A stretch of DNA of 64,000 nucleotides from NCBI RefSeq assembly GCF_900111275.1, contig NZ_FOGR01000005.1, forward strand, positions 186,001 through 250,000. Direction: 5' to 3'. The notes under the pieces were generated by a model. The model saw nothing but the letters and a program-made list of their open reading frames with translations. It was not told the DNA's origin and made no database searches. A program made the translations under genes and the position numbers. This DNA is from Rhizobium sp. NFR03 (GTDB lineage Bacteria; Pseudomonadota; Alphaproteobacteria; Rhizobiales; Rhizobiaceae). Each line of letters starts with the position of its first letter. Position 1 is the first letter of the stretch. Positions 1 to 64,000 of the stretch are shown one piece after another.

Positions 1-2
1 CG

Positions 3-527
3 GATGCGGGATCCGTCAAGCTGATCAACACGGTCACGCCGACGACGATCGGCGCGCTGCGCGAGCGGCTGGACGAGATCCTGTCCTGCAAGCGGATCGT
101 CTCGACCAGCCTTCACGGCATGGTCTTTGCCGAATCCTACGGCATTCCCTGCCTCTATTTCTCGCCGCGCTCGCGCAGCACCGGGCTGGGTCGTATCGAT
201 CTCTCCGACGAGAGCGGCGTCATCGACCTGCGTTTCGTGGATCTCTATCGCGGTCTCGGCCTTTCCGAACTCGACATCTGGTACCAGCCCCGGCAGGTCA
301 AGACGAACTGGCAGGCTGTGATCGACGCCGTTGATAAGGTCTGGGCGCCAAAGGTCTTCGACGACAGACCCCTGATCGAATCCTTCCCGCTACCGCTTGC
401 CATGATGGGCAAGGGCGCGCGCGGCAGCGCCTTCGATTCGCCGGTGATCGCCGCGCTCCCGACACAACGAAAACGGCTTCCGGGCCAGGCCTTCATCGAG
501 GGGCTCGCGGACCGGTTCTTAAGATGA
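3..527 (+). CDS. Polysaccharide pyruvyl transferase family protein, 3' part only
   Basis: The reading frame is open from the window edge, so the start lies upstream; 174 residues are visible. The stretch STSLHGMVFAESYGIPC matches the conserved block of the polysaccharide pyruvyl transferase superfamily, where the His of S-x-HG lies near the active site. Enzymes of this family add ketal-linked pyruvate to sugars of exopolysaccharides. The last 60 or so residues are less conserved. The gene ends about 160 bases before gltD on the same strand. Without the N-terminal half I cannot say which polysaccharide it serves, nor whether it is an ExoV-type enzyme. Confidence 0.75.
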   Translation, partial: DAGSVKLINTVTPTTIGALRERLDEILSCKRIVSTSLHGMVFAESYGIPCLYFSPRSRSTGLGRIDLSDESGVIDLRFVDLYRGLGLSELDIWYQPRQVKTNWQAVIDAVDKVWAPKVFDDRPLIESFPLPLAMMGKGARGSAFDSPVIAALPTQRKRLPGQAFIEGLADRFLR

Positions 528-689
528 CGATCATGAAACGTCTTATGGTCATGAAATTCGATTGAGTGTTCGCCGTTCTGGCGACAATGTGAAAAAAAGC
601 CTGCCGGACCTCGGCAGTCAGGAACAGAAACGGGTGGACGCGGAGCGGGTGGCATCGGCGCTTCCACGGCGATGATTGAGGGTTACGTC

Positions 690-2144
<1,455 letters not shown>

Positions 2145-2160
2145 TCCCGCGCAGCCTTAT

Positions 2161-2191
2161 GAAAACGGATGTCCGGTAAAGCCGGGCATCC
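2161..2191. terminator. Hairpin between convergent gltD and hxlR
   Basis: A 10-base-pair stem (2167-2176 with 2182-2191, one G-U pair) with a 5-base loop lies in the 47-base gap between two converging genes. On the minus strand it is followed by GTTTTC, a short U-tract that would suit the HxlR gene; on the plus strand no U-tract follows. Confidence 0.5.
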
Positions 2192-2620
2192 TCACGCCTG
2201 TCGCCGGTCGTAAGCCAGCCGCGCCTGATCGATCCGGTCCTGATGCTCGAACGCCCAGTTGCCCAGCGCCTGCACGGGCTCGCGAAGCGACCGGCCGAGA
2301 TCGGTCAGCGCATATTCCACCTTCGGCGGTATCGTTGGGTAGATCGTCCGCGTCACCAACCCATCCCTCTCGAGGTTGCGCAGCGTCAGCGTCAGCATGC
2401 GCTGGGAGATGCTCCCGAGCGCGCGCTTCAGCGCGTTGAACCGCTTCGGCCCCGGTGCCAGCAGCATCACCACCAGCACCGACCATTTGTCGCCGATCCG
2501 GGAGAGGAGGGCGCTGGCCATACGGCAGTCATGGGTTTCGTGCAGCGTCTCCAGCGTCATGTCCCTATTTGCAGGTGTCAAAAATGTGCCTCCTTGCGCC
2601 TGCTTACCAACGTCATTCAT
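2192..2620 (-). CDS. HxlR family winged-helix transcriptional regulator
   Basis: A 142-residue DNA-binding protein. The HxlR core runs from about residue 30 to 125, with the typical [20 protein letters not shown] helix followed by the recognition region [17 protein letters not shown] and the wing [20 protein letters not shown]32 occupies the position of the conserved N-terminal cysteine that YodB, CatR and HypR use to sense quinones, diamide or hypochlorite. The gene is divergent from an azoreductase 120 bases away, so a redox-controlled repressor of that gene is the obvious inference. The frame stays open far upstream, but MNDVGKQ at 2620 gives the normal family length. Confidence 0.9.
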
Positions 2621-2740
2621 AGTGCCTCGGTATGGAAAAGTAACTTCAAAATACGACGGACCCGGTAACGATGCTGCGCTCCGGCTTTTCATACGGACCA
2701 CGTTCGAACGACCTGCACATGGTGCACAAAGGAAAGACAC

Positions 2741-3349
2741 ATGAAGCTTCTCCACCTCGACTCCAGCATTCTTGGCGACCATTCGGTCAGTCGCGCGCTG
2801 TCCAAGGCTGCTGTCGAGCGCCTGACGACAGAGAACCCCGCAATCGAGGTCACGTATCACGACCTCGTCGCCGAGCCGATCGCTCACCTGACCGGCCGCT
2901 ACCTTGCTGGCCAAAGCGACAATGTGCAGCACGATCAGGCACTTCAGGAAGATCTGGCACTGGGCGGAAAGGTGCTGGAAGCGTTTCTTGCGGCCGACAT
3001 CGTCGTCATCGGCGTTGCGCTCTACAATTTTGGAATTTCGAGCCAGCTGAAAAGCTGGGTGGACCGGATCTGCGTGGCCGGCAAGACGTTCCGTTACACC
3101 GAAACCGGTCCGGAGGGTCTGGCGGGCGACAAGCGCGTCATCCTGACGGTCGCGCGTGGTGGCCTCTATGGTCCGGGCATGCCGTCGCAGCCCTTCGAGC
3201 ATGCAGAGACCTATCTGAGGTCCGTTCTCGCTTTCATCGGCATCAGCAATCCCGACGTCATCGTGGCAGAGGGCCTCGCGCTTGGCGCGGAGCCGCGCGA
3301 AGCTGCAGCCAAAGCGGCACTTGAGACGATTGCAACGCTGAAGGCCTGA
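2741..3349 (+). CDS. azoR: FMN-dependent NADH-azoreductase
   Basis: A 202-residue flavodoxin-fold NAD(P)H:quinone/azo reductase, cytoplasmic and dimeric in known members. It begins [18 protein letters not shown], the FMN phosphate-binding loop of AzoR, and continues with [21 protein letters not shown], the conserved flavin-contact region (PMYNF in E. coli AzoR). ARGGLYG further on is also typical. AzoR proteins mainly detoxify quinones by two-electron reduction. GGAAAG lies about 9 bases before the ATG. The start faces the HxlR regulator. It converges with the SGNH protein gene 28 bases downstream. Confidence 0.93.
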
Positions 3350-3377
3350 GGAAAAAGCAGCGACGTCCGCTCGGGAG

Positions 3378-4805
3378 CTATCTGAGCGGGACCGCCTGCC
3401 ACGGCGGTGCGGCACCCAGACGCGGGCCGGTTCCTGTCTTTGACGGGAGTGCGGGCGCCGCTGGGAATGGGGCCGCATCGCCGGGCGATGGGCTTGCGCC
3501 TGGCGCAGCAATGGGCGTCGTTTCAGGTGTCTCAGGCGCCAGTGCCGTCTTCACCAGCCGGAAGTCGTCGATCCGGCCAAACGGGGCAGGTGGCGCCTCG
3601 CCCTTCTCGATCAACAGGTCCCGCGCGCTCCTGCCCGTGCTTGCCGGCAGGCTGTCGCCATCCAGAAGCGCTGATGCGCCGTCGAGTTCGGGATCAACAA
3701 GGCTGATCGGCTGGGTCTTGACGATGGTCTCGCTGGTCGGGGCCGTCACCACGAGGTCCTTCATCCCGCTTGGGTCGGGAATATCGCCGCCGGGCGCCGC
3801 GGTCTCGCCCAGAAGCCGGCGAATATCCTTTTCCACGTAGAAGGCCAGCTTGCGCTTGCCGGCCGGCGTCAGGTTGATGCCGTCCGCGCCGCGCAGACGC
3901 ACCTGCTGGCCGTTTATGTCAGAGCCCGTCGTCACGAACTTGCCCTGCTCATCGACGAAGGCATCCCAGATATCGATGAATTGCCCGCCGACCTTCTCGG
4001 CTTCTGTGCGGAATATGCCGTTGAACGTCACCATGTCCGCCGTCATGGCGGGAGACTGGAAGGAGGGCATGCCCACCCAGAGAAGCGGCACGTTGCGGCT
4101 ACGGGCCAGCGCTGCAAAAGCAGCGACGCGCCGCGTATATTCCGCCATCCAGGCATCTGTGCGGTATTTTTCCCGCACTGCCCCGATTTTCATCTGCTGG
4201 CGGTCGTTGGCGCCGAAGCTGACGACGATCAAAGCGGGCTTCACGTCATCGGCATAGACGGAGAGCATGTTGGGCCAGTCGAAATAGTCATCGCGCACCA
4301 TGCCCGACGAGCCTTCGCTCCGGTTCTCGACCACGATGTTGGGACTGTCGGCGAAGGCGGTTTGCAGCCCGTCGCTGAGGCTGCCGGCTATGAAGTCGCC
4401 AACGACAAGCACGGTCTTGGCATCCGGCAGCTTTGCGACGATCTCTGGCTCTGGCGTTTCGACCGGGGTAGGGCGCGGTTTGGCCCGCTGCGGCTTCGGT
4501 TGACGTCGCACCGGCGGCGGGGCCTCGCGGTAGACGTTCCTGCCGTCGCCATAATCCTCATAGACGCGCTGCTGCTGGCGCGGTCGTCCAAAGAACATAT
4601 CAAGGATCGTGCGTCGCTCCTGCGCCTCGGCGCGCCCGACAGGCGGGAGGAAGGCGACGGCCGGCATGGCAATGAGGATGACAAGGAGAAAGGCTACAAG
4701 CCGGCGCAGACGGGTATGCCGCAACGGTTGCGACAAGCCTCTGCACTGACCAGCATGTGTTATCAGGGCCTTGGGCATCCCGGCTCGTGGCATCGACATC
4801 TGCAT
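3378..4805 (-). CDS. Secreted or membrane-anchored SGNH/GDSL-like protein (DUF459 type)
   Basis: 475 residues. Residues 31-62 hold a basic stretch then a hydrophobic helix ([20 protein letters not shown]), a signal peptide or anchor. A Pro/Arg-rich linker (95-120) follows, then an SGNH hydrolase core: block I GDFIAGS (136-142), block [12 protein letters not shown] (about 196-204), and block [11 protein letters not shown] (about 307-316). In block V the usual catalytic His is replaced by Asn. The C-terminal 130 residues are Pro/Ala-rich and look disordered. The lytic transglycosylase gene lies 107 bases upstream on the same strand, which suggests a cell-wall role. Start at 4805 is one of several clustered Met codons. 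Confidence 0.82.
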
Positions 4806-4912
4806 TCCGGCCGGGCGTCCTGCCCGGTCCTCTTCATTTCGGTCGGCTCTCAACGATAACCAGCCGGCCCCGGACACCGGATCCGAAGCGGCCGGTCGTC
4901 CGCCTTTGCCGA

Positions 4913-6133
4913 TCAGTCCCGCAGGGCGCGAAGAAGGTTCTGCGTCGGCTGGCCGTCCGGGGTCATGCCGTTGCGGTTCTGAAAGGCTTGGATCGCGGCC
5001 TTGGAGCCGGAGCCGAAGTTGCCGTCCACCTCTCCGTCGTAATAGCCGAGTTCCTTCAGGCGTGACTGCAGTTCGAACTTCTGTTTGACGTCCAGCGTGC
5101 CATCCGGCCGGCTCCACGCCTGCTGCATGCCGCCATAGCCGGCAATTTCGTCGGCAAGAAGACCGACGCCGAGAGCGTAGGAGTCGGAGGCATTGTACCG
5201 CTTGATGACAGAGAAGTTCTTGGTCATCAGGAAGCCCGGGCTGCCGCTGCCGCCCGGCATCTTCAGCGTTGCGCGGATGCTGCCGTCGCGGAAGCCCTTG
5301 CCGTTCGGGCGCGTGAAGCCGAGCGCCGCCCACTGCTTGAGCGTCTTCGTCTGCCCCTGAAGATTGGACCCGCCGGCGGGCACAGCCGTCTCGTAGCCCC
5401 AGGTCATGCCGGGCTGCCAGCCGTTCTTCTTGAGAAGGTTGGCGGCGGTCGCCAGCGCATCGGGGATCGAGTTCCAGATGTCGCGATGGCCATTGCCGTC
5501 CGCATCGATCGCATAGAGCAGGTAGCTCGTGGGTATGAACTGCGTATGGCCCATGGCGCCGGCCCAGGAGCCGTTGAGTTCGCGCGGGGTCACATCGCCC
5601 GACTGCAGAATCTTCAGCGCCGCGATCAGCTGGGTTTTCGCAAATTTCGCGCGCTTCGGATCGGCATAGGCGAGGGTTGCCAGCGCCCGCGGCACATAAT
5701 GCAGCCGGTCGTCCTTCTCCAGAACGGCGCCGTAGTTGGACTCCATCGACCAGATGGCGAGCAGGACGTTGCGATCGACGCCGAAATGCTTCTCGATCGC
5801 ATCCAGTGTGCGGCGGTGCTTCACCGTCATCTCCTGGCCGACCTTCTGCGTGTAGGGATTCACGCGGCTGTCGATATATTCCCAGATCTTGTGCTTGAAT
5901 TCCGGCTGGTAGTTGGCTTTCTCGATCACGGTTTCGTCGGGCGTCTTCACGCCGGCAAAAGCCTTGCGATACGTGCTCTCGGAGATACCTGCCTTGGCGG
6001 CTGTGGGATAGAAGCCATTGATCCACGTCTGAAAGCCGGCATCGGCGAACGCAGGTGTCGTGGCAAGAAATGCGACGGCGGCAACAAGGGCGGCGCGAAG
6101 GCGGCGGCGAAGGGGCAGACTGTTGCTGTTCAT
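4913..6133 (-). CDS. Lytic murein transglycosylase, MltB/SLT_2 family, with peptidoglycan-binding domain
   Basis: 406 residues. A clear signal peptide ends at TTPAFA (residue 30). The transglycosylase domain (about 35-330) carries AIWSMESNYGAV with catalytic E131, plus GAMGHTQFIPTSY and DADGNGHRDIW, all standard for MltB-like enzymes that cleave glycan strands to 1,6-anhydroMurNAc ends. Residues 345-406 are a PG_binding_1 domain (LKELGYYDGEVDGNFG). A GTG codon 33 bases upstream is in frame, but the ATG at 6133 has GGAAA upstream and gives a cleaner signal peptide. Probably read together with the SGNH-like gene downstream. Confidence 0.93.
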   Translation of the reverse strand: MNSNSLPLRRRLRAALVAAVAFLATTPAFADAGFQTWINGFYPTAAKAGISESTYRKAFAGVKTPDETVIEKANYQPEFKHKIWEYIDSRVNPYTQKVGQEMTVKHRRTLDAIEKHFGVDRNVLLAIWSMESNYGAVLEKDDRLHYVPRALATLAYADPKRAKFAKTQLIAALKILQSGDVTPRELNGSWAGAMGHTQFIPTSYLLYAIDADGNGHRDIWNSIPDALATAANLLKKNGWQPGMTWGYETAVPAGGSNLQGQTKTLKQWAALGFTRPNGKGFRDGSIRATLKMPGGSGSPGFLMTKNFSVIKRYNASDSYALGVGLLADEIAGYGGMQQAWSRPDGTLDVKQKFELQSRLKELGYYDGEVDGNFGSGSKAAIQAFQNRNGMTPDGQPTQNLLRALRD

Positions 6134-6707
6134 CGGTCTGTCGTTTCCGTAATCTCGATCGCGCACATCTGGGAAGACGGGCGGACCATCACTTTACTAT
6201 TCCAGAACCGTCCCATTTTGCGCTGCCGGTGACGGATCCGACGAGAGCCGGCTCTGGTTTCAGCGCCGGTATGGGGAAGAGTATCGGAATGAGGTCAACA
6301 AGTTCTTTACCATGCCGGAGGACTTGCGTCTTCCTTAGGGAAAAAATAGCTTGCGACACGTAGAAACGTTCACGTTCGTGTGACGGACGTGTCGCATGTT
6401 CACCGGGCATTCACCCGTGTTCATGCATCTAGCCGGTGCATGCGCAGTTCATTTGGGTCGGCATTGAGGGACTGACATCGACGCTATGGAAACGGCGAGG
6501 AAGTCCTATAAATCCGTATCCATGAAAGCCGGACTTGCGGAGAAGCCAAGAAGCAATCCGGCGAAACCGAGTGTGCTACAGACGAGAACATCGGGATCGA
6601 CGTTCATTTTAAGCCGGTTTCCGGTAAGACAACATCACGCACGGTGGATCAGCGATCGATGGTCCATCCCGTCCATTTTAAAGAACGACTGAGAACTGGA
6701 GATATTG
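6134..6707. other. 574-base gene-free region between mltB-like and galU starts
   Basis: Divergent promoter region holding no convincing gene; a 68-codon open frame at 6486-6692 has no family features and no good ribosome site. It contains a 10-base inverted repeat (6352-6361 with 6387-6396), several shorter palindromes to about 6445, and GGAGATATTG just before galU. The galU leader may therefore be more than 200 bases long. Confidence 0.6.
6352..6396. promoter_or_regulatory. Inverted repeat upstream of galU
   Basis: TGCGACACGT at 6352-6361 is exactly repeated in inverse orientation as ACGTGTCGCA at 6387-6396. The 25-base spacer holds a second small dyad (CACG-TT-CGTG). It could be an operator for galU or the transglycosylase gene, or an RNA stem. 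No regulator is assigned. Confidence 0.4.
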
Positions 6708-7589
6708 ATGAGTGAGAAGCGTAAGGTCCGAAAGGCCGTCTTTCCTGTTGCCGGCCTCGGCACGCGTTTTCTGCCCGCCACCAAGGCTGTCCCGAAGGAA
6801 ATGCTGACCGTCGTGGACAAGCCGGTCATCCAGTACGTCGTCGATGAGGCGCTCGAAGCCGGCATCGAGCACCTGATCTTCGTGACAGGCCGCGGCAAGG
6901 GCGTGATCGAGGACTATTTCGATATCCAGACCGAGCTTGAGCAGACGCTGCGCGAGCGCAACAAGAATGCAGAGCTGACGCTTCTCGCCGATATTCTGCC
7001 GAAGGCCGGCATGGCCAGCTTTACCCGCCAGCAGGCGCCGCTTGGCCTCGGCCACGCCGTCTGGTGTGCCCGTGATATCGTCGGTGACGAGCCCTTTGCT
7101 GTTCTTCTGCCCGACATGATCATGCGCGGCGCAAAAGGCTGCCTCAAGGGCATGGTCGAGCTGTACGAGCAGAGCGGCGGCAACGTGCTCGCGGTGGAAG
7201 AATGTGCGCCGGAAGTCGCTCACAAGTACGGCATCGTCGGCGTCGGCGAGACGATCGGCGAAGGCTTCGCCATCAACGCCATGGTCGAGAAGCCGGCCGC
7301 CGGCACAGCCCCGTCCAACTATTTCATCAATGGTCGCTATATCCTGCAGCCGGAGATCTTCAATATCCTGGAAACGCAGGAGCGTGGCGCCGGCAACGAG
7401 ATCCAGCTGACCGATGGCATGCTGAAGCTTTTGAAGAGCCAGGACTTTGCAGGCTACGTTTTCCGCGGCGAAACCTACGACTGTGGCGCCAAGGATGGCT
7501 TCATCCTCGCCAACGTCGCCTTCGCGCTGTCGCGCGACGATATCCGCGGTTCGGTCGAAGGTCCCCTCAAGGCTCTTCTCGCCCGCTGA
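6708..7589 (+). CDS. galU: UTP--glucose-1-phosphate uridylyltransferase
   Basis: 293 residues; makes UDP-glucose from UTP and glucose 1-phosphate, the precursor for surface polysaccharides, cyclic glucans and UDP-galactose. The nucleotide-binding signature [19 protein letters not shown] opens the protein, followed by [13 protein letters not shown]. The motif [12 protein letters not shown] and the C-terminal [15 protein letters not shown] are typical. A TTG precedes the ATG, but GGAGA with proper spacing points to the ATG at 6708. The gene stands alone and ends in a strong bidirectional terminator shared with the barrel-protein gene that converges on it. Confidence 0.97.
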
Positions 7590-7605
7590 TCGATTGATCT
7601 TGAAC

Positions 7606-7640
7606 AAAAAGGCCGCGCTGCATCTGCAGCGCGGTTTTTT
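7606..7640. terminator. Bidirectional intrinsic terminator
   Basis: Perfect 10-base-pair stem CCGCGCTGCA (7613-7622) with TGCAGCGCGG (7625-7634), a 2-base spacer, TTTTTT on the plus side and AAAAA at 7606-7610, which is a U-tract on the minus strand. It serves galU and the converging gene at 7676. Confidence 0.9.
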
Positions 7641-7675
7641 CGTTTCGGGGCCAATATTTGCGGCGGTGCCGTTGC

Positions 7676-9229
7676 TCAGCGCCGCAGCGTCAGGCCAACC
7701 CCGATCCGGGCGACCGAAGTGGCTTCGCCCCGATCGGGCGTCGTGCGCTCGTAGCTGACGTCGCCGGTCAGCGCGAGGTAGCGGTTGATGTCGTAGGTCA
7801 GGCCTGCGCCGGTCAGCCAGACTTTGGTATCCGACGAGGCGCTGCCGGAGGGGTAGTTGCGGAACGTCAAACTGTTGGAGAGGCGTGCCACGAGTGCCGA
7901 ACGCAGCTCGTGCGTGACGCGGCTCGAAAGCGTGTAGGCCAGCGCGCCGCTTTCGCCCGATGTGGTGGAGGGCTCCAGCGTCGTCGAGAGGCCGGTCGAA
8001 ACATCCGTGCCGCGCTGCGGCGACCAGTTGATGAGGCCGTCGATGGTCGCGCCGTTCAGGTTCTTCAATCGCGCGTCGTCGAAGCGATAGGTGTTGTAGC
8101 CGAGCGCCAACTCGCCCTTCAGCTTCTCGCCGAGATCGGCCTCCACGCCTGCGCGGCCGGAATAGGTCTTGTAGGACCGGCTGTATCCCTGGCTGTCCGA
8201 GCTCTGCTCATAGATGCCCCGGCCGATGGAGGCTTCGAGGAACGGGATGAGGGCCGGGGACAGTTCGTAGCCGATGCGGGTCGTCAGCGTGCCGACGTCG
8301 CGGTTGCGGTCCTTCTGGGACAGCGTGGTACCGTCGGAGAGATCGACGTCGGAATAGGTGAGGCGGTTGACATCGACCTTCGCCGAGCCGCGCAAAATGC
8401 CGAAATCATGCTCGATTCCGGCACCGAGAGAATACTCGTTCACCCCCGCCTGCGTTTCCGCGCCGTTGATCGCGTTCGGATCCGTCGCATCCTCGCGGTC
8501 GAAGCTGTAGCCGGCGCGCAGCGTGGCGATGGTATCGCGGCTGATGTCGAGGCGAAAGGCGCCGTCGATGTCGGCCCGCGGCTTCGTTTCGCCCGTGCCC
8601 GAGAGATTGCGCTGCCAGTAGCCTTCGCCGGTGATACTCAGCTGGTGGCGGGACCAGTCCGAGGTCAGCGTGCCCTTGAGGCCTGTCTCCGTGTAGGTGC
8701 GCCGCTCGCGGCTGTCGCCGCTCCGTGTCGTTTCAGAGTTCACCGTCTGCCCGATCGAGGGCTTGAGGGTGAAGGTGCCGAGCGGAATGCCGGGGACGTC
8801 ATCATCGTCGGCGAGCGCCGATTTCAGGCCATCGACGCCGGTTTCGCGTAGGTTGGAGCGGATCAGATCCTGGTCGCGCAACAGTCCGCCATCGACCACG
8901 GCGTCTTCGCCGATCGCGCCGGTGGTGATATCAGCGTCGCCGGCTCCCGTCGCGGCACTGCCGGTGGCGGGAACAGCTGCTGCGGCTGCGCCGGCTGCCT
9001 GTGTGCTCAGCGGTCCCGCGGTCGGGTCCTGCGAACCTGCAAGGTCGGTATCGCCTGCGTCGTCTTCGACCGCCTGCGCGCTGGCAGTGCCGGGCAGGAC
9101 AAGCGATGCGAGGCTGACGGAGAGGAGCAAAGCGGCCAGGGCGGTACGAGCGGGGGCGGTACGAGCGGAGGCGGCACGAGCGGGCCGAACGGCACGCGCA
9201 TCTGTGTCCAGGAGGTAAGAAGGCGCCAT
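7676..9229 (-). CDS. Outer-membrane beta-barrel protein (BBP2-like putative porin)
   Basis: About 517 residues. An unusually long N-terminus rich in Ala, Arg and Pro precedes a hydrophobic signal segment (TALAALLLSVSLASLVLPGTASAQ). A low-complexity acidic/Ala region follows, then about 370 residues of alternating aromatic/polar strands (GEGYWQRNLSG, LALGYNTYRFDDARL, YLALTGDVSYERT) ending in RIGVGLTLRR, as in rhizobial outer-membrane beta-barrel proteins of the BBP2_2 type. Its substrate is unknown. The N-terminal region contains three exact 15-base tandem repeats. A TTG codon at 9244 is an alternative start; neither has a strong ribosome site. Confidence 0.75.
   Translation of the reverse strand: MAPSYLLDTDARAVRPARAASARTAPARTALAALLLSVSLASLVLPGTASAQAVEDDAGDTDLAGSQDPTAGPLSTQAAGAAAAAVPATGSAATGAGDADITTGAIGEDAVVDGGLLRDQDLIRSNLRETGVDGLKSALADDDDVPGIPLGTFTLKPSIGQTVNSETTRSGDSRERRTYTETGLKGTLTSDWSRHQLSITGEGYWQRNLSGTGETKPRADIDGAFRLDISRDTIATLRAGYSFDREDATDPNAINGAETQAGVNEYSLGAGIEHDFGILRGSAKVDVNRLTYSDVDLSDGTTLSQKDRNRDVGTLTTRIGYELSPALIPFLEASIGRGIYEQSSDSQGYSRSYKTYSGRAGVEADLGEKLKGELALGYNTYRFDDARLKNLNGATIDGLINWSPQRGTDVSTGLSTTLEPSTTSGESGALAYTLSSRVTHELRSALVARLSNSLTFRNYPSGSASSDTKVWLTGAGLTYDINRYLALTGDVSYERTTPDRGEATSVARIGVGLTLRR
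9141..9185. repeat. Three 15-base in-frame tandem repeats
   Basis: Units at 9141-9155, 9156-9170 and 9171-9185 differ at only two positions. On the minus strand they encode the pentapeptides PARAA, SARTA and PARTA just ahead of the hydrophobic part of the barrel protein's signal sequence. Copy-number change would keep the frame. Confidence 0.8.
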
Positions 9230-9327
9230 GTGCCAGGTCCGCAAGCTCGAAGCAATTGTTTCGCAATCGTAAACGCTTGTGGTTAACCAATCCTTATCCG
9301 CAGGCTTCCTCAGGCAAAGCTTTCAGC

Positions 9328-9795
9328 TCAGGCGACGGGCGCTTCTTCCACGCGAAGCCATTGGCCGTCTGCGGACGTCACGCGTACGCGGGCGCCTGTC
9401 GGGAGGTCGGGACCGCTGACCGGCCAGGTCGTGTCGCCGAGACGAATGCGGCCGCGACCCTCGGCAATCGGTTCCTCGAGAATGGCTGTGCGCCCGATCA
9501 GGCTGCGGCCGCGCTGGTTCAGCATGGGCGCGTCGGAGGCGTGATCGAATCGCGCCAGCAGCCGGCGACCGACGAGCACCGAGGCGATGGAGAGGATCGC
9601 AAACAACGGCAGCTGGACATGCCAGCCGAAGACATCCGCGTTCCAGAAGATCAGCGCGAGCGCGCCGGTCAGGATCGCAGCCATGCCGATCCAGACGAGG
9701 AAGACTCCGGGAACGAGAATTTCGGCTGCGAGCAAGACGAGGCCGAGAACCCACCAGGCCCAGGGGCCGAGTTCCTCGATGACGCGCGCAACCAT
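9328..9795 (-). CDS. NfeD family membrane protein
   Basis: 155 residues: two or three membrane segments (WAWWVLGLVLLAAEILVPGVFLVWIGMAA, split at the proline, and a second near 60-78), then a C-terminal OB-fold NfeD domain from about 90 (GRTAILEEPIAEGRGRIRLGDTTWPV). NfeD proteins partner with SPFH proteins in membrane microdomains and quality control. Its start overlaps the stop of the SPFH gene by one base (TGATG), so the two are translationally coupled, and the pairing supports both calls. Confidence 0.9.
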   Translation of the reverse strand: MVARVIEELGPWAWWVLGLVLLAAEILVPGVFLVWIGMAAILTGALALIFWNADVFGWHVQLPLFAILSIASVLVGRRLLARFDHASDAPMLNQRGRSLIGRTAILEEPIAEGRGRIRLGDTTWPVSGPDLPTGARVRVTSADGQWLRVEEAPVA

Positions 9796-10814
9796 CAGAC
9801 GCCTGTCCGCTGCGGGGCGAAGGGCGAGGGGGTGCTGGGCGTGGTCGGAGGCACGGTTCGCGCCGGGGCGCGCGGGCGTTCCGGCGGTGTCGGTTTGTCG
9901 CCGAAGACCTCCCGGGCAATGGCACCGATGCCGCCGAGCGAGCCGATAAGAGCGGACGCTTCCATCGGCATCAGCACGATCTTCGAGTTGGGCGCCGTGC
10001 CGATCGCGGCGACGGCTTCGGTGTATTTCTGGGCAACGAAGTAATTGATGGCCTGCACGTCGCCGGCAGCGATCGCTTCGGAGACCATGCGCGTCGCCTT
10101 CGCCTCGGCTTCGGCTAACCGTTCGCGCGCTTCCGCGTCACGAAATGCAGCCTCGCGCTGGCCTTCGGCCTGAAGGATCGCCGATTGCTTGGCGCCTTCC
10201 GCCCGCAGGATCTGCGCATTGCGCGAGCCTTCGGCTTCCAGCACCTGGGCGCGCTTCTCGCGCTCGGCCTTCATCTGGCGCGCCATGGCGTCCACCAGAT
10301 CCTTGGGCGGTTGAATATCCTTGATCTCGACGCGGGTGACCTTGATGCCCCACGGACCGACCGCCTCGTCCACCACGCGGAGCAACTGGTCGTTGATCTT
10401 GTCGCGATTGGAGAGAAGCTCGTCGAGATCCATCGATCCCATGACCGAGCGGATATTGGTCATGGTGAGGTTGAGGATCGCGCTCTGAAGGTTGGCGACC
10501 TGATAGGCGGCTTCTGCCGCGTTCAGCACCTGATAGAAGGCCACGGCATCGGCCGAAACGCTGGCATTGTCCTTGGTGATGACCTCCTGGGTCGGCACGT
10601 CCAGTACCTGTTCCATGACGTTCATGCGCGCGCCGACGCGGTCGATGAAGGGAATGATGAGGTTCAGCCCCGGCTCCAGCGTGCGCGTATAGCGGCCGAA
10701 GCGTTCGATCGTGTGGCGATATCCTTGCGGAACGGTCTTGATACCGGCGATGAGGACGAGGATGACCAGGACCGCGAAGGCCACCACCACGATATCGAAT
10801 CCGCCCAAGATCAT
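9795..10814 (-). CDS. SPFH/Band 7 domain protein, paraslipin (QmcA-like)
   Basis: 339 residues. An N-terminal membrane anchor ([17 protein letters not shown]) precedes the SPFH domain with [31 protein letters not shown], listed here in two parts: [15 protein letters not shown] and [11 protein letters not shown] long Ala/Glu/Arg coiled coil (about 190-250) mediates oligomerisation in this family, and the tail is Pro/Thr-rich. Homologues form large membrane-associated cages and associate with FtsH-type proteolysis. GGAGGAG lies only two bases before the ATG at 10814; the TTG at 10808 (giving MGGFDIV) is better spaced and may be the true start. Confidence 0.92.
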
Positions 10815-10910
10815 CTCCTCCGCTCATGAATATTCTTTGCGTCCGGACGATCTAACCCGGACGCAACAAGCCCTACCATGCCCGTGCGAGAAGCGGAACC
10901 GCGCAATGCC

Positions 10911-12002
10911 CTAGATGCCGGAGGCGCCGAGAACCCGGTCCAGCGACACGGCCTGCGGCACGGCTGCATCCACCCAACCGCCGAGTTCGCGGCGAACGAC
11001 GTGTTCGAGCACGCGCATACCATCGTCGCTATCGTTGAGGCAGGGAATATGCGTGAACTTTTCGCCGCCCGCATGATGGAAGGTTTCTGCCGCTTCCACT
11101 GCAATTTCCTCGAGCGTTTCCAGACAGTCGGACACGAAGCCGGGGTTCATCACCGCAATCCGCTTGATGCCCTTCTGCCCGAGCGCCTCTACGGTCTTGT
11201 CCGTATAGGGCTGGAGCCATTCCTCCGGGCCGAAGCGCGACTGGAAGGTCACCTGCAGCTTGTCCTTGGACCAGCCGAGCTTCTCGCGCAGCAGACGCGC
11301 CGTCTTGTAGCACTGGCAGTGATAGGGGTCGCCCTTCTTGAAGTAAGACTGGGGAATTCCGTGGAAGGAGGTAAGGACCACTTCCGGCTCCCAATCAAGC
11401 GTCGCCAGGTGCGAATGGATCGAGTTGGCAAGGCTTTCGATGTAAACCGGATCGTCGTGATAGGGCGGCACGGTGCGCAGTGCCGGCTGCCAGCGTGATT
11501 TCAGCAACAGTCGGAAGGCCTCATCATTGACGGTCGCGGTCGTGGCGGCGGCGTATTGCGGATAGAGCGGGAAGAGCAGGATCTTTTCGCAACCGGCCTG
11601 CTTCAGCGTCTCCATGCGTTCGGGAATCGAGGGCTGGCCGTACCGCATGGCCCAATCAACCACGACATTGTCATGGCCGGCAAGACTTGCCGCCATCTTC
11701 TCGCTTTGGCTTCGCGTGTAGGTGCGCAGGTAGCTTTCGTTCAGGTCTTTGTTCCAGATCGTTTCATAGGCCTTGCCGACCTTGGCGGGGCGCGTGTTGA
11801 GCACGATGCCGTAAAGGATCGGGTACCAGAACACGCGCGACCACTCGATGACCCGCTTGTCGCTCAGGAACTGCTTGAGATAGCGCCGCATGGATACCTT
11901 GTCGGTTCCATCGGGCGTGCCGAGATTGACCAGGAGGACGCCGACTTTTCCAAAGGCCACCTTCGGGTGGTCGGCGGGGAGGGGCGTTACGGTCATGTTC
12001 AT
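10911..12002 (-). CDS. hemH: Ferrochelatase
   Basis: 363 residues; inserts ferrous iron into protoporphyrin IX, the last step of haem synthesis, at the cytoplasmic face of the inner membrane. The N-terminus has VGVLLVNLGTPDG, the catalytic region VVLTSFHGIPQSYFKKGDPY carries the metal-binding H214, and NPGFVSDCLETLEEI holds the second conserved acidic site. Length fits proteobacterial HemH. AGGGAACC lies 3-10 bases before the ATG at 12002. It is monocistronic here, with the QmcA gene downstream after about 95 bases. Confidence 0.97.
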   Translation of the reverse strand: MNMTVTPLPADHPKVAFGKVGVLLVNLGTPDGTDKVSMRRYLKQFLSDKRVIEWSRVFWYPILYGIVLNTRPAKVGKAYETIWNKDLNESYLRTYTRSQSEKMAASLAGHDNVVVDWAMRYGQPSIPERMETLKQAGCEKILLFPLYPQYAAATTATVNDEAFRLLLKSRWQPALRTVPPYHDDPVYIESLANSIHSHLATLDWEPEVVLTSFHGIPQSYFKKGDPYHCQCYKTARLLREKLGWSKDKLQVTFQSRFGPEEWLQPYTDKTVEALGQKGIKRIAVMNPGFVSDCLETLEEIAVEAAETFHHAGGEKFTHIPCLNDSDDGMRVLEHVVRRELGGWVDAAVPQAVSLDRVLGASGI

Positions 12003-12306
12003 GGCGGTTCCCTAGGCAGGAGATGGAGACGGTGTCCGGTACGAATGCTGTCTGCATCGGTTCACATCGCCTTATGTAAAACAAAAACCGGCCCGGGGAA
12101 CCCCGGGCCGGTGCAATAGGATGAGGCCGATTGTCTCATTGGCTTCCGAAGCGCCCATCCGGGTGTGACGCCTGTCGAAAGGCGGTCTCCCCGGGCGGTG
12201 TTCCCGCCGGTGCAGATTGGCGGGAAAGCCTTCGCGGCCCAACGGGTTCACGCGGTCCTGTCCCTATGACCGCGTGCGCGCCAGAAAAGGACCGCGAAGA
12301 AACCCG
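12003..12306. other. 304-base gene-free region
   Basis: Lies between the hemH start and the 5'-nucleotidase stop. It holds the nucleotidase terminator (12083-12111) and, nearer hemH, presumably its promoter. No open frame here shows family features. The part at 12115-12300 contains short GC-rich dyads only. Confidence 0.6.
12083..12111 (-). terminator. Intrinsic terminator of the 5'-nucleotidase gene
   Basis: An 11-base-pair perfect GC stem, CCGGCCCGGGG (12088-12098) with CCCCGGGCCGG (12101-12111), is followed on the minus strand by five U residues (12087-12083). It lies about 200 bases past the stop at 12307. Confidence 0.85.
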
Positions 12307-14469
12307 TCAGCGCGGCGGCAGGGTCAGTTCCGTGCCGACATGCAGCCGCTCGGGAACTGGATTGCCGTTCGCTCCGGCGATCGTCTTCCACTTTTCGCCA
12401 TCGCCGTAGACGGATTTGGCGATGTCCCACAGCGTATCGCCCTTGACGACGACATGGCGTGTTTCGGCCGGTGCCGTGGCTGCCGGTGCTGCCGGTGCGG
12501 GTGCCGGCGGTGCAGTTGTTGCCGGCTCTGCGGGTGCTGGCTCTGGTGCAGGCGTTGCAGGAGCCGGTGTTGCAGGGGCCGGTGCTGCCGGCGCGGGCTC
12601 GACTGGCGCAGCGGGCGTCGCAGGTTCAGCCGTAGCGGGCGCTGCGGGCGTCGGTGCCGGTGTTGTCGGAGCAGGCTCGGGCGATGTGGCAGCCGGAGGC
12701 GTTGCGGGTGCTGCCGGTGTCGGTGCAGCGGGCGGGGTTGCAGGAGCCGGTGCCGGTGCCGTTGCCGGTGCCGTTGCCGTTGCCGGTGCCTGCGCCGTCG
12801 TTGTGGCAGCGGGCGGGGCGGCTGGCGCCTGTTTTGCCGGAGGCAGGTAGCTTGCCGGCGTCAGGTCGGTGATGCGGCCGTCGGTGTAGGGCTTGTAAGG
12901 GTTGTGCGCGCCGAGATAGGCGGCCAACGCCTCTTCCAGATTGGGGCCGAAGTCGTAGGCGTTCTTGGCGTTCGTCGCGAAGATCTTGAAGCCGTCGCCG
13001 CCACCGCGCACGTAGTTGTTGGTGACGACACCGTAGGTCTTGGCTGGATCGATGGCTGTGAAAGCATCGCCCTCCTTGACCTCGACGGCACTGATGCGGC
13101 TGCCGACCGGCTTCGATCGGTCGAACGCATATTTCAGGCCGGCGACCTGCAGGAAGCGGCCGCCGCCGTCGTCGATCTGGCTCACCGCGTTTTCAAGCGC
13201 GGTCACGAGATCGGCGCCGGTCAGCTGGAAGGTCGCAATGGTATTCTGGAACGGCAGCACGGTCAGCACTTCGCCCATCGTCACCGGACCGGCATCGATC
13301 GGCGCGCGCAGCCCGCCGCCATTTTGCAGCGAGATGGTGATGCCCTGATCCTTCACGCGGTCGAGCTGAGCGTCGGCCAGCAGGTTGCCCATGCTGCATT
13401 CCCTGGCGCGGCATACCTTCCGGTCGCCCTCGATAGGATCGGAGGTCTCCCCGACCACCTTCTGCTTCAGTTCCTCGATCGGTGCTTTCAGCTCGTTGAT
13501 GCGCGCTGTAAGCGCTGCGTCGGGCTGGAATTTGCTGTCGATCAGGATCGGCTCGCCGGTCGCTTCCTTCACCACGCCTGCATCGTCAAAGACGATCTTC
13601 AGGTCGCCGAGATAGCGCGAGTACTGGAAGGCCTGCACGACCGGCACCTTGTGGCCGTCGGGATTGTCGACCCAGGTCGGGTAAGGCCCTTCGGCACCCT
13701 CGACCGTGTTCGACAGCAGCGTGTGGGAATGCCCGCCGACGACGACATCGACATCAGGTATCTTGGCGATGGCAGAAAGGTCGCGCGGATAACCGACATG
13801 GGTGAGCGCGATGATCTTGTTGACGCCTTGCGCCTTCAGCGCGGCCACGGCCTCGGTGATCTTGGCGACATCGTCTGCGATGGAGATGTTCGGGCCGGGA
13901 TTGGCGATATCGGGCGTATCATTGGTGACGGCGCCGACGATGCCGATCTTCTGCCCACCCTTTTCGATCACGATGGAGGGCTTGATGCGATCGCCGATCT
14001 TGGCGGCGGCACTCGGGACGACATTGGCGGTGACGACAGGAAACTGCACCTTGTCGAGGAAGGTCGCGAGCACGTCGTCGCTGTCATCGAACTCGTGATT
14101 GCCGACGGTCATCGCGTCGAACTTCATGGCATTCAGAACCTCGGCTTCCGTCGCGCCCTTGTAGGTCGTGTAGAACAGGGAGCCCTGGAAGTTGTCGCCT
14201 GCATTCAGCAACAGCGTGTTCTTGCCCGCGCCATCCAGCGCGCCGCGCGTGGTGTTGATGGCGGTGAGCAACCGGGCCGCGCCGCCGAAGCAGGCGTTCT
14301 TGGCTTCCTCCTCTGCGGAGCAGGTCGCATCGGACTTGTTGATCGCCTCGATGCGGGAATGGAAGTCGTTGATATGAAGGATGTTCAGTTCGTAATCGGC
14401 AAAAGCGGCACCTGTGGACAGGGCCAGCAGGGACGCAGCCATCAGGCCGGTCTGCAGCGTGCGGATCAT
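12307..14469 (-). CDS. Periplasmic 5'-nucleotidase/UDP-sugar hydrolase fused to a C-terminal LysM domain
   Basis: 720 residues. A signal peptide ends at GAAFA (about 24). The metallophosphatase domain carries NILHINDFHSR (D35, H37), NAGDNFQGS, TVGNHEFD, LTHVGYP and GGHSHT, the two-metal site of UshA/NT5E enzymes. The 5'-nucleotidase C-terminal domain (about 340-535) has NGGGLRAPID and NYVRGGGDGF. Residues 543-667 are almost only Ala, Pro, Thr and Glu. Residues 668-720 are a LysM domain (VVKGDTLWDIAKSVYGDG) that should bind peptidoglycan. GTG at 14472 directly precedes the ATG; AGGAG six bases upstream favours the ATG. It scavenges nucleotides or UDP-sugars, probably held at the wall. Confidence 0.93.
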   Translation of the reverse strand: MIRTLQTGLMAASLLALSTGAAFADYELNILHINDFHSRIEAINKSDATCSAEEEAKNACFGGAARLLTAINTTRGALDGAGKNTLLLNAGDNFQGSLFYTTYKGATEAEVLNAMKFDAMTVGNHEFDDSDDVLATFLDKVQFPVVTANVVPSAAAKIGDRIKPSIVIEKGGQKIGIVGAVTNDTPDIANPGPNISIADDVAKITEAVAALKAQGVNKIIALTHVGYPRDLSAIAKIPDVDVVVGGHSHTLLSNTVEGAEGPYPTWVDNPDGHKVPVVQAFQYSRYLGDLKIVFDDAGVVKEATGEPILIDSKFQPDAALTARINELKAPIEELKQKVVGETSDPIEGDRKVCRARECSMGNLLADAQLDRVKDQGITISLQNGGGLRAPIDAGPVTMGEVLTVLPFQNTIATFQLTGADLVTALENAVSQIDDGGGRFLQVAGLKYAFDRSKPVGSRISAVEVKEGDAFTAIDPAKTYGVVTNNYVRGGGDGFKIFATNAKNAYDFGPNLEEALAAYLGAHNPYKPYTDGRITDLTPASYLPPAKQAPAAPPAATTTAQAPATATAPATAPAPAPATPPAAPTPAAPATPPAATSPEPAPTTPAPTPAAPATAEPATPAAPVEPAPAAPAPATPAPATPAPEPAPAEPATTAPPAPAPAAPAATAPAETRHVVVKGDTLWDIAKSVYGDGEKWKTIAGANGNPVPERLHVGTELTLPPR
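12466..12842. repeat. Low-complexity Ala/Pro/Thr codon tract
   Basis: About 375 bases of imperfect GCCGGTGC-type triplet repeats encode the roughly 125-residue linker between the nucleotidase and LysM domains. Every period is a multiple of three, so slippage would change linker length without a frameshift. Confidence 0.85.
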
Positions 14470-14582
14470 CACGATCTCCTCTTTGTCGTACGCATGCCCG
14501 CTGCCGGAGATCCGGCACCGGACAACGGGATCGTTTCATCCCGCCGTCCCGACTTCAAGCAGAAAGACTGTCATTGTTCGTT

Positions 14583-14939
14583 TTAATCCAGCCCGGATTC
14601 TCGGCTGCGCCGCGCCAGCTCGCGTGCCACGTTAGCGGCAAGAAACCGATATTGTTCGGTAGATGTGTCGGAAAAAGCTTCCAAACGATCTGCCGGGAAA
14701 TCGTCGTAGGCAACCGGCTGGCAAAACTGCGACGCCGTCGCATCAAATCGAGTGCTGCCGATTCGGTTGTAAAAGTGCCACGCTCCATCGATCTTCGTTT
14801 TCAGGAGCTCTCCGCCCATGATGTCCTGGACCACGAGGGCACTCACACTGCATTGTCCCCTGGCCGGGTTAGCTGTTGTCCACGTGCTTGCCGTTCGCAT
14901 CGACCATGTCCTGATCAAAGCAAACTGAAGGCCGGGCAA
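14583..14939 (-). CDS. YunG-like small protein
   Basis: 118 residues from a TTG start. The segment NPARGQCSVSALVVQDIMGG followed by GAWHFYNRI, RFDATASQF, PVAYDDFP and AFSDTSTEQY matches my memory of the YunG family, small proteins of unknown function known from Bacillus and scattered proteobacteria. GARGQC-type and WHFYNR motifs suggest a papain-like or transglutaminase-like Cys/His arrangement (C30, H55), but this is inference. GAGG lies eight bases before the TTG at 14939; an in-frame ATG at 14900 would remove 13 residues. It sits between the nucleotidase and Omp10-like genes on the same strand. Confidence 0.65.
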   Translation of the reverse strand: MPGLQFALIRTWSMRTASTWTTANPARGQCSVSALVVQDIMGGELLKTKIDGAWHFYNRIGSTRFDATASQFCQPVAYDDFPADRLEAFSDTSTEQYRFLAANVARELARRSRESGLD

Positions 14940-14971
14940 TTTTCCCGCCTCATCCAAGACGCAACGCGGCC

Positions 14972-15343
14972 TTACGCGCGGCGCGACAGCGAGAACTGCG
15001 CACCGGTATCGGTCGTGCAGTTGAGCTGCGAGCTCGTGACCATGGCGCAGTTGACCTTCTGCTGGGTCTTGCGGACCATCGACGTCATGTTGATCTCGAC
15101 CAGCTTCGGCGTGATGCTGACATAGCTTCCGGAGGCGAGGAGCTGGTTGGTGTCCGTCGTGCGGGTGGAGAAGGTGCCGCTCGCAAAGGTCGAGACGATG
15201 CCGTTCGGATCGGCCCAGGTCCCCTCGACGCCCACCGGCATGGCCTGGCTTCTCGGCATCTGGCTGACCTCGCGCGGGGCGGACTGGCACGAAGCGAGTG
15301 ACGCAGCGACGGCAAGGGCGGTCATGATGGCTTTGGGGTTCAT
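14972..15343 (-). CDS. Omp10-like outer-membrane lipoprotein
   Basis: 123 residues. The lipobox SLASC places the acylated cysteine at residue 19. The mature part (GTWADPNGIVSTFASGTFST, then LVEINMTSMVRKTQQKVNC and a final cysteine pair C99/C109) resembles Brucella Omp10 and other rhizobial Omp10-type lipoproteins, a small domain of unclear function in the envelope. GGAGA lies seven bases before the ATG. An upstream extension of the frame exists, but this start creates the canonical lipoprotein signal. Confidence 0.85.
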   Translation of the reverse strand: MNPKAIMTALAVAASLASCQSAPREVSQMPRSQAMPVGVEGTWADPNGIVSTFASGTFSTRTTDTNQLLASGSYVSITPKLVEINMTSMVRKTQQKVNCAMVTSSQLNCTTDTGAQFSLSRRA

Positions 15344-15501
15344 TGCAGGGTCTCCGTGGTGCTCGGAACGATCGGAAAGTCGAAAAACCATGACGTGATC
15401 GACAGGTGTTTGCAAGCGGCGCGGGCATCGCGGCTGCCGCGGTGGATGACGCAAGCCTGCATGCGCGGCTTTCGGGAGACAGTTAGGCTTGATTTTCGCA
15501 G

Positions 15502-15535
15502 AAAAAAGCCCGGAGCGGTGAGGCTCCAGGCTTTT
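15502..15535 (-). terminator. Intrinsic terminator of homospermidine synthase gene
   Basis: Stem AGCCCGGAGC (15507-15516) with GCTCCAGGCT (15523-15532), one mismatch, 6-base loop, followed on the minus strand by six U residues (15507-15502). It starts 23 bases past the hss stop. Confidence 0.85.
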
Positions 15536-15557
15536 GTATGTCGTCAGTCGATCGCGC

Positions 15558-17009
15558 TTAGCGAACCAGAATGTTCTTGAACTGCCATGCGTCGCTCTCG
15601 TCGATCTCTTCCGGGAAGAGGCCCGGACGGCCGTCGAGCGGGGTCCAGTCGGTGTAGTGTCCTTCGACGGGGCCGAGATACGGCGTCTGCACTTCCAGGC
15701 AGCGCTTGTAGTCGATCTCGTCGGCTTCCACGATGCCGGCCTTCGGGTTTTCCAGCGCCCAGACCATGCCGGCGAGAACGGCCGAGGTTACCTGCAGGCC
15801 GGTCGCGTTCTGATAAGGCGCGATGCGGCGGGTTTCTTCCAGCGACAGGCGCGAACCGTACCAGTAGGCGTTCTTGTCGTGGCCGTAGAGCAGGACGCCG
15901 AGTTCGTCGACGCCGTCCACCAGTTCGTTCTCGTCGAGAACGTGGAGAACCGGCTGCGGCGTGCCGCCATTGCCGAACATTTCGTGCAGCGACAGCACAG
16001 CGTCGTTGGCCGGATGGTAGGCATAGTGGCAGGTCGGGCGGAAGGTGACTTCGTCGTCCTTGTCGCGAACCGTGAAGTAGTCCGCGATCGAGATCGACTC
16101 GTTATGCGTCACGAGGAAGCCGTATTGCGGGCCGGGGGTCGGGCACCACGTGCGCACGCGGGTGTTGGCGCCGGGCTGCTCCAGATAGATGGCGGCCTGG
16201 CAGCCCTTCTTGTGCTTCTTGGCGTTCTTCGGCATCCAGTTCTCATGGGTGCCCCAGCCAAGCTCGGCCGGCTGCAGACCTTCCGAGATGAAGCCTTCGA
16301 CAGACCATGTGTTCCAGAAGACGTTGAGCGGCTTCGGGTTCTTCGCACGCTGCGTGTCGCGCTCGGCAATGTGGACGCCCTTGACGCCGACCTTCTTCAT
16401 CAGCTTCGCCCAGCCTTCGCGGTCGTGCTGGTCCGGCTCGTCGAACTTGATGTCGAGATCGCCCGCAAGGTTCACCAGCGCCTGCTTGACGAACCAGGAG
16501 ACCATGCCCGGGTTTGCACCGCAGGTGGAAACGGCGGTCGTGCCGCCCGGGTTCTTCTTCTTTTCGTGGCGCATGGTTTCGCGCAGCGCGTAGTTGGTGC
16601 GCTCGGAGTTCTTCATGTTCTTGTCGAAGTAGAAGCCGAGCCATGGCTCGACGACCGTGTCGATGTAGAGCACGTCGAGCTTGCGGCAGAGCTTTACGAG
16701 ATCGACCGAGCCGGTATCGACCGACAGGTTGACGCAGAAGCCCTGGCCGCCGCCAGCCGTCAGAAGCGGCTTCAGCAGCTCCTTGTAGTTTTCCTTCGTA
16801 ACGGCCGCCTTGATGTGCTTGACGCCGTGCTTCTTGAGGATCTTCAGGTCGGCTGCGTCTTCACGCGGGTCGATGACGACCATCCGGCTCTTGTCGTAGG
16901 TGAAATGCCGCTCGATCAGCGGCAGGGTGCCGCGGCCGATGGAGCCGAAGCCGATCATGACGATCGGGCCGGTGATTTCGCCGTAAACCGGATGAGAGGC
17001 TTCCGCCAT
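15558..17009 (-). CDS. hss: Homospermidine synthase
   Basis: 483 residues; NAD-dependent enzyme that transfers an aminobutyl group to putrescine, giving sym-homospermidine, a main polyamine of rhizobia. The Rossmann motif IGFGSIGRGTLPLIERHF lies at about 19-36. Further conserved blocks are VNLSVDTGSVDLVKLC, STCGANPGMVSWFVKQAL, LGWGTHENWMP and YGHDKNAYWYGSRLS. Length and motifs fit bacterial Hss (saccharopine-dehydrogenase-like). No ornithine or lysine decarboxylase gene is nearby, although these often neighbour hss in rhizobia. A dedicated terminator follows. Confidence 0.95.
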   Translation of the reverse strand: MAEASHPVYGEITGPIVMIGFGSIGRGTLPLIERHFTYDKSRMVVIDPREDAADLKILKKHGVKHIKAAVTKENYKELLKPLLTAGGGQGFCVNLSVDTGSVDLVKLCRKLDVLYIDTVVEPWLGFYFDKNMKNSERTNYALRETMRHEKKKNPGGTTAVSTCGANPGMVSWFVKQALVNLAGDLDIKFDEPDQHDREGWAKLMKKVGVKGVHIAERDTQRAKNPKPLNVFWNTWSVEGFISEGLQPAELGWGTHENWMPKNAKKHKKGCQAAIYLEQPGANTRVRTWCPTPGPQYGFLVTHNESISIADYFTVRDKDDEVTFRPTCHYAYHPANDAVLSLHEMFGNGGTPQPVLHVLDENELVDGVDELGVLLYGHDKNAYWYGSRLSLEETRRIAPYQNATGLQVTSAVLAGMVWALENPKAGIVEADEIDYKRCLEVQTPYLGPVEGHYTDWTPLDGRPGLFPEEIDESDAWQFKNILVR

Positions 17010-17202
17010 GTGGTCTTCTCCTGAACGTTTTCTTTTCGAGGCAAGCCGATCCGCGTTCGGTCGGCTTTGGGCAATATGCGGGCCCCTAGATCATAAATCG
17101 ATGTCACAATAAAGAGCCGGCCTCTTTCGGTGACCGCTTAAATGACGCCTTTTCCAGGGCCGGGAGGCGTGATGTATATGGTCATGAGGACAATCCGGGC
17201 GA

Positions 17203-17856
17203 TCAGGAACCGACCAGTCGGGCCGGAATGAGGCCGCGCAACGCGTTGCCCATGAACAGCGAGCTCGCGCGCACGGCATCGAGCGTCAGGCGCTCGACGC
17301 GGGCGCGGCGGGCGCAGATCAGCTCGGTGCGGAGCACGCCGGCCAGCAGACCGCAGGCGATGGGCGGCGTTTTCAGGACGCCCGTGCCATCATCGAGGAA
17401 CAGCGAGGTTATGGTGCCCTCGCAGGGTTCGCCGCGCTCGTTGAGAAGCAGCACCTCGTCGGCTTCCGCGGCCGGCCATTCCGCGCGAGCCGCATCATAG
17501 GCTTCCCGCCGGCTCGTCTTGTAGCGCAGAAGCGGATCGGTCGAGGCAAGCCGTGTTTTGGCAATGCGCACGCGCCAGACGGTGCCCTGCGGATGGGGTA
17601 TGAAGGGCGCGACTGTGATATCGAGGTGGCCGTCGCGCGCGAGTTCCAGGCGGACACGTGAAAGCGCGACCGCCGGCAAAGCAGCACTTTCGAGCCGGGA
17701 GACCACGTCGTTCGGCAGCACGAAGCCAAGGCGTCGGGCAGAGCGGGAGAGGCGGGCCATGTGCAGGCGCAGGCGAACGAACCCCGTACCAATGCCGATA
17801 TCTTGGCGCATCGCCGGGTCGTATCGCATCGTCTCGATCAGGGTGAAGTCGGTCAT
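17203..17856 (-). CDS. pabC: Aminodeoxychorismate lyase-like class IV aminotransferase
   Basis: 217 residues of fold-type IV PLP enzyme. LLRYKTSRREAYDAAR carries the likely PLP lysine, and NERGEPCEGTITSLF the conserved Glu and Thr-rich loop. PabC releases pyruvate from 4-amino-4-deoxychorismate to give p-aminobenzoate for folate. The gene starts inside the last codons of pabB (ATGA, four-base overlap), which strongly supports this role. It is short and divergent compared with E. coli PabC (about 270), as usual in rhizobia. Confidence 0.87.
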   Translation of the reverse strand: MTDFTLIETMRYDPAMRQDIGIGTGFVRLRLHMARLSRSARRLGFVLPNDVVSRLESAALPAVALSRVRLELARDGHLDITVAPFIPHPQGTVWRVRIAKTRLASTDPLLRYKTSRREAYDAARAEWPAAEADEVLLLNERGEPCEGTITSLFLDDGTGVLKTPPIACGLLAGVLRTELICARRARVERLTLDAVRASSLFMGNALRGLIPARLVGS

Positions 17857-19106
17857 GACGCATGACCCAGCGCCGGGGTCTCGTCGCCCAGTGCGAAGCG
17901 GGCCTTCAGCAGGCATTCGGCATATTCGGCCTCGGCGGTGGAATCATAGACGATGCCTCCCCCGACATTGAAGACGGCTTCGCCCGTATCGAACAGGGAG
18001 ATGGTGCGGATGGCGACGCTGAAGCGCATGTCGCCATCGGGTGCGATATGACCGATAGCCCCGCAATAGGCGTCGCGCGGGCCGGTTTCCAGCTCGCTGA
18101 GGATCTCCATCGCCCGGATTTTCGGCGCGCCCGTCACCGAGCCGCAGGGAAAAAGGGCGCGGAAGATGTCGGCTATGCCAAGGCCGGGCGATAGCTCCGC
18201 GCTGATGTGGCTGACCATCTGGTGGACGGTCGGGTACGTCTCGATGTCGAACAGGCGCGGCACCTCCAGCGTGCCGACCTCCGTGATGCGCGAGATGTCG
18301 TTGCGCAGGAGATCGACGATCATGCGGTTTTCCGCCTGGGTCTTGCCGTCCTCCAGCATGGCCGCCACGATCGCCTCGTCTTCGACACCCGTTGCGCCGC
18401 GTGGGGCGGTGCCCTTCATCGGATGCGTCTCGATCATCCCCTCGGCGATCTTGAAAAACAGTTCCGGCGAGCGGGAGAGAAGGGTCGGGCCATCCAGGCT
18501 GACAAGCGCGCCGTATCGCACGGGCTGGCGCTCGATCAGCGACCAGAAGGCGTCGAGCGGATCGCCGTTCCAGCGCGCCGTGATCGGCATGGTGAGGTTC
18601 GCCTGATAACAGTCGCCCTGCCGCAAATGCCGGTGCAGCCGGTCGAAGCGATCGCGATAGGCGGTAAGATCCCACGCGGTGCGCGGTGCCGTGAGGAACG
18701 GCGTGTTGTCGCGCCGCCGCCGCGCCGCCGCCAGGGGATGGGCCGCATCCGCCGGGCCGGCAAAAACGCCGAAGGACAGAAGCGGCGTTTCGCGATTGTC
18801 CGGCGTGAGCGGCGCCAGCCTGTCCTCGAACAGATAGCCCGCCTCATAGGCCATGAACCCCGCAAGCCAATGCCCTGCCGCCTTCGCCGCTTCCATCCGG
18901 GCGAGAGCCGGGATGACCTCGGCGCGGGTGCGGGCGGTGATGATCTCCAGCGGTGCGGCAAAGAGCGTTACCGTCTGCGTCGTGTCGTCCCGAAAGAGGA
19001 CGAAGGGCTCCGTTTCCCCATACGGTCTGGAGAGGGGCGGTCCGGAGGGGGGCGGTCCGGAGGGGGGTGGTCTGGAAGGGGAAGGTTTGGGCGGCATGGA
19101 TGTCAC
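17853..19106 (-). CDS. pabB: Aminodeoxychorismate synthase component I
   Basis: 417 residues of the chorismate-binding family; aminates chorismate to aminodeoxychorismate with ammonia from a PabA glutaminase, not present here. The MKGTAPRG motif with its lysine is what distinguishes PabB from anthranilate synthase. DLLRNDISRITEVGTLEVP and CGSVTGAPKIRAMEIL complete the site. The first 30 residues are a Pro/Ser/Gly repeat encoded by 15-base tandem repeats. A GTG at 19106 overlaps the pepF stop by four bases (GTGA); the ATG at 19097 is the alternative. Confidence 0.94.
   Translation of the reverse strand: MTSMPPKPSPSRPPPSGPPPSGPPLSRPYGETEPFVLFRDDTTQTVTLFAAPLEIITARTRAEVIPALARMEAAKAAGHWLAGFMAYEAGYLFEDRLAPLTPDNRETPLLSFGVFAGPADAAHPLAAARRRRDNTPFLTAPRTAWDLTAYRDRFDRLHRHLRQGDCYQANLTMPITARWNGDPLDAFWSLIERQPVRYGALVSLDGPTLLSRSPELFFKIAEGMIETHPMKGTAPRGATGVEDEAIVAAMLEDGKTQAENRMIVDLLRNDISRITEVGTLEVPRLFDIETYPTVHQMVSHISAELSPGLGIADIFRALFPCGSVTGAPKIRAMEILSELETGPRDAYCGAIGHIAPDGDMRFSVAIRTISLFDTGEAVFNVGGGIVYDSTAEAEYAECLLKARFALGDETPALGHAS
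19024..19083. repeat. Four 15-base in-frame tandem repeats
   Basis: Units at 19024-19038, 19039-19053, 19054-19068 and 19069-19083 begin GGTCYGGA and are G-rich on the plus strand. On the minus strand they encode PPPSG-type pentapeptides in the N-terminal tail of PabB, ahead of the conserved domain. Confidence 0.85.
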
Positions 19107-20977
19107 GCCGCGTCCAGTGCCTCCAGCTCGTCGATCAGGCCTTCGATCATCGACAGGCCCTTTTCCCAGAAGGCGGGATCGGTCGCGTCGAGGCCGAAGG
19201 GCGCGAGAAGTTCGCTATGGTGCTTGCTGCCGCCGGCCTTCAGCATGTCGAAATACTTCTGCTGGAACCCGCCTTCCGATTTTTCGTAGACGGCATAGAG
19301 CGAGTTCACGAGGCAGTCCCCGAACGCATAGGCATAGACGTAGAAGGGCGAATGGATGAAGTGCGGGATATAGGCCCAGTAGGTCTCGTAACCCTCTGAA
19401 ATCGCGATCGCCGGACCGAGGCTCTCGGCCTGAATGGACAGCCAGAGCTGGCCGATCGCCTCCGGCGTCAACTCGCCATCTTTACGCGCCGTGTGCAGCT
19501 TCCGCTCGAATTCGTAGAAGGCGATCTGGCGCACGACCGTGTTGATCATGTCCTCGACCTTCTGGGCGAGCATCGCCTTGCGCTCGCGCTTGTCCGTCGT
19601 GCGCTCCAGCAGCGCGCGGAAGGTCAGCATTTCGCCGAAGACGGAAGCGGTTTCCGCAAGCGTCAGCGGCGTCGAGGCCATCAGCGCGCCCTGTCCGCCG
19701 GCCAGCACCTGATGCACCCCGTGGCCGAGTTCGTGTGCGAGCGTCATCACGTCGCGCGGCTTGCCCATGTAGTTCACGAGCACATAAGGGTGGGCGGAGG
19801 GCACGGTCGGATGCGCGAAGGCGCCCGGTGCCTTGCCCGGGCGCACCGGCGCGTCGATCCAGCCGCCGTCGAAGAAGCGGCGGGCGATGGCGGCCATTTC
19901 CGGATCGAAGGCGCCGTAAGCCGAGAGCACCGTCTCGCGCGCCTCGTTCCAGGGGATCAGATGGTTGGGCGTTTCCGGCAGGGGCGCGTTGCGGTCCCAG
20001 AAGTTCATCCGCTCCATGCCGAGCCACTTCGCCTTCATGGCATAATAGCGGTGCGAAAGGCGCGGATATGCCTCGCGAACAGCCTGCGCCAGCGCGTCCA
20101 CCACCTCGCGCTCCACCCGGTTTGCCAGGTGCCGGCTGTCGGCGATGTCGGTGAAGCCGCGCCAGCGGTCGGAGATTTCCTTGTCCTTGGCCAGCGTGTT
20201 GGTGATGAGCGCAAAGGTGCGAATATTGGCGCGGAAGGTTGCGGCCAGCGCCTGCGCGGCCTTGCGGCGCGTTTCGGCGTCCGGCTCCTGCAGGAGGCTG
20301 AGCGTGCGCTCCAGCGGCAGCACCTCGCCATCGACGTTGAAGGTCAGCGCGGCCATGGTCTCGTCGAACAGGCGGTTGAAGGCGCCGGCCCCGGTCATGG
20401 ATTTCTCGAGGAACAGCTGCTCCAGCCGGTCGTCCAGCTGGTAGGGCTTGTCCATCCTGAGGTCGAGGATCCAGGGCCGGTAGTGCGCGGCCAGCGCGTC
20501 GGTCGCAAGCGCCGCTTCGAGCACCGCATCATCGATCCGGTTCATTTCCAGGGCGAAGAACAGAAGGTGGCTCGCATAGTCCGTGAGCTTGGCCTGGACA
20601 TCGCCGAAGAACTTGCCGACTTCAGGGTCGGACGTATCGGTGTAATAGGTGAGCCCGGCATAGGAGCCGATGCGGCCCATAAGCTCTTCCAGGGCCTCGA
20701 ACTCTTGGACGGCTTTCCCGAGACCTTCATCACCGGTCTTTGTGCCAGCGTCTGTCAGTCGGCCCTTCCACCTGGCCTCGAAGGCCCGGCATTCCGCACC
20801 TGCCTTTTCCAGATCGTCCCGGAAGATCTGCGATCCGGGTGCGGGGTACAGATCCTCCAGTCTCCACTGCGGCAGATCGCCAAGTGCCGCATCCACCGTT
20901 GCGGCATCTGTCCTTGCAGCATCAAGCGGGCTGAGGAGGCGCTGGGAGAGAGGCGATGTCAGGGGAGAGAGGGTCAT
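19103..20977 (-). CDS. pepF: M3 family oligoendopeptidase F
   Basis: About 624 residues; cytoplasmic zinc metallopeptidase that cleaves peptides of roughly 7-17 residues. The zinc motif HELGH lies near residue 411 in LAHELGHGVHQ, with the downstream Glu in LAETASVFGEML. The N-terminal oligopeptidase F domain and length fit the family. The ATG at 20977 is preceded by an in-frame GTG at 20986; neither has a strong ribosome site. It heads a tight run with pabB and pabC, whose link to peptide turnover is not obvious but is kept by overlapping ends. Confidence 0.94.
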   Translation of the reverse strand: MTLSPLTSPLSQRLLSPLDAARTDAATVDAALGDLPQWRLEDLYPAPGSQIFRDDLEKAGAECRAFEARWKGRLTDAGTKTGDEGLGKAVQEFEALEELMGRIGSYAGLTYYTDTSDPEVGKFFGDVQAKLTDYASHLLFFALEMNRIDDAVLEAALATDALAAHYRPWILDLRMDKPYQLDDRLEQLFLEKSMTGAGAFNRLFDETMAALTFNVDGEVLPLERTLSLLQEPDAETRRKAAQALAATFRANIRTFALITNTLAKDKEISDRWRGFTDIADSRHLANRVEREVVDALAQAVREAYPRLSHRYYAMKAKWLGMERMNFWDRNAPLPETPNHLIPWNEARETVLSAYGAFDPEMAAIARRFFDGGWIDAPVRPGKAPGAFAHPTVPSAHPYVLVNYMGKPRDVMTLAHELGHGVHQVLAGGQGALMASTPLTLAETASVFGEMLTFRALLERTTDKRERKAMLAQKVEDMINTVVRQIAFYEFERKLHTARKDGELTPEAIGQLWLSIQAESLGPAIAISEGYETYWAYIPHFIHSPFYVYAYAFGDCLVNSLYAVYEKSEGGFQQKYFDMLKAGGSKHHSELLAPFGLDATDPAFWEKGLSMIEGLIDELEALDAA

Positions 20978-21221
20978 TGCGGTCACTCGCTTGCTTCGGC
21001 GCCGAAGCGGCAGCCGGACATTTCGTGAGGTCGGCCACAGGCCGTCGGGGGCACCGTGCGGGGCGCTCGGCCGGGCATTGCGCGGGGCCGGAACCTAACG
21101 TCCCCGTTGGTTAAAATGCAAGTCTTTCGCCAAACACGGTGTTCAATCCTTTGTGCCAGGAATGGACGCTGAAGGTGGCGCGCATGACGGTGCGTCGATG
21201 ACGTTTGAGGCAGGAGGTCCC

Positions 21222-22787
21222 ATGGCAGCGCAGATTCTCGTGATCGATGACGATCCGGTCCAGCGGCGAATCCTGACAGGCATGATCGAGCGGCTCGGCT
21301 ATATCGCGCATGTGGCGGAAAACGGTCGCGCCGGGCTCGACGTGCTGCTGCGCCGTGGTGCGCGGATCGATGTCATTCTTCTCGACCTGATGATGCCGGA
21401 AATGGACGGCCATTCGGTGCTCGCCGCGCTGGCCGAGCGCAACATCACGATCCCCGCCATCGTGCAGACCGGTCAGGGCGGCATCGAGACGGTGGTGCTG
21501 GCGATGCAGGCTGGCGCGTTCGATTTCGTGGTGAAGCCGGTCTCGCCGGAACGCCTGGCTGTGGCCGTCGGCAATGCCCTGAAGCAATCCGGACGTCCGG
21601 CGCGCGGCTCTGCCGGCCGGCGCAGCCGCGGCGATGTCGTGCGCTTCGAGGATGTGGTGTCTGCCAGCGAGGCTATGATTCGCGTGCTCGACCTGGCCAA
21701 ACGCGCCGCCCAATCAAGTATACCGGTGGTGCTCGAAGGCGAATCCGGCGTCGGCAAGGAAATGGTGGCACGCGCCATCCAGTCCGGTAGCGATCGGGCG
21801 GGCAAGCCCTTCATCACCGTCAATTGCGGCGCGATTCCCGCCAATCTCGTCGAAAGCATTCTGTTCGGTCATGAGAAGGGCGCCTTCACCGGCGCGACCG
21901 AAAAACATGCCGGAAAATTTGTCGAAGCGGATGGCGGCACGCTGTTTCTGGACGAAATCGGCGATCTGCCGCTGGCCGTGCAGGTCAAGTTGCTGCGCGC
22001 CGTGCAGCAGGGCGAGGTCGAGACGGTCGGCGCGCGTCTTCCGCAGAAGGTCGATGTGCGGCTGATCTCGGCCACCAACAAGGATTTGATCACCGAGGTC
22101 CGCGAAGGACGGTTCCGCGAGGACCTCTATTACCGCCTGAACGTTTTCCCCATCGCTATTCCCGCCCTGCGCCGGCGCAAGGAAGATATTCCCCTGCTCG
22201 TGCGCAACTTCGCGGAAATCTTCTCCAGCGAGCAGCGTCTGACGAAGACACGGACCCTCAGCCATGCCGCCATGGCGCTCCTGACGGCCTATGACTGGCC
22301 GGGCAATATCCGCGAGCTGGAAAGCGCGATTTATCGCGCCGTCGTCATGGCGGAACATTCCGAACTCGACGTCACGGATTTTCCGCAGTTGGCCGTCACT
22401 CTCCCGGATGGACACGCGCATGGCGTGGTGCCGCATCTCTCATCCGAGCCGCTGCGCACCGAACCTGCGACAGGTTCGCATTCGTCGCAGGCCGGGATGT
22501 TGCATGCCGGTCCGGCACAGGCAGGACGGTCCCTCTCGCCAGCTGAACGGCGGGCGATGCGGTCGGTGGAGCCTGCGACCGATTCGGCCATTCCGAGCGT
22601 CGATGCCGGTGGCAATGTGCGAAAGCTGGCCGAGGTGGAAGAGGAGCTGATCCGGTTCGCGCTGAAATTCTACCGCGGACAGATGAGCCAGGTGGCGCGA
22701 AAGCTTGGTATCGGGCGCTCGACGCTCTACCGCAAGCTCAAGGATTACGGGATCGATCCGGATGATCCGTTTTCCGAAGCTGCTTGA
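21222..22787 (+). CDS. Sigma-54-dependent response regulator, NtrC family
   Basis: 521 residues with all three NtrC-type parts. The receiver domain (1-120) has the acidic pocket IDDD and phospho-acceptor D55 in [11 protein letters not shown]. The AAA+ domain has Walker A GESGVGKE, the sigma-54 contact loop GAFTGA, Walker [14 protein letters not shown] and the arginine-finger region. The C-terminal helix-turn-helix is Fis-like ([28 protein letters not shown]). Residues about 395-465 form a variable linker. AGGAGG stands five bases before the ATG at 21222, which decides against the upstream starts. No cognate histidine kinase adjoins it, so its signal is unknown. Confidence 0.95.
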
Positions 22788-23000
22788 GCGACCTCCTGTT
22801 GGGACAAGCTTGCCTTACGCTTTCGTCAAAAACGTGCGGTGTCGTTTAGACCTTGTTAGTGATCCATTCACTATATTATAAGGATAAGTGACGACTGTGG
22901 CATAAATGCCATGCTGTCACCGTATTTGACAGTCAACTGGACAGCCAAAGGGAGCGGCGTGTCCGTCGACGGGGAAGAAGGTTTGCAGGATTTGTCGGGA

Positions 23001-24968
23001 ATGATAACGCCTTTCGGCGCCAAAGTGCGCGACCTCTGCCGTCGTTGGGCCGGCCGTCTGCCGCGTCTCCTCGGGTCGCTGGTCATTGCCGCATCCATGG
23101 TGACGCCGGGTATCGTTCCCGCCGTCGAGGCCGCCGGACAGACCCGGACGCTCAAGATCTTTTTCATTCATACCCGCGAGAAGGCAGAAATCACCTTCAA
23201 GCGAAATGGCCGCTACGACCCGAAAGGCCTGCAGCAGGTCAACAACATGCTGCGCGACTGGCGCCGCAACGAGCCGACGAAGATGGACCCGCGTCTTCTC
23301 GACCTGATCTGGGAAGTCTACCAGAAGAGCGGCTCGCGCGATTACATCCACGTCGTCTCCGCCTATCGCTCGCCGGCCACCAACGGCATGCTGCGCTCGC
23401 GCACCAAGGGTGTCGCCAAGAAGAGCCAGCATATGCTCGGCAAGGCGATGGACTTCTACCTGCCCGACGTGAAGCTGAAGACGCTGCGCGAAATCGGCAT
23501 GAAATTCCAGGTCGGCGGCGTCGGTTACTATCCGACATCCGGTTCGCCCTTCGTCCACATGGACGTCGGCGGCGTGCGCGCCTGGCCGCGCATGAGCCGT
23601 GGCGAACTCGTTCGGCTTTTCCCGGACGGCAAGACCATGCACCTTCCCTCCGACGGCTCGCCGCTTCCCGGCTATGAGCAGGCGGTGGCGGACTACAAGC
23701 GTCGCGTTGGGTCGAGCGCCATCGAAGTGGCTGGCGGCGGCACCAAGGGCGCCGGCGATCGCGAGACCAAACGCGGCGGCAAGAACCTCTTCGCCATGCT
23801 GTTTGGCGGCGGCGATGAGGACGAGGATGCAACGGCGATCGCAAGCGGTGCCGATAGCGATGATTCCGAAGCGCCTGCTCAGGCACCCGCCCGGACAACC
23901 AGGCCCGCGGCCGCCCCTGTCCAGCAGCCGGTGCTTGCCGGCGTAGAGGGTGCGGACGAAGGCCCCGTGGTTGCGGAACAGACCGTCAAGGCGCCGGTTC
24001 CGCTCGTTCGCCCTGCCTTCCAGGAGGCGGATACGGCTGTTCAGACGGCGCTTGTCGCTCCGCAGAGAAATGCCGCGCAGGATGCCCTTGCCGCAGCGCT
24101 TCCGGATCCCGCAACGGCAGACCCGGCAACGACGGGCGAGCAGTTTGCCGATCTGAGAGGCTACAAGGTTCCCGTGCCGATGGCGCGCCAGACAGATCCT
24201 CAGGGTAGCGAGGCATTGCTCGCCAGTGCCGACCCGAATGCGATGACGGAAGATTCGGAAGCTCTGGGCTTCGTCCCGGTTCCAGCCCTTCGTCCCGCTG
24301 GAGAGGCTGCCTTGATGGCCGTCGCCCAGGCTGATGTCTCCGGTGCAAAGACAGGCATGGCGGCAGAGCCGTTACCGACACCGACGACGGCGCCATCCGT
24401 GATTGCCACTGCGCAGGCTCCCGTTGATACCGCGGCTGAAGCCGGTGCCAAGGTTGCCCTTGCTGCTCCGACCGTCGCGACTGTTCCCGCGGCAAGGCCG
24501 GAAGTCGTGGCCATGGCACAGACGCCGCCGGCCGTGCCGGCCCACAATCCGACCCGGATCGCAGCGGCACCGGTTCGCCCGGCTGCGCCACCGGTGGAGC
24601 TCGCGTCCTACGCTCCAGCGCCGACGTCTGCACCACGTGATCCCTTCGGAAGTGCTTTCGATGTGCCTGCCGAGGTTCCCACCAAGGCTGCCCGTCCGAA
24701 AAAGGTCCAGGCCGATGCCGCACATCGCTCTTCCGTCCGCACGGAACCGAAGCTGACCCAGAAGATCATTGCGGAATGGGCGCTATCGACCAGCCGGATG
24801 GCGACGCTGTCCAAGCCTGTAAAGGCACCGCGATTCGTCTCGAGCTCGCTGCGTGCTTCGCCGACGACGGTCTACTCTGCCGGATTTACCAACCGTCCGG
24901 CGGTCGCCGACACGGCCAAGTTCAGCGGCACAGCCGTGAACTTCATGGAAGTCCAGCGCTTTAACTAG
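23001..24968 (+). CDS. DUF882 (M15-like) exported protein with long Pro/Ala-rich tail
   Basis: About 655 residues. A basic N-terminus and hydrophobic stretch (LLGSLVIAASMVTPGIVPAVEA) form a signal peptide. Residues about 45-220 are the DUF882 domain, with SAYRSPATNGML, SQHMLGKAMDFYLPDV and SGSPFVHMDVGG; the His and Asp positions match zinc peptidases of the M15/YcbK group that act on peptidoglycan cross-links. The last 400 residues are low-complexity Ala/Pro/Val and end in KFSGTAVNFMEVQRFN. Alternative starts are GTG 22959 (GGAG upstream) and ATG 22911. A strong terminator follows. Confidence 0.87.
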   Translation: MITPFGAKVRDLCRRWAGRLPRLLGSLVIAASMVTPGIVPAVEAAGQTRTLKIFFIHTREKAEITFKRNGRYDPKGLQQVNNMLRDWRRNEPTKMDPRLLDLIWEVYQKSGSRDYIHVVSAYRSPATNGMLRSRTKGVAKKSQHMLGKAMDFYLPDVKLKTLREIGMKFQVGGVGYYPTSGSPFVHMDVGGVRAWPRMSRGELVRLFPDGKTMHLPSDGSPLPGYEQAVADYKRRVGSSAIEVAGGGTKGAGDRETKRGGKNLFAMLFGGGDEDEDATAIASGADSDDSEAPAQAPARTTRPAAAPVQQPVLAGVEGADEGPVVAEQTVKAPVPLVRPAFQEADTAVQTALVAPQRNAAQDALAAALPDPATADPATTGEQFADLRGYKVPVPMARQTDPQGSEALLASADPNAMTEDSEALGFVPVPALRPAGEAALMAVAQADVSGAKTGMAAEPLPTPTTAPSVIATAQAPVDTAAEAGAKVALAAPTVATVPAARPEVVAMAQTPPAVPAHNPTRIAAAPVRPAAPPVELASYAPAPTSAPRDPFGSAFDVPAEVPTKAARPKKVQADAAHRSSVRTEPKLTQKIIAEWALSTSRMATLSKPVKAPRFVSSSLRASPTTVYSAGFTNRPAVADTAKFSGTAVNFMEVQRFN

Positions 24969-25019
24969 TTGCAGCCAGTTGTGCGCTGCGGCCTCGTAAC
25001 GAGACCTACTGAGCTTGAA

Positions 25020-25044
25020 ATGCCCCGTTAATCGGGGCATTTTT
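25020..25044 (+). terminator. Intrinsic terminator after the DUF882 gene
   Basis: Eight-base-pair stem ATGCCCCG (25020-25027) with CGGGGCAT (25033-25040), 5-base loop, then TTTTT. It lies about 50 bases past the stop. Confidence 0.9.
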
Positions 25045-25119
25045 GCCTCGATACGGTAAATCCCCTAAAAATAGATCTTTCGGTTGTAATCTCGGGCGAA
25101 ATTTGACACCGTCTCGGCA

Positions 25120-25134
25120 GACTTACGGTAAGTC
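25120..25134. promoter_or_regulatory. Palindrome before the LuxR gene, possible operator
   Basis: GACTTAC-G-GTAAGTC is a perfect dyad 18 bases upstream of the LuxR start. LuxR-type proteins bind dyads of about 18-20 bases and often regulate themselves, so this is a candidate autoregulatory site. The position is seen; the role is inferred. Confidence 0.45.
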
Positions 25135-25152
25135 GGCATTCGGAGTTCGGTC

Positions 25153-25881
25153 ATGGCCAGTACAGCGCTCTCGTCGCTCTCCCCCTTATGCCCGGAATGG
25201 CGTGATCTGAATTCCGTTCCCCAGCACCGCTATTTCACGTCCAATCCCGTGGTCGATCGCCTCAGACGTGCGGTGCCCTTCGATCATATCGCGATCAGCG
25301 GGCTCGATCTCGAAGGGTACCAGTTCGGACGTGGCGTCTCCGTCGATACCGACCTGCCGCCCGCCTATGTCGAGACCTATGCGCGCGAGCGGCTTTACGA
25401 GATCGACCCGTTCGTCCAGGCCGCGCTTTCGGGCAAGCTCGTCGTAGAGGCGGAGATCCTGGCGCATACGCCGAGACCGGCTCTTCTGGAACGCGTCACA
25501 TCGACCTTTAACGTTCACAATCGGACGCTCGTACCGGTCATGCGGAATTCCGTTGTTTATGGCGCGGTCACCTTCATGCGGGAAACGCCGTTCGACAGCG
25601 AGGAGCTCGCGTTCCTGATGCTGATCGCACCCTCCCTGCATGCGGCCGTCACGCGGCCGTTGATGGAGCGCTTCGCCATTTCTCACCTGCGGTTGTCACG
25701 CGGCGAGGTGGCCTGCCTCATGCAGGCGAGCCATGGTCTGACGAGCGAGGGCATCGCGCGGGCGACGGGCTATCAGAACGATACGGTCAACAGCTATATC
25801 AAGTCGGCAATCAAGAAGCTGGGGGCCGCGAACCGCACCCACGCCATCGCCGATGCCATCCGGCGCAATCTCATCCACTGA
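25153..25881 (+). CDS. LuxR family regulator with autoinducer-binding domain, LuxR solo
   Basis: 242 residues. The N-terminal part (about 25-165) resembles the autoinducer-binding domain: AYVETYARERLYEIDPF includes the conserved Asp-Pro, although the aromatic residues differ from classical TraR. The C-terminal 65 residues are a LuxR/FixJ helix-turn-helix (LTSEGIARATGYQNDTVNSYIKSAIKKLGA). No luxI synthase is present in the window, so it may read foreign or plant signals, a distant synthase product, or none. It converges on gapR. Confidence 0.88.
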   Translation: MASTALSSLSPLCPEWRDLNSVPQHRYFTSNPVVDRLRRAVPFDHIAISGLDLEGYQFGRGVSVDTDLPPAYVETYARERLYEIDPFVQAALSGKLVVEAEILAHTPRPALLERVTSTFNVHNRTLVPVMRNSVVYGAVTFMRETPFDSEELAFLMLIAPSLHAAVTRPLMERFAISHLRLSRGEVACLMQASHGLTSEGIARATGYQNDTVNSYIKSAIKKLGAANRTHAIADAIRRNLIH

Positions 25882-25913
25882 GCCCCGCAGTCGCGTCCGG
25901 CGCGCAAACGAAG

Positions 25914-25943
25914 ACGCCGCCCGTCGATTGCGACGTGCGGCGT
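25914..25943. terminator. Hairpin between convergent luxR-like gene and gapR
   Basis: ACGCCGC (25914-25920) pairs with GCGGCGT (25937-25943), and inside it CGTCG (25922-25926) pairs with CGACG (25931-25935): a 12-base-pair stem with one mismatch and an ATTG loop. U-tracts are poor on both strands. Confidence 0.5.
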
Positions 25944-25972
25944 TGCTGCTGCCTGCGTTTGGCCGCGGCAGA

Positions 25973-26239
25973 CTATTCCATGCCGAGGGCGGCCATGTAG
26001 GTCTGGAGGATCGTTTCCTCCTCGATGCGCTCGTTCGCATCCTTCTTGCGCAGGCGAATGATCGTGCGGATCGCCTTGGTGTCGTAGCCTCGGCCTTTCG
26101 CCTCGCCCATCACGTCCTTGATGTCGTCGGCGATCGCAGCCTTCTCTTCTTCCAGGCGCTCGATACGCTCGATGAACTGGCGAAGCTCGGCAGCGGCGAC
26201 GTTTTCCACGCCCGTTTCCGGGATTGTTCTCTCGTCCAT
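25973..26239 (-). CDS. gapR: GapR family nucleoid-associated protein (DUF2312)
   Basis: 88 residues, a full-length DUF2312 protein: [23 protein letters not shown] forms a coiled coil, followed by [23 protein letters not shown], the conserved DNA-contact segment. In Caulobacter GapR forms tetrameric clamps on overtwisted DNA ahead of replication and transcription and is essential or nearly so. AAGGA lies about nine bases before the ATG. It is placed alone between convergent and same-strand neighbours. Confidence 0.95.
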
Positions 26240-26437
26240 TCCTGTTGTCCTTTTCGTTCAGGCTGTTTGATTGACCATACATCTCTCCGGCCGGCCGGGG
26301 AGGGCGCAGACGGGATGCGGAAATTTCGGAGGCTTTCGGGCCTCATGCCCGGCTGGGCCGTCACCTGCCGTGAAGCGGCGTCGAGGTCAAGTCACTTTGC
26401 GCAAAGATCGCCGCACGACGATCTGCCTGCATTGCCG

Positions 26438-26767
26438 TCACGGCTTCGGCCGGTTGGTCGCGAAGGCAGCCTGTTTGTCGGCGCTCGCCTCGCGCTGGTG
26501 CTTCTCCCGCCATTCGTCATAGGGCATGCCATAAACGATCTCGCGGGATTGCTCCTTCGTCAACGGCTGTCCGCTTGCCTCGGCTGCATCGCGATACCAG
26601 TTGGACAGGCAGTTCCGGCAAAAGCCGGCAAGGTTCATGAGGTCGATGTTCTGCACGTCGCTGCGCTCGTCGAGATGCGCCAGCAGGCGGCGAAAGGCGG
26701 CGGCTTCGAATTCCGTGCGCTGTTCGGCCGTAAGGTCCGGCATCGGGCTCGCTTTCGTGTCGGGCAT
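26438..26767 (-). CDS. DUF1244 domain protein
   Basis: 109 residues. The domain (about 15-90) has FEAAAFRRLLAHLDERSDVQNIDLM, here noted in part as AAFRRLLAHLDER, then NLAGFCRNCLSNWYRDAA with a Cys pair, and YGMPYDEWREKHQ. DUF1244 is widespread in proteobacteria and its function is unknown. AAAGGA lies before the ATG. It is next to the N-formylglutamate amidohydrolase gene, 48 bases downstream of it on the same strand. Confidence 0.9.
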   Translation of the reverse strand: MPDTKASPMPDLTAEQRTEFEAAAFRRLLAHLDERSDVQNIDLMNLAGFCRNCLSNWYRDAAEASGQPLTKEQSREIVYGMPYDEWREKHQREASADKQAAFATNRPKP

Positions 26768-26815
26768 GGCATGTCCTTTGGTCGGTTGAGCGGCTGGGCG
26801 CTCGAAAGCGGTGAG

Positions 26816-27610
26816 TTACGAGGCGTAGGGCCCCGTGCGCGACGGGTGCCGCTGCGTGCGGTGCAGGTCGGCGCGGGCATTCAGCTGCTCGAAGATCGGC
26901 GCCAGGCGGTCGATCCAGGCAGCGACACCCTCAGGCGTGCCGATCTGGTCCTGCCGTACCTCGATCAGAGCATGCGGCATGCCGGTTTCCATGCAGTGCC
27001 GATAGAGCGTATCGCCCCGCAAGGCACCGTCATAGGGCTCGTTGTCGCCGACCACGACGTCGCCGGGTTCGCGCAAAGCGGCCAGAAGCGGCAGCACGGC
27101 ACGCGCATCCGTGTCCCAGAGCACGGTGACATGCCACGGGCGGGCCACGCCCTTCCAGGCCGGCGTGAACGAGTGAAGCGACAGGATAAGCGGCGTCCGC
27201 GCACTTGCGTCCGCGACCTCTGCAATGGTCGAGGCCACGGCCCGGTGATAGGGACGGTGGAAGCCCTCAAGGCGCGCTTCGGCTTCTTTCTGCGAAAGAG
27301 GATGATTGCCGGTAATGATCGCGCCGTCGGATATCTTCATGATCAGCGTCGGATCGTCCTCGCCCCGGTTCGGGTCGATCAGCAGGCGGGAATAGCGGCT
27401 CATCACGGCGGGCACATTCAAGCGAGCGGCCAGTCCGCGGATCAGCGGTTCCACGCCGATGTCATAGGCGATGTGGCGCGTGAAAGCGCTTTCCGGCAGG
27501 CCGAGGCTGCCGTAGCGGGTCGGAAGGCGGTTGGTCGCGTGGTCGCCAAGCAGCACGAGCCCGCGGCCCATATCGCCTCTGATGATCTCGAACGGTGCCT
27601 CGTCGGCCAT
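26816..27610 (-). CDS. N-formylglutamate amidohydrolase family protein
   Basis: 264 residues. GDHATNRLPTRYGSLG near the N-terminus, SRLLIDPNRGEDDPTLI, and LSLHSFTPAW are the conserved blocks of the N-formylglutamate amidohydrolase family (zinc-dependent, HutG-like). No histidine-utilisation genes are near, so the true substrate may differ; many rhizobia carry such stand-alone copies. Frame is open upstream to 27682 but AGAGG nine bases before the ATG at 27610 fixes the start. Confidence 0.88.
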   Translation of the reverse strand: MADEAPFEIIRGDMGRGLVLLGDHATNRLPTRYGSLGLPESAFTRHIAYDIGVEPLIRGLAARLNVPAVMSRYSRLLIDPNRGEDDPTLIMKISDGAIITGNHPLSQKEAEARLEGFHRPYHRAVASTIAEVADASARTPLILSLHSFTPAWKGVARPWHVTVLWDTDARAVLPLLAALREPGDVVVGDNEPYDGALRGDTLYRHCMETGMPHALIEVRQDQIGTPEGVAAWIDRLAPIFEQLNARADLHRTQRHPSRTGPYAS

Positions 27611-27900
27611 TGGGTTTAACCTCTTTCGTGCCTCTGCAATTTTTGATGACATGCCGAAAAGGCAACCGCAAGGCAGGCGCATCGACGCGAGAGCGCCGCG
27701 CGTCGTTCATGAGGCGCCAAGGTCGCTCTAACACTCTCCATTTTCTGCATAATCTTCTGATAAAACCGATCCCGGTTTATGGAATTCCGCAGGAGTCGGG
27801 GCCTGCCCGGAAAAAGCCGGAAATGAGGCCTTAGACGTCCGTTGACTTTCGCCCCGCACCGTCGCAAGAAAGTGCCTCGACAAAATGCAATGGAGCACCA

Positions 27901-28383
27901 TTGGAAACCGTGTCTCGACATCTTCTCTCCTCGTCGAACATGCGTCGCTTGTCTCTCGGTGGATTGACTGTCTTCGCGCTCGCGCTCGCCTCGCCCCTCG
28001 TGGCAACGGAGGCCCGCGCCGAATTTCGTGTCTGCAACGGTACGCAGAACCTCGTCGGGGTGGCCATCGGCTACCGCGCCAAGGAAGGCTGGATTACCGA
28101 GGGTTGGTGGCAGGTACCTGCGACCACCTGCGCGACGCTGATCGAGGGCGAACTACAGTCCCGCTACTATTATCTCTACGCCGAAGATGCGGCGCGTGGT
28201 GGCCGGTGGACAGGTAACGTCAACATGTGCGTCGCTGAGAACGAGTTCAAGATCGTCGGCGTCCAGGATTGTTTCGCGCGCGGTTTCCAGCGCATGGGCT
28301 TCAAGGAATATGACACGGGACGCCAGGGCAGCTGGATGGTTCAGCTTTCCGATACGCCCGGGACTCAAGAAGGCCAGAATTGA
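27901..28383 (+). CDS. DUF1036 exported protein
   Basis: 160 residues from a TTG start (GGAG five bases upstream) or 147 from the ATG at 27940. A signal peptide ends at ATEARA. The mature part is one DUF1036 domain: FRVCNGTQNLVGVAIGYRAK, GWWQVPATTCATLIEG, RYYYLYAEDA and MCVAENEFKIVG, with paired cysteines suggesting a disulphide in the periplasm. Function unknown. Its stop overlaps the pyk start by one base (TGATG), an arrangement seen in related genomes. Confidence 0.88.
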   Translation: METVSRHLLSSSNMRRLSLGGLTVFALALASPLVATEARAEFRVCNGTQNLVGVAIGYRAKEGWITEGWWQVPATTCATLIEGELQSRYYYLYAEDAARGGRWTGNVNMCVAENEFKIVGVQDCFARGFQRMGFKEYDTGRQGSWMVQLSDTPGTQEGQN

Positions 28384-29822
28384 TGAGACGGAATAGAAAA
28401 GCCAAGATCCTTGCGACGCTGGGACCCGCGTCGAACGAAGAGGCGATGATCCAGAAACTGCACGAGGCAGGCGCGGATCTTTTCCGCATCAACATGAGTC
28501 ATGCCAGCCACGACATGATGCGCACGCTCATCCAGCGCATCCGCAGCGTCGAGGAACGGTGTGGCCGTCCGATCGGCATTCTCGCCGACCTTCAGGGCCC
28601 GAAGCTGCGCGTCGGCAAGTTCGTCGATGGCAAGGTCGATCTCGTTCCCGGCCAGACCTTCACGCTCGACGACAACGAGGCGCTTGGCGACAAGACCCGT
28701 GTTTTCCTGCCGCACCCGGAAATTCTCGAATCGGTCAAGGCCGGCGACCGGTTGCTGATCGATGACGGCAAGCTGCACCTGAAGGCGGAGAGCGCCGATG
28801 GCAAGAGCATCGTCTGTACCGTCGTGTCCGGCACGAAGATTTCCGATCGCAAGGGCGTGAGCCTGCCCGACACGCTGCTCGGCGTCGGCGTTCTGACAGA
28901 CAAGGACCGTGCCGACCTCGATGCGGTGCTTGCCACGAACGAAGTCGATTGGGTGGCGCTGTCCTTCGTTCAGCGTCCCGAGGATCTGGTGGAGGTCCGC
29001 AAGATTTCCGGCGGTCGCGTCGGGCTGATGTCGAAGATCGAGAAGCCGCAGGCGATCGAGCGCATCGACGAAATCATCGAACTTTCGGACGCTCTCATGG
29101 TTGCCCGTGGCGACCTTGGTGTGGAAATGCCGCTCGAGGCCGTGCCCGGCCTGCAGAAGCAGCTTATTCGCGCCTGCCGCCGCGCCGGCAAGCCTGTCGT
29201 CGTCGCCACGCAGATGCTGGAGTCGATGATCTCGGCACCGGTCCCGACCCGCGCCGAAGTCTCCGACGTCGCCACCGCGGTGTTCGAAGGTGCGGATGCC
29301 GTGATGCTGTCGGCCGAATCCGCCTCGGGCGATTACCCGGTCGAAGCCGTTGCGACCATGTCGTCGATCGCCAGCAAGGTCGAGACCGACCCGCATTATT
29401 CCGGCATCATCTACGCCCAGCGCACGCCGCCGGAAGCGACGGGTGCGGATGCGATCTCGCTTGCTGCGCACCAGATCGCCGAAACGCTCAAGCTGTCTGC
29501 CATCGTCTGCTACACGTCTTCGGGCAATACCGGCCTGCGCACGGCGCGCGAGCGGCCGCAGGTACCGATCCTCGCCCTTTCGCCCGTTATCCAGACGGCG
29601 CGTCGGCTTTCCGTCGTCTGGGGCATGCATTGCGTCGTCACCAGCGACGCGACGGACCTTGACGACATGGTGAATCGCGCCTGCCGCATCGTCGCCGCGG
29701 AAGGCCTTGCCGATCCGGGTGATCGTATCATCATCTCGGCCGGCGTTCCGCTCGGCACGCCCGGCGCCACCAACATGCTGCGCATCGCCTATATCAGCGA
29801 AGATGGCGCTGGCGGCGTCTGA
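28383..29822 (+). CDS. pyk: Pyruvate kinase
   Basis: 479 residues; converts phosphoenolpyruvate and ADP to pyruvate and ATP. N-terminal KILATLGPASN, the metal and Lys region KIEKPQAIERIDEI, and the signature LMVARGDLGVEMPLE are intact, as is VVVATQMLESMI. The C-terminal domain ends GTPGATNMLRIAYI. AAGG precedes the ATG, which overlaps the DUF1036 stop, so the two genes are coupled. A palindromic hairpin follows. Confidence 0.97.
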   Translation: MRRNRKAKILATLGPASNEEAMIQKLHEAGADLFRINMSHASHDMMRTLIQRIRSVEERCGRPIGILADLQGPKLRVGKFVDGKVDLVPGQTFTLDDNEALGDKTRVFLPHPEILESVKAGDRLLIDDGKLHLKAESADGKSIVCTVVSGTKISDRKGVSLPDTLLGVGVLTDKDRADLDAVLATNEVDWVALSFVQRPEDLVEVRKISGGRVGLMSKIEKPQAIERIDEIIELSDALMVARGDLGVEMPLEAVPGLQKQLIRACRRAGKPVVVATQMLESMISAPVPTRAEVSDVATAVFEGADAVMLSAESASGDYPVEAVATMSSIASKVETDPHYSGIIYAQRTPPEATGADAISLAAHQIAETLKLSAIVCYTSSGNTGLRTARERPQVPILALSPVIQTARRLSVVWGMHCVVTSDATDLDDMVNRACRIVAAEGLADPGDRIIISAGVPLGTPGATNMLRIAYISEDGAGGV

Positions 29823-29849
29823 CCGATCAAGGTTCATCCGAAGAGTGAA

Positions 29850-29881
29850 AACGCCGCGTTCCATGAGGGAGCGCGGCGTTT
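29850..29881. terminator. Hairpin between convergent pyk and hydrolase genes
   Basis: AACGCCGCG (29850-29858) pairs with CGCGGCGTT (29872-29880), 13-base loop. A short U-tract follows on each strand (TTTC on the plus, TTTTC on the minus). Confidence 0.65.
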
Positions 29882-29903
29882 CGCGTTGAGGCCTGCGTCT
29901 CGG

Positions 29904-30938
29904 TTAATCCTCGTTGTCGCCAGCGATGCGCGCCTCCGCTGCGCGTGCGAGCCCGTTGAGGTCAGCCGTCTCCCCGGCAACGGTTTCGATGGCGGCGATG
30001 GCGACATCGGTGACGACGTAGTCAGGTTTGTGGCCGAGGTTGTGGATGGTGATCAGCCTTGAGCCGGCAATCGCCTCGTGCAGCTGTCGGGAGTGAATGT
30101 CCGGCAGGACGACGTTGTCCCGGTCTCCGGTGATGATGACTGTGGGCGCTTTGATCTCCACGTAGCGCGGGGCGACCTTGGTGACGTAGGCAAGCAGGTT
30201 GGCGATATCGACGGCATTGTTACGGAACGTTGCCGGGCGAAGCGCAAGATAGGTCTTGCTCTCGGCGACGTAATTGTCCGGCCGACGGTTGGGCGCAAAG
30301 ACGCTGCGTGTCGCCTTGTCCACGAGCAGGCGTCCGACGGTTGGTGCGACGAGCGTTGCGAAGAGATCGCCGAGCAGGGGTGTTTTCGCGACGTCGTAGT
30401 ACCAGTCGATGCCGCCCGGCCAGGGATGCGTGGCGGGGGAAAGGAAGACGAGGCCTTCGACCATGTCCTTGTGGTTCAAGGCAAACGTTGCGGCAATCGC
30501 ACCACCGAAGGAATGGGCGACGATGATCGCCTTGTTGATTCCGCGCTTCTTCATGAGCGCCGCGACCGCATCGGCCTGTCCGTCCGGATAGGCGTTGCGC
30601 GGCCCGCCGCGCTCGGAATAACCAAAGCCCGGACGATCGAGGAACAGCATCTCCGCGCGGCCTTCCAGCTTCGCGCGAAAGGCTGCCATCGGATCGTTGA
30701 GATTGGCGCTGGCGCCGTGGATGAAGACGATAGGCGGCAGGTCTGCGCCCATTGGGCGGGGCACGTGAACGCTGTTCATGCGGTAGCCGCCGACATCGAC
30801 CAGCTCGCCATCACGGTCGTTGTTCCGCTCGAAAGCCGATGCCTGATAGGTTCCGGCGCCGACGCCCACGGCAATCAGGATGAAGAAGGCGGCGAGCGTG
30901 GAGAGCATGATGGTCCTGAAGGTGGAGAAGGAAGGCAT
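29904..30938 (-). CDS. Alpha/beta-fold hydrolase, membrane anchored
   Basis: 344 residues. An N-terminal hydrophobic helix (LSTLAAFFILIAVGVGAGTY) anchors or exports it. The hydrolase fold shows VFIHGAS (oxyanion loop), the nucleophile elbow AHSFGGA, the Asp in ITGDRDNV and the His in NLGHKPDY, so the triad is complete. Substrate cannot be told from sequence; ester, lactone or peptide hydrolases share this fold. The Met at 30908 has a better ribosome site (AGGA) and is an equally good start. Confidence 0.85.
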   Translation of the reverse strand: MPSFSTFRTIMLSTLAAFFILIAVGVGAGTYQASAFERNNDRDGELVDVGGYRMNSVHVPRPMGADLPPIVFIHGASANLNDPMAAFRAKLEGRAEMLFLDRPGFGYSERGGPRNAYPDGQADAVAALMKKRGINKAIIVAHSFGGAIAATFALNHKDMVEGLVFLSPATHPWPGGIDWYYDVAKTPLLGDLFATLVAPTVGRLLVDKATRSVFAPNRRPDNYVAESKTYLALRPATFRNNAVDIANLLAYVTKVAPRYVEIKAPTVIITGDRDNVVLPDIHSRQLHEAIAGSRLITIHNLGHKPDYVVTDVAIAAIETVAGETADLNGLARAAEARIAGDNED

Positions 30939-31129
30939 GGATCGATCGTCGTCACACCGTTTGAAGTCGCAACCCGATGTCGGCACCGGCGGTGTGATCT
31001 CCGGCTCGCAATCGGATTTTCGATGTCATACGGAAAGCGCCACGTGGCGGTTCACCGGCCTTGGACCGGCACTTTACGGGGCACGTTGGAGACATACGCA
31101 CCGAGCCTGAGAAGCACAGTGATCACACG

Positions 31130-31786
31130 TCAGGTGCGGTTGCCGGCCAGCTTCTCTTCCAGTTCGCCCACCTGCTCCTGGGCCTTGCGTTCGGCGGGGT
31201 AGACCGTGAGGAACTGTTCCCAGGCCCGCAGCGCCAGTTCGTCCTTGCCGGAGGCGGTGAGGATAGCGGCCATGCCGGCGAGAGCACCGAAGTGCCGCGG
31301 CTCCAGGGCCAGCACGCGGTTGATGTCGGACATGGATTTCCGATAGTTGCTCATCTGGTAATGCAGCGTCGCCCGCTGGTTCCAGCCTTCGACATAGTCG
31401 GGCGCGAGTGCGATGACCTGGTCATAAAGGTCGAGGGCGCTCGGCTGCTTGCTGTCGGCCACGGCCTTGGCCGCCCACTGCATGAGAAGGTTGACCGTCG
31501 CACTTCCGGAATCCTGCCACTCGAGCCGGATCTGCTCGGCGATGCCGCGCGCCTTTTCTGCATCCCGCTCGCGCTTCAGCGCCGCAAAGAGCGTGTCGAG
31601 CTTCTCGGCGCGCGTGGGCAGCTTTTCCGGCTCGGCCGGCTTGCCAGCCGGCGACCCGGCGGTCGGCACCTGTCCCGTATCCGCCGCTTGCACAAAGCCG
31701 GCAGGGGACAGGGCAAGGCACGCCGCAACCAGAAGAGCAGAGCGACGCGTCACGGGAATCAGAAGACGGGACATGAAAAAGGCCAT
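31130..31786 (-). CDS. Exported tetratricopeptide-repeat protein
   Basis: 218 residues. Signal peptide (SALLVAACLALSPAGFVQA). From about residue 60 on, helices with TPR spacing: ALDLYDQVIALAPDYVEGWNQRATLHYQMSNYR (given in part: LYDQVIALAPDYVEGW) and INRVLALEPRHFGALAGMA. Such proteins act as periplasmic scaffolds. Nothing nearby assigns a partner. Met codons at 31807 and 31774 are alternative starts. Confidence 0.8.
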   Translation of the reverse strand: MAFFMSRLLIPVTRRSALLVAACLALSPAGFVQAADTGQVPTAGSPAGKPAEPEKLPTRAEKLDTLFAALKRERDAEKARGIAEQIRLEWQDSGSATVNLLMQWAAKAVADSKQPSALDLYDQVIALAPDYVEGWNQRATLHYQMSNYRKSMSDINRVLALEPRHFGALAGMAAILTASGKDELALRAWEQFLTVYPAERKAQEQVGELEEKLAGNRT

Positions 31787-31893
31787 GGTGAGAGAGTATC
31801 CCGCCATGGCCTCAGATCAAATCAATTTTATGACATGCTTCCCGACCAAGGGTCGAGACGTAGGTCACAGCAGTCCCGGTTCGGCAGATTGCC

Positions 31894-32019
31894 TCAGCCC
31901 TGACGGGCCTTGAAACGCGGGTTCAGCTTGTTGATGATGTAGACGCGGCCCTTGCGGCGAACCAGACGGTTTTCGCGATGACGGGCCTTCAGCGACTTAA
32001 GCGAATTTTTGATCTTCAT
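31894..32019 (-). CDS. rpmJ: 50S ribosomal protein L36, zinc-free type
   Basis: A 41-residue gene shorter than usual cut-offs. It reads [17 protein letters not shown] then [19 protein letters not shown] and KARQG, the L36 fold but without the three Cys and one His that bind zinc in the classical form. This C-minus type (YkgO-like) is the normal L36 of many alphaproteobacteria. It lies 54 bases before the purEK terminator end on the same strand. Confidence 0.95.
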
Positions 32020-32072
32020 CTTTCTGATCCGCAGTTGCGGCGAATGCACATTCGCACAGGGTCTAAACAATC

Positions 32073-32111
32073 AAAAAGCGCGCCTGCGAGCCTTTCAGGG
32101 CTGAGCGCGCT
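32073..32111 (-). terminator. Intrinsic terminator of purEK
   Basis: On the minus strand a stem of AGCGCGC with GCGCGCT (32105-32111 and 32077-32083) encloses a second AGCC/GGCT stem and is followed by UUUUU (32077-32073). Confidence 0.75.
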
Positions 32112-32192
32112 CTTTACGGTGGCTGGCAAATACCCCGAGCCCGGGGCGCTGTCAACCATAAGGGCCGGGATTTTGGCCGGGAAGCCCGGTTT

Positions 32193-33272
32193 TTAGCAGT
32201 CTTGTGACATCCGGCGCAAAGCTTGGCCAAGCGTCGTCACATGGCCCATCTTCCGGCCCGGCCGGGCCTCGTCCTTGCCATAGAGATGAACGAGCGTACG
32301 GGGCTCCTGCAGCCATCGTGGCAGGTCGTGGATGTCGTCGCCGATGAGGTTCTGCATCACCGCGTCCGAATGGCGGGACGTATCGCCCAGCGGAAGATCG
32401 CAAACGGCGCGGATGTGCTGTTCGAACTGCGAAATCACGCAGGCTGCCTCGGTCCAGTGTCCGGAATTGTGAACGCGGGGCGCGATCTCGTTGACGACGA
32501 GGCTCCCATCCGGCCGCACAAAAAACTCCACGCCGATGACGCCCACATAATCCAGCGTTTCGAGGATGGCTTTTGCCGCAGCGTTCGCGCTCTGCCTGGC
32601 TGCCGTATCGATCGTCGCTGGAACGGTGGAGGTGTGGAGAATACCGTTGCGATGAACGTTCTCCGCCGGATCGAAGGCAGCGAACGCGCCATTCGTGCCG
32701 CGCGCGGCGATGATGGAGATCTCGCGGTCGAACCCGATGAAGCTCTCCAGAATCAGTGGCACAGCGCCCAGACGCTCGTAAACGGCGGCCGCGTCCTTGC
32801 CATCCTCTCGGAAAACATGCTGCCCCTTGCCGTCATATCCAAAACGGCGGGTCTTCAGGACGCCCTTGCCGCCGAAATCCGCAAGGGCCGTCACGAGTTC
32901 CTCGGCGCTGTCAATCGGGTGGAAACGCGCGGTTTCAAGACCGCATGCATTGAGGAACCGCTTCTCCGTTACCCGGTCCTGCGCCACCTCCAGCGCCTTT
33001 GGCGGCGGATAGACCGGCAGGCTGCGCGCAAGACGCGTGGCGGCGGAAACGGGTACGTTCTCGAATTCGTAGGTCACGACGTCGCAGGCCGCAGCCAGAG
33101 CGTCGAGCCCGGCCTCGTCGTCATAGGCGGCCGTGATCTGCCGGTTGGCAACCTGGGCCGCCGGGCAATCCGCCTGCGGTTCGAGAATGACGGTGCGAAC
33201 GTTGAGGCGCGCAGCGGCCATGGCGAGCATGCGCCCGAGTTGACCGCCACCGATGATGCCGAGCGTGATCAT
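32193..33272 (-). CDS. purK: N5-carboxyaminoimidazole ribonucleotide synthase
   Basis: 359 residues of the ATP-grasp family; carboxylates aminoimidazole ribonucleotide with bicarbonate and ATP in purine synthesis. Opening [17 protein letters not shown] is the PurK signature; [15 protein letters not shown] is the ATP-binding loop and [15 protein letters not shown] the metal and substrate site. It starts within the purE stop (ATGA, four bases), so the two enzymes are translated together. Confidence 0.97.
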
Positions 33273-33769
33273 GCAGGATCTACCGGATATTCGGCAACGG
33301 CGGCGCTCTGCTCGGCGCGCCAGATATCCAGCCTGTCGGCAAGATCGGGGTCGGAAAGGGCCAGCACGGCGGCGGCCAGCAGTGCCGCATTGATAGCGCC
33401 GGCGCGGCCGATGGCGAGCGTGCCGACGGGAATACCAGCCGGCATCTGGACGATGGAGAGCAGGCTGTCCTGGCCGGACATGGTTTTCGACTGAACAGGC
33501 ACGCCGAAGACGGGCAGAGGGGTCATCGCAGCCGTCATGCCGGGCAGGTGGGCAGCGCCACCAGCCCCGGCGATGATGACCTTGAAGCCTTCTTCGCGAG
33601 CGGAGGAAGCGAAGCTCACCAGCCGGTCGGGCGTGCGGTGGGCCGAAACGATGCGCGCTTCATAAGGAATGTCGAGCGCGTCGAGCATATCGGCGGCATT
33701 CTTCATGGTTTCCCAGTCGGACTGGCTTCCCATGATGATGGCGACCGGGGGCGGGCCGGGGTTCGTCAC
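33269..33769 (-). CDS. purE: N5-carboxyaminoimidazole ribonucleotide mutase
   Basis: 166 residues; moves the carboxylate from N5-CAIR to C4, the step after Pur[13 protein letters not shown] binds the ribose phosphate, and [12 protein letters not shown] and GVPVQSK complete the class I PurE site. The frame is open upstream to 33847, but AAGGAG eight bases before the GTG at 33769 sets a GTG start giving the usual family length. Confidence 0.96.
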
Positions 33770-33881
33770 GTCTCGCACTCCTTGAGAGGTTGGCGGAAGG
33801 GGTTCGCGCCGGCCTTCGAAAACGCCCGCGCTGGAGGTAAGGTTCACGCTCGGTCGTGTCTCATGGCCCTCATCAGGCCGG

Positions 33882-34085
33882 TCAGGCGATGATGTCGGGA
33901 ATGATCACATCCTCGATCTTCGTGATCTTGTCCTTGATGGCCAGCTTTTTTTTCTTCATCCGCTGGATTCGCAGCGCGTCGCAGCCGGTCTGGATCATCG
34001 CGTTGATCGCGACATCGTAATCTTCGTGCTCCTGACGCAGACGCGCAACGCTCAGTCTGAGTTCGGCCTGGTCCTGATCGGGCAT
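33882..34085 (-). CDS. DUF465 (YdcH family) small protein
   Basis: 67 residues, helical, with [20 protein letters not shown] followed by the basic [16 protein letters not shown] segment typical of DUF465, a two-helix coiled-coil hairpin of unknown function. It lies about 110 bases upstream of purE on the same strand and 299 bases from a second, divergent DUF465 gene. The [11 protein letters not shown] core is shared with that gene (KRRKLRLKDEI). Confidence 0.88.
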
Positions 34086-34384
34086 GAGGATTTCCCTGTC
34101 GGCATCCGGCGGCAGAACTGTCGTCGGGTAAGAAATAAGACGCGTGGACGCTCGGCTTCGAGCGGGCCGGTTCGGATCATTGCAGCATGGTCGGAACCTT
34201 CCTGTCCCGTGCGCGATTCATCCAAGGCGCGATCCTCTAGCATAGAACGATCGTTCACGGGAAGTTATCCGTTTCTGCGATTTCGCCTTCGACAAATCGG
34301 AAAACGCATGGCACACTTCCCGGGTTAGAACCTGAACATCCGGCGCCTGGCGACCGGATGCAAGCAAAAGGAAGGGACTGCCAC

Positions 34385-34558
34385 ATGAACATTGAGGCTC
34401 ATCTTGCAACGCTTGAGAAAAAACACGGTGCTCTCGAAGAAGAACTGCATTCGGCTCTGACGAGACCGTCTGTAGAAGACGGGTATATTGCCACGATCAA
34501 GCGTCGGAAGTTGCGTTTGAAGGACGAGATCACGAAGATCCGTTCGACGACTCATTGA
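34385..34558 (+). CDS. DUF465 (YdcH family) small protein, second copy
   Basis: 57 residues from the ATG at 34385, with GGAAGGGA upstream. IEAHLATLEKKHGALEEEL forms the first helix and IKRRKLRLKDEITKI the basic second helix. It is a paralogue of the DUF465 gene at 33882-34085. The frame is open for 27 bases upstream, but the ribosome site points to 34385. A very strong hairpin terminator follows about 90 bases after the stop. Confidence 0.87.
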   Translation: MNIEAHLATLEKKHGALEEELHSALTRPSVEDGYIATIKRRKLRLKDEITKIRSTTH

Positions 34559-34645
34559 TTACGTAAAGCATTCTCTCCAGGGAAATTCACAAGACAGCCG
34601 GACCCAGCCGATCATGACGGCGCAACATCCGTGCTTTTGAAGCAA

Positions 34646-34693
34646 GACGCCTCGCAGATCGGTTAACCCCGATCTGCGAGGCGTCGGCTTTTT
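34646..34693 (+). terminator. Very long-stem intrinsic terminator
   Basis: A perfect 17-base-pair stem (34646-34662 with 34669-34685), loop TTAACC, followed after GGC by TTTTT. It fits the end of the DUF465 transcript or of a small RNA starting after 34558. Confidence 0.88.
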
Positions 34694-35234
34694 GGGGTGA
34701 CGTCGGTCGTGAAGCCGGCGGCTCGTTCTCCTCGAGGCGCGCCGTTCCGTCGGAGCAGGGACATGTCTTCTGCCAGATTGTTGTGCAGATTTGCGCGGCA
34801 TGCTTTCGCATTCGCGCCCGCCACGTGGACGAAAATCTGCTTCTGGTTGTTGCTGCGGTGCATACAGGATGTGGTCGGGATGTGGCTTATGACCATCCCA
34901 GGCAACGCCACAACAGCACGTCGCGGGCTTCACCGGTAAGCATTTGCATACGCGCCTGGCGCTGGGACTTCTGTTGTCATCTTCCCGGACATCACCGCGT
35001 CGTTCGCGGGGATATAGGCGACACGCGATGATGCGCATCGCGACGGCCGCAAGAAGGATGAGAACGCAGGTTTGATGATTCGAGCAAAACCTGACAGCGG
35101 CACATACATACATCACCCGTCAATTTTGCGAGATTTCCGGCGGAATCTTCTACTTCAGAGTGAAGCCATTGCTTTGTGCGACACTGAACATCAGGTGCGA
35201 GCCCCTCGCTGCCGGACATGCAATGACAGGGCGA

Positions 35235-35252
35235 CGCATCCGGGCGGATGCG
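35235..35252. repeat. Palindrome CGCATCCG-GG-CGGATGCG
   Basis: A perfect eight-base dyad with two-base centre, about 110 bases past the ArsR gene's stop, next to a second palindrome ATGATCAT (35253-35262 region). No U-tract follows on either strand, so it is not a standard terminator. Confidence 0.6.
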
Positions 35253-35360
35253 TAATGATCATGATTCTCAGGCACGTGCCGTTGCTGTGGCGGTCATCTC
35301 CAGGCGCAAGCCGCCCCCTCAGGCTGGCTTATCCGCCGATAACCGTGTGCACAGCGGCAA

Positions 35361-35621
35361 CTAGGCCCAGAACTGATCCAACCAGAGATTGACGGCGTCG
35401 AATCCCGGCTTGTTGATCTGGTAGATGCGCTTGGTCCCGTTGGGCGAGACGGAAACGAGGTTGGAATCGAGCAGAGCCTTGAGGTGCTGCGAAACTGCCG
35501 GGCGACTGATTGGTAAGCCTTCGGCAAGTTCGTTGACGGTCTTCGGCGCGCGCCGAAGCTCCTCGAGCAGGTAGCGACGGTTGGGATCTGCGATGGCATT
35601 GAAGGGCGATAGGTTTGACAT
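35361..35621 (-). CDS. ArsR-type winged-helix regulator
   Basis: 86 residues, almost only the DNA-binding domain: FNAIADPNRRYLLEELRRAP, then TVNELAEGLPISRPAVSQHLKALLDSNLV (recognition helix, quoted in part SRPAVSQHLKALL) and the wing SPNGTKRIYQI. The ending PGFDAVNLWLDQFW is that of the SdpR-like subgroup. No metal-binding cysteines are seen, so metals are unlikely inducers. Repeats overlapping its start may be its operator. Confidence 0.9.
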   Translation of the reverse strand: MSNLSPFNAIADPNRRYLLEELRRAPKTVNELAEGLPISRPAVSQHLKALLDSNLVSVSPNGTKRIYQINKPGFDAVNLWLDQFWA

Positions 35622-35668
35622 ATTAGAACGTTATTAGAAATGCACATTGTCATCAAGCAAATTGTGCA
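35622..35668. promoter_or_regulatory. Direct and inverted repeats at the arsR-type promoter
   Basis: ATTAGAA occurs at 35622-35628 and again at 35633-35639 (11-base period). Just beyond, TGCACA (35641-35646) and TGTGCA (35663-35668) form a dyad. These sit right before the regulator's ATG, a usual place for autoregulation. Confidence 0.4.
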
Positions 35669-35866
35669 TTGCCGCGAGCTATTTTTTGCAACCTGCTAAT
35701 ACTCGCCATATGAGAGTGTATTTTTTCACAAATTTCTATCGAAAGTCGAGCTGCGAAGGGCAGGCCGGTTGTTTCGGATAAGGTTGATCCCCGACGCGCT
35801 AGCTTGTATCGCTCGACGCACAGACAACACGCAGATGCACGTTCCCCGTGCTGCTGGAGCACCTTC

Positions 35867-36520
35867 ATGAGCCTCACCGACAATCGTTGCCGCCTCGTCC
35901 TCATCGTTCCCGATATTGCCGATGCCACGGAGCGCGCCCGAATCGTCGGCGACGCCCTCAAGGGAGGCGATGTCGCCTCCGTCATCGTGCCGCAATACGG
36001 GCTAGACGACCAGACCTTCCAGAAGCATGCGGAAGCGCTCGTTCCGATCATTCAGGACGCCGGCGCCGCGGCGCTCGTGGCGGGCGATACCCGCGTTGCC
36101 GGGCGGGTTCGTGCCGACGGCCTGCACGTCGAGGGCAACCATGAAGCGATGAGCGAGGCGATCGAAAAATTCTCCCCGAAGCTGATCGTCGGCGGCGGGA
36201 ATGCGGCCGACCGGCACCACGCGCTCGAGATCGGCGAGGCCAAGCCCGATTATATCTTCTTTGGCAAGCTGAACGGAGACATCAAGCCGGAGGCGCACGG
36301 GAAGAATGTGGCGCTGGGCGAGTGGTGGTCGTCGATGATCGAAATCCCCTGCATCGTCATGGGCGGTGCCGAGCCCGCGTCTGCTCTGGTGGTCGCGGAA
36401 AGCGGCGCCGAATTCGTTGCGCTTCATCGGGCGGTTTTCGAGGTGCCGGAGCGGGCTGCCGCTGTCGTTGCGGAGGTCAATGCGCTGCTTGACGAAAAAG
36501 CGCCACGGTTTGACGCTTAA
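35867..36520 (+). CDS. Thiamine phosphate synthase-like protein
   Basis: 217 residues of TIM-barrel ThiE type: LVLIVPDIADATERAR at the start, ADGLHVEGNHEAM, KLIVGGGNAADRHHALEIGE and the end SGAEFVALHRAVFEVP. ThiE couples the hydroxymethylpyrimidine diphosphate and thiazole phosphate. However, the usual pyrophosphate-binding segment is replaced (FFGKLNGDIKPEAHGKN), so the reaction is not certain. GGAG precedes the ATG at 35867. The Sel1 gene begins eight bases after the stop, on the same strand. Confidence 0.8.
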   Translation: MSLTDNRCRLVLIVPDIADATERARIVGDALKGGDVASVIVPQYGLDDQTFQKHAEALVPIIQDAGAAALVAGDTRVAGRVRADGLHVEGNHEAMSEAIEKFSPKLIVGGGNAADRHHALEIGEAKPDYIFFGKLNGDIKPEAHGKNVALGEWWSSMIEIPCIVMGGAEPASALVVAESGAEFVALHRAVFEVPERAAAVVAEVNALLDEKAPRFDA

Positions 36521-36528
36521 GACCGGAT

Positions 36529-37752
36529 ATGCTGGATCGTTTGCCCCGTCTCTGCCTTTTTTCCGCTGCTCTGTTCTCGGCGAGCCTTGCCACCCTGACA
36601 GCGCGTGCGCAGGATGCGCTCCCCGGCGTCGAACCCGACACCGTCGTCGTAGCCCCGGCCGAGACGTCGCCCCCACCTGAGCCAGACGCCGGTGCTCAGA
36701 CGACGACAGGCGAAGCCGGCGTGGCGGCCAAGCGCGGTCGGATCACACCGTTCAATGGTGCGGCACTTCCGGAAAATGAAATTCCTGCACTGCGGCGCCC
36801 GGGCGGCGAGGCGAAGCCGGCCGATGGCAAGATCGCGCCGTCTGGCGGGGTCAATGTGCTGGAGCGCATGGGCGTGGCGCTTCCCGCGCTTCCGGCGGAA
36901 AAGCCTTTCGAGGGCAAGGCCGATGATGCCTATGGCGCGTTTCAACGCGGCTATTATCTCACGGCCATGGAGCTTGCCCTGCCACGCGCGCAACTGGGCG
37001 ACGCTTCGGCACAGACGCTGGTCGCGGAGATTTTCGCGCAGGGGCTCGGCGTCCCGCGCAAGCCGAAGGACGCAGCCTTCTGGTACGGGCAGGCCGCGGC
37101 CGCCGGCGATCCCTCCGCCATGTTCAAATATGCGATCCTCCTGATGGAGGGGCGGGACGTGCCGCGTGACAAGGCCCGCTCCGAAGAGCTCATGAAAAAG
37201 GCGGCCGACCGCGGCAATGCTTCCGCCCAGTTCAATTATGCCCAGTTGCTCGTGGCCGACCAGCCGGGGCAGGCCGGGCTGAAGGCGGCGCTTCCCTATT
37301 ACGAGAACTCCGCCAGCCAGGGCATCGCGGATGCGCAATATGCACTGTCGCAAATCTATCTGAATGTCGATGGCATTCCCGACGACAAGCGCGCGCGGGC
37401 GCGGGAATGGCTGTTGCGGGCGGCGGCGGCCGGGGTCGATACGGCTCAGCTCGATGCCGGCATCTGGCTCGTGGACGGGGTCGGCGGCAGCCGCAATCTC
37501 GAACAGGGTTTCCGCTGGATGCTGCGCGCGGCAAATGCCGGCAACGTCGTCGCACAGAACAAGCTTTCGCACCTCTATATCAATGCCATCGGCACCCGGC
37601 CCAATCCTGTGGAGGCGGCGAAATGGTATGTGCTTTCGCGCCGCGCCGGCCTGAAGGATGATGACCTCGAAGACTTCTACCTCGGCATCGGCGAAGCTCA
37701 ACAAAAGGCAGCCCGCGAGGCGGCGAACCGTTTTCGCGCCGTGCGTGGCTGA
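36529..37752 (+). CDS. Exported Sel1-repeat protein
   Basis: 407 residues. A signal peptide ends near TARAQ (about 28). Residues 30-120 are Pro/Gly-rich and probably disordered. From about 130 on there are at least five Sel1-like repeats of some 36 residues, with the A-x-x-x-Y/L-G-x-x-A pattern: AQTLVAEIFAQGLGVPR, AMFKYAILLMEGRDVPR, AQYALSQIYLNVDGIP, AQNKLSHLYINAIGTR. Sel1 proteins are scaffolds in signalling and envelope assembly. It follows the ThiE-like gene by eight bases and precedes the monophosphatase. Confidence 0.88.
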   Translation: MLDRLPRLCLFSAALFSASLATLTARAQDALPGVEPDTVVVAPAETSPPPEPDAGAQTTTGEAGVAAKRGRITPFNGAALPENEIPALRRPGGEAKPADGKIAPSGGVNVLERMGVALPALPAEKPFEGKADDAYGAFQRGYYLTAMELALPRAQLGDASAQTLVAEIFAQGLGVPRKPKDAAFWYGQAAAAGDPSAMFKYAILLMEGRDVPRDKARSEELMKKAADRGNASAQFNYAQLLVADQPGQAGLKAALPYYENSASQGIADAQYALSQIYLNVDGIPDDKRARAREWLLRAAAAGVDTAQLDAGIWLVDGVGGSRNLEQGFRWMLRAANAGNVVAQNKLSHLYINAIGTRPNPVEAAKWYVLSRRAGLKDDDLEDFYLGIGEAQQKAAREAANRFRAVRG

Positions 37753-37835
37753 GCGCTCCGCACCGGCCTTGGGCTCCGGCATGTTGCGGGGACTTGAAAT
37801 GCACGGGGATCTGTGGTCTTGAAGCGCCGCCCGGT

Positions 37836-37957
37836 GGATCGTCAGGACGATCCGCCGCGTTGTCGGCTTGATGTCCGGTCTCCGCCTTGGAGATGGTCGT
37901 CGCCGACCGTTCTGTGACAGCCCCGCGATCTGCCGGTCCTCTCTCCGGCGCTTTTTT
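37836..37957 (+). ncRNA. Structured leader or small RNA ending in an intrinsic terminator, upstream of the monophosphatase
   Basis: Three hairpins in a row: GGATCGTC/GACGATCC (37836-37843, 37846-37853), GGTCG/CGACC (about 37894-37907) and GCCGG/CCGGC (37932-37936, 37945-37949). The last is followed by TTTTTT (37952-37957) only 16 bases before the gene's ATG. A Rhizobiales suhB RNA motif with a terminator-like 3' hairpin has been described near suhB genes; this could be a member, but I cannot align it. Confidence 0.45.
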
Positions 37958-37972
37958 CAGAGGAAGCCCGAA

Positions 37973-38773
37973 ATGGCCCGTTCCGCCCTTCTCAACGTCA
38001 TGGTTCAGGCCGCCTTCAAGGCCGGCAAGTCGTTGTCCCGCGATTTCGGCGAGGTGCAGAACCTGCAGGTTTCCATGAAAGGGCCGGGCGACTATGTGTC
38101 GCAGGCCGATCGCAAGGCTGAGAAGATTGTCCGCGAAGAGCTGATGAAGGCCCGGCCGACCTATGGCTATCTCGGCGAGGATGGCGACGAGGTCGAAGGC
38201 AGCGACGGCGCGCATCGCTGGATCGTCGATACGCTCGACGGCGCCGCTAACTTCCTGCACGGCATCCCGCATTTCGCCATTTCCATCGCGCTGGAGCGTC
38301 AGGGCGAGATCGTGACGGCCGTTATCCTCAACCCCGCGACGGACGAACTCTACACGGCCGAACGCGGCGGCGGGGCATTCCTCAACGATCGTCGCCTGCG
38401 CGTCGCCGCACGCCGTAGCCTGGCGGAGGCCGTCATCTCCTCAGGCACGCCGTTTCTCGGCCGCGGCCATCACGGCAATTACCTCATCGAATTGCGCCAT
38501 GTCATGGGCGAAGTTGCCGGCGTGCGCAGCCTCGGCTCGCCATCCCTGGCGCTGGCCTATGTCGCAGCCGGCCGGTTCGACGGCTATTGGGAGCGCGGCC
38601 TGATGCCGTGGGATCTGGCAGCCGGCACCTTGATGGTGCGCGAGGCAGGCGGCTGGATCGCCGATATCGACGGCGGCAACAAGCCGATCGAGGACGGCTC
38701 AATCATCGCCGGCAACGAATATATCCGCAAGGCGCTGCACGAGGTTCTGCATCGCCCCATGCCGGGCAAGTAA
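37973..38773 (+). CDS. Inositol monophosphatase family protein, SuhB-like
   Basis: 266 residues. Metal-binding motif 1 is WIVDTLDGAANFLHGIPHF and motif 2 is WDLAAGTLMVREAGGW; GEDGDEVEG supplies the third acidic site. It should be a Mg-dependent, Li-sensitive phosphatase of inositol phosphate or related sugar phosphates; SuhB of E. coli also acts in rRNA antitermination. AGGA lies nine bases before the ATG at 37973, after an intrinsic terminator. N-terminal open frame upstream is rejected on that ground. Confidence 0.92.
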   Translation: MARSALLNVMVQAAFKAGKSLSRDFGEVQNLQVSMKGPGDYVSQADRKAEKIVREELMKARPTYGYLGEDGDEVEGSDGAHRWIVDTLDGAANFLHGIPHFAISIALERQGEIVTAVILNPATDELYTAERGGGAFLNDRRLRVAARRSLAEAVISSGTPFLGRGHHGNYLIELRHVMGEVAGVRSLGSPSLALAYVAAGRFDGYWERGLMPWDLAAGTLMVREAGGWIADIDGGNKPIEDGSIIAGNEYIRKALHEVLHRPMPGK

Positions 38774-39015
38774 TCCGGACCGGACCGTGCCGGCGGCGTT
38801 TGCCGGCACATCCCCATTTTTGCCGCTTTCCCGCGTCGATATCCCTCGACTGTCCATTTTCTCTTTGATCATGCGGCCGTCTAGGTCGTTGATCCCTTGC
38901 AGAATATGCGCGCGAACCGTTCCGGTTTCACATATTATGCAGTAGGGTCTGCGCCATATGGCCGGACCCGTTCGAGAGATGATCGGGTGGCCGACCGGGA
39001 ATCGAGAGAAGCGGC

Positions 39016-40098
39016 ATGGCGAAACTGACATTGTCTGGCTGGGATGCGGAGCAGGGCGGGGACTACAATCCGAACAAGCTGACGAGCCCCATGGTGTTCT
39101 TCTGGACCATGGTGATCTTCCTCATCATCGTCGGCTTTGTCGGCGCCATCCTGTTCCGGCAGGCGCACGCCGCCTTTCTCAGCAATCCCGGTCTGAACGG
39201 GCTGATCCTTGGCGTTCTGCTGATCGGCATCCTTCTCGTGTTCACCCATGTTCTGGCCCTCCGGCCGGAGGTGCGCTGGTTCAACAGCTTCCGCGCTGCC
39301 GGCAGCGCCGACAAGGTCGGGCGCGATCCCGTGCTGCTCGCCCCTATGAGGGCCCTCATCGGCAAGCGGCATTCGATGGCGATCTCCACCGCCGCGCTCC
39401 GCTCCATTCTCGACAGTATCGCAACGCGCCTCGATGAATCGCGCGACACGTCGCGCTATCTCATCGGCCTTCTCGTCTTTCTCGGTCTGCTCGGCACCTT
39501 CTGGGGCCTGCTCGGCACCATCGGCTCCATCAACACCGTCATCCAGTCGCTGGATGCGGGCAGCGGCGGCACGGAAGACGTGCTGTCTGCGCTGAAGACC
39601 GGCCTTTCCGCGCCGCTAACCGGCATGGGCACCGCCTTCTCCACCTCGCTCTTCGGCCTTGCAAGCTCGCTGGTTCTCGGCTTCCTCGATCTGCAGGCCG
39701 GCCGGGCGCAGAGCCGCTTTTATACCGAACTTGAAAACTGGCTGTCCTCCGTGACCGATGTCAGCTCGGATGTGAACGTGCGGTCCGACGTCACCGCCGG
39801 TGATCGCTCCGAAGACCTTCGGCTTCTCGCGGAGGAACTCAGCCGCATGACGCAGGAGGGTGGCGGCACCAGCCAGCGTACGACGGCGGCCATAGCGAGC
39901 CTTGCCGAGGGCATTCAGGGGTTGGTGAAGAACATGCGTGGCGAGCAGCAGATGCTGCGAGACTGGATCGAGGCCCAGCAGGAAGAGGCGCGGTCCATGC
40001 GCCGTACCCTCGACAAGCTCGCAGCGCGGCTGTCGGACAATGACAGGAAGTCTCTGCCGACGCCGCGGCGCGCGAGCGAAGAGACGGGACAGGACTGA
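39016..40098 (+). CDS. MotA/TolQ/ExbB-like proton-channel protein
   Basis: 360 residues. Two N-terminal membrane helices (about 25-48 and 60-82), then a cytoplasmic loop, then the paired channel helices YLIGLLVFLGLLGTFWGLLGT and PLTGMGTAFSTSLFGLASSLVLG with the small-residue faces of MotA/ExbB. The last 130 residues are polar with coiled-coil tendency. It is neither flagellar MotA nor TolQ by length or context. The partner OmpA-domain gene starts one base after its stop. It probably forms the pentameric subunit of an ion-driven envelope motor. Confidence 0.88.
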   Translation: MAKLTLSGWDAEQGGDYNPNKLTSPMVFFWTMVIFLIIVGFVGAILFRQAHAAFLSNPGLNGLILGVLLIGILLVFTHVLALRPEVRWFNSFRAAGSADKVGRDPVLLAPMRALIGKRHSMAISTAALRSILDSIATRLDESRDTSRYLIGLLVFLGLLGTFWGLLGTIGSINTVIQSLDAGSGGTEDVLSALKTGLSAPLTGMGTAFSTSLFGLASSLVLGFLDLQAGRAQSRFYTELENWLSSVTDVSSDVNVRSDVTAGDRSEDLRLLAEELSRMTQEGGGTSQRTTAAIASLAEGIQGLVKNMRGEQQMLRDWIEAQQEEARSMRRTLDKLAARLSDNDRKSLPTPRRASEETGQD

Positions 40099-40099
40099 G

Positions 40100-41131
40100 A
40101 TGGCGCTCGGACGCAGGGGTCGCCACCAGCGCACCGTGGATTATTGGCCCGGTTTCGTCGATGCTCTGTCGACGCTGCTGCTCGCCATCATGTTTCTGCT
40201 CTCCGTCTTCGTGATGGCACAGTTCCTCCTCAGCCGCGAAATCAGCGGCAAGGATGAGGTGCTGACGCGACTGAACAGCCAGATCAACGAGTTGACCCAA
40301 CTCCTGGCGCTGGAAAAGAGCGGCAAGCAGGACCTGGAAGATTCGCTCGCCAATCTGCAGGCTTCACTTGCGACATCGGAGGGCGAGCGCTCGCGGCTGC
40401 AATCCCTGCTCGCACAGGGGAGCGGCAGTTCGGCTGCGGCAGACCAGCGTATCGGCGACCTCACCGGAAAGCTGGAGGCCGAACAGCAGGCGAGTGGTCG
40501 CGCCATGAGCCAGATCGACCTGCTCAATCAGCAGATTGCCGCGCTGCGCAGCCAGATCGCCGCTATCGAGAGCGCTCTTCAGGCGTCCGAGGCGCGAGAT
40601 GCCACGTCCCAGACCAAGATCGCCGACCTTGGCCGGCGCCTCAACGTGGCACTGGCCCAGCGTGTGCAGGAGCTCAATCGCTACCGGTCCGATTTCTTCG
40701 GACGCCTTCGCGAGATCCTGTCGGACCGGGAAAACATCCGCATCGTCGGCGACCGTTTCGTCTTCCAGTCGGAAGTGCTGTTTCCCTCAGGCGGCAACGA
40801 GCTGAACCCCGCAGGGCAGGAGGAGATGGCGAAGCTCGCAATGGCGCTCCTCGATCTCGCCAAGGAAATTCCGGCGGAGATCAACTGGGTGCTGCGGGTC
40901 GATGGTCATACCGACAACGTGCCACTGTCGGGCTCCGGTCGCTATGTCGACAATTGGGAACTTTCGTCGGCACGCGCGACGTCTGTCGTGAAGTACCTCA
41001 TATCCAAGGGTGTTCCCCCCGGCCGTCTGGTCGCTGCCGGCTTCGGTGAGTTCCAGCCGATCGCCGAGGGCGACACGAAGGAAGCCCGCGACCAGAACCG
41101 GCGGATCGAGCTGAAGCTGACGGAGAAATAG
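40100..41131 (+). CDS. MotB/OmpA-like peptidoglycan-binding protein with coiled coil
   Basis: 343 residues. A short cytoplasmic tail, then one membrane helix containing Asp21 in WPGFVDALSTLLLAIMFLL, the position of the ion-accepting Asp of MotB. Residues about 50-200 form a long coiled coil with heptads of Leu, Gln and Ala. The C-terminal OmpA domain (about 215-343) has the peptidoglycan-binding HTDNVPLSG and NWELSSARATSVV, plus NRRIELKL. It makes a stator pair with the MotA-like gene one base upstream. No tolA, pal or flagellar gene is near. Confidence 0.9.
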   Translation: MALGRRGRHQRTVDYWPGFVDALSTLLLAIMFLLSVFVMAQFLLSREISGKDEVLTRLNSQINELTQLLALEKSGKQDLEDSLANLQASLATSEGERSRLQSLLAQGSGSSAAADQRIGDLTGKLEAEQQASGRAMSQIDLLNQQIAALRSQIAAIESALQASEARDATSQTKIADLGRRLNVALAQRVQELNRYRSDFFGRLREILSDRENIRIVGDRFVFQSEVLFPSGGNELNPAGQEEMAKLAMALLDLAKEIPAEINWVLRVDGHTDNVPLSGSGRYVDNWELSSARATSVVKYLISKGVPPGRLVAAGFGEFQPIAEGDTKEARDQNRRIELKLTEK

Positions 41132-41165
41132 GCGAACGTCGCACGGCAACCGTGCGCTTGCCAAT

Positions 41166-41309
41166 AGCCCCTCACCCTAGCCCTCTCCCCGCACGCGGGG
41201 AGAGGGGATCTGCCCCACTCGACGCTTTCGAATGAGGCAGTCCGGTGGCATTGAGTCCCTCCGTCCCGCGTGCGGGGAGAAGGTTGGCGGCAGCCGGTGA
41301 GGGGCGCCC
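41166..41309. repeat. REP-like palindromic repeat pair
   Basis: Two inverted copies of a GCCCCTCACC...CTCTCCCCGC-GCGGGG unit face each other: one from about 41167 (GCCCCTCACCCTAGCCCTC then the dyad CCCCGCACGCGGGG) and the reverse-complement copy ending at about 41309 (CCGGTGAGGGGC). Such pairs are common between genes in Rhizobiaceae and are probably moved by REP-associated transposases. Confidence 0.8.
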
Positions 41310-41326
41310 CGGTTACAAACGTCCCA

Positions 41327-42316
41327 TCAATCCAGCGTCACATTCGCGTCTTTCACGACCGGCGTCCATTTGTCGATCTCCGCCTTCACGTGCGTTTTCA
41401 GTTCATCCGGCGTCGAGGCGACGATGGTGGCGCTGAAATCCTTCATGCGGGCGACAACGTCCGGGTCCGCCATGGCCTTCTTGGCGGCGGCGTTGAGGCG
41501 GGCGATCACCGGCTCCGGCGTGCCGGCGGGGGCGAACAGCGCATTCCAGGTGTAGGTCTCGTAGCCCGGAACGGTTTCGGCAATCGTGGGTACGTCCGGG
41601 AAGGAAGCTGCGCGCTCGGCAGTGGTCACGCCCAGCGCCCGCAAGGTGCCGGCCTTGATGTGGCCGGAGGATGAGGGCAGGTTGTCGAACATGATCGGCA
41701 CCTGATTTCCGATCACGTCGTTCAAAGCGGGGCCGGATCCCTTGTAGGGAATGTGCAGCATGCTGACGCCGGCCATCTTTTTGAAGAGTTCGCCCGAGAG
41801 GTGCAGCGGTGTTCCGTTGCCGGAAGAGGCATAGGAATATTTCTCTGGTTCGGCTTTCAGAAGGGCGATCAGCTCAGCCACCGTCTTTGCCGGCAGTTCC
41901 GGATTGACGACGAGGACATTCGGCACCAGCACGAGAAGCGAGACCGGCGCGAAGTCCGTTTCGGGATCATAGGGCTTGGTTTTCAGGATCAGCGGGTTCA
42001 GCGCGTGCGTTGCCACCGTACCCATGAGGATGGTGTAGCCATCCGCGTCGGCGCGGGCGACATTCGTTGCACCAAGATTACCCCCGGCACCGGCAACGTT
42101 CTGCACGATGACCTGCTGGCCCAGATCGTCCGACATCTTCTGCGCGACGATGCGCGCTACCACGTCCGTCGAACCGCCGGCCGCAAAGGGCACGACCATG
42201 GTCACGGTTCGCTGTGGAAACTCCTGCGCCTTTGCGCTGCCTGCGCCGAATGCAAGCGGCAGAGCCATCGCCAGGGCTGGCAGAGCTCCGGTCAAAAAGG
42301 ATTTGAAGACAGACAT
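41327..42316 (-). CDS. Tripartite tricarboxylate transporter substrate-binding protein (TctC/Bug family)
   Basis: 329 residues. Signal peptide (ALPLAFGAGSAKAQ). The mature protein begins with RTVTMVVPFAAGGSTDVVAR, the Bug-family ligand loop, then GAGGNLGATNVARADADGYT and LGVTTAERAASFPDVPT. These periplasmic receptors bind carboxylates for TctAB permeases. GGAGGAA lies before the ATG at 42316. No tctA or tctB adjoins it, and a REP-like repeat lies just past its stop, so it may have arrived alone or use a distant permease. Confidence 0.93.
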   Translation of the reverse strand: MSVFKSFLTGALPALAMALPLAFGAGSAKAQEFPQRTVTMVVPFAAGGSTDVVARIVAQKMSDDLGQQVIVQNVAGAGGNLGATNVARADADGYTILMGTVATHALNPLILKTKPYDPETDFAPVSLLVLVPNVLVVNPELPAKTVAELIALLKAEPEKYSYASSGNGTPLHLSGELFKKMAGVSMLHIPYKGSGPALNDVIGNQVPIMFDNLPSSSGHIKAGTLRALGVTTAERAASFPDVPTIAETVPGYETYTWNALFAPAGTPEPVIARLNAAAKKAMADPDVVARMKDFSATIVASTPDELKTHVKAEIDKWTPVVKDANVTLD

Positions 42317-42514
42317 CGCGTTCCTCCCGTCACTGTCTGAGATCGGCTCGGCGCAACCTCCGAAGCGCCAGCCGGAATGCAGAGTGACATCGGGGGTATG
42401 AGAGAGACAACCGCCTCTTTCATCGCGGTTCCGCATTTTTGCGGTGCGGGCATTCCCTCATGGGTGACCTTCCACCCGCCCTGCCGGGGAATGGGTGGAA
42501 AGACACCCAGTATG

Positions 42515-44317
42515 TCAGAGGTTGGCGACGTTCAGCCCTTGAGCGCCATGATCGAACTGAAGCCGTGCCAGACGCGCATAGAGGCCACCCTGGCGCACCA
42601 GCGAGGCATGGGTACCGTCTTCCACGATGCGTCCCTGATCCATGACAAGAATGCGGTCCGCCTTCAGTACGGTCGCCAGCCGGTGAGCGATGACGAGCGT
42701 CGTGCGCGTGCGTATCAGTCCGTCAAGCGCCGTCTGCACCAGCGTCTCGCTTTCCGCGTCGAGCGCCGAGGTCGCCTCATCGAGCAACAGGACCGGCGCA
42801 TCCTTCAGGATGGCCCGGGCAATGGCAATACGCTGGCGCTGGCCGCCCGAGAGGGTAATGCCACGCTCGCCGACCGGCGTGTCGTAGGCTTCCGGCATGG
42901 CGCGAATGAAGGGATCGGCCTGTGCGGCGATGGCCGCCGCTACGACTGCCTCACGGGTTGCGCCCGGCGTGCCGAAGGCGATGTTCTCGTGGATGGTTGC
43001 GGCAAAGATCGTCACGTCCTGCGGCACGATCGCCACCCTGCCGCGCAAACCGCGCGGCGAGAGATCGCGGATGTCGATGCCATCGAGCCTGACGGTGCCG
43101 CTATCAGGATCGTAGAAGCGCAGGAGCAGTGAAAAGAGTGTGCTCTTGCCGGCGCCCGACGGGCCGACGATCGCAACGGTCTGGCCGGGCTCGACAGCAA
43201 AGCTCAAACCTTTCAGACTCTTTTCGAGCGGGCGCGTGGGATAGGCGAAGTGGACGGCCTCGAACGCGACCCGGCCGATGGCCGGCTGCGGAAGCAGCTG
43301 GGCCTCTGCCGGCTCCGTGATGGCAGGCTGTTCCTGCAGAAGTTCGCTCAGTCGCTCGGCAGCGCCTGCCGCCTGTGAAAGCTCGCCCCAGACTTCCGAA
43401 AGGGCGCCGAGGCTGCCGGCCGCAAAGACGGAGTAGAGCAGGAACTGCCCGAGCGTTCCGGGCGAGATCGTGCCTGAGAGCACATCCTGCGCGCCGAACC
43501 AGAGCACGGCGACGACGCTGCCGAAGATCATGGTGATGGCGAAGGCGGTCAGCGCCGATCGCGCGGTGATTGCGCCGCGCGCGGCCCTGTAGGCGTCTTC
43601 CACCGTGCTGCCGTAGCGCTCCATGGCTGTCGCCTCGCCATTGAAGGCCTGAACGGTGCGGATGGCGCCGATCGCTTCGCTGGCATAGGCCGACGCGCCT
43701 GCGAGCCGGTCCTGCGCCTCGCGCGAGCGGCGGCGGACATTGCGGCCGAAGGCGACGAGCGGAAAGACGATGACGGGTATCGCCATCAGCACGAGGCTCG
43801 ACAGCTTCGGGCTGGTATAGACCATCATCGCGATGGCGCCGAGGCAGAGGATGATGTTGCGCAGGGCAACGGATGCGGTGGCGCCCACCGCCGACTTGAT
43901 CTGCGTGGTGTCGGCCGTCAGCCGCGAGACGATCTCGCCGGACTGGTTGACGTCGAAGAAGGCCGGGGAGAGCCGCGTGATATGGTCGAACACGTCGCGC
44001 CGGATATCGGCCACCACTCGCTCGCCGAGCGTGATGACGAAGAAGTAGCGGCCGGCGCTTGCCAGAGCCAGAACGACGGCGAGCACCATCAGCATGGCGA
44101 AATAGGTGTTGATGAAGGCGCTGTCGGAATTGGAAAATCCATGGTCGATCATGCGGCGCACCGCCAGCGGCAGCGTCAGCGTGGTCAGCGCAGCCGCCAC
44201 GAGACAGACGGCGGCCCCGGCCACCAGACCGCGATAGCGCTTCACATAGGGAAGCAGCCCGGCCAGCGGCCGGACGTTTCGCCTGGTCCCTGCCGCTTTG
44301 TCGTTGTCGATCGCCAC
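42515..44317 (-). CDS. ABC exporter, fused permease and ATPase (MsbA-type)
   Basis: 600 residues. Six membrane helices in the first 320, with FFDVNQSGEIVSRLTADTTQIK the usual coupling region. The ATPase domain has Walker A GPSGAGKST, Q-loop VPQDVTIF, signature LSGGQRQR, Walker B VLLLDEATSALD and switch IAHRL. Homologues export lipids, lipid A precursors or drugs; the substrate here is not clear. A GTG start at 44317 with GGGAGG five bases upstream is preferred over the ATG at 44383. It is divergent from rpmE. Confidence 0.92.
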   Translation of the reverse strand: MAIDNDKAAGTRRNVRPLAGLLPYVKRYRGLVAGAAVCLVAAALTTLTLPLAVRRMIDHGFSNSDSAFINTYFAMLMVLAVVLALASAGRYFFVITLGERVVADIRRDVFDHITRLSPAFFDVNQSGEIVSRLTADTTQIKSAVGATASVALRNIILCLGAIAMMVYTSPKLSSLVLMAIPVIVFPLVAFGRNVRRRSREAQDRLAGASAYASEAIGAIRTVQAFNGEATAMERYGSTVEDAYRAARGAITARSALTAFAITMIFGSVVAVLWFGAQDVLSGTISPGTLGQFLLYSVFAAGSLGALSEVWGELSQAAGAAERLSELLQEQPAITEPAEAQLLPQPAIGRVAFEAVHFAYPTRPLEKSLKGLSFAVEPGQTVAIVGPSGAGKSTLFSLLLRFYDPDSGTVRLDGIDIRDLSPRGLRGRVAIVPQDVTIFAATIHENIAFGTPGATREAVVAAAIAAQADPFIRAMPEAYDTPVGERGITLSGGQRQRIAIARAILKDAPVLLLDEATSALDAESETLVQTALDGLIRTRTTLVIAHRLATVLKADRILVMDQGRIVEDGTHASLVRQGGLYARLARLQFDHGAQGLNVANL

Positions 44318-44564
44318 ACTGCCCTCCCGTCGCCCAACGCTTGGACGAACTATTTCACGCGCCTTGCGGCCAGATCCCGTCATCCGGCTTTGCTGCCGGG
44401 CCTTGCTTATCGGGCCTTGTTATCTCTTGGGCCTTCATGTATAGGCACCGCATCCAATTGAAAAGACGTTGGCCGAAATGCGGTCTGCGGCTTCATTATC
44501 GTGTTCGGTCCCGCAGCCGCAAGTGGTTGCGACAAATGGACCCGGGAACTGCAGGAAGAGTGTT

Positions 44565-44786
44565 ATGAAGGCTGATATCCATCCCGCTTACCACATGATC
44601 AAGGTGGTCATGACCGACGGCACCGAGTACGAGACACGCTCGACCTGGGGCTCCGAAGGCCAGACCATGAACCTTGAAATCGACCCCAAGTCGCACCCGG
44701 CCTGGACCGGCGGCAACCAGCAGCTCATGGACCGCGGCGGCCGCGTCTCCAAGTTCAAGAAGCGCTTCGAAGGCCTCGGCCTCTAG
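44565..44786 (+). CDS. rpmE: 50S ribosomal protein L31
   Basis: 73 residues: [37 protein letters not shown] and [13 protein letters not shown]. It is full length. The four cysteines that bind zinc in classical L31 are absent, so this is a zinc-free form of the long type seen in alphaproteobacteria. AGGAAG precedes the ATG. The first 32 codons of the longer open frame have no L31 similarity and are excluded. An intrinsic terminator follows. Confidence 0.96.
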
Positions 44787-44852
44787 GAAGCGCTCGCAGT
44801 CCGGTCCGTCTGAACGACGATCAGGGTTTGTGCTGCATCGATATGTCGGAAG

Positions 44853-44875
44853 AGCCCGGTTCGCCGGGCTTTTTT
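44853..44875 (+). terminator. Intrinsic terminator of rpmE
   Basis: AGCCCGG (44853-44859) pairs with CCGGGCT (44864-44870) around a TTCG tetraloop and is followed by TTTTT. Confidence 0.92.
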
Positions 44876-44976
44876 GCGTTTGTCGGTGGTATGATAGGGG
44901 GAGTTGGGACGGTGCGGCTGCCCATCATCGTCGCGGTCATGCCGAAGAACGCGACATCGTCCCATCAACCAGACAT

Positions 44977-44999
44977 GAAAAAGCCCGGCATGCCGGGCT
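44977..44999 (-). terminator. Intrinsic terminator of rcdA
   Basis: The perfect 18-base palindrome AGCCCGGCATGCCGGGCT (44982-44999) is followed on the minus strand by UUUUU (44981-44977). It lies about 30 bases past the rcdA stop. Confidence 0.88.
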
Positions 45000-45029
45000 C
45001 TTGTCGTCCTGACCTTGAGATCGGAGATC

Positions 45030-45548
45030 TCAGTTCGTGCCGAACGCCGTCTGAAGCAGGCTCAGCTGGGCCTTCACGCCGTTCTGGTTGTCGGGCACAA
45101 AGCTACCGGCTTCCTGCGGGCGATAGATTTCGCGGTCGAGCAAAGCCACGCGGTTCTGGAGGCGGAGCGAGCGGTCGATGAGGTCGCGGAAACCTTCCGG
45201 AAGGTCGGACCAGCCCGGTGCGGTGCGATCGACATTGAAACTGTCGAGGCGAACCTTGTTCTTTTCCGAGAGGACCTGATCGCGCGTCATCTCGCCATTG
45301 TTGACGGCGCGCTGAAGGAGCAGCCACGACGCCATCTGCATCAGGCGCGTGGTGAGACGCATGGATTCTGCGGCGTAGAGGACCGATGCCATGCGTGGCA
45401 AGACCTTGGAGGCGGCGCGACCGTGACCATCGAGGTAGCTGGCGGTTTCTTCGACCAGTCCCATGCCTTCGGCGTAGAGCGCCTTGAACTGTGCCGATGC
45501 TGCGGCGTGGCCTGCAAAACTGACGGTGTTCAATCCGCGTTCGGACAT
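45030..45548 (-). CDS. rcdA: RcdA-like regulator of CtrA degradation (DUF1465)
   Basis: 172 residues, nearly all helical. AEGMGLVEETASYLDGHGR, SMRLTTRLMQMASWLLLQRAV and MTRDQVLSEKNKVRLD are DUF1465 hallmarks. In Caulobacter RcdA is an adaptor that brings CtrA and other proteins to ClpXP together with CpdR and PopA at the G1-S change. AGGGAA lies eight bases before the ATG. It stands alone, with its own terminator. Confidence 0.92.
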   Translation of the reverse strand: MSERGLNTVSFAGHAAASAQFKALYAEGMGLVEETASYLDGHGRAASKVLPRMASVLYAAESMRLTTRLMQMASWLLLQRAVNNGEMTRDQVLSEKNKVRLDSFNVDRTAPGWSDLPEGFRDLIDRSLRLQNRVALLDREIYRPQEAGSFVPDNQNGVKAQLSLLQTAFGTN

Positions 45549-45965
45549 GTTTCATTCCCTGGTTAGACGCATTCACTCGGTCAGGTAACGGGCGGGTCGA
45601 TAAAAAGTTTCTAACGCCGCTCTTCTCAACTCGAAGAATGACGTCATAGCGCAATTCACGCAAGTATATTCTTAAGGAAAGGTTAACATCCACACCTTGT
45701 TGACTAGGGCAAGGCCAGGCAAAATCAAGGCAAAAAAAAGAGCCGCAGAAGCGGCTCTCAAGGTAAAACAGGGAGAAAATCAGACCATTCGCCGAAGTGA
45801 AATGTCTGAGTCCAGAGCGAACTGGATGTGACGATGTATAAACCGGAATGCTTAACGAACGGTTAAAACGGTATTGTTCCCGTCTCGATCTGTAGGATTT
45901 TCCTTAAACTTATTGTTTCGTTCATCTTTCAGGCCATGACCCGCGCAGCGATTCGTTTGCGGTCG
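45549..45965. other. 417-base gene-free region
   Basis: Between the rcdA start and the MFS gene's stop. It is richer in A and T than its surroundings near 45600-45720 and 45840-45925. It holds the MFS terminator (45732-45758) and the rcdA promoter region; no reading frame is supported. A small RNA is possible but nothing proves it. Confidence 0.55.
45732..45758 (-). terminator. Intrinsic terminator of the MFS gene
   Basis: AGAGCCGC (45739-45746) pairs with GCGGCTCT (45751-45758), AGAA loop; on the minus strand eight U residues follow (45739-45732). It lies about 210 bases past the MFS stop. Confidence 0.85.
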
Positions 45966-47306
45966 TCATTGTCCCTGCGGGTTGCGTGGAATGTCGTCCC
46001 GGCCGCCGGGTTCCACGGTAGCGTTTTCTTCTTCGATCTTTTCCGGCGACGGATCGGCGACTGTGGTCTGCGCCGCGCGCGGCGACATTTGTAGGCTTTC
46101 GGGCGTCGCCATCAAGGGGCCGTTCGACATGGTGGCGGGGAAGGGGTCGCGTTCGGAGACGGGTACCGCAGCGCGGCGGCGACTGCGGAAGATGGCGTAG
46201 ACAAACACGACGATGTGGGCGCAGGCGGTGATCATGAACAGCGCGTAGGGGCCCATCATCGTCATGACGGGGCCGCCGACGGTCGGGCCGATGATCGTGC
46301 CGATGCCGTAGAGCAGGAGCAGGCCGCCGGAGACCTTCACGAAGTCTTCGGGGGCGGCGAAGTCGTTGGCGTGGGAAACGGCGATCGGATAAAGCGCATT
46401 GGACATGGCGCCATAGAGGCCGACCATGATCAGCAGGGAGACCTTGCCCGCCGGCTCGAACAGGAAGATCAGCACCCCCGCCAGCGCGGCGACAGCCGAG
46501 ATGCCGGCCAGCACGTAGCGGCGGTCCATCCGGTCGGAGAGGCGGCCGGCCGGAAACTGCATGATCGCGCCAAGGAAGATGACAGTGCTGACCATAAGGG
46601 CGACGTCCGCATCCGGCAGACCGGCCTGCCGCCCGAAGACCGCGGCGAGCGTGCCATAGGCGCCATTGGCGATGCCGACCATCAGAATGCCGAGGAACGA
46701 CACGGGCGAATTGCGATAGAGGCCGGCCAAGTCGAGGCGAACCTGTTTCAGCGGCTGCGGCGAGACCGCCGTCGACATCAGCGTCGGCAGCATGGCAACG
46801 CAATAGACGATGCCGCACACCATGAAGAGAACGGCCGTATTGGTGTCGCCGAAAGGCACGATCATCTGGCCTGCGACCACGCCAAAGAGCGTGATGGCGA
46901 TGTAGAGCGAGAAGATCGCGCCGCGGCTCTCGTTCGTCGCCCGCTCGTTCAGCCAGCTCTCGATGATCATGGACGTGCCGGCGGTGCAGAAGCCGGTGAA
47001 GGCGCGCAGGCCGACCCACCAGATGGGATCGACATGGATGCCGGTCATCAGCGCGACGATGGCGAGGATGGCCGCGAAAATGCTGAAGGCGCGAATATGC
47101 CCCGCGCGCCGCACAATGGCCGGCGCCGTCAGGCAGCCCAGCACGAAGCCGCTGGCCCAGGACGTGCCGAGCAGGCCGAGCAGCGTGGCCGAATAGCCTT
47201 CCGTGGTGCCACGCATCGGCAGGAGCAAGCTATGAAGGCCGTTTCCTAGGAAGAGGAAGAGGGTTCCAAGGAGAAGGGCCGCGACGGGGAGGAGGTTTCT
47301 GGTCAT
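45966..47306 (-). CDS. MFS transporter (YcaD-like)
   Basis: 446 residues with twelve predicted membrane helices up to about residue 385. WASGFVLGCLTAPAIVRRAGHIRAF and RAFTGFCTAGTSMIIESWLNERA are characteristic of the YcaD/YfkF-type permeases; GRLSDRMDRRYVLAG is the MFS motif A repeat of the second half. The last 60 residues are polar and disordered. Substrate unknown. GGAGTCTC before the ATG supports the start. Confidence 0.92.
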   Translation of the reverse strand: MTRNLLPVAALLLGTLFLFLGNGLHSLLLPMRGTTEGYSATLLGLLGTSWASGFVLGCLTAPAIVRRAGHIRAFSIFAAILAIVALMTGIHVDPIWWVGLRAFTGFCTAGTSMIIESWLNERATNESRGAIFSLYIAITLFGVVAGQMIVPFGDTNTAVLFMVCGIVYCVAMLPTLMSTAVSPQPLKQVRLDLAGLYRNSPVSFLGILMVGIANGAYGTLAAVFGRQAGLPDADVALMVSTVIFLGAIMQFPAGRLSDRMDRRYVLAGISAVAALAGVLIFLFEPAGKVSLLIMVGLYGAMSNALYPIAVSHANDFAAPEDFVKVSGGLLLLYGIGTIIGPTVGGPVMTMMGPYALFMITACAHIVVFVYAIFRSRRRAAVPVSERDPFPATMSNGPLMATPESLQMSPRAAQTTVADPSPEKIEEENATVEPGGRDDIPRNPQGQ

Positions 47307-47524
47307 GAGACTCCGCTTGTTCCGGACGTGCCCGCGAACCTACTGCAAATTTTCCGAAACCGGAATCGGTTTGAGCAGTCATCTCCTTAAGATGTTCCAG
47401 ACGGTGCTGTGGCGCCATCCGCGACATGCGGCACTCCGGGCAAGACGGCCGGTACCGTTCTTAGCGCGCAACCGGGCATGAAAGCGCGTCGCATGCGCGC
47501 CATATTTGGTCTATGGTCGCGGTG

Positions 47525-47680
47525 ATGTCCAAAGCGCTCTCCCTGCTGCTTCTCGCCCTCATGACGGTCCAGCTGGTGAAGCCGCTGGGATGGCCGGGGC
47601 TTCGGTACCGCCGCGATTTCTGGAAGATCGCGGTGGCTGCCATCGCCGTGATGATGCTGACGGTGTTGATCAGGCCGTAG
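47525..47680 (+). CDS. Small membrane protein of unknown function
   Basis: 51 residues. It begins MSKALSLLLLALMTVQLVKP, continues with a basic turn (GLRYRRDFWK) and a second hydrophobic segment IAVAAIAVMMLTVLI, ending RP. Two membrane helices with a short positive loop are likely. Third codon positions are strongly G/C as in neighbouring genes, while the overlapping minus frame is not convincing. The start could be the GTG one codon upstream; the ribosome site is weak. I do not recognise a named family. Confidence 0.65.
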   Translation: MSKALSLLLLALMTVQLVKPLGWPGLRYRRDFWKIAVAAIAVMMLTVLIRP

Positions 47681-47685
47681 ATGCT

Positions 47686-47789
47686 CCAGAGCATTTCCAG
47701 CCGAAGCGGGATCGCTTCGGCGTCGGACAATGCGGAGAAAACAAGAGGATAGAGCATTTCCGGTGAATACGGGTTCACCGGAAATGCTC
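47686..47789. repeat. Rhizobial-type palindromic repeat
   Basis: GCTCCAGAGCATTTCC opens the element; inside lies CCGAAGCG/CGCTTCGG, and it closes with a perfect 16-base-pair hairpin GAGCATTTCCGGTGAA (47752-47767) with TTCACCGGAAATGCTC (47774-47789), loop TACGGG. AGAGCATTTCC-type palindromes recur between genes in Rhizobiales. It lies just past the phzF-like stop and may also end that transcript. Confidence 0.75.
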
Positions 47790-47799
47790 AAGACGTGCG

Positions 47800-48720
47800 T
47801 CAGACCGTGAGGACGCCGCGCATGACCTCCACGCAATCGCCGATGACGCGCACGCTCATGGGTTTGCCGCCCGACATGGCGACACGCAGGTGGATCTTGC
47901 TTGCCCGGCCCATTTCCACCCCTTGGTCGATCGTCAACGCTACCGTTTCCGGCGCGGAGGGCATTCTGGCGGCGAGATAGGCGGCGAGAGCTGCCGAGGC
48001 GCTTCCGGTCGCCGGGTCTTCGGAGATGTTGTCGAGCGGCGCGAACATGCGGGCGCGCAGCGCGAGCGGATGCTCGCTGGAGCGGACGTAGAGAAAGACC
48101 GACAGGCGTCCATCGATGGGGTTAAGGCCTGACTCGGCTGCGGAAAACAGGCCGGTGTCCGGTTGCGCCGCGGCTAACGTCTGCAGGTCGGGCAGTTCGG
48201 CGACGAGGAAGGGGAGGGCGACCGAGAGGAACAGGGGCGCGTGATTGCCGGTCGCGATCTTCGCCGGTGCAAGGCCGATCATCGGGCCGAGCGTTTCCGG
48301 GGCCAGGCCGTCCGCAACCGTCAACATTTGCGGCGCCTGAATGCTGGCGCCGGTCGCAAGCCCATCGGCGTTTCGCTCGACGGTTACCTCCACGATGCCG
48401 GCTTTTTCCTCGAAGCGCAGCTCATCGCCGACGGGCTGGCCGAAGACGTGACCGGCGCGGGCCAGCGCGAAAGCGGTTCCGACGTTCGGGTGTCCGGCAA
48501 AGGGCAGTTCCATCGTGGGGGTGAAGATCCGGACTTCGGCCGTATTCTCCGGATTGGACGGTGGCAGCACGAAGGTGATCTCGGAGTAATTGAACTCCCG
48601 GGCGATCGCCTGCATCGTCTCGCCATCAAGCCCCCGCGCATCGGCGATGACGGCCAGCGGGTTGCCGCGAAAGCGCTCCTTCGTGAAGACATCGAGGGTG
48701 ATGTAGTCGAACTGGGTCAT
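47800..48720 (-). CDS. PhzF family isomerase
   Basis: 306 residues of diaminopimelate-epimerase-like fold. [21 protein letters not shown] opens the protein, [14 protein letters not shown] carries the catalytic Glu, and [15 protein letters not shown] and [15 protein letters not shown] are the family's substrate loops. PhzF isomerises a phenazine precursor in pseudomonads; stand-alone homologues have unknown substrates, and no phenazine genes are here. GGAG precedes the ATG at 48720. Confidence 0.92.
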
Positions 48721-48849
48721 GGACGGGCTCCGTTTGCGTTGCAACAAGAGCTATCGCGGATGCCGGCAACGAGGAAACGGCAGACTTGTGACCGTGACAA
48801 TTTCGCGACGCGGTTCGATCCGCCGCCCCTACGGGTTAGCTCTCGGTAC

Positions 48850-48880
48850 AAAAAAACCCGGCCGCACTTGGCGGCCAGGT
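48850..48880 (-). terminator. Intrinsic terminator of fbaB
   Basis: ACCCGGCCGC (48856-48865) pairs with GCGGCCAGGT (48871-48880) with one mismatch; seven U residues follow on the minus strand (48856-48850). Confidence 0.85.
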
Positions 48881-48947
48881 CTCCTTCCTCCCAGAAGGTG
48901 TGAAGGCATCCGTGCGAATGCCTTGTCTGTGATGCACGAAAGGGCGA

Positions 48948-49973
48948 TCAGGCCGCCTTTTCCAGGTCCTTCTTCCAGCCGCCGAGGGCTGCGAGGCCGC
49001 ACATGCGGGCGCGGTGGGTGAAGGCGCGCTGGCCGGCAGCAACGTTCTCGGCCTTGCCCTGCCATGCGTTCAGCGCTTCCGTCTGGAGCGCGCGGCCGTA
49101 AGAGAAGGTCATGGTCCACGGCAGGTCGAAGCCGGCGATCATGGCGGAGAGATGCGCGGTGGCTTCTTCCGTCGTCTGGCCGCCGGACAGAAACGCGATG
49201 CCGGGCACGGCAGAGGGAACGGTGCGCTTGAGAACCGCGACGGTGCGCTCGGCAACCTGTTCGACGCTGGCCTTGCGGGCCTTCTTGCCGTCGATGACCA
49301 TGCTCGGCTTGAGGATCATGCCTTCGAGCGAGACGCGGGCGTCGTTCAGTTCGGCAAAAACGATGCGCAGGGTTTCCTCGGTCACGTCGGCCGAGCGCTC
49401 GATCGAATGATCGCCGGGGACGCCGTCCATGAGGACTTCCGGCTCGACGATCGGCACGATGCCCGCTTCCTGGCAGAGTGCTGCGTAGCGGGCCAGTGCC
49501 TGTGCGTTCGCCTTGACGGAGCCGAAGGTCGGCAGCGTGTCGGAAACAGCGATGACGCCGCGCCACTTGGCAAACCGTGCTCCGGCTTCATAATAGGTCT
49601 TCAGGCGGTCGGCGAGACCATCGAGGCCTTCGGTGATGGTTTCGCCCGTAAACTTCGGCATCGGCTTTGCGCCGGTGTCGACCTTGATTCCCGGCACCGC
49701 GCCGGCCGCGCGGATGATATCGACGAAAGGCGTGCCGTCGGCAGCCTTCTGGAACAAGGTTTCCTCATAAAGAATGACGCCGGAAATGTGCGCCTTCATA
49801 GCGTCGTCCGCACGGAACAGCATCTCGCGGTAGTCGCGACGGGAGGTTTCGCTGGAGGCAAGGCCGATCGTATCGAAGCGCTTGCCGATCGTCGCCGTGG
49901 ATTCGTCCGCTGCCAGGAGACCCTGTCCCTTTGCCATCATCGCTGCGGCAATGTCTTCCAGTCTCTCAGTCAT
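48948..49973 (-). CDS. fbaB: Fructose-bisphosphate aldolase class I
   Basis: 341 residues; cleaves fructose 1,6-bisphosphate to dihydroxyacetone phosphate and glyceraldehyde 3-phosphate by a Schiff base. GLLAADESTATIGKRFDTIG is the N-terminal class I signature, EPEVLMDGVPGDHSIE follows, and GMILKPSMVIDGKKA contains the lysine. ALSGG equivalent appears as FLSGGQTTEEAT. Of the metal-free, eukaryote-like class. pgk lies upstream on the same strand, separated by a 223-base AT-rich gap with a possible operator. Confidence 0.95.
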   Translation of the reverse strand: MTERLEDIAAAMMAKGQGLLAADESTATIGKRFDTIGLASSETSRRDYREMLFRADDAMKAHISGVILYEETLFQKAADGTPFVDIIRAAGAVPGIKVDTGAKPMPKFTGETITEGLDGLADRLKTYYEAGARFAKWRGVIAVSDTLPTFGSVKANAQALARYAALCQEAGIVPIVEPEVLMDGVPGDHSIERSADVTEETLRIVFAELNDARVSLEGMILKPSMVIDGKKARKASVEQVAERTVAVLKRTVPSAVPGIAFLSGGQTTEEATAHLSAMIAGFDLPWTMTFSYGRALQTEALNAWQGKAENVAAGQRAFTHRARMCGLAALGGWKKDLEKAA

Positions 49974-50052
49974 GATCTATCCTCCGTCGTTTGATTTTGT
50001 GCCTTTGCGATAGCAGAAGTTGAACAGGATGCAAAATAAATTAAAATGTTTA

Positions 50053-50079
50053 AAACGATTGAAATTAATTTAATCGTTT
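50053..50079. promoter_or_regulatory. Dyad upstream of fbaB, LacI-type operator candidate
   Basis: AAACGATT (50053-50060) and AATCGTTT (50072-50079) form a dyad with an 11-base centre in a strongly AT-rich stretch, 80-105 bases before the fbaB start. AAACG-TTT half-sites are usual for LacI/GalR-family regulators, and such a protein (PckR) controls central carbon genes in Sinorhizobium. The match to PckR sites is inference. Confidence 0.4.
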
Positions 50080-50148
50080 GAAATCACTCGCCGATTTTCG
50101 GCTCACTGGCGGACAGTGACTGCAAGCGCTTTGGGTCGGTGAACGTCA

Positions 50149-50180
50149 GGAGGCGCATGGGTGTCCACGCGCCTCCTTTT
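50149..50180. terminator. Hairpin past pgk
   Basis: GGAGGCGC (50149-50156) pairs with GCGCCTCC (50169-50176), 12-base loop. A TTTT tract follows only on the plus strand, while pgk is on the minus strand, so its role as the pgk terminator is doubtful. Confidence 0.4.
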
Positions 50181-50196
50181 CAAGTGTCTGTTTTGC

Positions 50197-51396
50197 CTAC
50201 TTCTGCTGGTGCAGGACATCCACGCCGGGAAGCGGCTTGCCTTCCATCCACTCCAGGAAAGCCCCGCCGGCGGTGGAGACATAGGTCAGATCGTCAGCGA
50301 CGCCGGCATGGTTCATGGCCGAAACAGTATCGCCGCCGCCGGCCACGGAGACGAGCGCGCCGCTTTTCGTGCGGGATGCCGCGTGCTTGGCGACCGCGAC
50401 CGTCGCCTTGTCGAACGGCGCGATCTCGAAGGCACCGAGCGGACCGTTCCAGACCAGCGTTTCCGCCTTGCTGACCCAGTCGTTGACAGCTGCGATCGAT
50501 TTTGCGCCGACGTCGAGAACCATAGCGTCGGCCGGGATCGCCTTGATGTCGACCACCTCGTTGGCAGCGCCGGCCTTGAACTCGCGCGCGATGACGCCGT
50601 CTACCGGCAGCACGATAGCGCAGCCCGATGTTTCCGCCTCAGCGAGGATGCTGCGCGCCGTGTCCGCAAGATCATGCTCGCAGAGCGACTTGCCAACATC
50701 GATGCCCTGCGCGGCGAGGAAGGTGTTGGCCATGCCGCCGCCGATGACGAGGGCGTCCACCTTCTTCACGAGGTTCGTCAGAAGGTCGATCTTGGTGGAG
50801 ACCTTGGCACCGCCGACGATGGCGACGACCGGACGCTTGGGTTTGCCGAGACCCGCTTCCAGCGCTTCCAGTTCCGCCTGCATGGTTCGGCCGGCATAGG
50901 CCGGCAGGAGGTGCGCGAGGCCTTCCGTCGAAGCATGGGCACGGTGCGCCGCGGAAAAGGCATCGTTGACGTAGATGTCGCCATTTGCAGCAAGTGCTTT
51001 GGTGAAGTCGGCGTCGTTCTTTTCTTCACCTTTGTGGAAGCGCGTGTTCTCGAGCAGCAGAATATCGCCGTTCTCAAGGCCAGCGACGGCTGTTGCCGCG
51101 GCTTCGCCGATGCTGTCGGCGGCGAAGTGAACGCGCTGGTCGATAATGTCCTCGACGGCGGCAGCGATCGGCTTCAGCGACATTTCCTCGACCGGCTCAC
51201 CCTTGGGGCGGCCGAAATGGGCGAGTAGTATGACCTTCGCGCCCTTTTCCGACAGTTCGCGGATCGTCGGTACGACGCGCTCGATGCGCGTGGCGTCTGT
51301 CACCTTTCCGTCCTTCGTCGGCACGTTCAGGTCGACGCGCACGAGCACGCGCTTGCCGACGATGTCGGTCAGGTCGTCAAGGGTCTTGAAGGTCAT
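50197..51396 (-). CDS. pgk: Phosphoglycerate kinase
   Basis: 399 residues; transfers phosphate between 1,3-bisphosphoglycerate and [23 protein letters not shown] is the N-terminal substrate site, HFGRPKG and [13 protein letters not shown] follow, and [13 protein letters not shown] and [12 protein letters not shown] form the nucleotide site. GGAG lies nine bases before the ATG at 51396. Same strand and order (tkt, gap, then pgk, fbaB) as in related rhizobia. Confidence 0.97.
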
Positions 51397-51424
51397 GTGT
51401 CGTCTCCGGTTGCGTCTGATCAGG

Positions 51425-52009
51425 TCAGGTTCGAATGAAAAGCGTGGGGTAATCGAGGACGAGGCCGTCCTCATCCAGGGAAAGATCTGCGGTGAAGCTG
51501 CGATCCGCGGCCTCGTAGCGATAGAGCCGGTCGTTGGTCATGCCCTCGCTCAGGCACGTATAGTGCTGGCTATCGCGAAGAGGCTCGAACGTGTCGAACG
51601 GGACATACAGCATGTCGAGGCTGCGGGTACCGTCTTCGGGCCGCAGTGCCAGCCGGCGGATCGGCAGCGTGTTGGTGAAGGGCGTGCCTGCGAGATCGAC
51701 ATCGATGCAGCCGTCGAAGGCGGGCAGCGCATGTCCGTCGTCGTCCTGCCAATGGCCAAGGCCGTCCGAGATGAGCGAGAGGCGTATGCCGGTCGTGGTG
51801 TCAAGCGTCAGGGCCGTCGTCGTCCAGTGCGGGTCGCAGTCGATGGTGTAGCGAAGGCCATAGGCCGAGCCGCCGCGTGCGCCGATCACGACGGATTCGA
51901 TGCGGATGCCGGGCCGGGGACCGGACAGCGGCATCAGCGTCAGATGCTCCAGGCCCTCGCCGTCGAGCGGACGCCAGCGGGCGGTCATCTGCTGCAGCGG
52001 GCGAAACAT
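51425..52009 (-). CDS. Putative glycolipid-binding domain protein (DUF1089)
   Basis: 194 residues. It begins [22 protein letters not shown], with W13 and the following GLEHLTL block, then [15 protein letters not shown] and [26 protein letters not shown] (in part [14 protein letters not shown]), as in proteins annotated with a putative glycolipid-binding fold. True ligand and role are unknown. AAGGA precedes the ATG. It lies between gap and pgk, 28 bases ahead of pgk, so it may be carried on the same transcript. Confidence 0.82.
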
Positions 52010-52082
52010 CAAGGGGATCCTTGCCGTGCGGACGTTGTTTCAGGGCATTGGGGCTTGCAGGCAAGCCGCAGAGACCGCCGGT

Positions 52083-52118
52083 AAAAAAAGCCCCGGAACG
52101 CCTGTGGCGCCCGGGGCT
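52083..52118 (-). terminator. Intrinsic terminator of gap
   Basis: AGCCCCGG (52089-52096) pairs with CCGGGGCT (52111-52118), 14-base loop; seven U residues follow on the minus strand (52089-52083). It separates gap from the DUF1089 and pgk genes. Confidence 0.88.
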
Positions 52119-52128
52119 CGTTATGGTC

Positions 52129-53139
52129 TCAGAGCAGCTTGCCCATGGCGACGGCCGTGTCGCACATACGGTTGGAGAAGCCCCATTCGTTGTCGTACCA
52201 GGACAGGATGCGCACGAAATTGCCTTCCAGAACCTTCGTCTGGTCGATGGCGAAGATCGAGGAATGGCTGTCGTGATTAAAGTCACGCGAAACCAGCGGC
52301 TCGTCCGTGTAGCCGAGAATGCCCTTCAGTGCGCCGTTTGCGGCGGCCTTGATGGCATCGTTGATCTCGGCGACGCTCGTGTCGCGCTTGGCGACGAACT
52401 TGAAGTCGACGACCGAGACGTTCGGCGTGGGAACGCGGATCGACGTGCCGTCCAGCTTGCCCTTCAGTTCCGGCAGCACGAGGCCGACGGCCTTGGCGGC
52501 ACCGGTCGAGGTCGGGATCATGGACAGGGCTGCGGCGCGGGCGCGGTACAGGTCCTTGTGCATGGTGTCGAGCGTCGGCTGGTCGCCCGTGTAGGAGTGG
52601 ATCGTGGTCATGAAGCCGTGATCGATGCCGATCACGTCGTTGAGGACCTTGACCACCGGCACGAGGCAGTTCGTGGTGCACGACGCGTTGGAGATGACCG
52701 TGTGTTCCTTGGTCAGCTGGTCGTGGTTGACGCCGTAGACGACGGTCAGGTCGGCACCGTCGGCAGGCGCCGAGATGATGACGCTCTTGGCGCCGGCCTC
52801 AAGGTGGGCGGCGGCCTTGTCGCGGGCGGTGAAGATGCCGGTGCACTCGAGCGCGATATCGACGCCGAGATCCTTGTGCGGCAGCTCTGCCGGGTTGCGG
52901 ACGGCCGTCACCTTGATCGGCTTGCCGCCGTTGATGACGATGGAATCGCCCTGGACTTCGACGGTCGCGGGGAACTTGCCGTGGATGCTGTCATAGCGCA
53001 GCAGATGCGCATTGGTTTCGACCGGGCCAAGATCGTTGATCGCGACGACTTCGATGTCGGTGCGGCCGGATTCGACGATGGCGCGGAGCACGTTGCGGCC
53101 GATACGGCCGAAGCCGTTAATGGCGACTTTCACTGTCAT
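52129..53139 (-). CDS. gap: Glyceraldehyde-3-phosphate dehydrogenase, type I
   Basis: 336 residues; oxidises glyceraldehyde 3-phosphate with phosphate and [19 protein letters not shown] is the nucleotide fold, and [13 protein letters not shown] holds the catalytic Cys. The downstream [10 protein letters not shown] and [12 protein letters not shown] are canonical. GGAGAG lies before the ATG. Between tkt and gap is a perfect hairpin without U-tract. An own terminator follows. Confidence 0.97.
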
Positions 53140-53221
53140 GAAGGCTCTCTCCTTTGAGAAGGCGCGTCTTGCTCGAGAAGGCGCGCCCTGTAAGACGTGT
53201 CTGGTTCAGGCGGTGGTCATT

Positions 53222-53245
53222 GGGCATGCGCGGCTGCGCATGCCC
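53222..53245. repeat. Strong hairpin between tkt and gap without U-tract
   Basis: GGGCATGCGC (53222-53231) pairs perfectly with GCGCATGCCC (53236-53245) around GGCT, 15 bases past the tkt stop. It may set mRNA processing or partial termination between the two genes. Confidence 0.6.
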
Positions 53246-53259
53246 CTTCTGGGAGACAT

Positions 53260-55242
53260 TTAAGACAGTTTGGCTTCCGCAGCCGCGACGATCGCGTCTG
53301 AGGTGATGCCGAAGTGCTTGAACAGGTCCTTGGCGGGGCCGGAAGCGCCGAAGGAATGCATGCCGACGAAAGCGCCGTCGGAGCCGATGAAGCGATCCCA
53401 GCCCTGGCGGACGGCGGCTTCCGCCGCGATCTTCACAGGGGCGGTACCGATCACGGCCGCCTGGTAGTCTTCCGGCTGGTCTTCGAAAAGCTCGAAGCAG
53501 GGCACGGAGACGACGCGGGCGGCGATGCCCTTGGCCTTGAGGTCGGCGGCCGCCTTGACGGCGATCTCGACCTCGGAGCCGGACGCGAAGATCGAGACCT
53601 TGGCGTCGTCGGCCGCAATCAGCTCATAGGCACCCTTGGCGCAGAGGTTCTCTTGGCTGTAGGTGGTGCGGGCCGGAGCGAGATTCTGGCGGGTCAGCGC
53701 GAGGCCCGAGGGCCGCTTGCCGTCTTCCAGCGCCAGCTGCCAGCATTCCGCCGTTTCCACGGCATCGGCAGGGCGGAACATCAGGAGGTTCGGGATCGCC
53801 CGGAGGGCTGCCATGTGCTCGACCGGCTCGTGCGTCGGGCCGTCTTCGCCCACGCCGATGCTGTCATGCGTCAGCACGTGGATGACGCGGATGCCCATGA
53901 GGGCGGCAAGGCGGATCGACGGACGGCAATAGTCCGAGAAGATCATGAAGCCGCCGGAGTAGGGAATCAGGCCGCCATGGAGCGCGATGCCGTTCATGGC
54001 CGCAGCCATGCCGTGTTCGCGGATGCCCCAGTGCATGTAACGGCCGCCGAAATCGGTCGGCGTGATCGACGTCATCTGGCTGGTCTTGGTGTTGTTGGAC
54101 GGCGTCAGGTCGGCAGAGCCGCCCAGCGTTTCCGGCAGGAAGCCGTTGATGACTTCCAGCGCATCCTCGGAGGCCTTGCGGGTCGCGATCGTCGGGGGCT
54201 TCTCGGCGAGCTTCTTCTTGTAGTCGTCTATGGCCTTGTCGAAGCCGGCGGGCAGCTGGCCTGCAAAGCGGCGGGTGAATTCCGCCTTCTTCGTTTCGTC
54301 GGTCGCAGACAGGCGCGCTTCCCAGGCCTTGCGGGCCTGTACCGAACGCTCGCCGGCGCTGCGCCAGGCATCGAGAACGTCTGCTGGCGTGTCGAAGGCT
54401 TCCGATTCCCAGTTCAGCGCCTTGCGGGTCGCAGCGATTTCTTCCGCACCGAGAGGTGAACCGTGAACCTTGTGGGTACCGGCCTTGTTCGGCGCGCCGA
54501 AGCCGATGACGGTCTTGCAGGCGATGAAGGTCGGGCGGTCGGACTTATGGGCGGCTTCGATCGCGTCGGAGATCGCCTTCTGGTCGTGGCCGTCGACTTC
54601 GATCGTGTTCCAGTGCACCGCCTTGAAACGGGCGATCTGGTCGGTCGAGTCGGACAGAGATACGGCACCGTCGATGGTGATCGAGTTGTTGTCCCAGAAG
54701 AGAACGAGCTTGTTGAGCTTCAGGTGCCCGGCAAGCGCGATGGCTTCGTGGCTGATGCCTTCCATGAGGCAGCCGTCACCGCAGAGCGCGTAGGTATAGT
54801 GATCCTGCAGGTCCGAGCCGAACTCCTGTTCGAGCTTGCGCTCGGCAATCGCCATGCCCACGGCATTGGCAATGCCCTGACCGAGTGGTCCGGTCGTCGT
54901 CTCGATGCCCGTGGCATGGCCGAATTCCGGGTGGCCGGCGGTCTTGGAGCCGAGCTGGCGGAACTGCTTGATGTCATCGATGGTCATATCGGGATAGCCC
55001 GTCAGGTAAAGAAGGGCATAGAGCAGCATCGAGCCGTGGCCGGCGGACAGCACGAAACGGTCGCGGTCTGCCCAGTTGGGGTTCTTCGGGTCGAACTTCA
55101 TATATTTGGTGAAAAGGACGGTCGCGATATCGGCCGCACCCATGGGCAGGCCGGGATGGCCGGAATTGGCCTTTTCCACTGCATCCATGGCCAGAAAACG
55201 GATCGCATTCGCCATCCGGTCGTGTTGTTCATTCGAGATCAT
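53260..55242 (-). CDS. tkt: Transketolase
   Basis: 660 residues; moves two-carbon units between sugar phosphates with thiamine diphosphate. [39 protein letters not shown] (TPP and metal site) and [11 protein letters not shown] (second domain) are intact. Length is normal. It heads the tkt-gap-pgk-fbaB cluster. GGAAC lies before the ATG at 55242. It is divergent from the DUF4164-zapA run, 285 bases away. Confidence 0.97.
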
Positions 55243-55527
55243 GACTGTTCCGCTTAAGCTTGGTGATCAGGGAACGGTCTCTATCCTCCAAAGACCGCAT
55301 CGGAAGCGGGGTGAGACATAGCACCTCGCCCGGTGGAGTCAACAAAGACGGCAGGCGTCGAGGTCCTGTGGAAGCACGAAAAATCGTGCGTGATCCACAG
55401 CTTCCAGCCTGAAGCTGACAGCGCGGCGTTGTGTCGCCCGATGGATTGAGTCTAATAGTGCGATTGGCTCTGACGAGGGCGCGGCTTGCCGATTCGGCGC
55501 CCCGGCCATGGATTGGAAGCAGACACG

Positions 55528-55800
55528 ATGGCGGCAGGAAAGACAGTCAGGGCGGCAATCGACGAGCTGAAGGGTGCCGTCGCCGGGCTGGAAAGCGTGA
55601 TCGACGGCCGGCTGGACCGCGAGCGCGACCGGGTGGAGATCGAAGGCGAGGTTCGCCGGGTCAATACGGACAGGGCGCGGCTTGCGCAGGAACTCGACCA
55701 GTCGCAGTTCCGCGCCAATCGCCTCGAAGAGGTCAACCGCGAGGTTTCCCGTCGTCTCGTAACGGCCATGGAAACCATTCGCGCCGTTCTCGACCGATGA
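55528..55800 (+). CDS. DUF4164 coiled-coil protein
   Basis: 90 residues, nearly one coiled coil: AAIDELKGAVAGLESVIDGR, VRRVNTDRARLAQELDQS and ANRLEEVNREVSRRLVTAME. DUF4164 genes lie directly before zapA in rhizobia, and the likely role is in division or as a ZapA-associated helper, an inference from position. GGAAG lies before the ATG at 55528; the open frame upstream is not supported. zapA begins 44 bases on. Confidence 0.85.
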   Translation: MAAGKTVRAAIDELKGAVAGLESVIDGRLDRERDRVEIEGEVRRVNTDRARLAQELDQSQFRANRLEEVNREVSRRLVTAMETIRAVLDR

Positions 55801-55844
55801 TCCCTATCTCATCCGTCAACGGGCCTCGGGCCGGGAGTTAGCCA

Positions 55845-56249
55845 ATGGCGCAAGTCACCGTGACGATCGACGGCAAGGCCTATCGCATGGCCTGCGAGGA
55901 GGGCCAGGAAGGGCATCTGACCGATCTAGCCTTACGCTTCGACCAGTATGTCAGCCATCTCAAGGGCCAGTTCGGCGAGATCGGCGATCTCCGCCTGACG
56001 GTTATGGCGGCCATCATGGTGACCGACGAACTTTCCGAGGTCGATCGCCGCCTGAAGGCGCTGGAGGCCGAGGTGGACGGGCTGAAGCGCGCCCGGGACG
56101 CTGCCATCGCCCAGCAGGCCGATGCGGAAGAGGCGCTGGCCTCCGCGCTCGGCGAGGTCACGGCCCAGATCCAGGGCCTTGCCGCCCGCATCGTCAACCG
56201 TCCTGCGCCGCCTTCCCAGCCTGGCCATTCTCCTGCCCAGCCGCGATAA
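55845..56249 (+). CDS. zapA: Cell division protein ZapA
   Basis: 134 residues. MAQVTVTIDGKAYRMACEEG is the ZapA N-terminal strand region, LTDLALRFDQYVSHLK the first helix, followed by a coiled coil (DELSEVDRRLKALEAEVDGL). It cross-links FtsZ filaments in the Z ring. GGGAG precedes the ATG. The 6S RNA gene follows within about 80 bases, then the 5-FCL ligase gene, an order kept across proteobacteria. Confidence 0.93.
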   Translation: MAQVTVTIDGKAYRMACEEGQEGHLTDLALRFDQYVSHLKGQFGEIGDLRLTVMAAIMVTDELSEVDRRLKALEAEVDGLKRARDAAIAQQADAEEALASALGEVTAQIQGLAARIVNRPAPPSQPGHSPAQPR

Positions 56250-56327
56250 GCGTTCGTTTCCAGACGCCTCCGCCGATTTCGTAATCGGCCTCTGGTATGC
56301 CGCGCCGAAGCACTCTATATTCGTTTC

Positions 56328-56490
56328 TGCGGTCTGCGCTTCACGACAGGAACCACAATCCCTGGGGCCATACTCGATCCAACGGGAGCTGTCCCTGTCC
56401 AGGCTCGTGGGCCTGGGCATATGGCGCCCACCTACGTTTGTAGGCACCCAGGATCGTAAACATCCATCGGTCGTGTGGATCGCACCTCAT
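56328..56490 (+). ncRNA. ssrS: 6S RNA
   Basis: In the 387-base gap between zapA and the 5-formyltetrahydrofolate cyclo-ligase gene, the classical position of ssrS. The RNA folds as a long interrupted hairpin: closing pairs GCG/CGC and CACGAC (about 56342-56347) with GTCGTG (56470-56475), then ATCCCTGGGGCC (56358-56369) with GGCACCCAGGAT (56442-56453), and an inner CCAGGC (56399-56404) / GCCTGG (56411-56416). The open central bubble would mimic a melted promoter for sigma-70 RNA polymerase. CTATAT at 56315-56320 suits a -10 box. Ends are estimated. Confidence 0.85.
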
Positions 56491-56636
56491 TCCTTTCTTG
56501 TGCCGTCAGTGTCTGGACGCGGTGCCTTTCGGCCCCGCGGCAGGAGGCTTTCCCTCGCATCCAGCCTCATCGATGATGCAAACATCTTGATCCTGCCCGG
56601 TAGACGGTTCAAACGGGATGGAGGGAGGAGGGCATC

Positions 56637-57263
56637 ATGACGTTGACATCCAGAGAACAGAAGGCGCTTCTTCGGGCCGAACGGCTGTCGCTGCGGGATG
56701 CGCTTACGCCGGAAGCGCGGGCTGCCGGTGCTGCCGCGATGCTTCGCCACATCGGCCGGCCGGCGTCTCGCCAGGCCTTCGACTTTGCTGGCTCCATCAT
56801 CTCCGGCTTCTGGCCCATCCGCTCCGAACCCGACATCCGTCCTCTCATGGAAGACCTTCGTGCCGCTGGCGCGCGCCTTTGCCTGCCCGTTGTTCTCGAC
56901 CGCGAAACCATCGTCTTTCGCGAATATCTCGCTGGTGCGCCCGTCGTGAAGACCGGGTTCGGCACCACGGGACCAGACGAGACGGCGCCGGAGGTCGATC
57001 CCGATATCATGCTGGTGCCGCTTTCGGCCTTCGATCGCGACGGGCACCGGATCGGCTATGGCGCCGGCCATTACGATCGGGCCATTGCCCGTCTCGACGC
57101 CCTTGGGAAGCGGCCACAGCTGATCGGGATTGCTTTCGCCTGCCAGGAAGTGGCATCAGTGCCTTTTGAGCCGCACGACATCCCGCTTGACGCCATTCTG
57201 ACGGAGGAAGGCCTGATCGAGACGCAGCGGCAGGGCTTTACAAGCGAGATCGATCAGACATGA
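56637..57263 (+). CDS. 5-formyltetrahydrofolate cyclo-ligase
   Basis: 208 residues; ATP-dependent conversion of 5-formyl- to 5,10-methenyl-tetrahydrofolate (YgfA type). N-terminal EQKALLRAERLSLRDAL, middle FWPIRSEPDIRPLM, and the signature RIGYGAGHYDRAIARL are present. GGGAGGAGG lies before the ATG. Its position after ssrS is the conserved one, where 6S RNA and this gene are often co-transcribed. The YmdB gene overlaps its stop by four bases. Confidence 0.94.
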   Translation: MTLTSREQKALLRAERLSLRDALTPEARAAGAAAMLRHIGRPASRQAFDFAGSIISGFWPIRSEPDIRPLMEDLRAAGARLCLPVVLDRETIVFREYLAGAPVVKTGFGTTGPDETAPEVDPDIMLVPLSAFDRDGHRIGYGAGHYDRAIARLDALGKRPQLIGIAFACQEVASVPFEPHDIPLDAILTEEGLIETQRQGFTSEIDQT

Positions 57264-58084
57264 GACTTCTTTTCCTCGGCGATATGGTGGGCAAGACGGG
57301 CCGGACGACGGTCTGGGAAAAGCTGCCGGGCATCGTTTCCGACCTCAAACTCGACTTCGTCATCGTCAATGGCGAGAACGCCGCCGGCGGCTTCGGGATC
57401 ACCGAGGATATTTTTCTGGAGACGATCAATGCCGGTGCCGACGTGGTTACCACCGGCAACCATGTCTGGGACCAGAAAGAGGCCGTGACCTTCTGCCAGC
57501 GGCACGACCAGTTCCTGCGGCCCGCCAACTATCCCGCAGGCACGCCGGGACGAGGCTCCGGCCTCTATTTTGCACGCAACGGTGCGCGCGTGCTCGTCGC
57601 CAACATCATGGGCCGCGTCTTCATGCATCCCGAACTGGATGATCCCTTCAAGTCGGCCGAGGCCATTCTGGCTGCCTGCCCGCTGAAGGAACAGGCGGAC
57701 GCAATCGTGTTCGACTTTCATGCCGAGGCAACCAGCGAGAAGCAGTGCTTCGGGCATTTCGTCGACGGGCGCGCCAGCTTCGTCGTCGGCACACATACGC
57801 ATGTGCCGACCGCCGACCACCAGATCCTCAACGGCGGCACCGCTTACCTGTCGGACGCCGGCATGTGCGGCGACTACGACTCGTCGCTCGGCATGGAAAA
57901 GGAGGAGCCGCTCAACCGCTTCATTTCCAAAATGCCCAAAGGCCGTTTCGAAGCCGCTTCCGGCCCCGCCACGATCTGTGGCGTGGGTGTCGAGATCTCG
58001 GATCGCACCGGCCTTGCCGAAGCCATCGCTCCCTTGCGCATCGGCCCACGCCTCTCGGAAACCGTACCGTCTTTCTGGGCGTGA
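57260..58084 (+). CDS. TIGR00282/YmdB family metallophosphoesterase
   Basis: 274 residues. LFLGDMVGKTGRTTVW, VNGENAAGGFGIT, TTGNHVWDQKE, FDFHAEATSEK and GTHTHVPTAD form the two-metal phosphoesterase site of the YmdB family, of which B. subtilis YmdB acts on 2',3'- and 3',5'-cyclic nucleotides. Translationally coupled to the 5-FCL ligase gene (ATGA). The partner RNase Y gene is not in the window. Confidence 0.93.
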   Translation: MRLLFLGDMVGKTGRTTVWEKLPGIVSDLKLDFVIVNGENAAGGFGITEDIFLETINAGADVVTTGNHVWDQKEAVTFCQRHDQFLRPANYPAGTPGRGSGLYFARNGARVLVANIMGRVFMHPELDDPFKSAEAILAACPLKEQADAIVFDFHAEATSEKQCFGHFVDGRASFVVGTHTHVPTADHQILNGGTAYLSDAGMCGDYDSSLGMEKEEPLNRFISKMPKGRFEAASGPATICGVGVEISDRTGLAEAIAPLRIGPRLSETVPSFWA

Positions 58085-58197
58085 CAGTCTAAATGATTAA
58101 TATTAGATATCGTTCATATTGACATTATTCGGCAGCGCGCGTTTTCTGGCTTCGACCAGGAGCACTTGGCGCGCTGGCGGAGTGTGTTACGATATAC

Positions 58198-58446
58198 ATG
58201 CGGATTGTGTTCGACGAGGTCAAACGGCAGAGCAATATCCGGAAGCATGGGCTGGATTTCGCGGATATAAAAATGTCCTATTTCTCGCGATCGGTCATTG
58301 TGCCGACGAAGAAAGCTCGGATGCTGGCCATTGGGCAATATGAGCATGTCATTACGGCCGTGGTCTTCTCGCGTCTTGGCACGGAAGCTATTTCGATTAT
58401 CTCCTTCCGTCTGGCGAGCAAGAAGGAAAGGGCAATTCATGAGTAA
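58198..58446 (+). CDS. brnT: BrnT family ribonuclease toxin
   Basis: 82 residues: IVFDEVKRQSNIRKHGLDFADI at the start (quoted in part, IRKHGLDFADI) and SIISFRLASKKERAIHE at the end are the BrnT fold and its C-terminal catalytic Arg/Lys region. BrnT is a type II toxin that cleaves RNA and is held by BrnA. The region upstream is unusually AT-rich for this genome (58085-58130). The antitoxin gene begins eight bases before its stop. Confidence 0.9.
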   Translation: MRIVFDEVKRQSNIRKHGLDFADIKMSYFSRSVIVPTKKARMLAIGQYEHVITAVVFSRLGTEAISIISFRLASKKERAIHE

Positions 58447-58741
58447 AGCTAGAAAATCCCTATGGCCCGTAACGGACGCTGACGAAGCCGAAATTCAGGC
58501 GAGAATCGCTTCTGATCCTGACGCTCCAGAGGCAACGGATGAGGAACTCGCCCAAGCGCGCCCCTTCGCCGAGGTCTTTCCCGATCTCGCTGAAAGCATC
58601 CGCCGCGTGGAAGCGGAGCGGGAAGCGTCGAAGGAGCGTGTTTCCCTCGATCTGGACGGCGATGTGCTCGCCAAGTTCCGGGCGACCGGCGAAGGCTGGG
58701 AGGAGCGGATCAACAAGGTGCTGCGCTCGGCCAAGCCCTGA
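58439..58741 (+). CDS. brnA: BrnA family antitoxin
   Basis: 100 residues. The N-terminal half is acidic (DADEAEIQARIASDPDAPE), binding the toxin in known complexes. The C-terminus VSLDLDGDVLAKFRATGEGWEERINKVLR is the BrnA ribbon-helix-helix-like DNA-binding end (in part, KFRATGEGWEERINKVL). It overlaps brnT by eight bases, toxin first, as is usual for this family, and should repress the pair by binding its promoter. Confidence 0.92.
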   Translation: MSKARKSLWPVTDADEAEIQARIASDPDAPEATDEELAQARPFAEVFPDLAESIRRVEAEREASKERVSLDLDGDVLAKFRATGEGWEERINKVLRSAKP

Positions 58742-58855
58742 AGTCATTGTTCCGGCAATGACGCGATTGTGACGTATCGCCTCTTTACCGCATGCATCCT
58801 GCGCATATTCTGACGCGACCGCCAAACAAGGGCTGAACCGGTGTCAGGGTGTCCC

Positions 58856-59698
58856 ATGCTGCGATCTGCCGTTCTCACCTGCGCCGTCCTTGCCTCTGCC
58901 GGTGTTGCTTTCCTGCAGACACCCTCGTTTGCTCAGGAGCGGGCGGTGAGCCAGTGCCAGGCGATTGCCCGGGCCCTGCCGGGTTCAGGCTTCGTTCAGC
59001 TTGCCAGTGCCGATCCCTCCTATGCGCGGCAGGCCGCAGCTCGTGACCAGACCGTTGCGATCACCTTTCTCGGGCACTCCACCTTCCTCCTGGAAACGCC
59101 GGAGGGGGTAACCATCGCCACGGATTACTCCGGTTTTCACCGTCCGCCACAGCCGCCTATGGTGGCCACGATGAACAAGGCGCATTCCACCCATTACACG
59201 CTGACGCCGGGGCCGGGCATTGCCCACGTGCTGCACGGCTGGGGCGACAACGGCAATGCTGCCGATCACGATCTCCTCGTCGGCGACGCCTATATCCGCA
59301 ACGTGCCGACCGACATTCGCGCCGGATATGGCGGTGCGATGGAGCCGGACGGCAATTCGATCTTCATCTTCGAGGTCGCGGGCCTCTGCATCGGTCATCT
59401 CGGTCACCTGCATCACGAGCTCGACGAGACGGATTATGCCGAAATCGGCCGTCTGGACGTGGTGATGGTGCCGGTGGATGGCGGGCTGACGATGGGCGCG
59501 GAGGGCATGGTGCGCGTCGTCACCCGGCTGCGCTCCTCGCTGATCCTGCCCATGCATCGGCGCGGCCCGCCGGTGGAAAGCTTCCTGGGCCTCTTCGGTC
59601 CTGGCTTCGACCGCACGGCGGCCGACAGCGCGACCGTCAATGTTTCCCTGCGAACGCTGCCGAAGAAGCCGCTGATCATGGTTTTGCAGGGTCTCTGA
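58856..59698 (+). CDS. Exported MBL-fold (UlaG-like) protein
   Basis: 280 residues. Signal peptide (AVLASAGVAFLQTPSFAQ). The mature part begins VAITFLGHSTFLLETPEGVTI, the UlaG-type metallo-beta-lactamase start, and LCIGHLGHLHHELDETDYAEIGRLDVVMVPVDGG (quoted in part, GHLGHLHHELDETD) keeps that family's second half. The usual H-x-H-x-D-H motif appears only as AHSTHYT, without the Asp, so metal binding may differ. The GTG at 58841 is an alternative; AGGG six bases before the ATG at 58856 is preferred. Confidence 0.83.
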   Translation: MLRSAVLTCAVLASAGVAFLQTPSFAQERAVSQCQAIARALPGSGFVQLASADPSYARQAAARDQTVAITFLGHSTFLLETPEGVTIATDYSGFHRPPQPPMVATMNKAHSTHYTLTPGPGIAHVLHGWGDNGNAADHDLLVGDAYIRNVPTDIRAGYGGAMEPDGNSIFIFEVAGLCIGHLGHLHHELDETDYAEIGRLDVVMVPVDGGLTMGAEGMVRVVTRLRSSLILPMHRRGPPVESFLGLFGPGFDRTAADSATVNVSLRTLPKKPLIMVLQGL

Positions 59699-59804
59699 GG
59701 CTTTGCGCCCGCGATGAGCCGGACAACAGGCTGGACGAACCGGCCGGATGAAATTATAAGGCGGCCCGATCCCATCATCGGCAGAGTTTATCCAAGAGGG
59801 CGCC

Positions 59805-60551
59805 ATGGCCGGCCATTCACAGTTCAAGAACATCATGCATCGCAAGGGCCGTCAGGATGCCGTGCGCTCCAAGATGTTTTCCAAGCTCGCCCGCGAAATC
59901 ACCGTCGCAGCCAAGGCCGGCCTTCCCGACCCCTCGATGAACGCGCGCCTGCGCCTTGCCATCCAGAACGCCAAGGCCCAGTCCATGCCGCGCGACAACA
60001 TCGAGCGCGCCATCAAGAAGGCATCGGGTGCCGACAGCGAGAACTACGATGAAATCCGCTACGAGGGTTATGGCCCCGGCGGGGTCGCGGTCATCGTCGA
60101 GGCGCTGACCGACAACCGCAACCGCACCGCATCCAACGTCCGCTCCACCTTCACAAAAGCCGGCGGCGCACTGGGTGAAACAGGCTCGGTCTCCTTTTCC
60201 TTCGATCGCGTCGGCGAAATCACCTACAAGCCCGATGTCGGGACAGCGGACGCGGTGATGGAAGCGGCCATCGAAGCCGGTGCCGAGGACGTCACCAGCG
60301 ATGAGGACGGCCACACGATCATCTGCGGTTTCGAAGATATCGGCGAGGTCTCCAAGGCACTGGAAGCGACGCTCGGCGAAGCCGAGACCGTGAAGGCGAT
60401 CTGGAAGGCGCAGAACAGCGTCCCCGTCGACGAAGAGCGGGCGGAATCCCTGATGAAGCTTATCGACACTCTGGAAGACGACGATGACGTGCAGAACGTC
60501 TACGCCAATTTCGAAGTGTCTGACGAGGTTATGGCCAAGCTGTCCGCCTGA
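59805..60551 (+). CDS. YebC/PmpR family regulator
   Basis: 248 residues, full length. [19 protein letters not shown] is the unmistakable start, followed by AINAKAQ-type [19 protein letters not shown] and [19 protein letters not shown]. YebC proteins bind DNA in some species, and recent work ties them to relief of ribosome stalling at proline stretches. GAGGGC precedes the ATG. ruvC lies 2.9 kb further on the same strand, as often in bacteria, but with two inserted genes. Confidence 0.95.
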
Positions 60552-60793
60552 TCGGACGTTGTAGATCGCTTCTCGCCGGGGTTGTTTGCTGTGCGAGAGT
60601 ACGTGACTGATAACCTTATCGTAACGTCTGTCCGTCAGCATGCCGCCTGTCTGCCGTTGGCGCCGCCTCGTCGCTTATTGAGGCCCATCGCGCATCGGCC
60701 GGCGGACTGGCTTGGCGGAAGCTCTGTTCAACGCTTCCGGCGTGGCTTCCGCGCGGGTCCAACCTGAATGCTGAATGGAAAGCGGGCCGGGCG

Positions 60794-62251
60794 ATGCGTT
60801 TCGTTCACCTCAGACTCGTCGGACCCGCCATCGGTTGCGTCGCCCTGTTGATCGCTGCCATGGCGACTGTACCCTATTATGGCGCGGCACGGATCGATGG
60901 CGACGCGCGGGTTCAGCAGGAAACACTGGTCAAGCGCAATCTCGCCCTCTGGATCGCCGATATCGAATTCGCGCTGACCTCGTGGACCGTCTGGGACGAG
61001 GCCATAGCCAAGCTCGACAATGCCTTCGACCTCGAATGGACCGACCGGAACATCGGCGCGTCATTGATCGGAACATCGCGAACGCGCTTCGCAGCCGTTC
61101 TCAAGTCCGACGACACCCTCCTCTACGCCCGCACAGACGAGACGGTGGCATCGCGACCGTTCTTTGCCCGTGGCGCGGCCCAGATCGTCGTGGATGCCGA
61201 CGCGCTTGTGGCAGACGTACGCAAGCGGGAGAAGGATCCAAGGGGGGCGGGCATCCCCAAGCCCATATCCACCAGCCGCATCGAGGTCCTCGGGCAGGAA
61301 GCTGTCCTCCTGACGGCGAGTGTTTTCCAGCCGGATTTCGGCACGGCGAAGGTCAAGGGCTCGCGTGCTCCGGTGCTGATCACCGCCATGCCCATCGGCA
61401 GCAGTCTGCAGGATTTCTTCGGAACACGGTTTCTCCTCGACGACGCCCGCGTCAGCTCCCTGAACGATGTTGCGCCGGAGCGTGCGCGCGCCGAGATCGC
61501 TGTCGGGCCGGGCGGTGAGGTGCAGGTTCTCTCCTGGCGCCCGCCGACGCCCGCGTGCGACATGCTCTATCAGGCAACGCCCTTTGTTTTGACGGTCGTT
61601 CTAGTGCTTCTGATCGGCGGTGTCCTGCTGGTTCGCATCTCGCAGACGACGGCCCAGATGCTGGTCGGACGCGAACGCATGATGGCGCATGCCGCAACGC
61701 ATGATGTTCTGACGGGACTTGCCAACCGGGCGCTTCTGGACGCTGTGTATTCCCAACTGGCGTCGTCGGGACCGTTCATCGTTGCGTGCCTCGATCTCGA
61801 CGGGTTCAAAGGCGTCAACGATACCTATGGTCACGCGATCGGCGACGATCTGCTGCGCGCTGTCGCATCGCGGCTGCGCGCCAACACTCGCGACATTGAT
61901 CGCCTGTTCCGCCTGGGTGGCGACGAGTTCGCAATCCTGATGCCGTCGATAACGATTGCTGATGCCGAAGCTGTCTGCGAAAGGCTGGGGGAGGCGCTGT
62001 CGGCGCCCATGTATCTGCCGGGCGATTATCCGCCTGGACATCGCATCGAAATCGCGGCTTCCTTCGGCATTTGTAACGTCACCGAACCGCAGACGACGTG
62101 CAATGCCGCATTCCGGTTGGCGGACGACGCGCTCTATCGGGCGAAGTCGCTCGGCCGAGGCTGCGTCGTCGTGGCGGGCGCCATGCTTGCCGGGGAGCAG
62201 TCAGCAGACACAGACGATCTCCGCCGCGCTGCAGCCAGCCTGCGCAGCTGA
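60794..62251 (+). CDS. Membrane diguanylate cyclase with CHASE4-like sensor
   Basis: 485 residues. Helix 1 at about 7-28, a periplasmic CHASE4-type sensor (40-245; ALWIADIEFALTSWTVWDEAI), helix 2 at about 258-280, then a GGDEF domain. The active loop RLGGDEFA is intact, so cyclic di-GMP synthesis is expected. RDID five residues before it is the RxxD inhibitory site for product feedback. The ligand is unknown. No phosphodiesterase gene is adjacent. Confidence 0.94.
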   Translation: MRFVHLRLVGPAIGCVALLIAAMATVPYYGAARIDGDARVQQETLVKRNLALWIADIEFALTSWTVWDEAIAKLDNAFDLEWTDRNIGASLIGTSRTRFAAVLKSDDTLLYARTDETVASRPFFARGAAQIVVDADALVADVRKREKDPRGAGIPKPISTSRIEVLGQEAVLLTASVFQPDFGTAKVKGSRAPVLITAMPIGSSLQDFFGTRFLLDDARVSSLNDVAPERARAEIAVGPGGEVQVLSWRPPTPACDMLYQATPFVLTVVLVLLIGGVLLVRISQTTAQMLVGRERMMAHAATHDVLTGLANRALLDAVYSQLASSGPFIVACLDLDGFKGVNDTYGHAIGDDLLRAVASRLRANTRDIDRLFRLGGDEFAILMPSITIADAEAVCERLGEALSAPMYLPGDYPPGHRIEIAASFGICNVTEPQTTCNAAFRLADDALYRAKSLGRGCVVVAGAMLAGEQSADTDDLRRAAASLRS

Positions 62252-62258
62252 TCCGACC

Positions 62259-63257
62259 TCATGCCGCGGCGGCAAGCTCCTGTCGTGCTTCGGCAAAGCG
62301 GCGGACCGACTTCAGCCTTGCATCCATATCGAACACGGGCATGGAAATAATCAGCTCGTCCGCGCGGGTATCGGCTAGAAAGGCCTGCGTCTTCCGGCGC
62401 ACCGTCTCCGGCCCGCCAACGATGGCGTAGGTCATCGCGTGATCGACAAACGCCTTTTCCGAAGCATTCCAGAGCCCGTCCATACTGTCGACCGGTGGCG
62501 GAAACTGCCCGCGTGCATTGCGGCGGAGCGCCACGAAGGATTGCTGCATCGATGTGAAAAGATGTTGCGCTTCCTCGTCGGTATCTGCGGCCACGCCCAT
62601 GATGCCGACCATGGCATAAGGCTTGTCGAGAATGGCCGACGGCTCGAAACGTTCGCGATAGATCTCCAGCGCCGAAAACAGCATGTCGGGAGCGAAATGC
62701 GAGGCGAACGCGAAGGGCAGGCCAAGCATGCCGGCAAGCTGCGCGCTGTAATGACTGGAGCCGAGAAGCCAGATCGGAACATTGGTTCCAGCGCCGGGTG
62801 TAGCGATAACCTCGCCCTCGCGGGGCGTGCCAAGCAGGCCCTGGAGTTCCACGACATCGTTCGGGAAGGAATTTGCACTTCCTTCCATGTGGCGCCTCAG
62901 CGCTGCTGCCGTGCGCATGTCCGTTCCCGGCGCCCGTCCAAGGCCGAGGTCGATCCGGCCCGGATGGAGTGCGGCGAGCGTGCCGAACTGTTCGGCGATA
63001 ACGAGCGGCGAATGGTTGGGAAGCATGATGCCGCCGGAGCCGACACGGATCGTTTTCGTGCCCGCCGCAACATGCGAGATGACAAGCGCGGTGGCCGCGC
63101 TGGCGATGCCGCTCATACCATGATGCTCGGCCAGCCAGAACCGCTCGTACCCCGCTCGTTCGGCCTCCTGCGCCAATCGACGCGAGTTGTCGAGCGCTTG
63201 TGAAACGGTGCTGCCTTTGGTGATCGGCGACAGGTCGAGAATGGAAAAGGGGACCAT
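62259..63257 (-). CDS. LLM class flavin-dependent oxidoreductase
   Basis: 332 residues of bacterial luciferase-like fold. [12 protein letters not shown] at the start, [34 protein letters not shown] and [17 protein letters not shown] are the hallmarks of the monooxygenase subgroup that uses reduced [11 protein letters not shown] and [11 protein letters not shown] follow. Substrate unknown. AAGG lies nine bases before the ATG. It converges on the diguanylate cyclase gene with seven bases between stops. Confidence 0.93.
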
Positions 63258-63407
63258 GGCGAGCGGCCTTCAATTGATGAACGTCATTGTCATGTAAGAG
63301 ACCCGTTTGCCGAATCCAAGGGCGGCTCAGAACGCGTTCGTTGCGGATGTTTTTGTTTTGTTCACATTTTGCTGGCAGCGTCCGGGTGCAAAGGCTAGGA
63401 TATTTTC

Positions 63408-63932
63408 ATGCAATCCACGATTCGCATTATCGGTATCGATCCCGGGCTCCGCCGCATGGGATGGGGCGTGATCGACACGCTGGGCAACACCTTGCGCTTC
63501 GTGGATTCCGGCACGATCCTGTCGGATGGAGATGCGGATCTCGCCTCGCGGCTCTGCCAGCTGCATGACGGGCTTGCCGATATCATCCATCTTCACAAGC
63601 CGGATGAGGCGGCTGTCGAGCAGACCTTCGTCAACAAGGACGCCGTGGCGACGCTGAAGCTCGGGCAGGCTCGAGGCATCGCCATGCTGGTGCCGGCCCG
63701 CGCCGGGCTGAAGGTGGCGGAGTATGCCCCAAACGCCGTCAAGAAGTCGGTGATCGGCGTCGGGCATGGCGAAAAGCAGCAGATCCACATGATGATCAAG
63801 GTTCTGATGCCCAAGGCGACTTTCAAGGGCAACGACGCCGCCGACGCGCTGGCTATCGCCATTTGCCATGCGCACAATCGTCAGAGCTTTGCCGGCAGTC
63901 TTGCACACCGGATCGCGGCTGCCACGGCGTAA
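63408..63932 (+). CDS. ruvC: Crossover junction endodeoxyribonuclease RuvC
   Basis: 174 residues; dimeric nuclease that resolves Holliday junctions with Ruv[19 protein letters not shown] has the first catalytic Asp, [20 protein letters not shown] the Glu, and [15 protein letters not shown] the final two Asp. AGGA lies seven bases before the ATG. ruvAB would be expected downstream, beyond the window. Confidence 0.97.
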
Positions 63933-64000
63933 GGACTTTGCCGATGGAGCGCGACGGGTCTCGACAGCCTGCGGCTCGTCGGTCATGACGACTTTACCTG

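Follow-up and report, generated by a model that had tools for sequence, protein, structure and literature searches.

To which of the known ion-driven membrane motors, if any, does the gene pair at positions 39,016 to 41,131 belong, and what might it do? The sequence-only reading had described two genes one base apart, the first (A) with TolQ/MotA-like helices and a polar tail, and the second (B) with an Asp (Asp21) in its sole membrane helix, a coiled coil of about 150 residues, and an intact OmpA domain. This description holds: the stop codon of A occupies 40096-40098 and the ATG of B begins at 40100, leaving a single base between them; A matches Pfam MotA_ExbB and has four membrane helices and a polar helical tail, and the layout of B is borne out by Pfam, the structure model, and a motif found in 117/117 relatives. 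Table 1 gives the features in coordinates of the window, i.e., the whole 64,000-nucleotide stretch that was analyzed. Among the matches listed, the closest named loci are those of Rhizobium sp. PP-CC-3A-592 and Ferranicluibacter rubi, with A 98% identical.

Table 1. Features of the A-B locus and its surroundings; coordinates are those of the window, except in the last row.
Feature	Position	Strand	Basis
thiE-type gene, conserved neighbor	35867..36520	+	Start inferred; neighbor scans
Secreted Sel1-repeat protein	36529..37752	+	Pfam; in 77/80 close loci (best 80 of at least 480)
Inositol-monophosphatase-family gene, directly upstream, conserved neighbor	37973..38773	+	Start inferred; Pfam, neighbor scans
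A subunit, MotA/TolQ/ExbB-type channel protein, 360 aa	39016..40098	+	Pfam, ORF, model, fold matches
A, membrane helices 1 and 2 with intervening loop (residues 27-45, 63-81)	39094..39258	+	Hydropathy, model
A, membrane helices 3 and 4 (residues 149-167, 206-224), with GLLGTF (157-162), Thr161, Ser211	39460..39687	+	Hydropathy, alignment
A, polar helical cytoplasmic tail, residues 236-360	39721..40095	+	Model; topology inferred
B subunit, one-helix OmpA-type partner, 343 aa, NCBIfam PRK09039	40100..41131	+	Pfam, NCBIfam, model
B, Asp21 codon in the single membrane helix	40160..40162	+	Asp in 117/117 relatives; invariant in alignment
B, periplasmic helical stalk, residues 46-207	40235..40720	+	Model; coiled-coil-type matches
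B, OmpA-type peptidoglycan-binding domain, residues 227-334	40778..41101	+	Pfam 6e-18, fold matches, Asp272/Arg292
ABC exporter facing the pair, conserved neighbor, retained where A-B is absent	42515..44383	-	Neighbor scans
rpmE (ribosomal protein L31), end of syntenic block	44565..44786	+	Neighbor scans
Third-protein genes, examples from other genomes	L117:7216-8562, L137:12358-13287, and 28 further distant loci

A scores 22.6 bits against MotA_ExbB (PF01618) in the protein scan, just below the cut-off of 22.9, and 24.8 bits, above it, in the genome search; the latter score and the fold matches place A in the MotA/TolQ/ExbB superfamily. Its four membrane helices were predicted from hydropathy, and the model agrees. 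GLLGTF is intact in 117/117 relatives, and Thr161 and Ser211, in helices 3 and 4, are invariant among 42 aligned sequences. The tail is of variable length in the alignment, and several relatives have a short one. ExbB, TolQ, and type I ZorA tied as the best PDB fold matches (Z 11.4-11.6, rmsd 3.4-4.4 over 190-196 residues); MotA was lower (best Z 9.9), and unrelated helical bundles reached Z 9.5. Foldseek found no match between the A model and the PDB better than E 6.7e-3, and the A profile found no motor chains among PDB sequences, but only coiled-coil or other unrelated chains (best 0.0029). Because Foldseek was weak, the PDB profile was negative, and unrelated bundles came this close, the fold call rests jointly on the Pfam score, the motif, and the top-ranked matches. 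The modeled fold thus supports the superfamily without choosing among its members; note that the models are of single chains only (pTM 0.64 for A and 0.49 for B). Helix number is weak evidence as a clade marker, as the hydropathy scan gave four helices in A and in 2/4 relatives and three in the other two, three in each of this genome's two TolQ/ExbB-type proteins, and also only three, an undercount, in its MotA-like protein (L003).

In the model, the membrane helix of B is continuous with the stalk helix, which extends to about residue 207, some 160 residues past the membrane; at 107-110 it is interrupted by a low-confidence break. Across 116 homologues the stalk measures 112 to 402 residues; as a helix rises by about 0.15 nm per residue, the longest stalks, if straight, would exceed a normal periplasm, and the stalk may thus fold back. 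Asp21 lies in the context W-[PA]-x-[FYW]-[VI]-D, present in 117/117 relatives; a lack of this Asp in orthologues had been named beforehand as counting against the prediction. The GH[TS]D peptidoglycan loop is likewise intact in 117/117, and Asp272 and Arg292 of the peptidoglycan site, residues that we take to be the diaminopimelate binders of OmpA-type domains, are kept in 37/37 distant loci. The OmpA domain (PF00691) has MotB and MotS as fold matches. The TolR/ExbD domain PF02472 is absent among B's 14 Pfam matches down to E 0.1.

The 117 relatives comprise 80 named loci (the best 80 of at least 480) and 37 distant loci. The distant set was hand-picked from the class-search matches, not sampled at random, and originally held 39 loci, of which two (L146 and L150) center on a different OmpA protein, although both genomes have A elsewhere. 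These two proteins (L146:9086-10474 and L150:9785-10987) are B-like, with a signal-like N-terminus in place of the Asp-bearing helix and no adjoining A, and they outscore the A-adjoining B of their own genomes. The order A then B is kept in the 80 named loci (again the best 80 of at least 480) and in the 37 distant ones. With dN/dS values against six relatives of 0.038-0.185 for A and 0.016-0.126 for B, sequence divergence shows both genes to be under purifying selection. Across the class, A was matched in 189/289 alphaproteobacterial genomes at 0.001 or better, and 100 had no match; five weak matches (G032, G089, G094, G204, and G237; 6.6e-11 to 5.2e-38) were dropped, leaving 184 strong ones. 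With the presence of B set at 4e-27 or better, A is found in 184 of the 289 genomes, B in 183, and both in 182; A occurs alone in two and B alone in one. Near-strict co-occurrence and joint conservation are what a two-subunit complex predicts.

The presence of A is independent of the flagellar gene fliG, which occurs in 113/184 genomes with A versus 57/105 without (p=0.26); that is, 71 of the 184 A-bearing genomes lack fliG, and 57 fliG-bearing genomes lack A. Among the 21 listed genomes of at most 1.0 Mb, A is present in nine, none of which has fliG, and absent from twelve. Eight of the nine have one other TolQ/ExbB-type match each (TolQ and ExbB were not told apart), so that each of those genomes has two detected members of the motor superfamily, the pair being one; the ninth, without another such match, is 84% complete. 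A is dispensable in places, since 100/289 genomes of the class and 12/21 small genomes are without it.

The pair sits in a syntenic block with the order thiE, inositol phosphatase, A-B, ABC exporter, and rpmE. The 80 named loci (best 80 of at least 480) have the monophosphatase in 78, the ABC exporter in 78, rpmE in 78, the Sel1 gene in 77, and thiE in 76, counted as presence within the fetched stretch; some loci end at contig edges, and the setting of L083 differs. In the distant loci, the monophosphatase is directly upstream of A in 34/37 (this replaces 35/39, a 27% match on the other strand in L126 having been excluded), and thiE was matched in 24/39, the ABC exporter in 25/39 (three of them weak), and rpmE in 23/39. 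The sequence-only reading had placed only Sel1-repeat and monophosphatase genes upstream, which is true of the immediate neighbors, but thiE comes next and purE/purK lie further up; it had also seen no zorC/D/E, tolA/pal, or flagellar gene nearby, and no Zorya partner, flagellar gene, or tolA was found among the neighbors scanned. The neighborhood survey that it proposed as a check showed that the block is syntenic and conserved, and that a third gene is usually part of it in loci outside the order to which this genome belongs. The window neighbors are of unrelated housekeeping families (thiamine synthase, purE/purK, L31, ABC exporter, MFS, and TctC) and give no functional hint. In NCBIfam the Sel1-repeat protein is most similar to MotX of Vibrio stators, with 45.8 bits (4.7e-12) where the cut-off is 330; shared Sel1 repeats are probably all that this reflects. 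Beyond the window, a TolQ-type gene lies ~33 kb downstream on the same contig.

No match to A was found in 50,697 phage records, and the five found in 72,556 plasmid records are all on replicons of 3.5-4.6 Mb typed as non-mobilizable, which rules out a phage- or plasmid-borne module; taken with the class-wide synteny, this is core-genome behavior. The plasmid-labeled record CP090106.1 (L263) is titled Sinorhizobium (S.) meliloti Ak57 pSymB, is 3.7 Mb long, and carries rpmE, purE, and the A-B block; its plasmid label is perhaps a slip, as these are genes expected on the chromosome. In a phylum sample of 299 genomes, A was matched in 83, and all matches at 1e-53 or better are in the class save those in G347, G409, G443, G424, and G547. 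Four of these five genomes were fetched (G347, G409, G424, and G547), and in each B adjoins A; their A sequences are nested among alphaproteobacterial ones in the tree, which suggests that the pair was acquired outside the class by lateral transfer. The sample held 11 further matches (6.4e-9 to 1.6e-17) with long open frames, eight of which were scanned and were all ZorA3, and eight more (1e-5 to 1e-3), all from family f171, of which three were placed in the tree. The four fetched loci (L186, L187, L188, and L189) are A-B pairs without the syntenic neighbors, and the A frames of G347 and G409 are unusually short, at 268 and 252 aa. A divergent arrangement was seen in G534 (L193, 9093-11633): the B-like gene comes first and is followed by an A-like open frame that is much longer (573 aa).

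In 30/37 distant A-B loci, A is directly preceded by the third gene, which reads in the same direction. Its product begins with a signal-like N-terminus, continues with a long Pro/Ala-rich region, and ends in an OmpA-type domain (for the two proteins tested, Pfam gave 4e-12 and 6e-11), and many copies have a short motif of about V-x-V-[DN]-x-x-A-L after the signal-like region. At the peptidoglycan site the Arg is kept in 21/21 copies and the Asp in only 4/21, whereas B keeps both in 37/37; with the Asp mostly lost, wall binding by the third protein is probably altered. It was detected in 160/289 class genomes, 124 with A and 36 without, at a limit of 1e-13 that was set after the results from this genome's own order and near which matches are uncertain, as both domains are of the OmpA type. 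An obligate partnership with A-B is weakened by those 36 of 160 genomes. Of nine third-gene loci without A, six keep two or more of the block neighbors; of the rest, one has the monophosphatase only, one is at a contig end, and one has only a weak ABC match. The third gene and A-B thus seem to be long-standing members of a single locus, each of which can be lost without the other. The 61 genomes of this organism's order contain no clear copy (58 have some match at 1e-3, the best being 1.5e-13), while in other orders the best matches go down to 6e-45. A copy moved elsewhere was also sought in this genome and was not found; the best match, 1.2e-6, lies ~4 kb from a TolQ-type gene and is probably Pal.

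In a tree built from 106 sequences (201 columns), a branch with an ultrafast bootstrap of 97 isolates all members of the A family. Across that branch lie ZorA3, other ZorA-like sequences (twelve unclassified loci from the ZorA2 search, which gave many weak matches), the TolQ/ExbB type, the three f171 sequences, and the MotA-like protein L003, the sole MotA representative. The joins among the groups outside the A family have support of 37-67, and we therefore do not claim that A is sister to Zorya. By these comparisons of sequence, A is separate from ZorA, from TolQ/ExbB, and from the one MotA-like protein included. TolQR/ExbBD is ruled out as an identity, as B has an OmpA domain and no PF02472, and A falls across the 97% branch from TolQ/ExbB.

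We are moderately confident that A and B form an ion-driven, wall-anchored motor of the inner membrane with a housekeeping task in the alphaproteobacterial envelope, its mechanism being drawn by homology, and the best reading is that this motor is distinct from the Tol, Ton, flagellar, and Zorya motors. In ZorAB and MotAB, according to the available part of PMC11890865, a critical Asp packs against a Ser/Thr ring from the A subunits, and residues expected of a 5:2 motor are present here: B has the Asp in its membrane helix, and helices 3 and 4 of A carry polar residues. By homology, we infer that five A subunits would surround two B helices and that the passage of ions along Asp21 and these polar residues would turn A relative to B. 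The OmpA domain at the end of the stalk would tie B to peptidoglycan, so that torque might act on the wall or, through the cytoplasmic tail of A, on a cytoplasmic partner; where present, the secreted Pro-rich OmpA-like protein may be a periplasmic partner. The wall anchor leads us to favor an envelope task, as does the retention of the pair, alongside a single TolQ/ExbB-type gene, in eight small genomes that lack fliG.

The same parts could instead make a gated ion channel that senses strain on, or damage to, the wall: B, bound to strained peptidoglycan, would open A, and the tail would signal, with no force delivered. The predicted continuity of the B helix from membrane into stalk and the modeled helical tail of A would suit this, and opening triggered by the wall is suggested for ZorAB in the available part of PMC11890865; the authors there also propose rotation after opening, however, such that the two readings overlap. 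No effector-like gene was seen conserved beside the pair in the locus scans, and the A tail differs in length among relatives, several of which have a short one; we consider a sensor unlikely. Less likely again is that the pair energizes a transporter, as SiiAB does for type I secretion, with the facing ABC exporter as its client. The exporter does accompany the pair in 78/80 close loci (best 80 of at least 480) and 25/39 distant ones (three weak), but it is on the opposite strand and stays in five of the nine loci without A-B, as plain synteny would have it.

An anti-phage Zorya system, or its remnant, has in its favor that the best matches in the PADLOC defense-model search are ZorA3 for A (1e-15) and ZorB3 for B (3.9e-27), that the top fold matches include type I ZorA, and that both have the Asp and the OmpA domain. 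Yet A scores only 55 bits against the best ZorA3 model, where eight genuine ZorA3 proteins score 785-1225, is 360 aa long versus 697-1116 aa, and reaches 17.0 and 15.7 bits with the NCBIfam ZorA models, whose cut-offs are 100 and 500. No Zorya partner was found among ten neighbors (PADLOC, 1e-5); only the ABC exporter gave a match, to mad3, an ATPase model. Membership of A-B in Zorya is thus ruled out by the ZorA3 scores, the tree, and the absent partner genes; with the class-wide synteny and the lack of a match in phage records also against it, we regard a defense system or remnant as highly improbable. A second flagellar stator or flagellar accessory seems the least probable reading, although a four-helix A with an OmpA-type B is MotAB-like: the fliG counts given above led us to reject a flagellar stator, L003, another PF01618 gene of this genome, reads as MotA, and no flagellar gene was found among the window neighbors scanned. 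Thus, the suggested profile search against ZorA/ZorB, MotA/MotB, and TolQ/TolR placed the pair in none of the three clades by scores, domains, tree, or fliG; clear assignment to a known TolQR, Zorya, or flagellar clade, the other outcome named in advance as overturning the prediction, was not obtained, and the earlier view of a stator-type pair unassignable to TolQR/ExbBD, Zorya, or the flagellar stator stands.

Our search of the open-licence literature, which leaves most subscription journals outside its scope, found no study or described function of the A-B pair, in agreement with the earlier statement that its task in rhizobia appears undescribed, although the family extends across the Alphaproteobacteria and is not a rhizobial one. 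The available main text of PMC5929573 makes no mention of MotA, TolQ, or rpmE. The pair is already catalogued, however: B is known as NCBIfam PRK09039 (PRK09039.1-3; 671.7 bits against a cut-off of 362, over residues 1-343 of 343), an entry displayed with the name 'peptidoglycan -binding protein' and without a function, and an S. meliloti record annotates A as 'MotA/TolQ/ExbB proton channel family protein' and B as 'peptidoglycan -binding protein'. The available text of PMC12505986 describes non-flagellar ('GIT') B subunits as being without the OmpA-homologous wall-binding part of the flagellar ones; a widespread non-flagellar B with a full OmpA domain is an exception to that generalization as worded there. 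Should A-B prove to work as a motor, then the majority of Alphaproteobacteria, whose envelope biology differs from that of E. coli, would possess an ion-driven machine anchored in the wall of which we found no study. The pair also offers a non-defense comparator for the Zorya motor. More tentatively, and with considerable doubt on our part, A-B could be a further housekeeping motor, next to Tol and Ton, that Alphaproteobacteria inherited and that ancestrally had three parts (the secreted Pro-rich OmpA-like protein, A, and B), and the Zorya motor may have been recruited from such a four-helix, OmpA-anchored motor.

The ion-driven motors listed in the available part of PMC12204202 are MotAB, PomAB, LafTU, AglRQS, ZorAB, SiiAB, TolQR, and ExbBD, and the A-B pair was not seen in that list. 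With MotAB, PomAB, and MotPS the pair has in common a related A fold and an OmpA-type wall anchor, but it has no link to flagellar genes or fliG, and the stalk of B is predicted to be long, helical, and continuous with the membrane helix. TolQR and ExbBD provide top fold matches of A and have the motif G-L-[LF]-G-T-x-W-G in common with it; no TolA or TonB gene was seen beside A-B, however, and this genome has separate TolQ/ExbB-type genes. SiiAB, the energizer of Salmonella type I secretion, was compared by description only and is alike in that an ABC exporter is nearby, but at the A-B locus the exporter faces the pair and persists where the pair is absent. Zorya type III (ZorA3/ZorB3) resembles the pair in its four predicted A helices (in 3/3 ZorA3 tested), a cytoplasmic extension, the order A then B, and a match to the B profile in 11/11 loci, whereas ZorA3 has some two to three times the length of A and is on a separate side of the tree, and A-B resides in a syntenic housekeeping locus without a defense partner.
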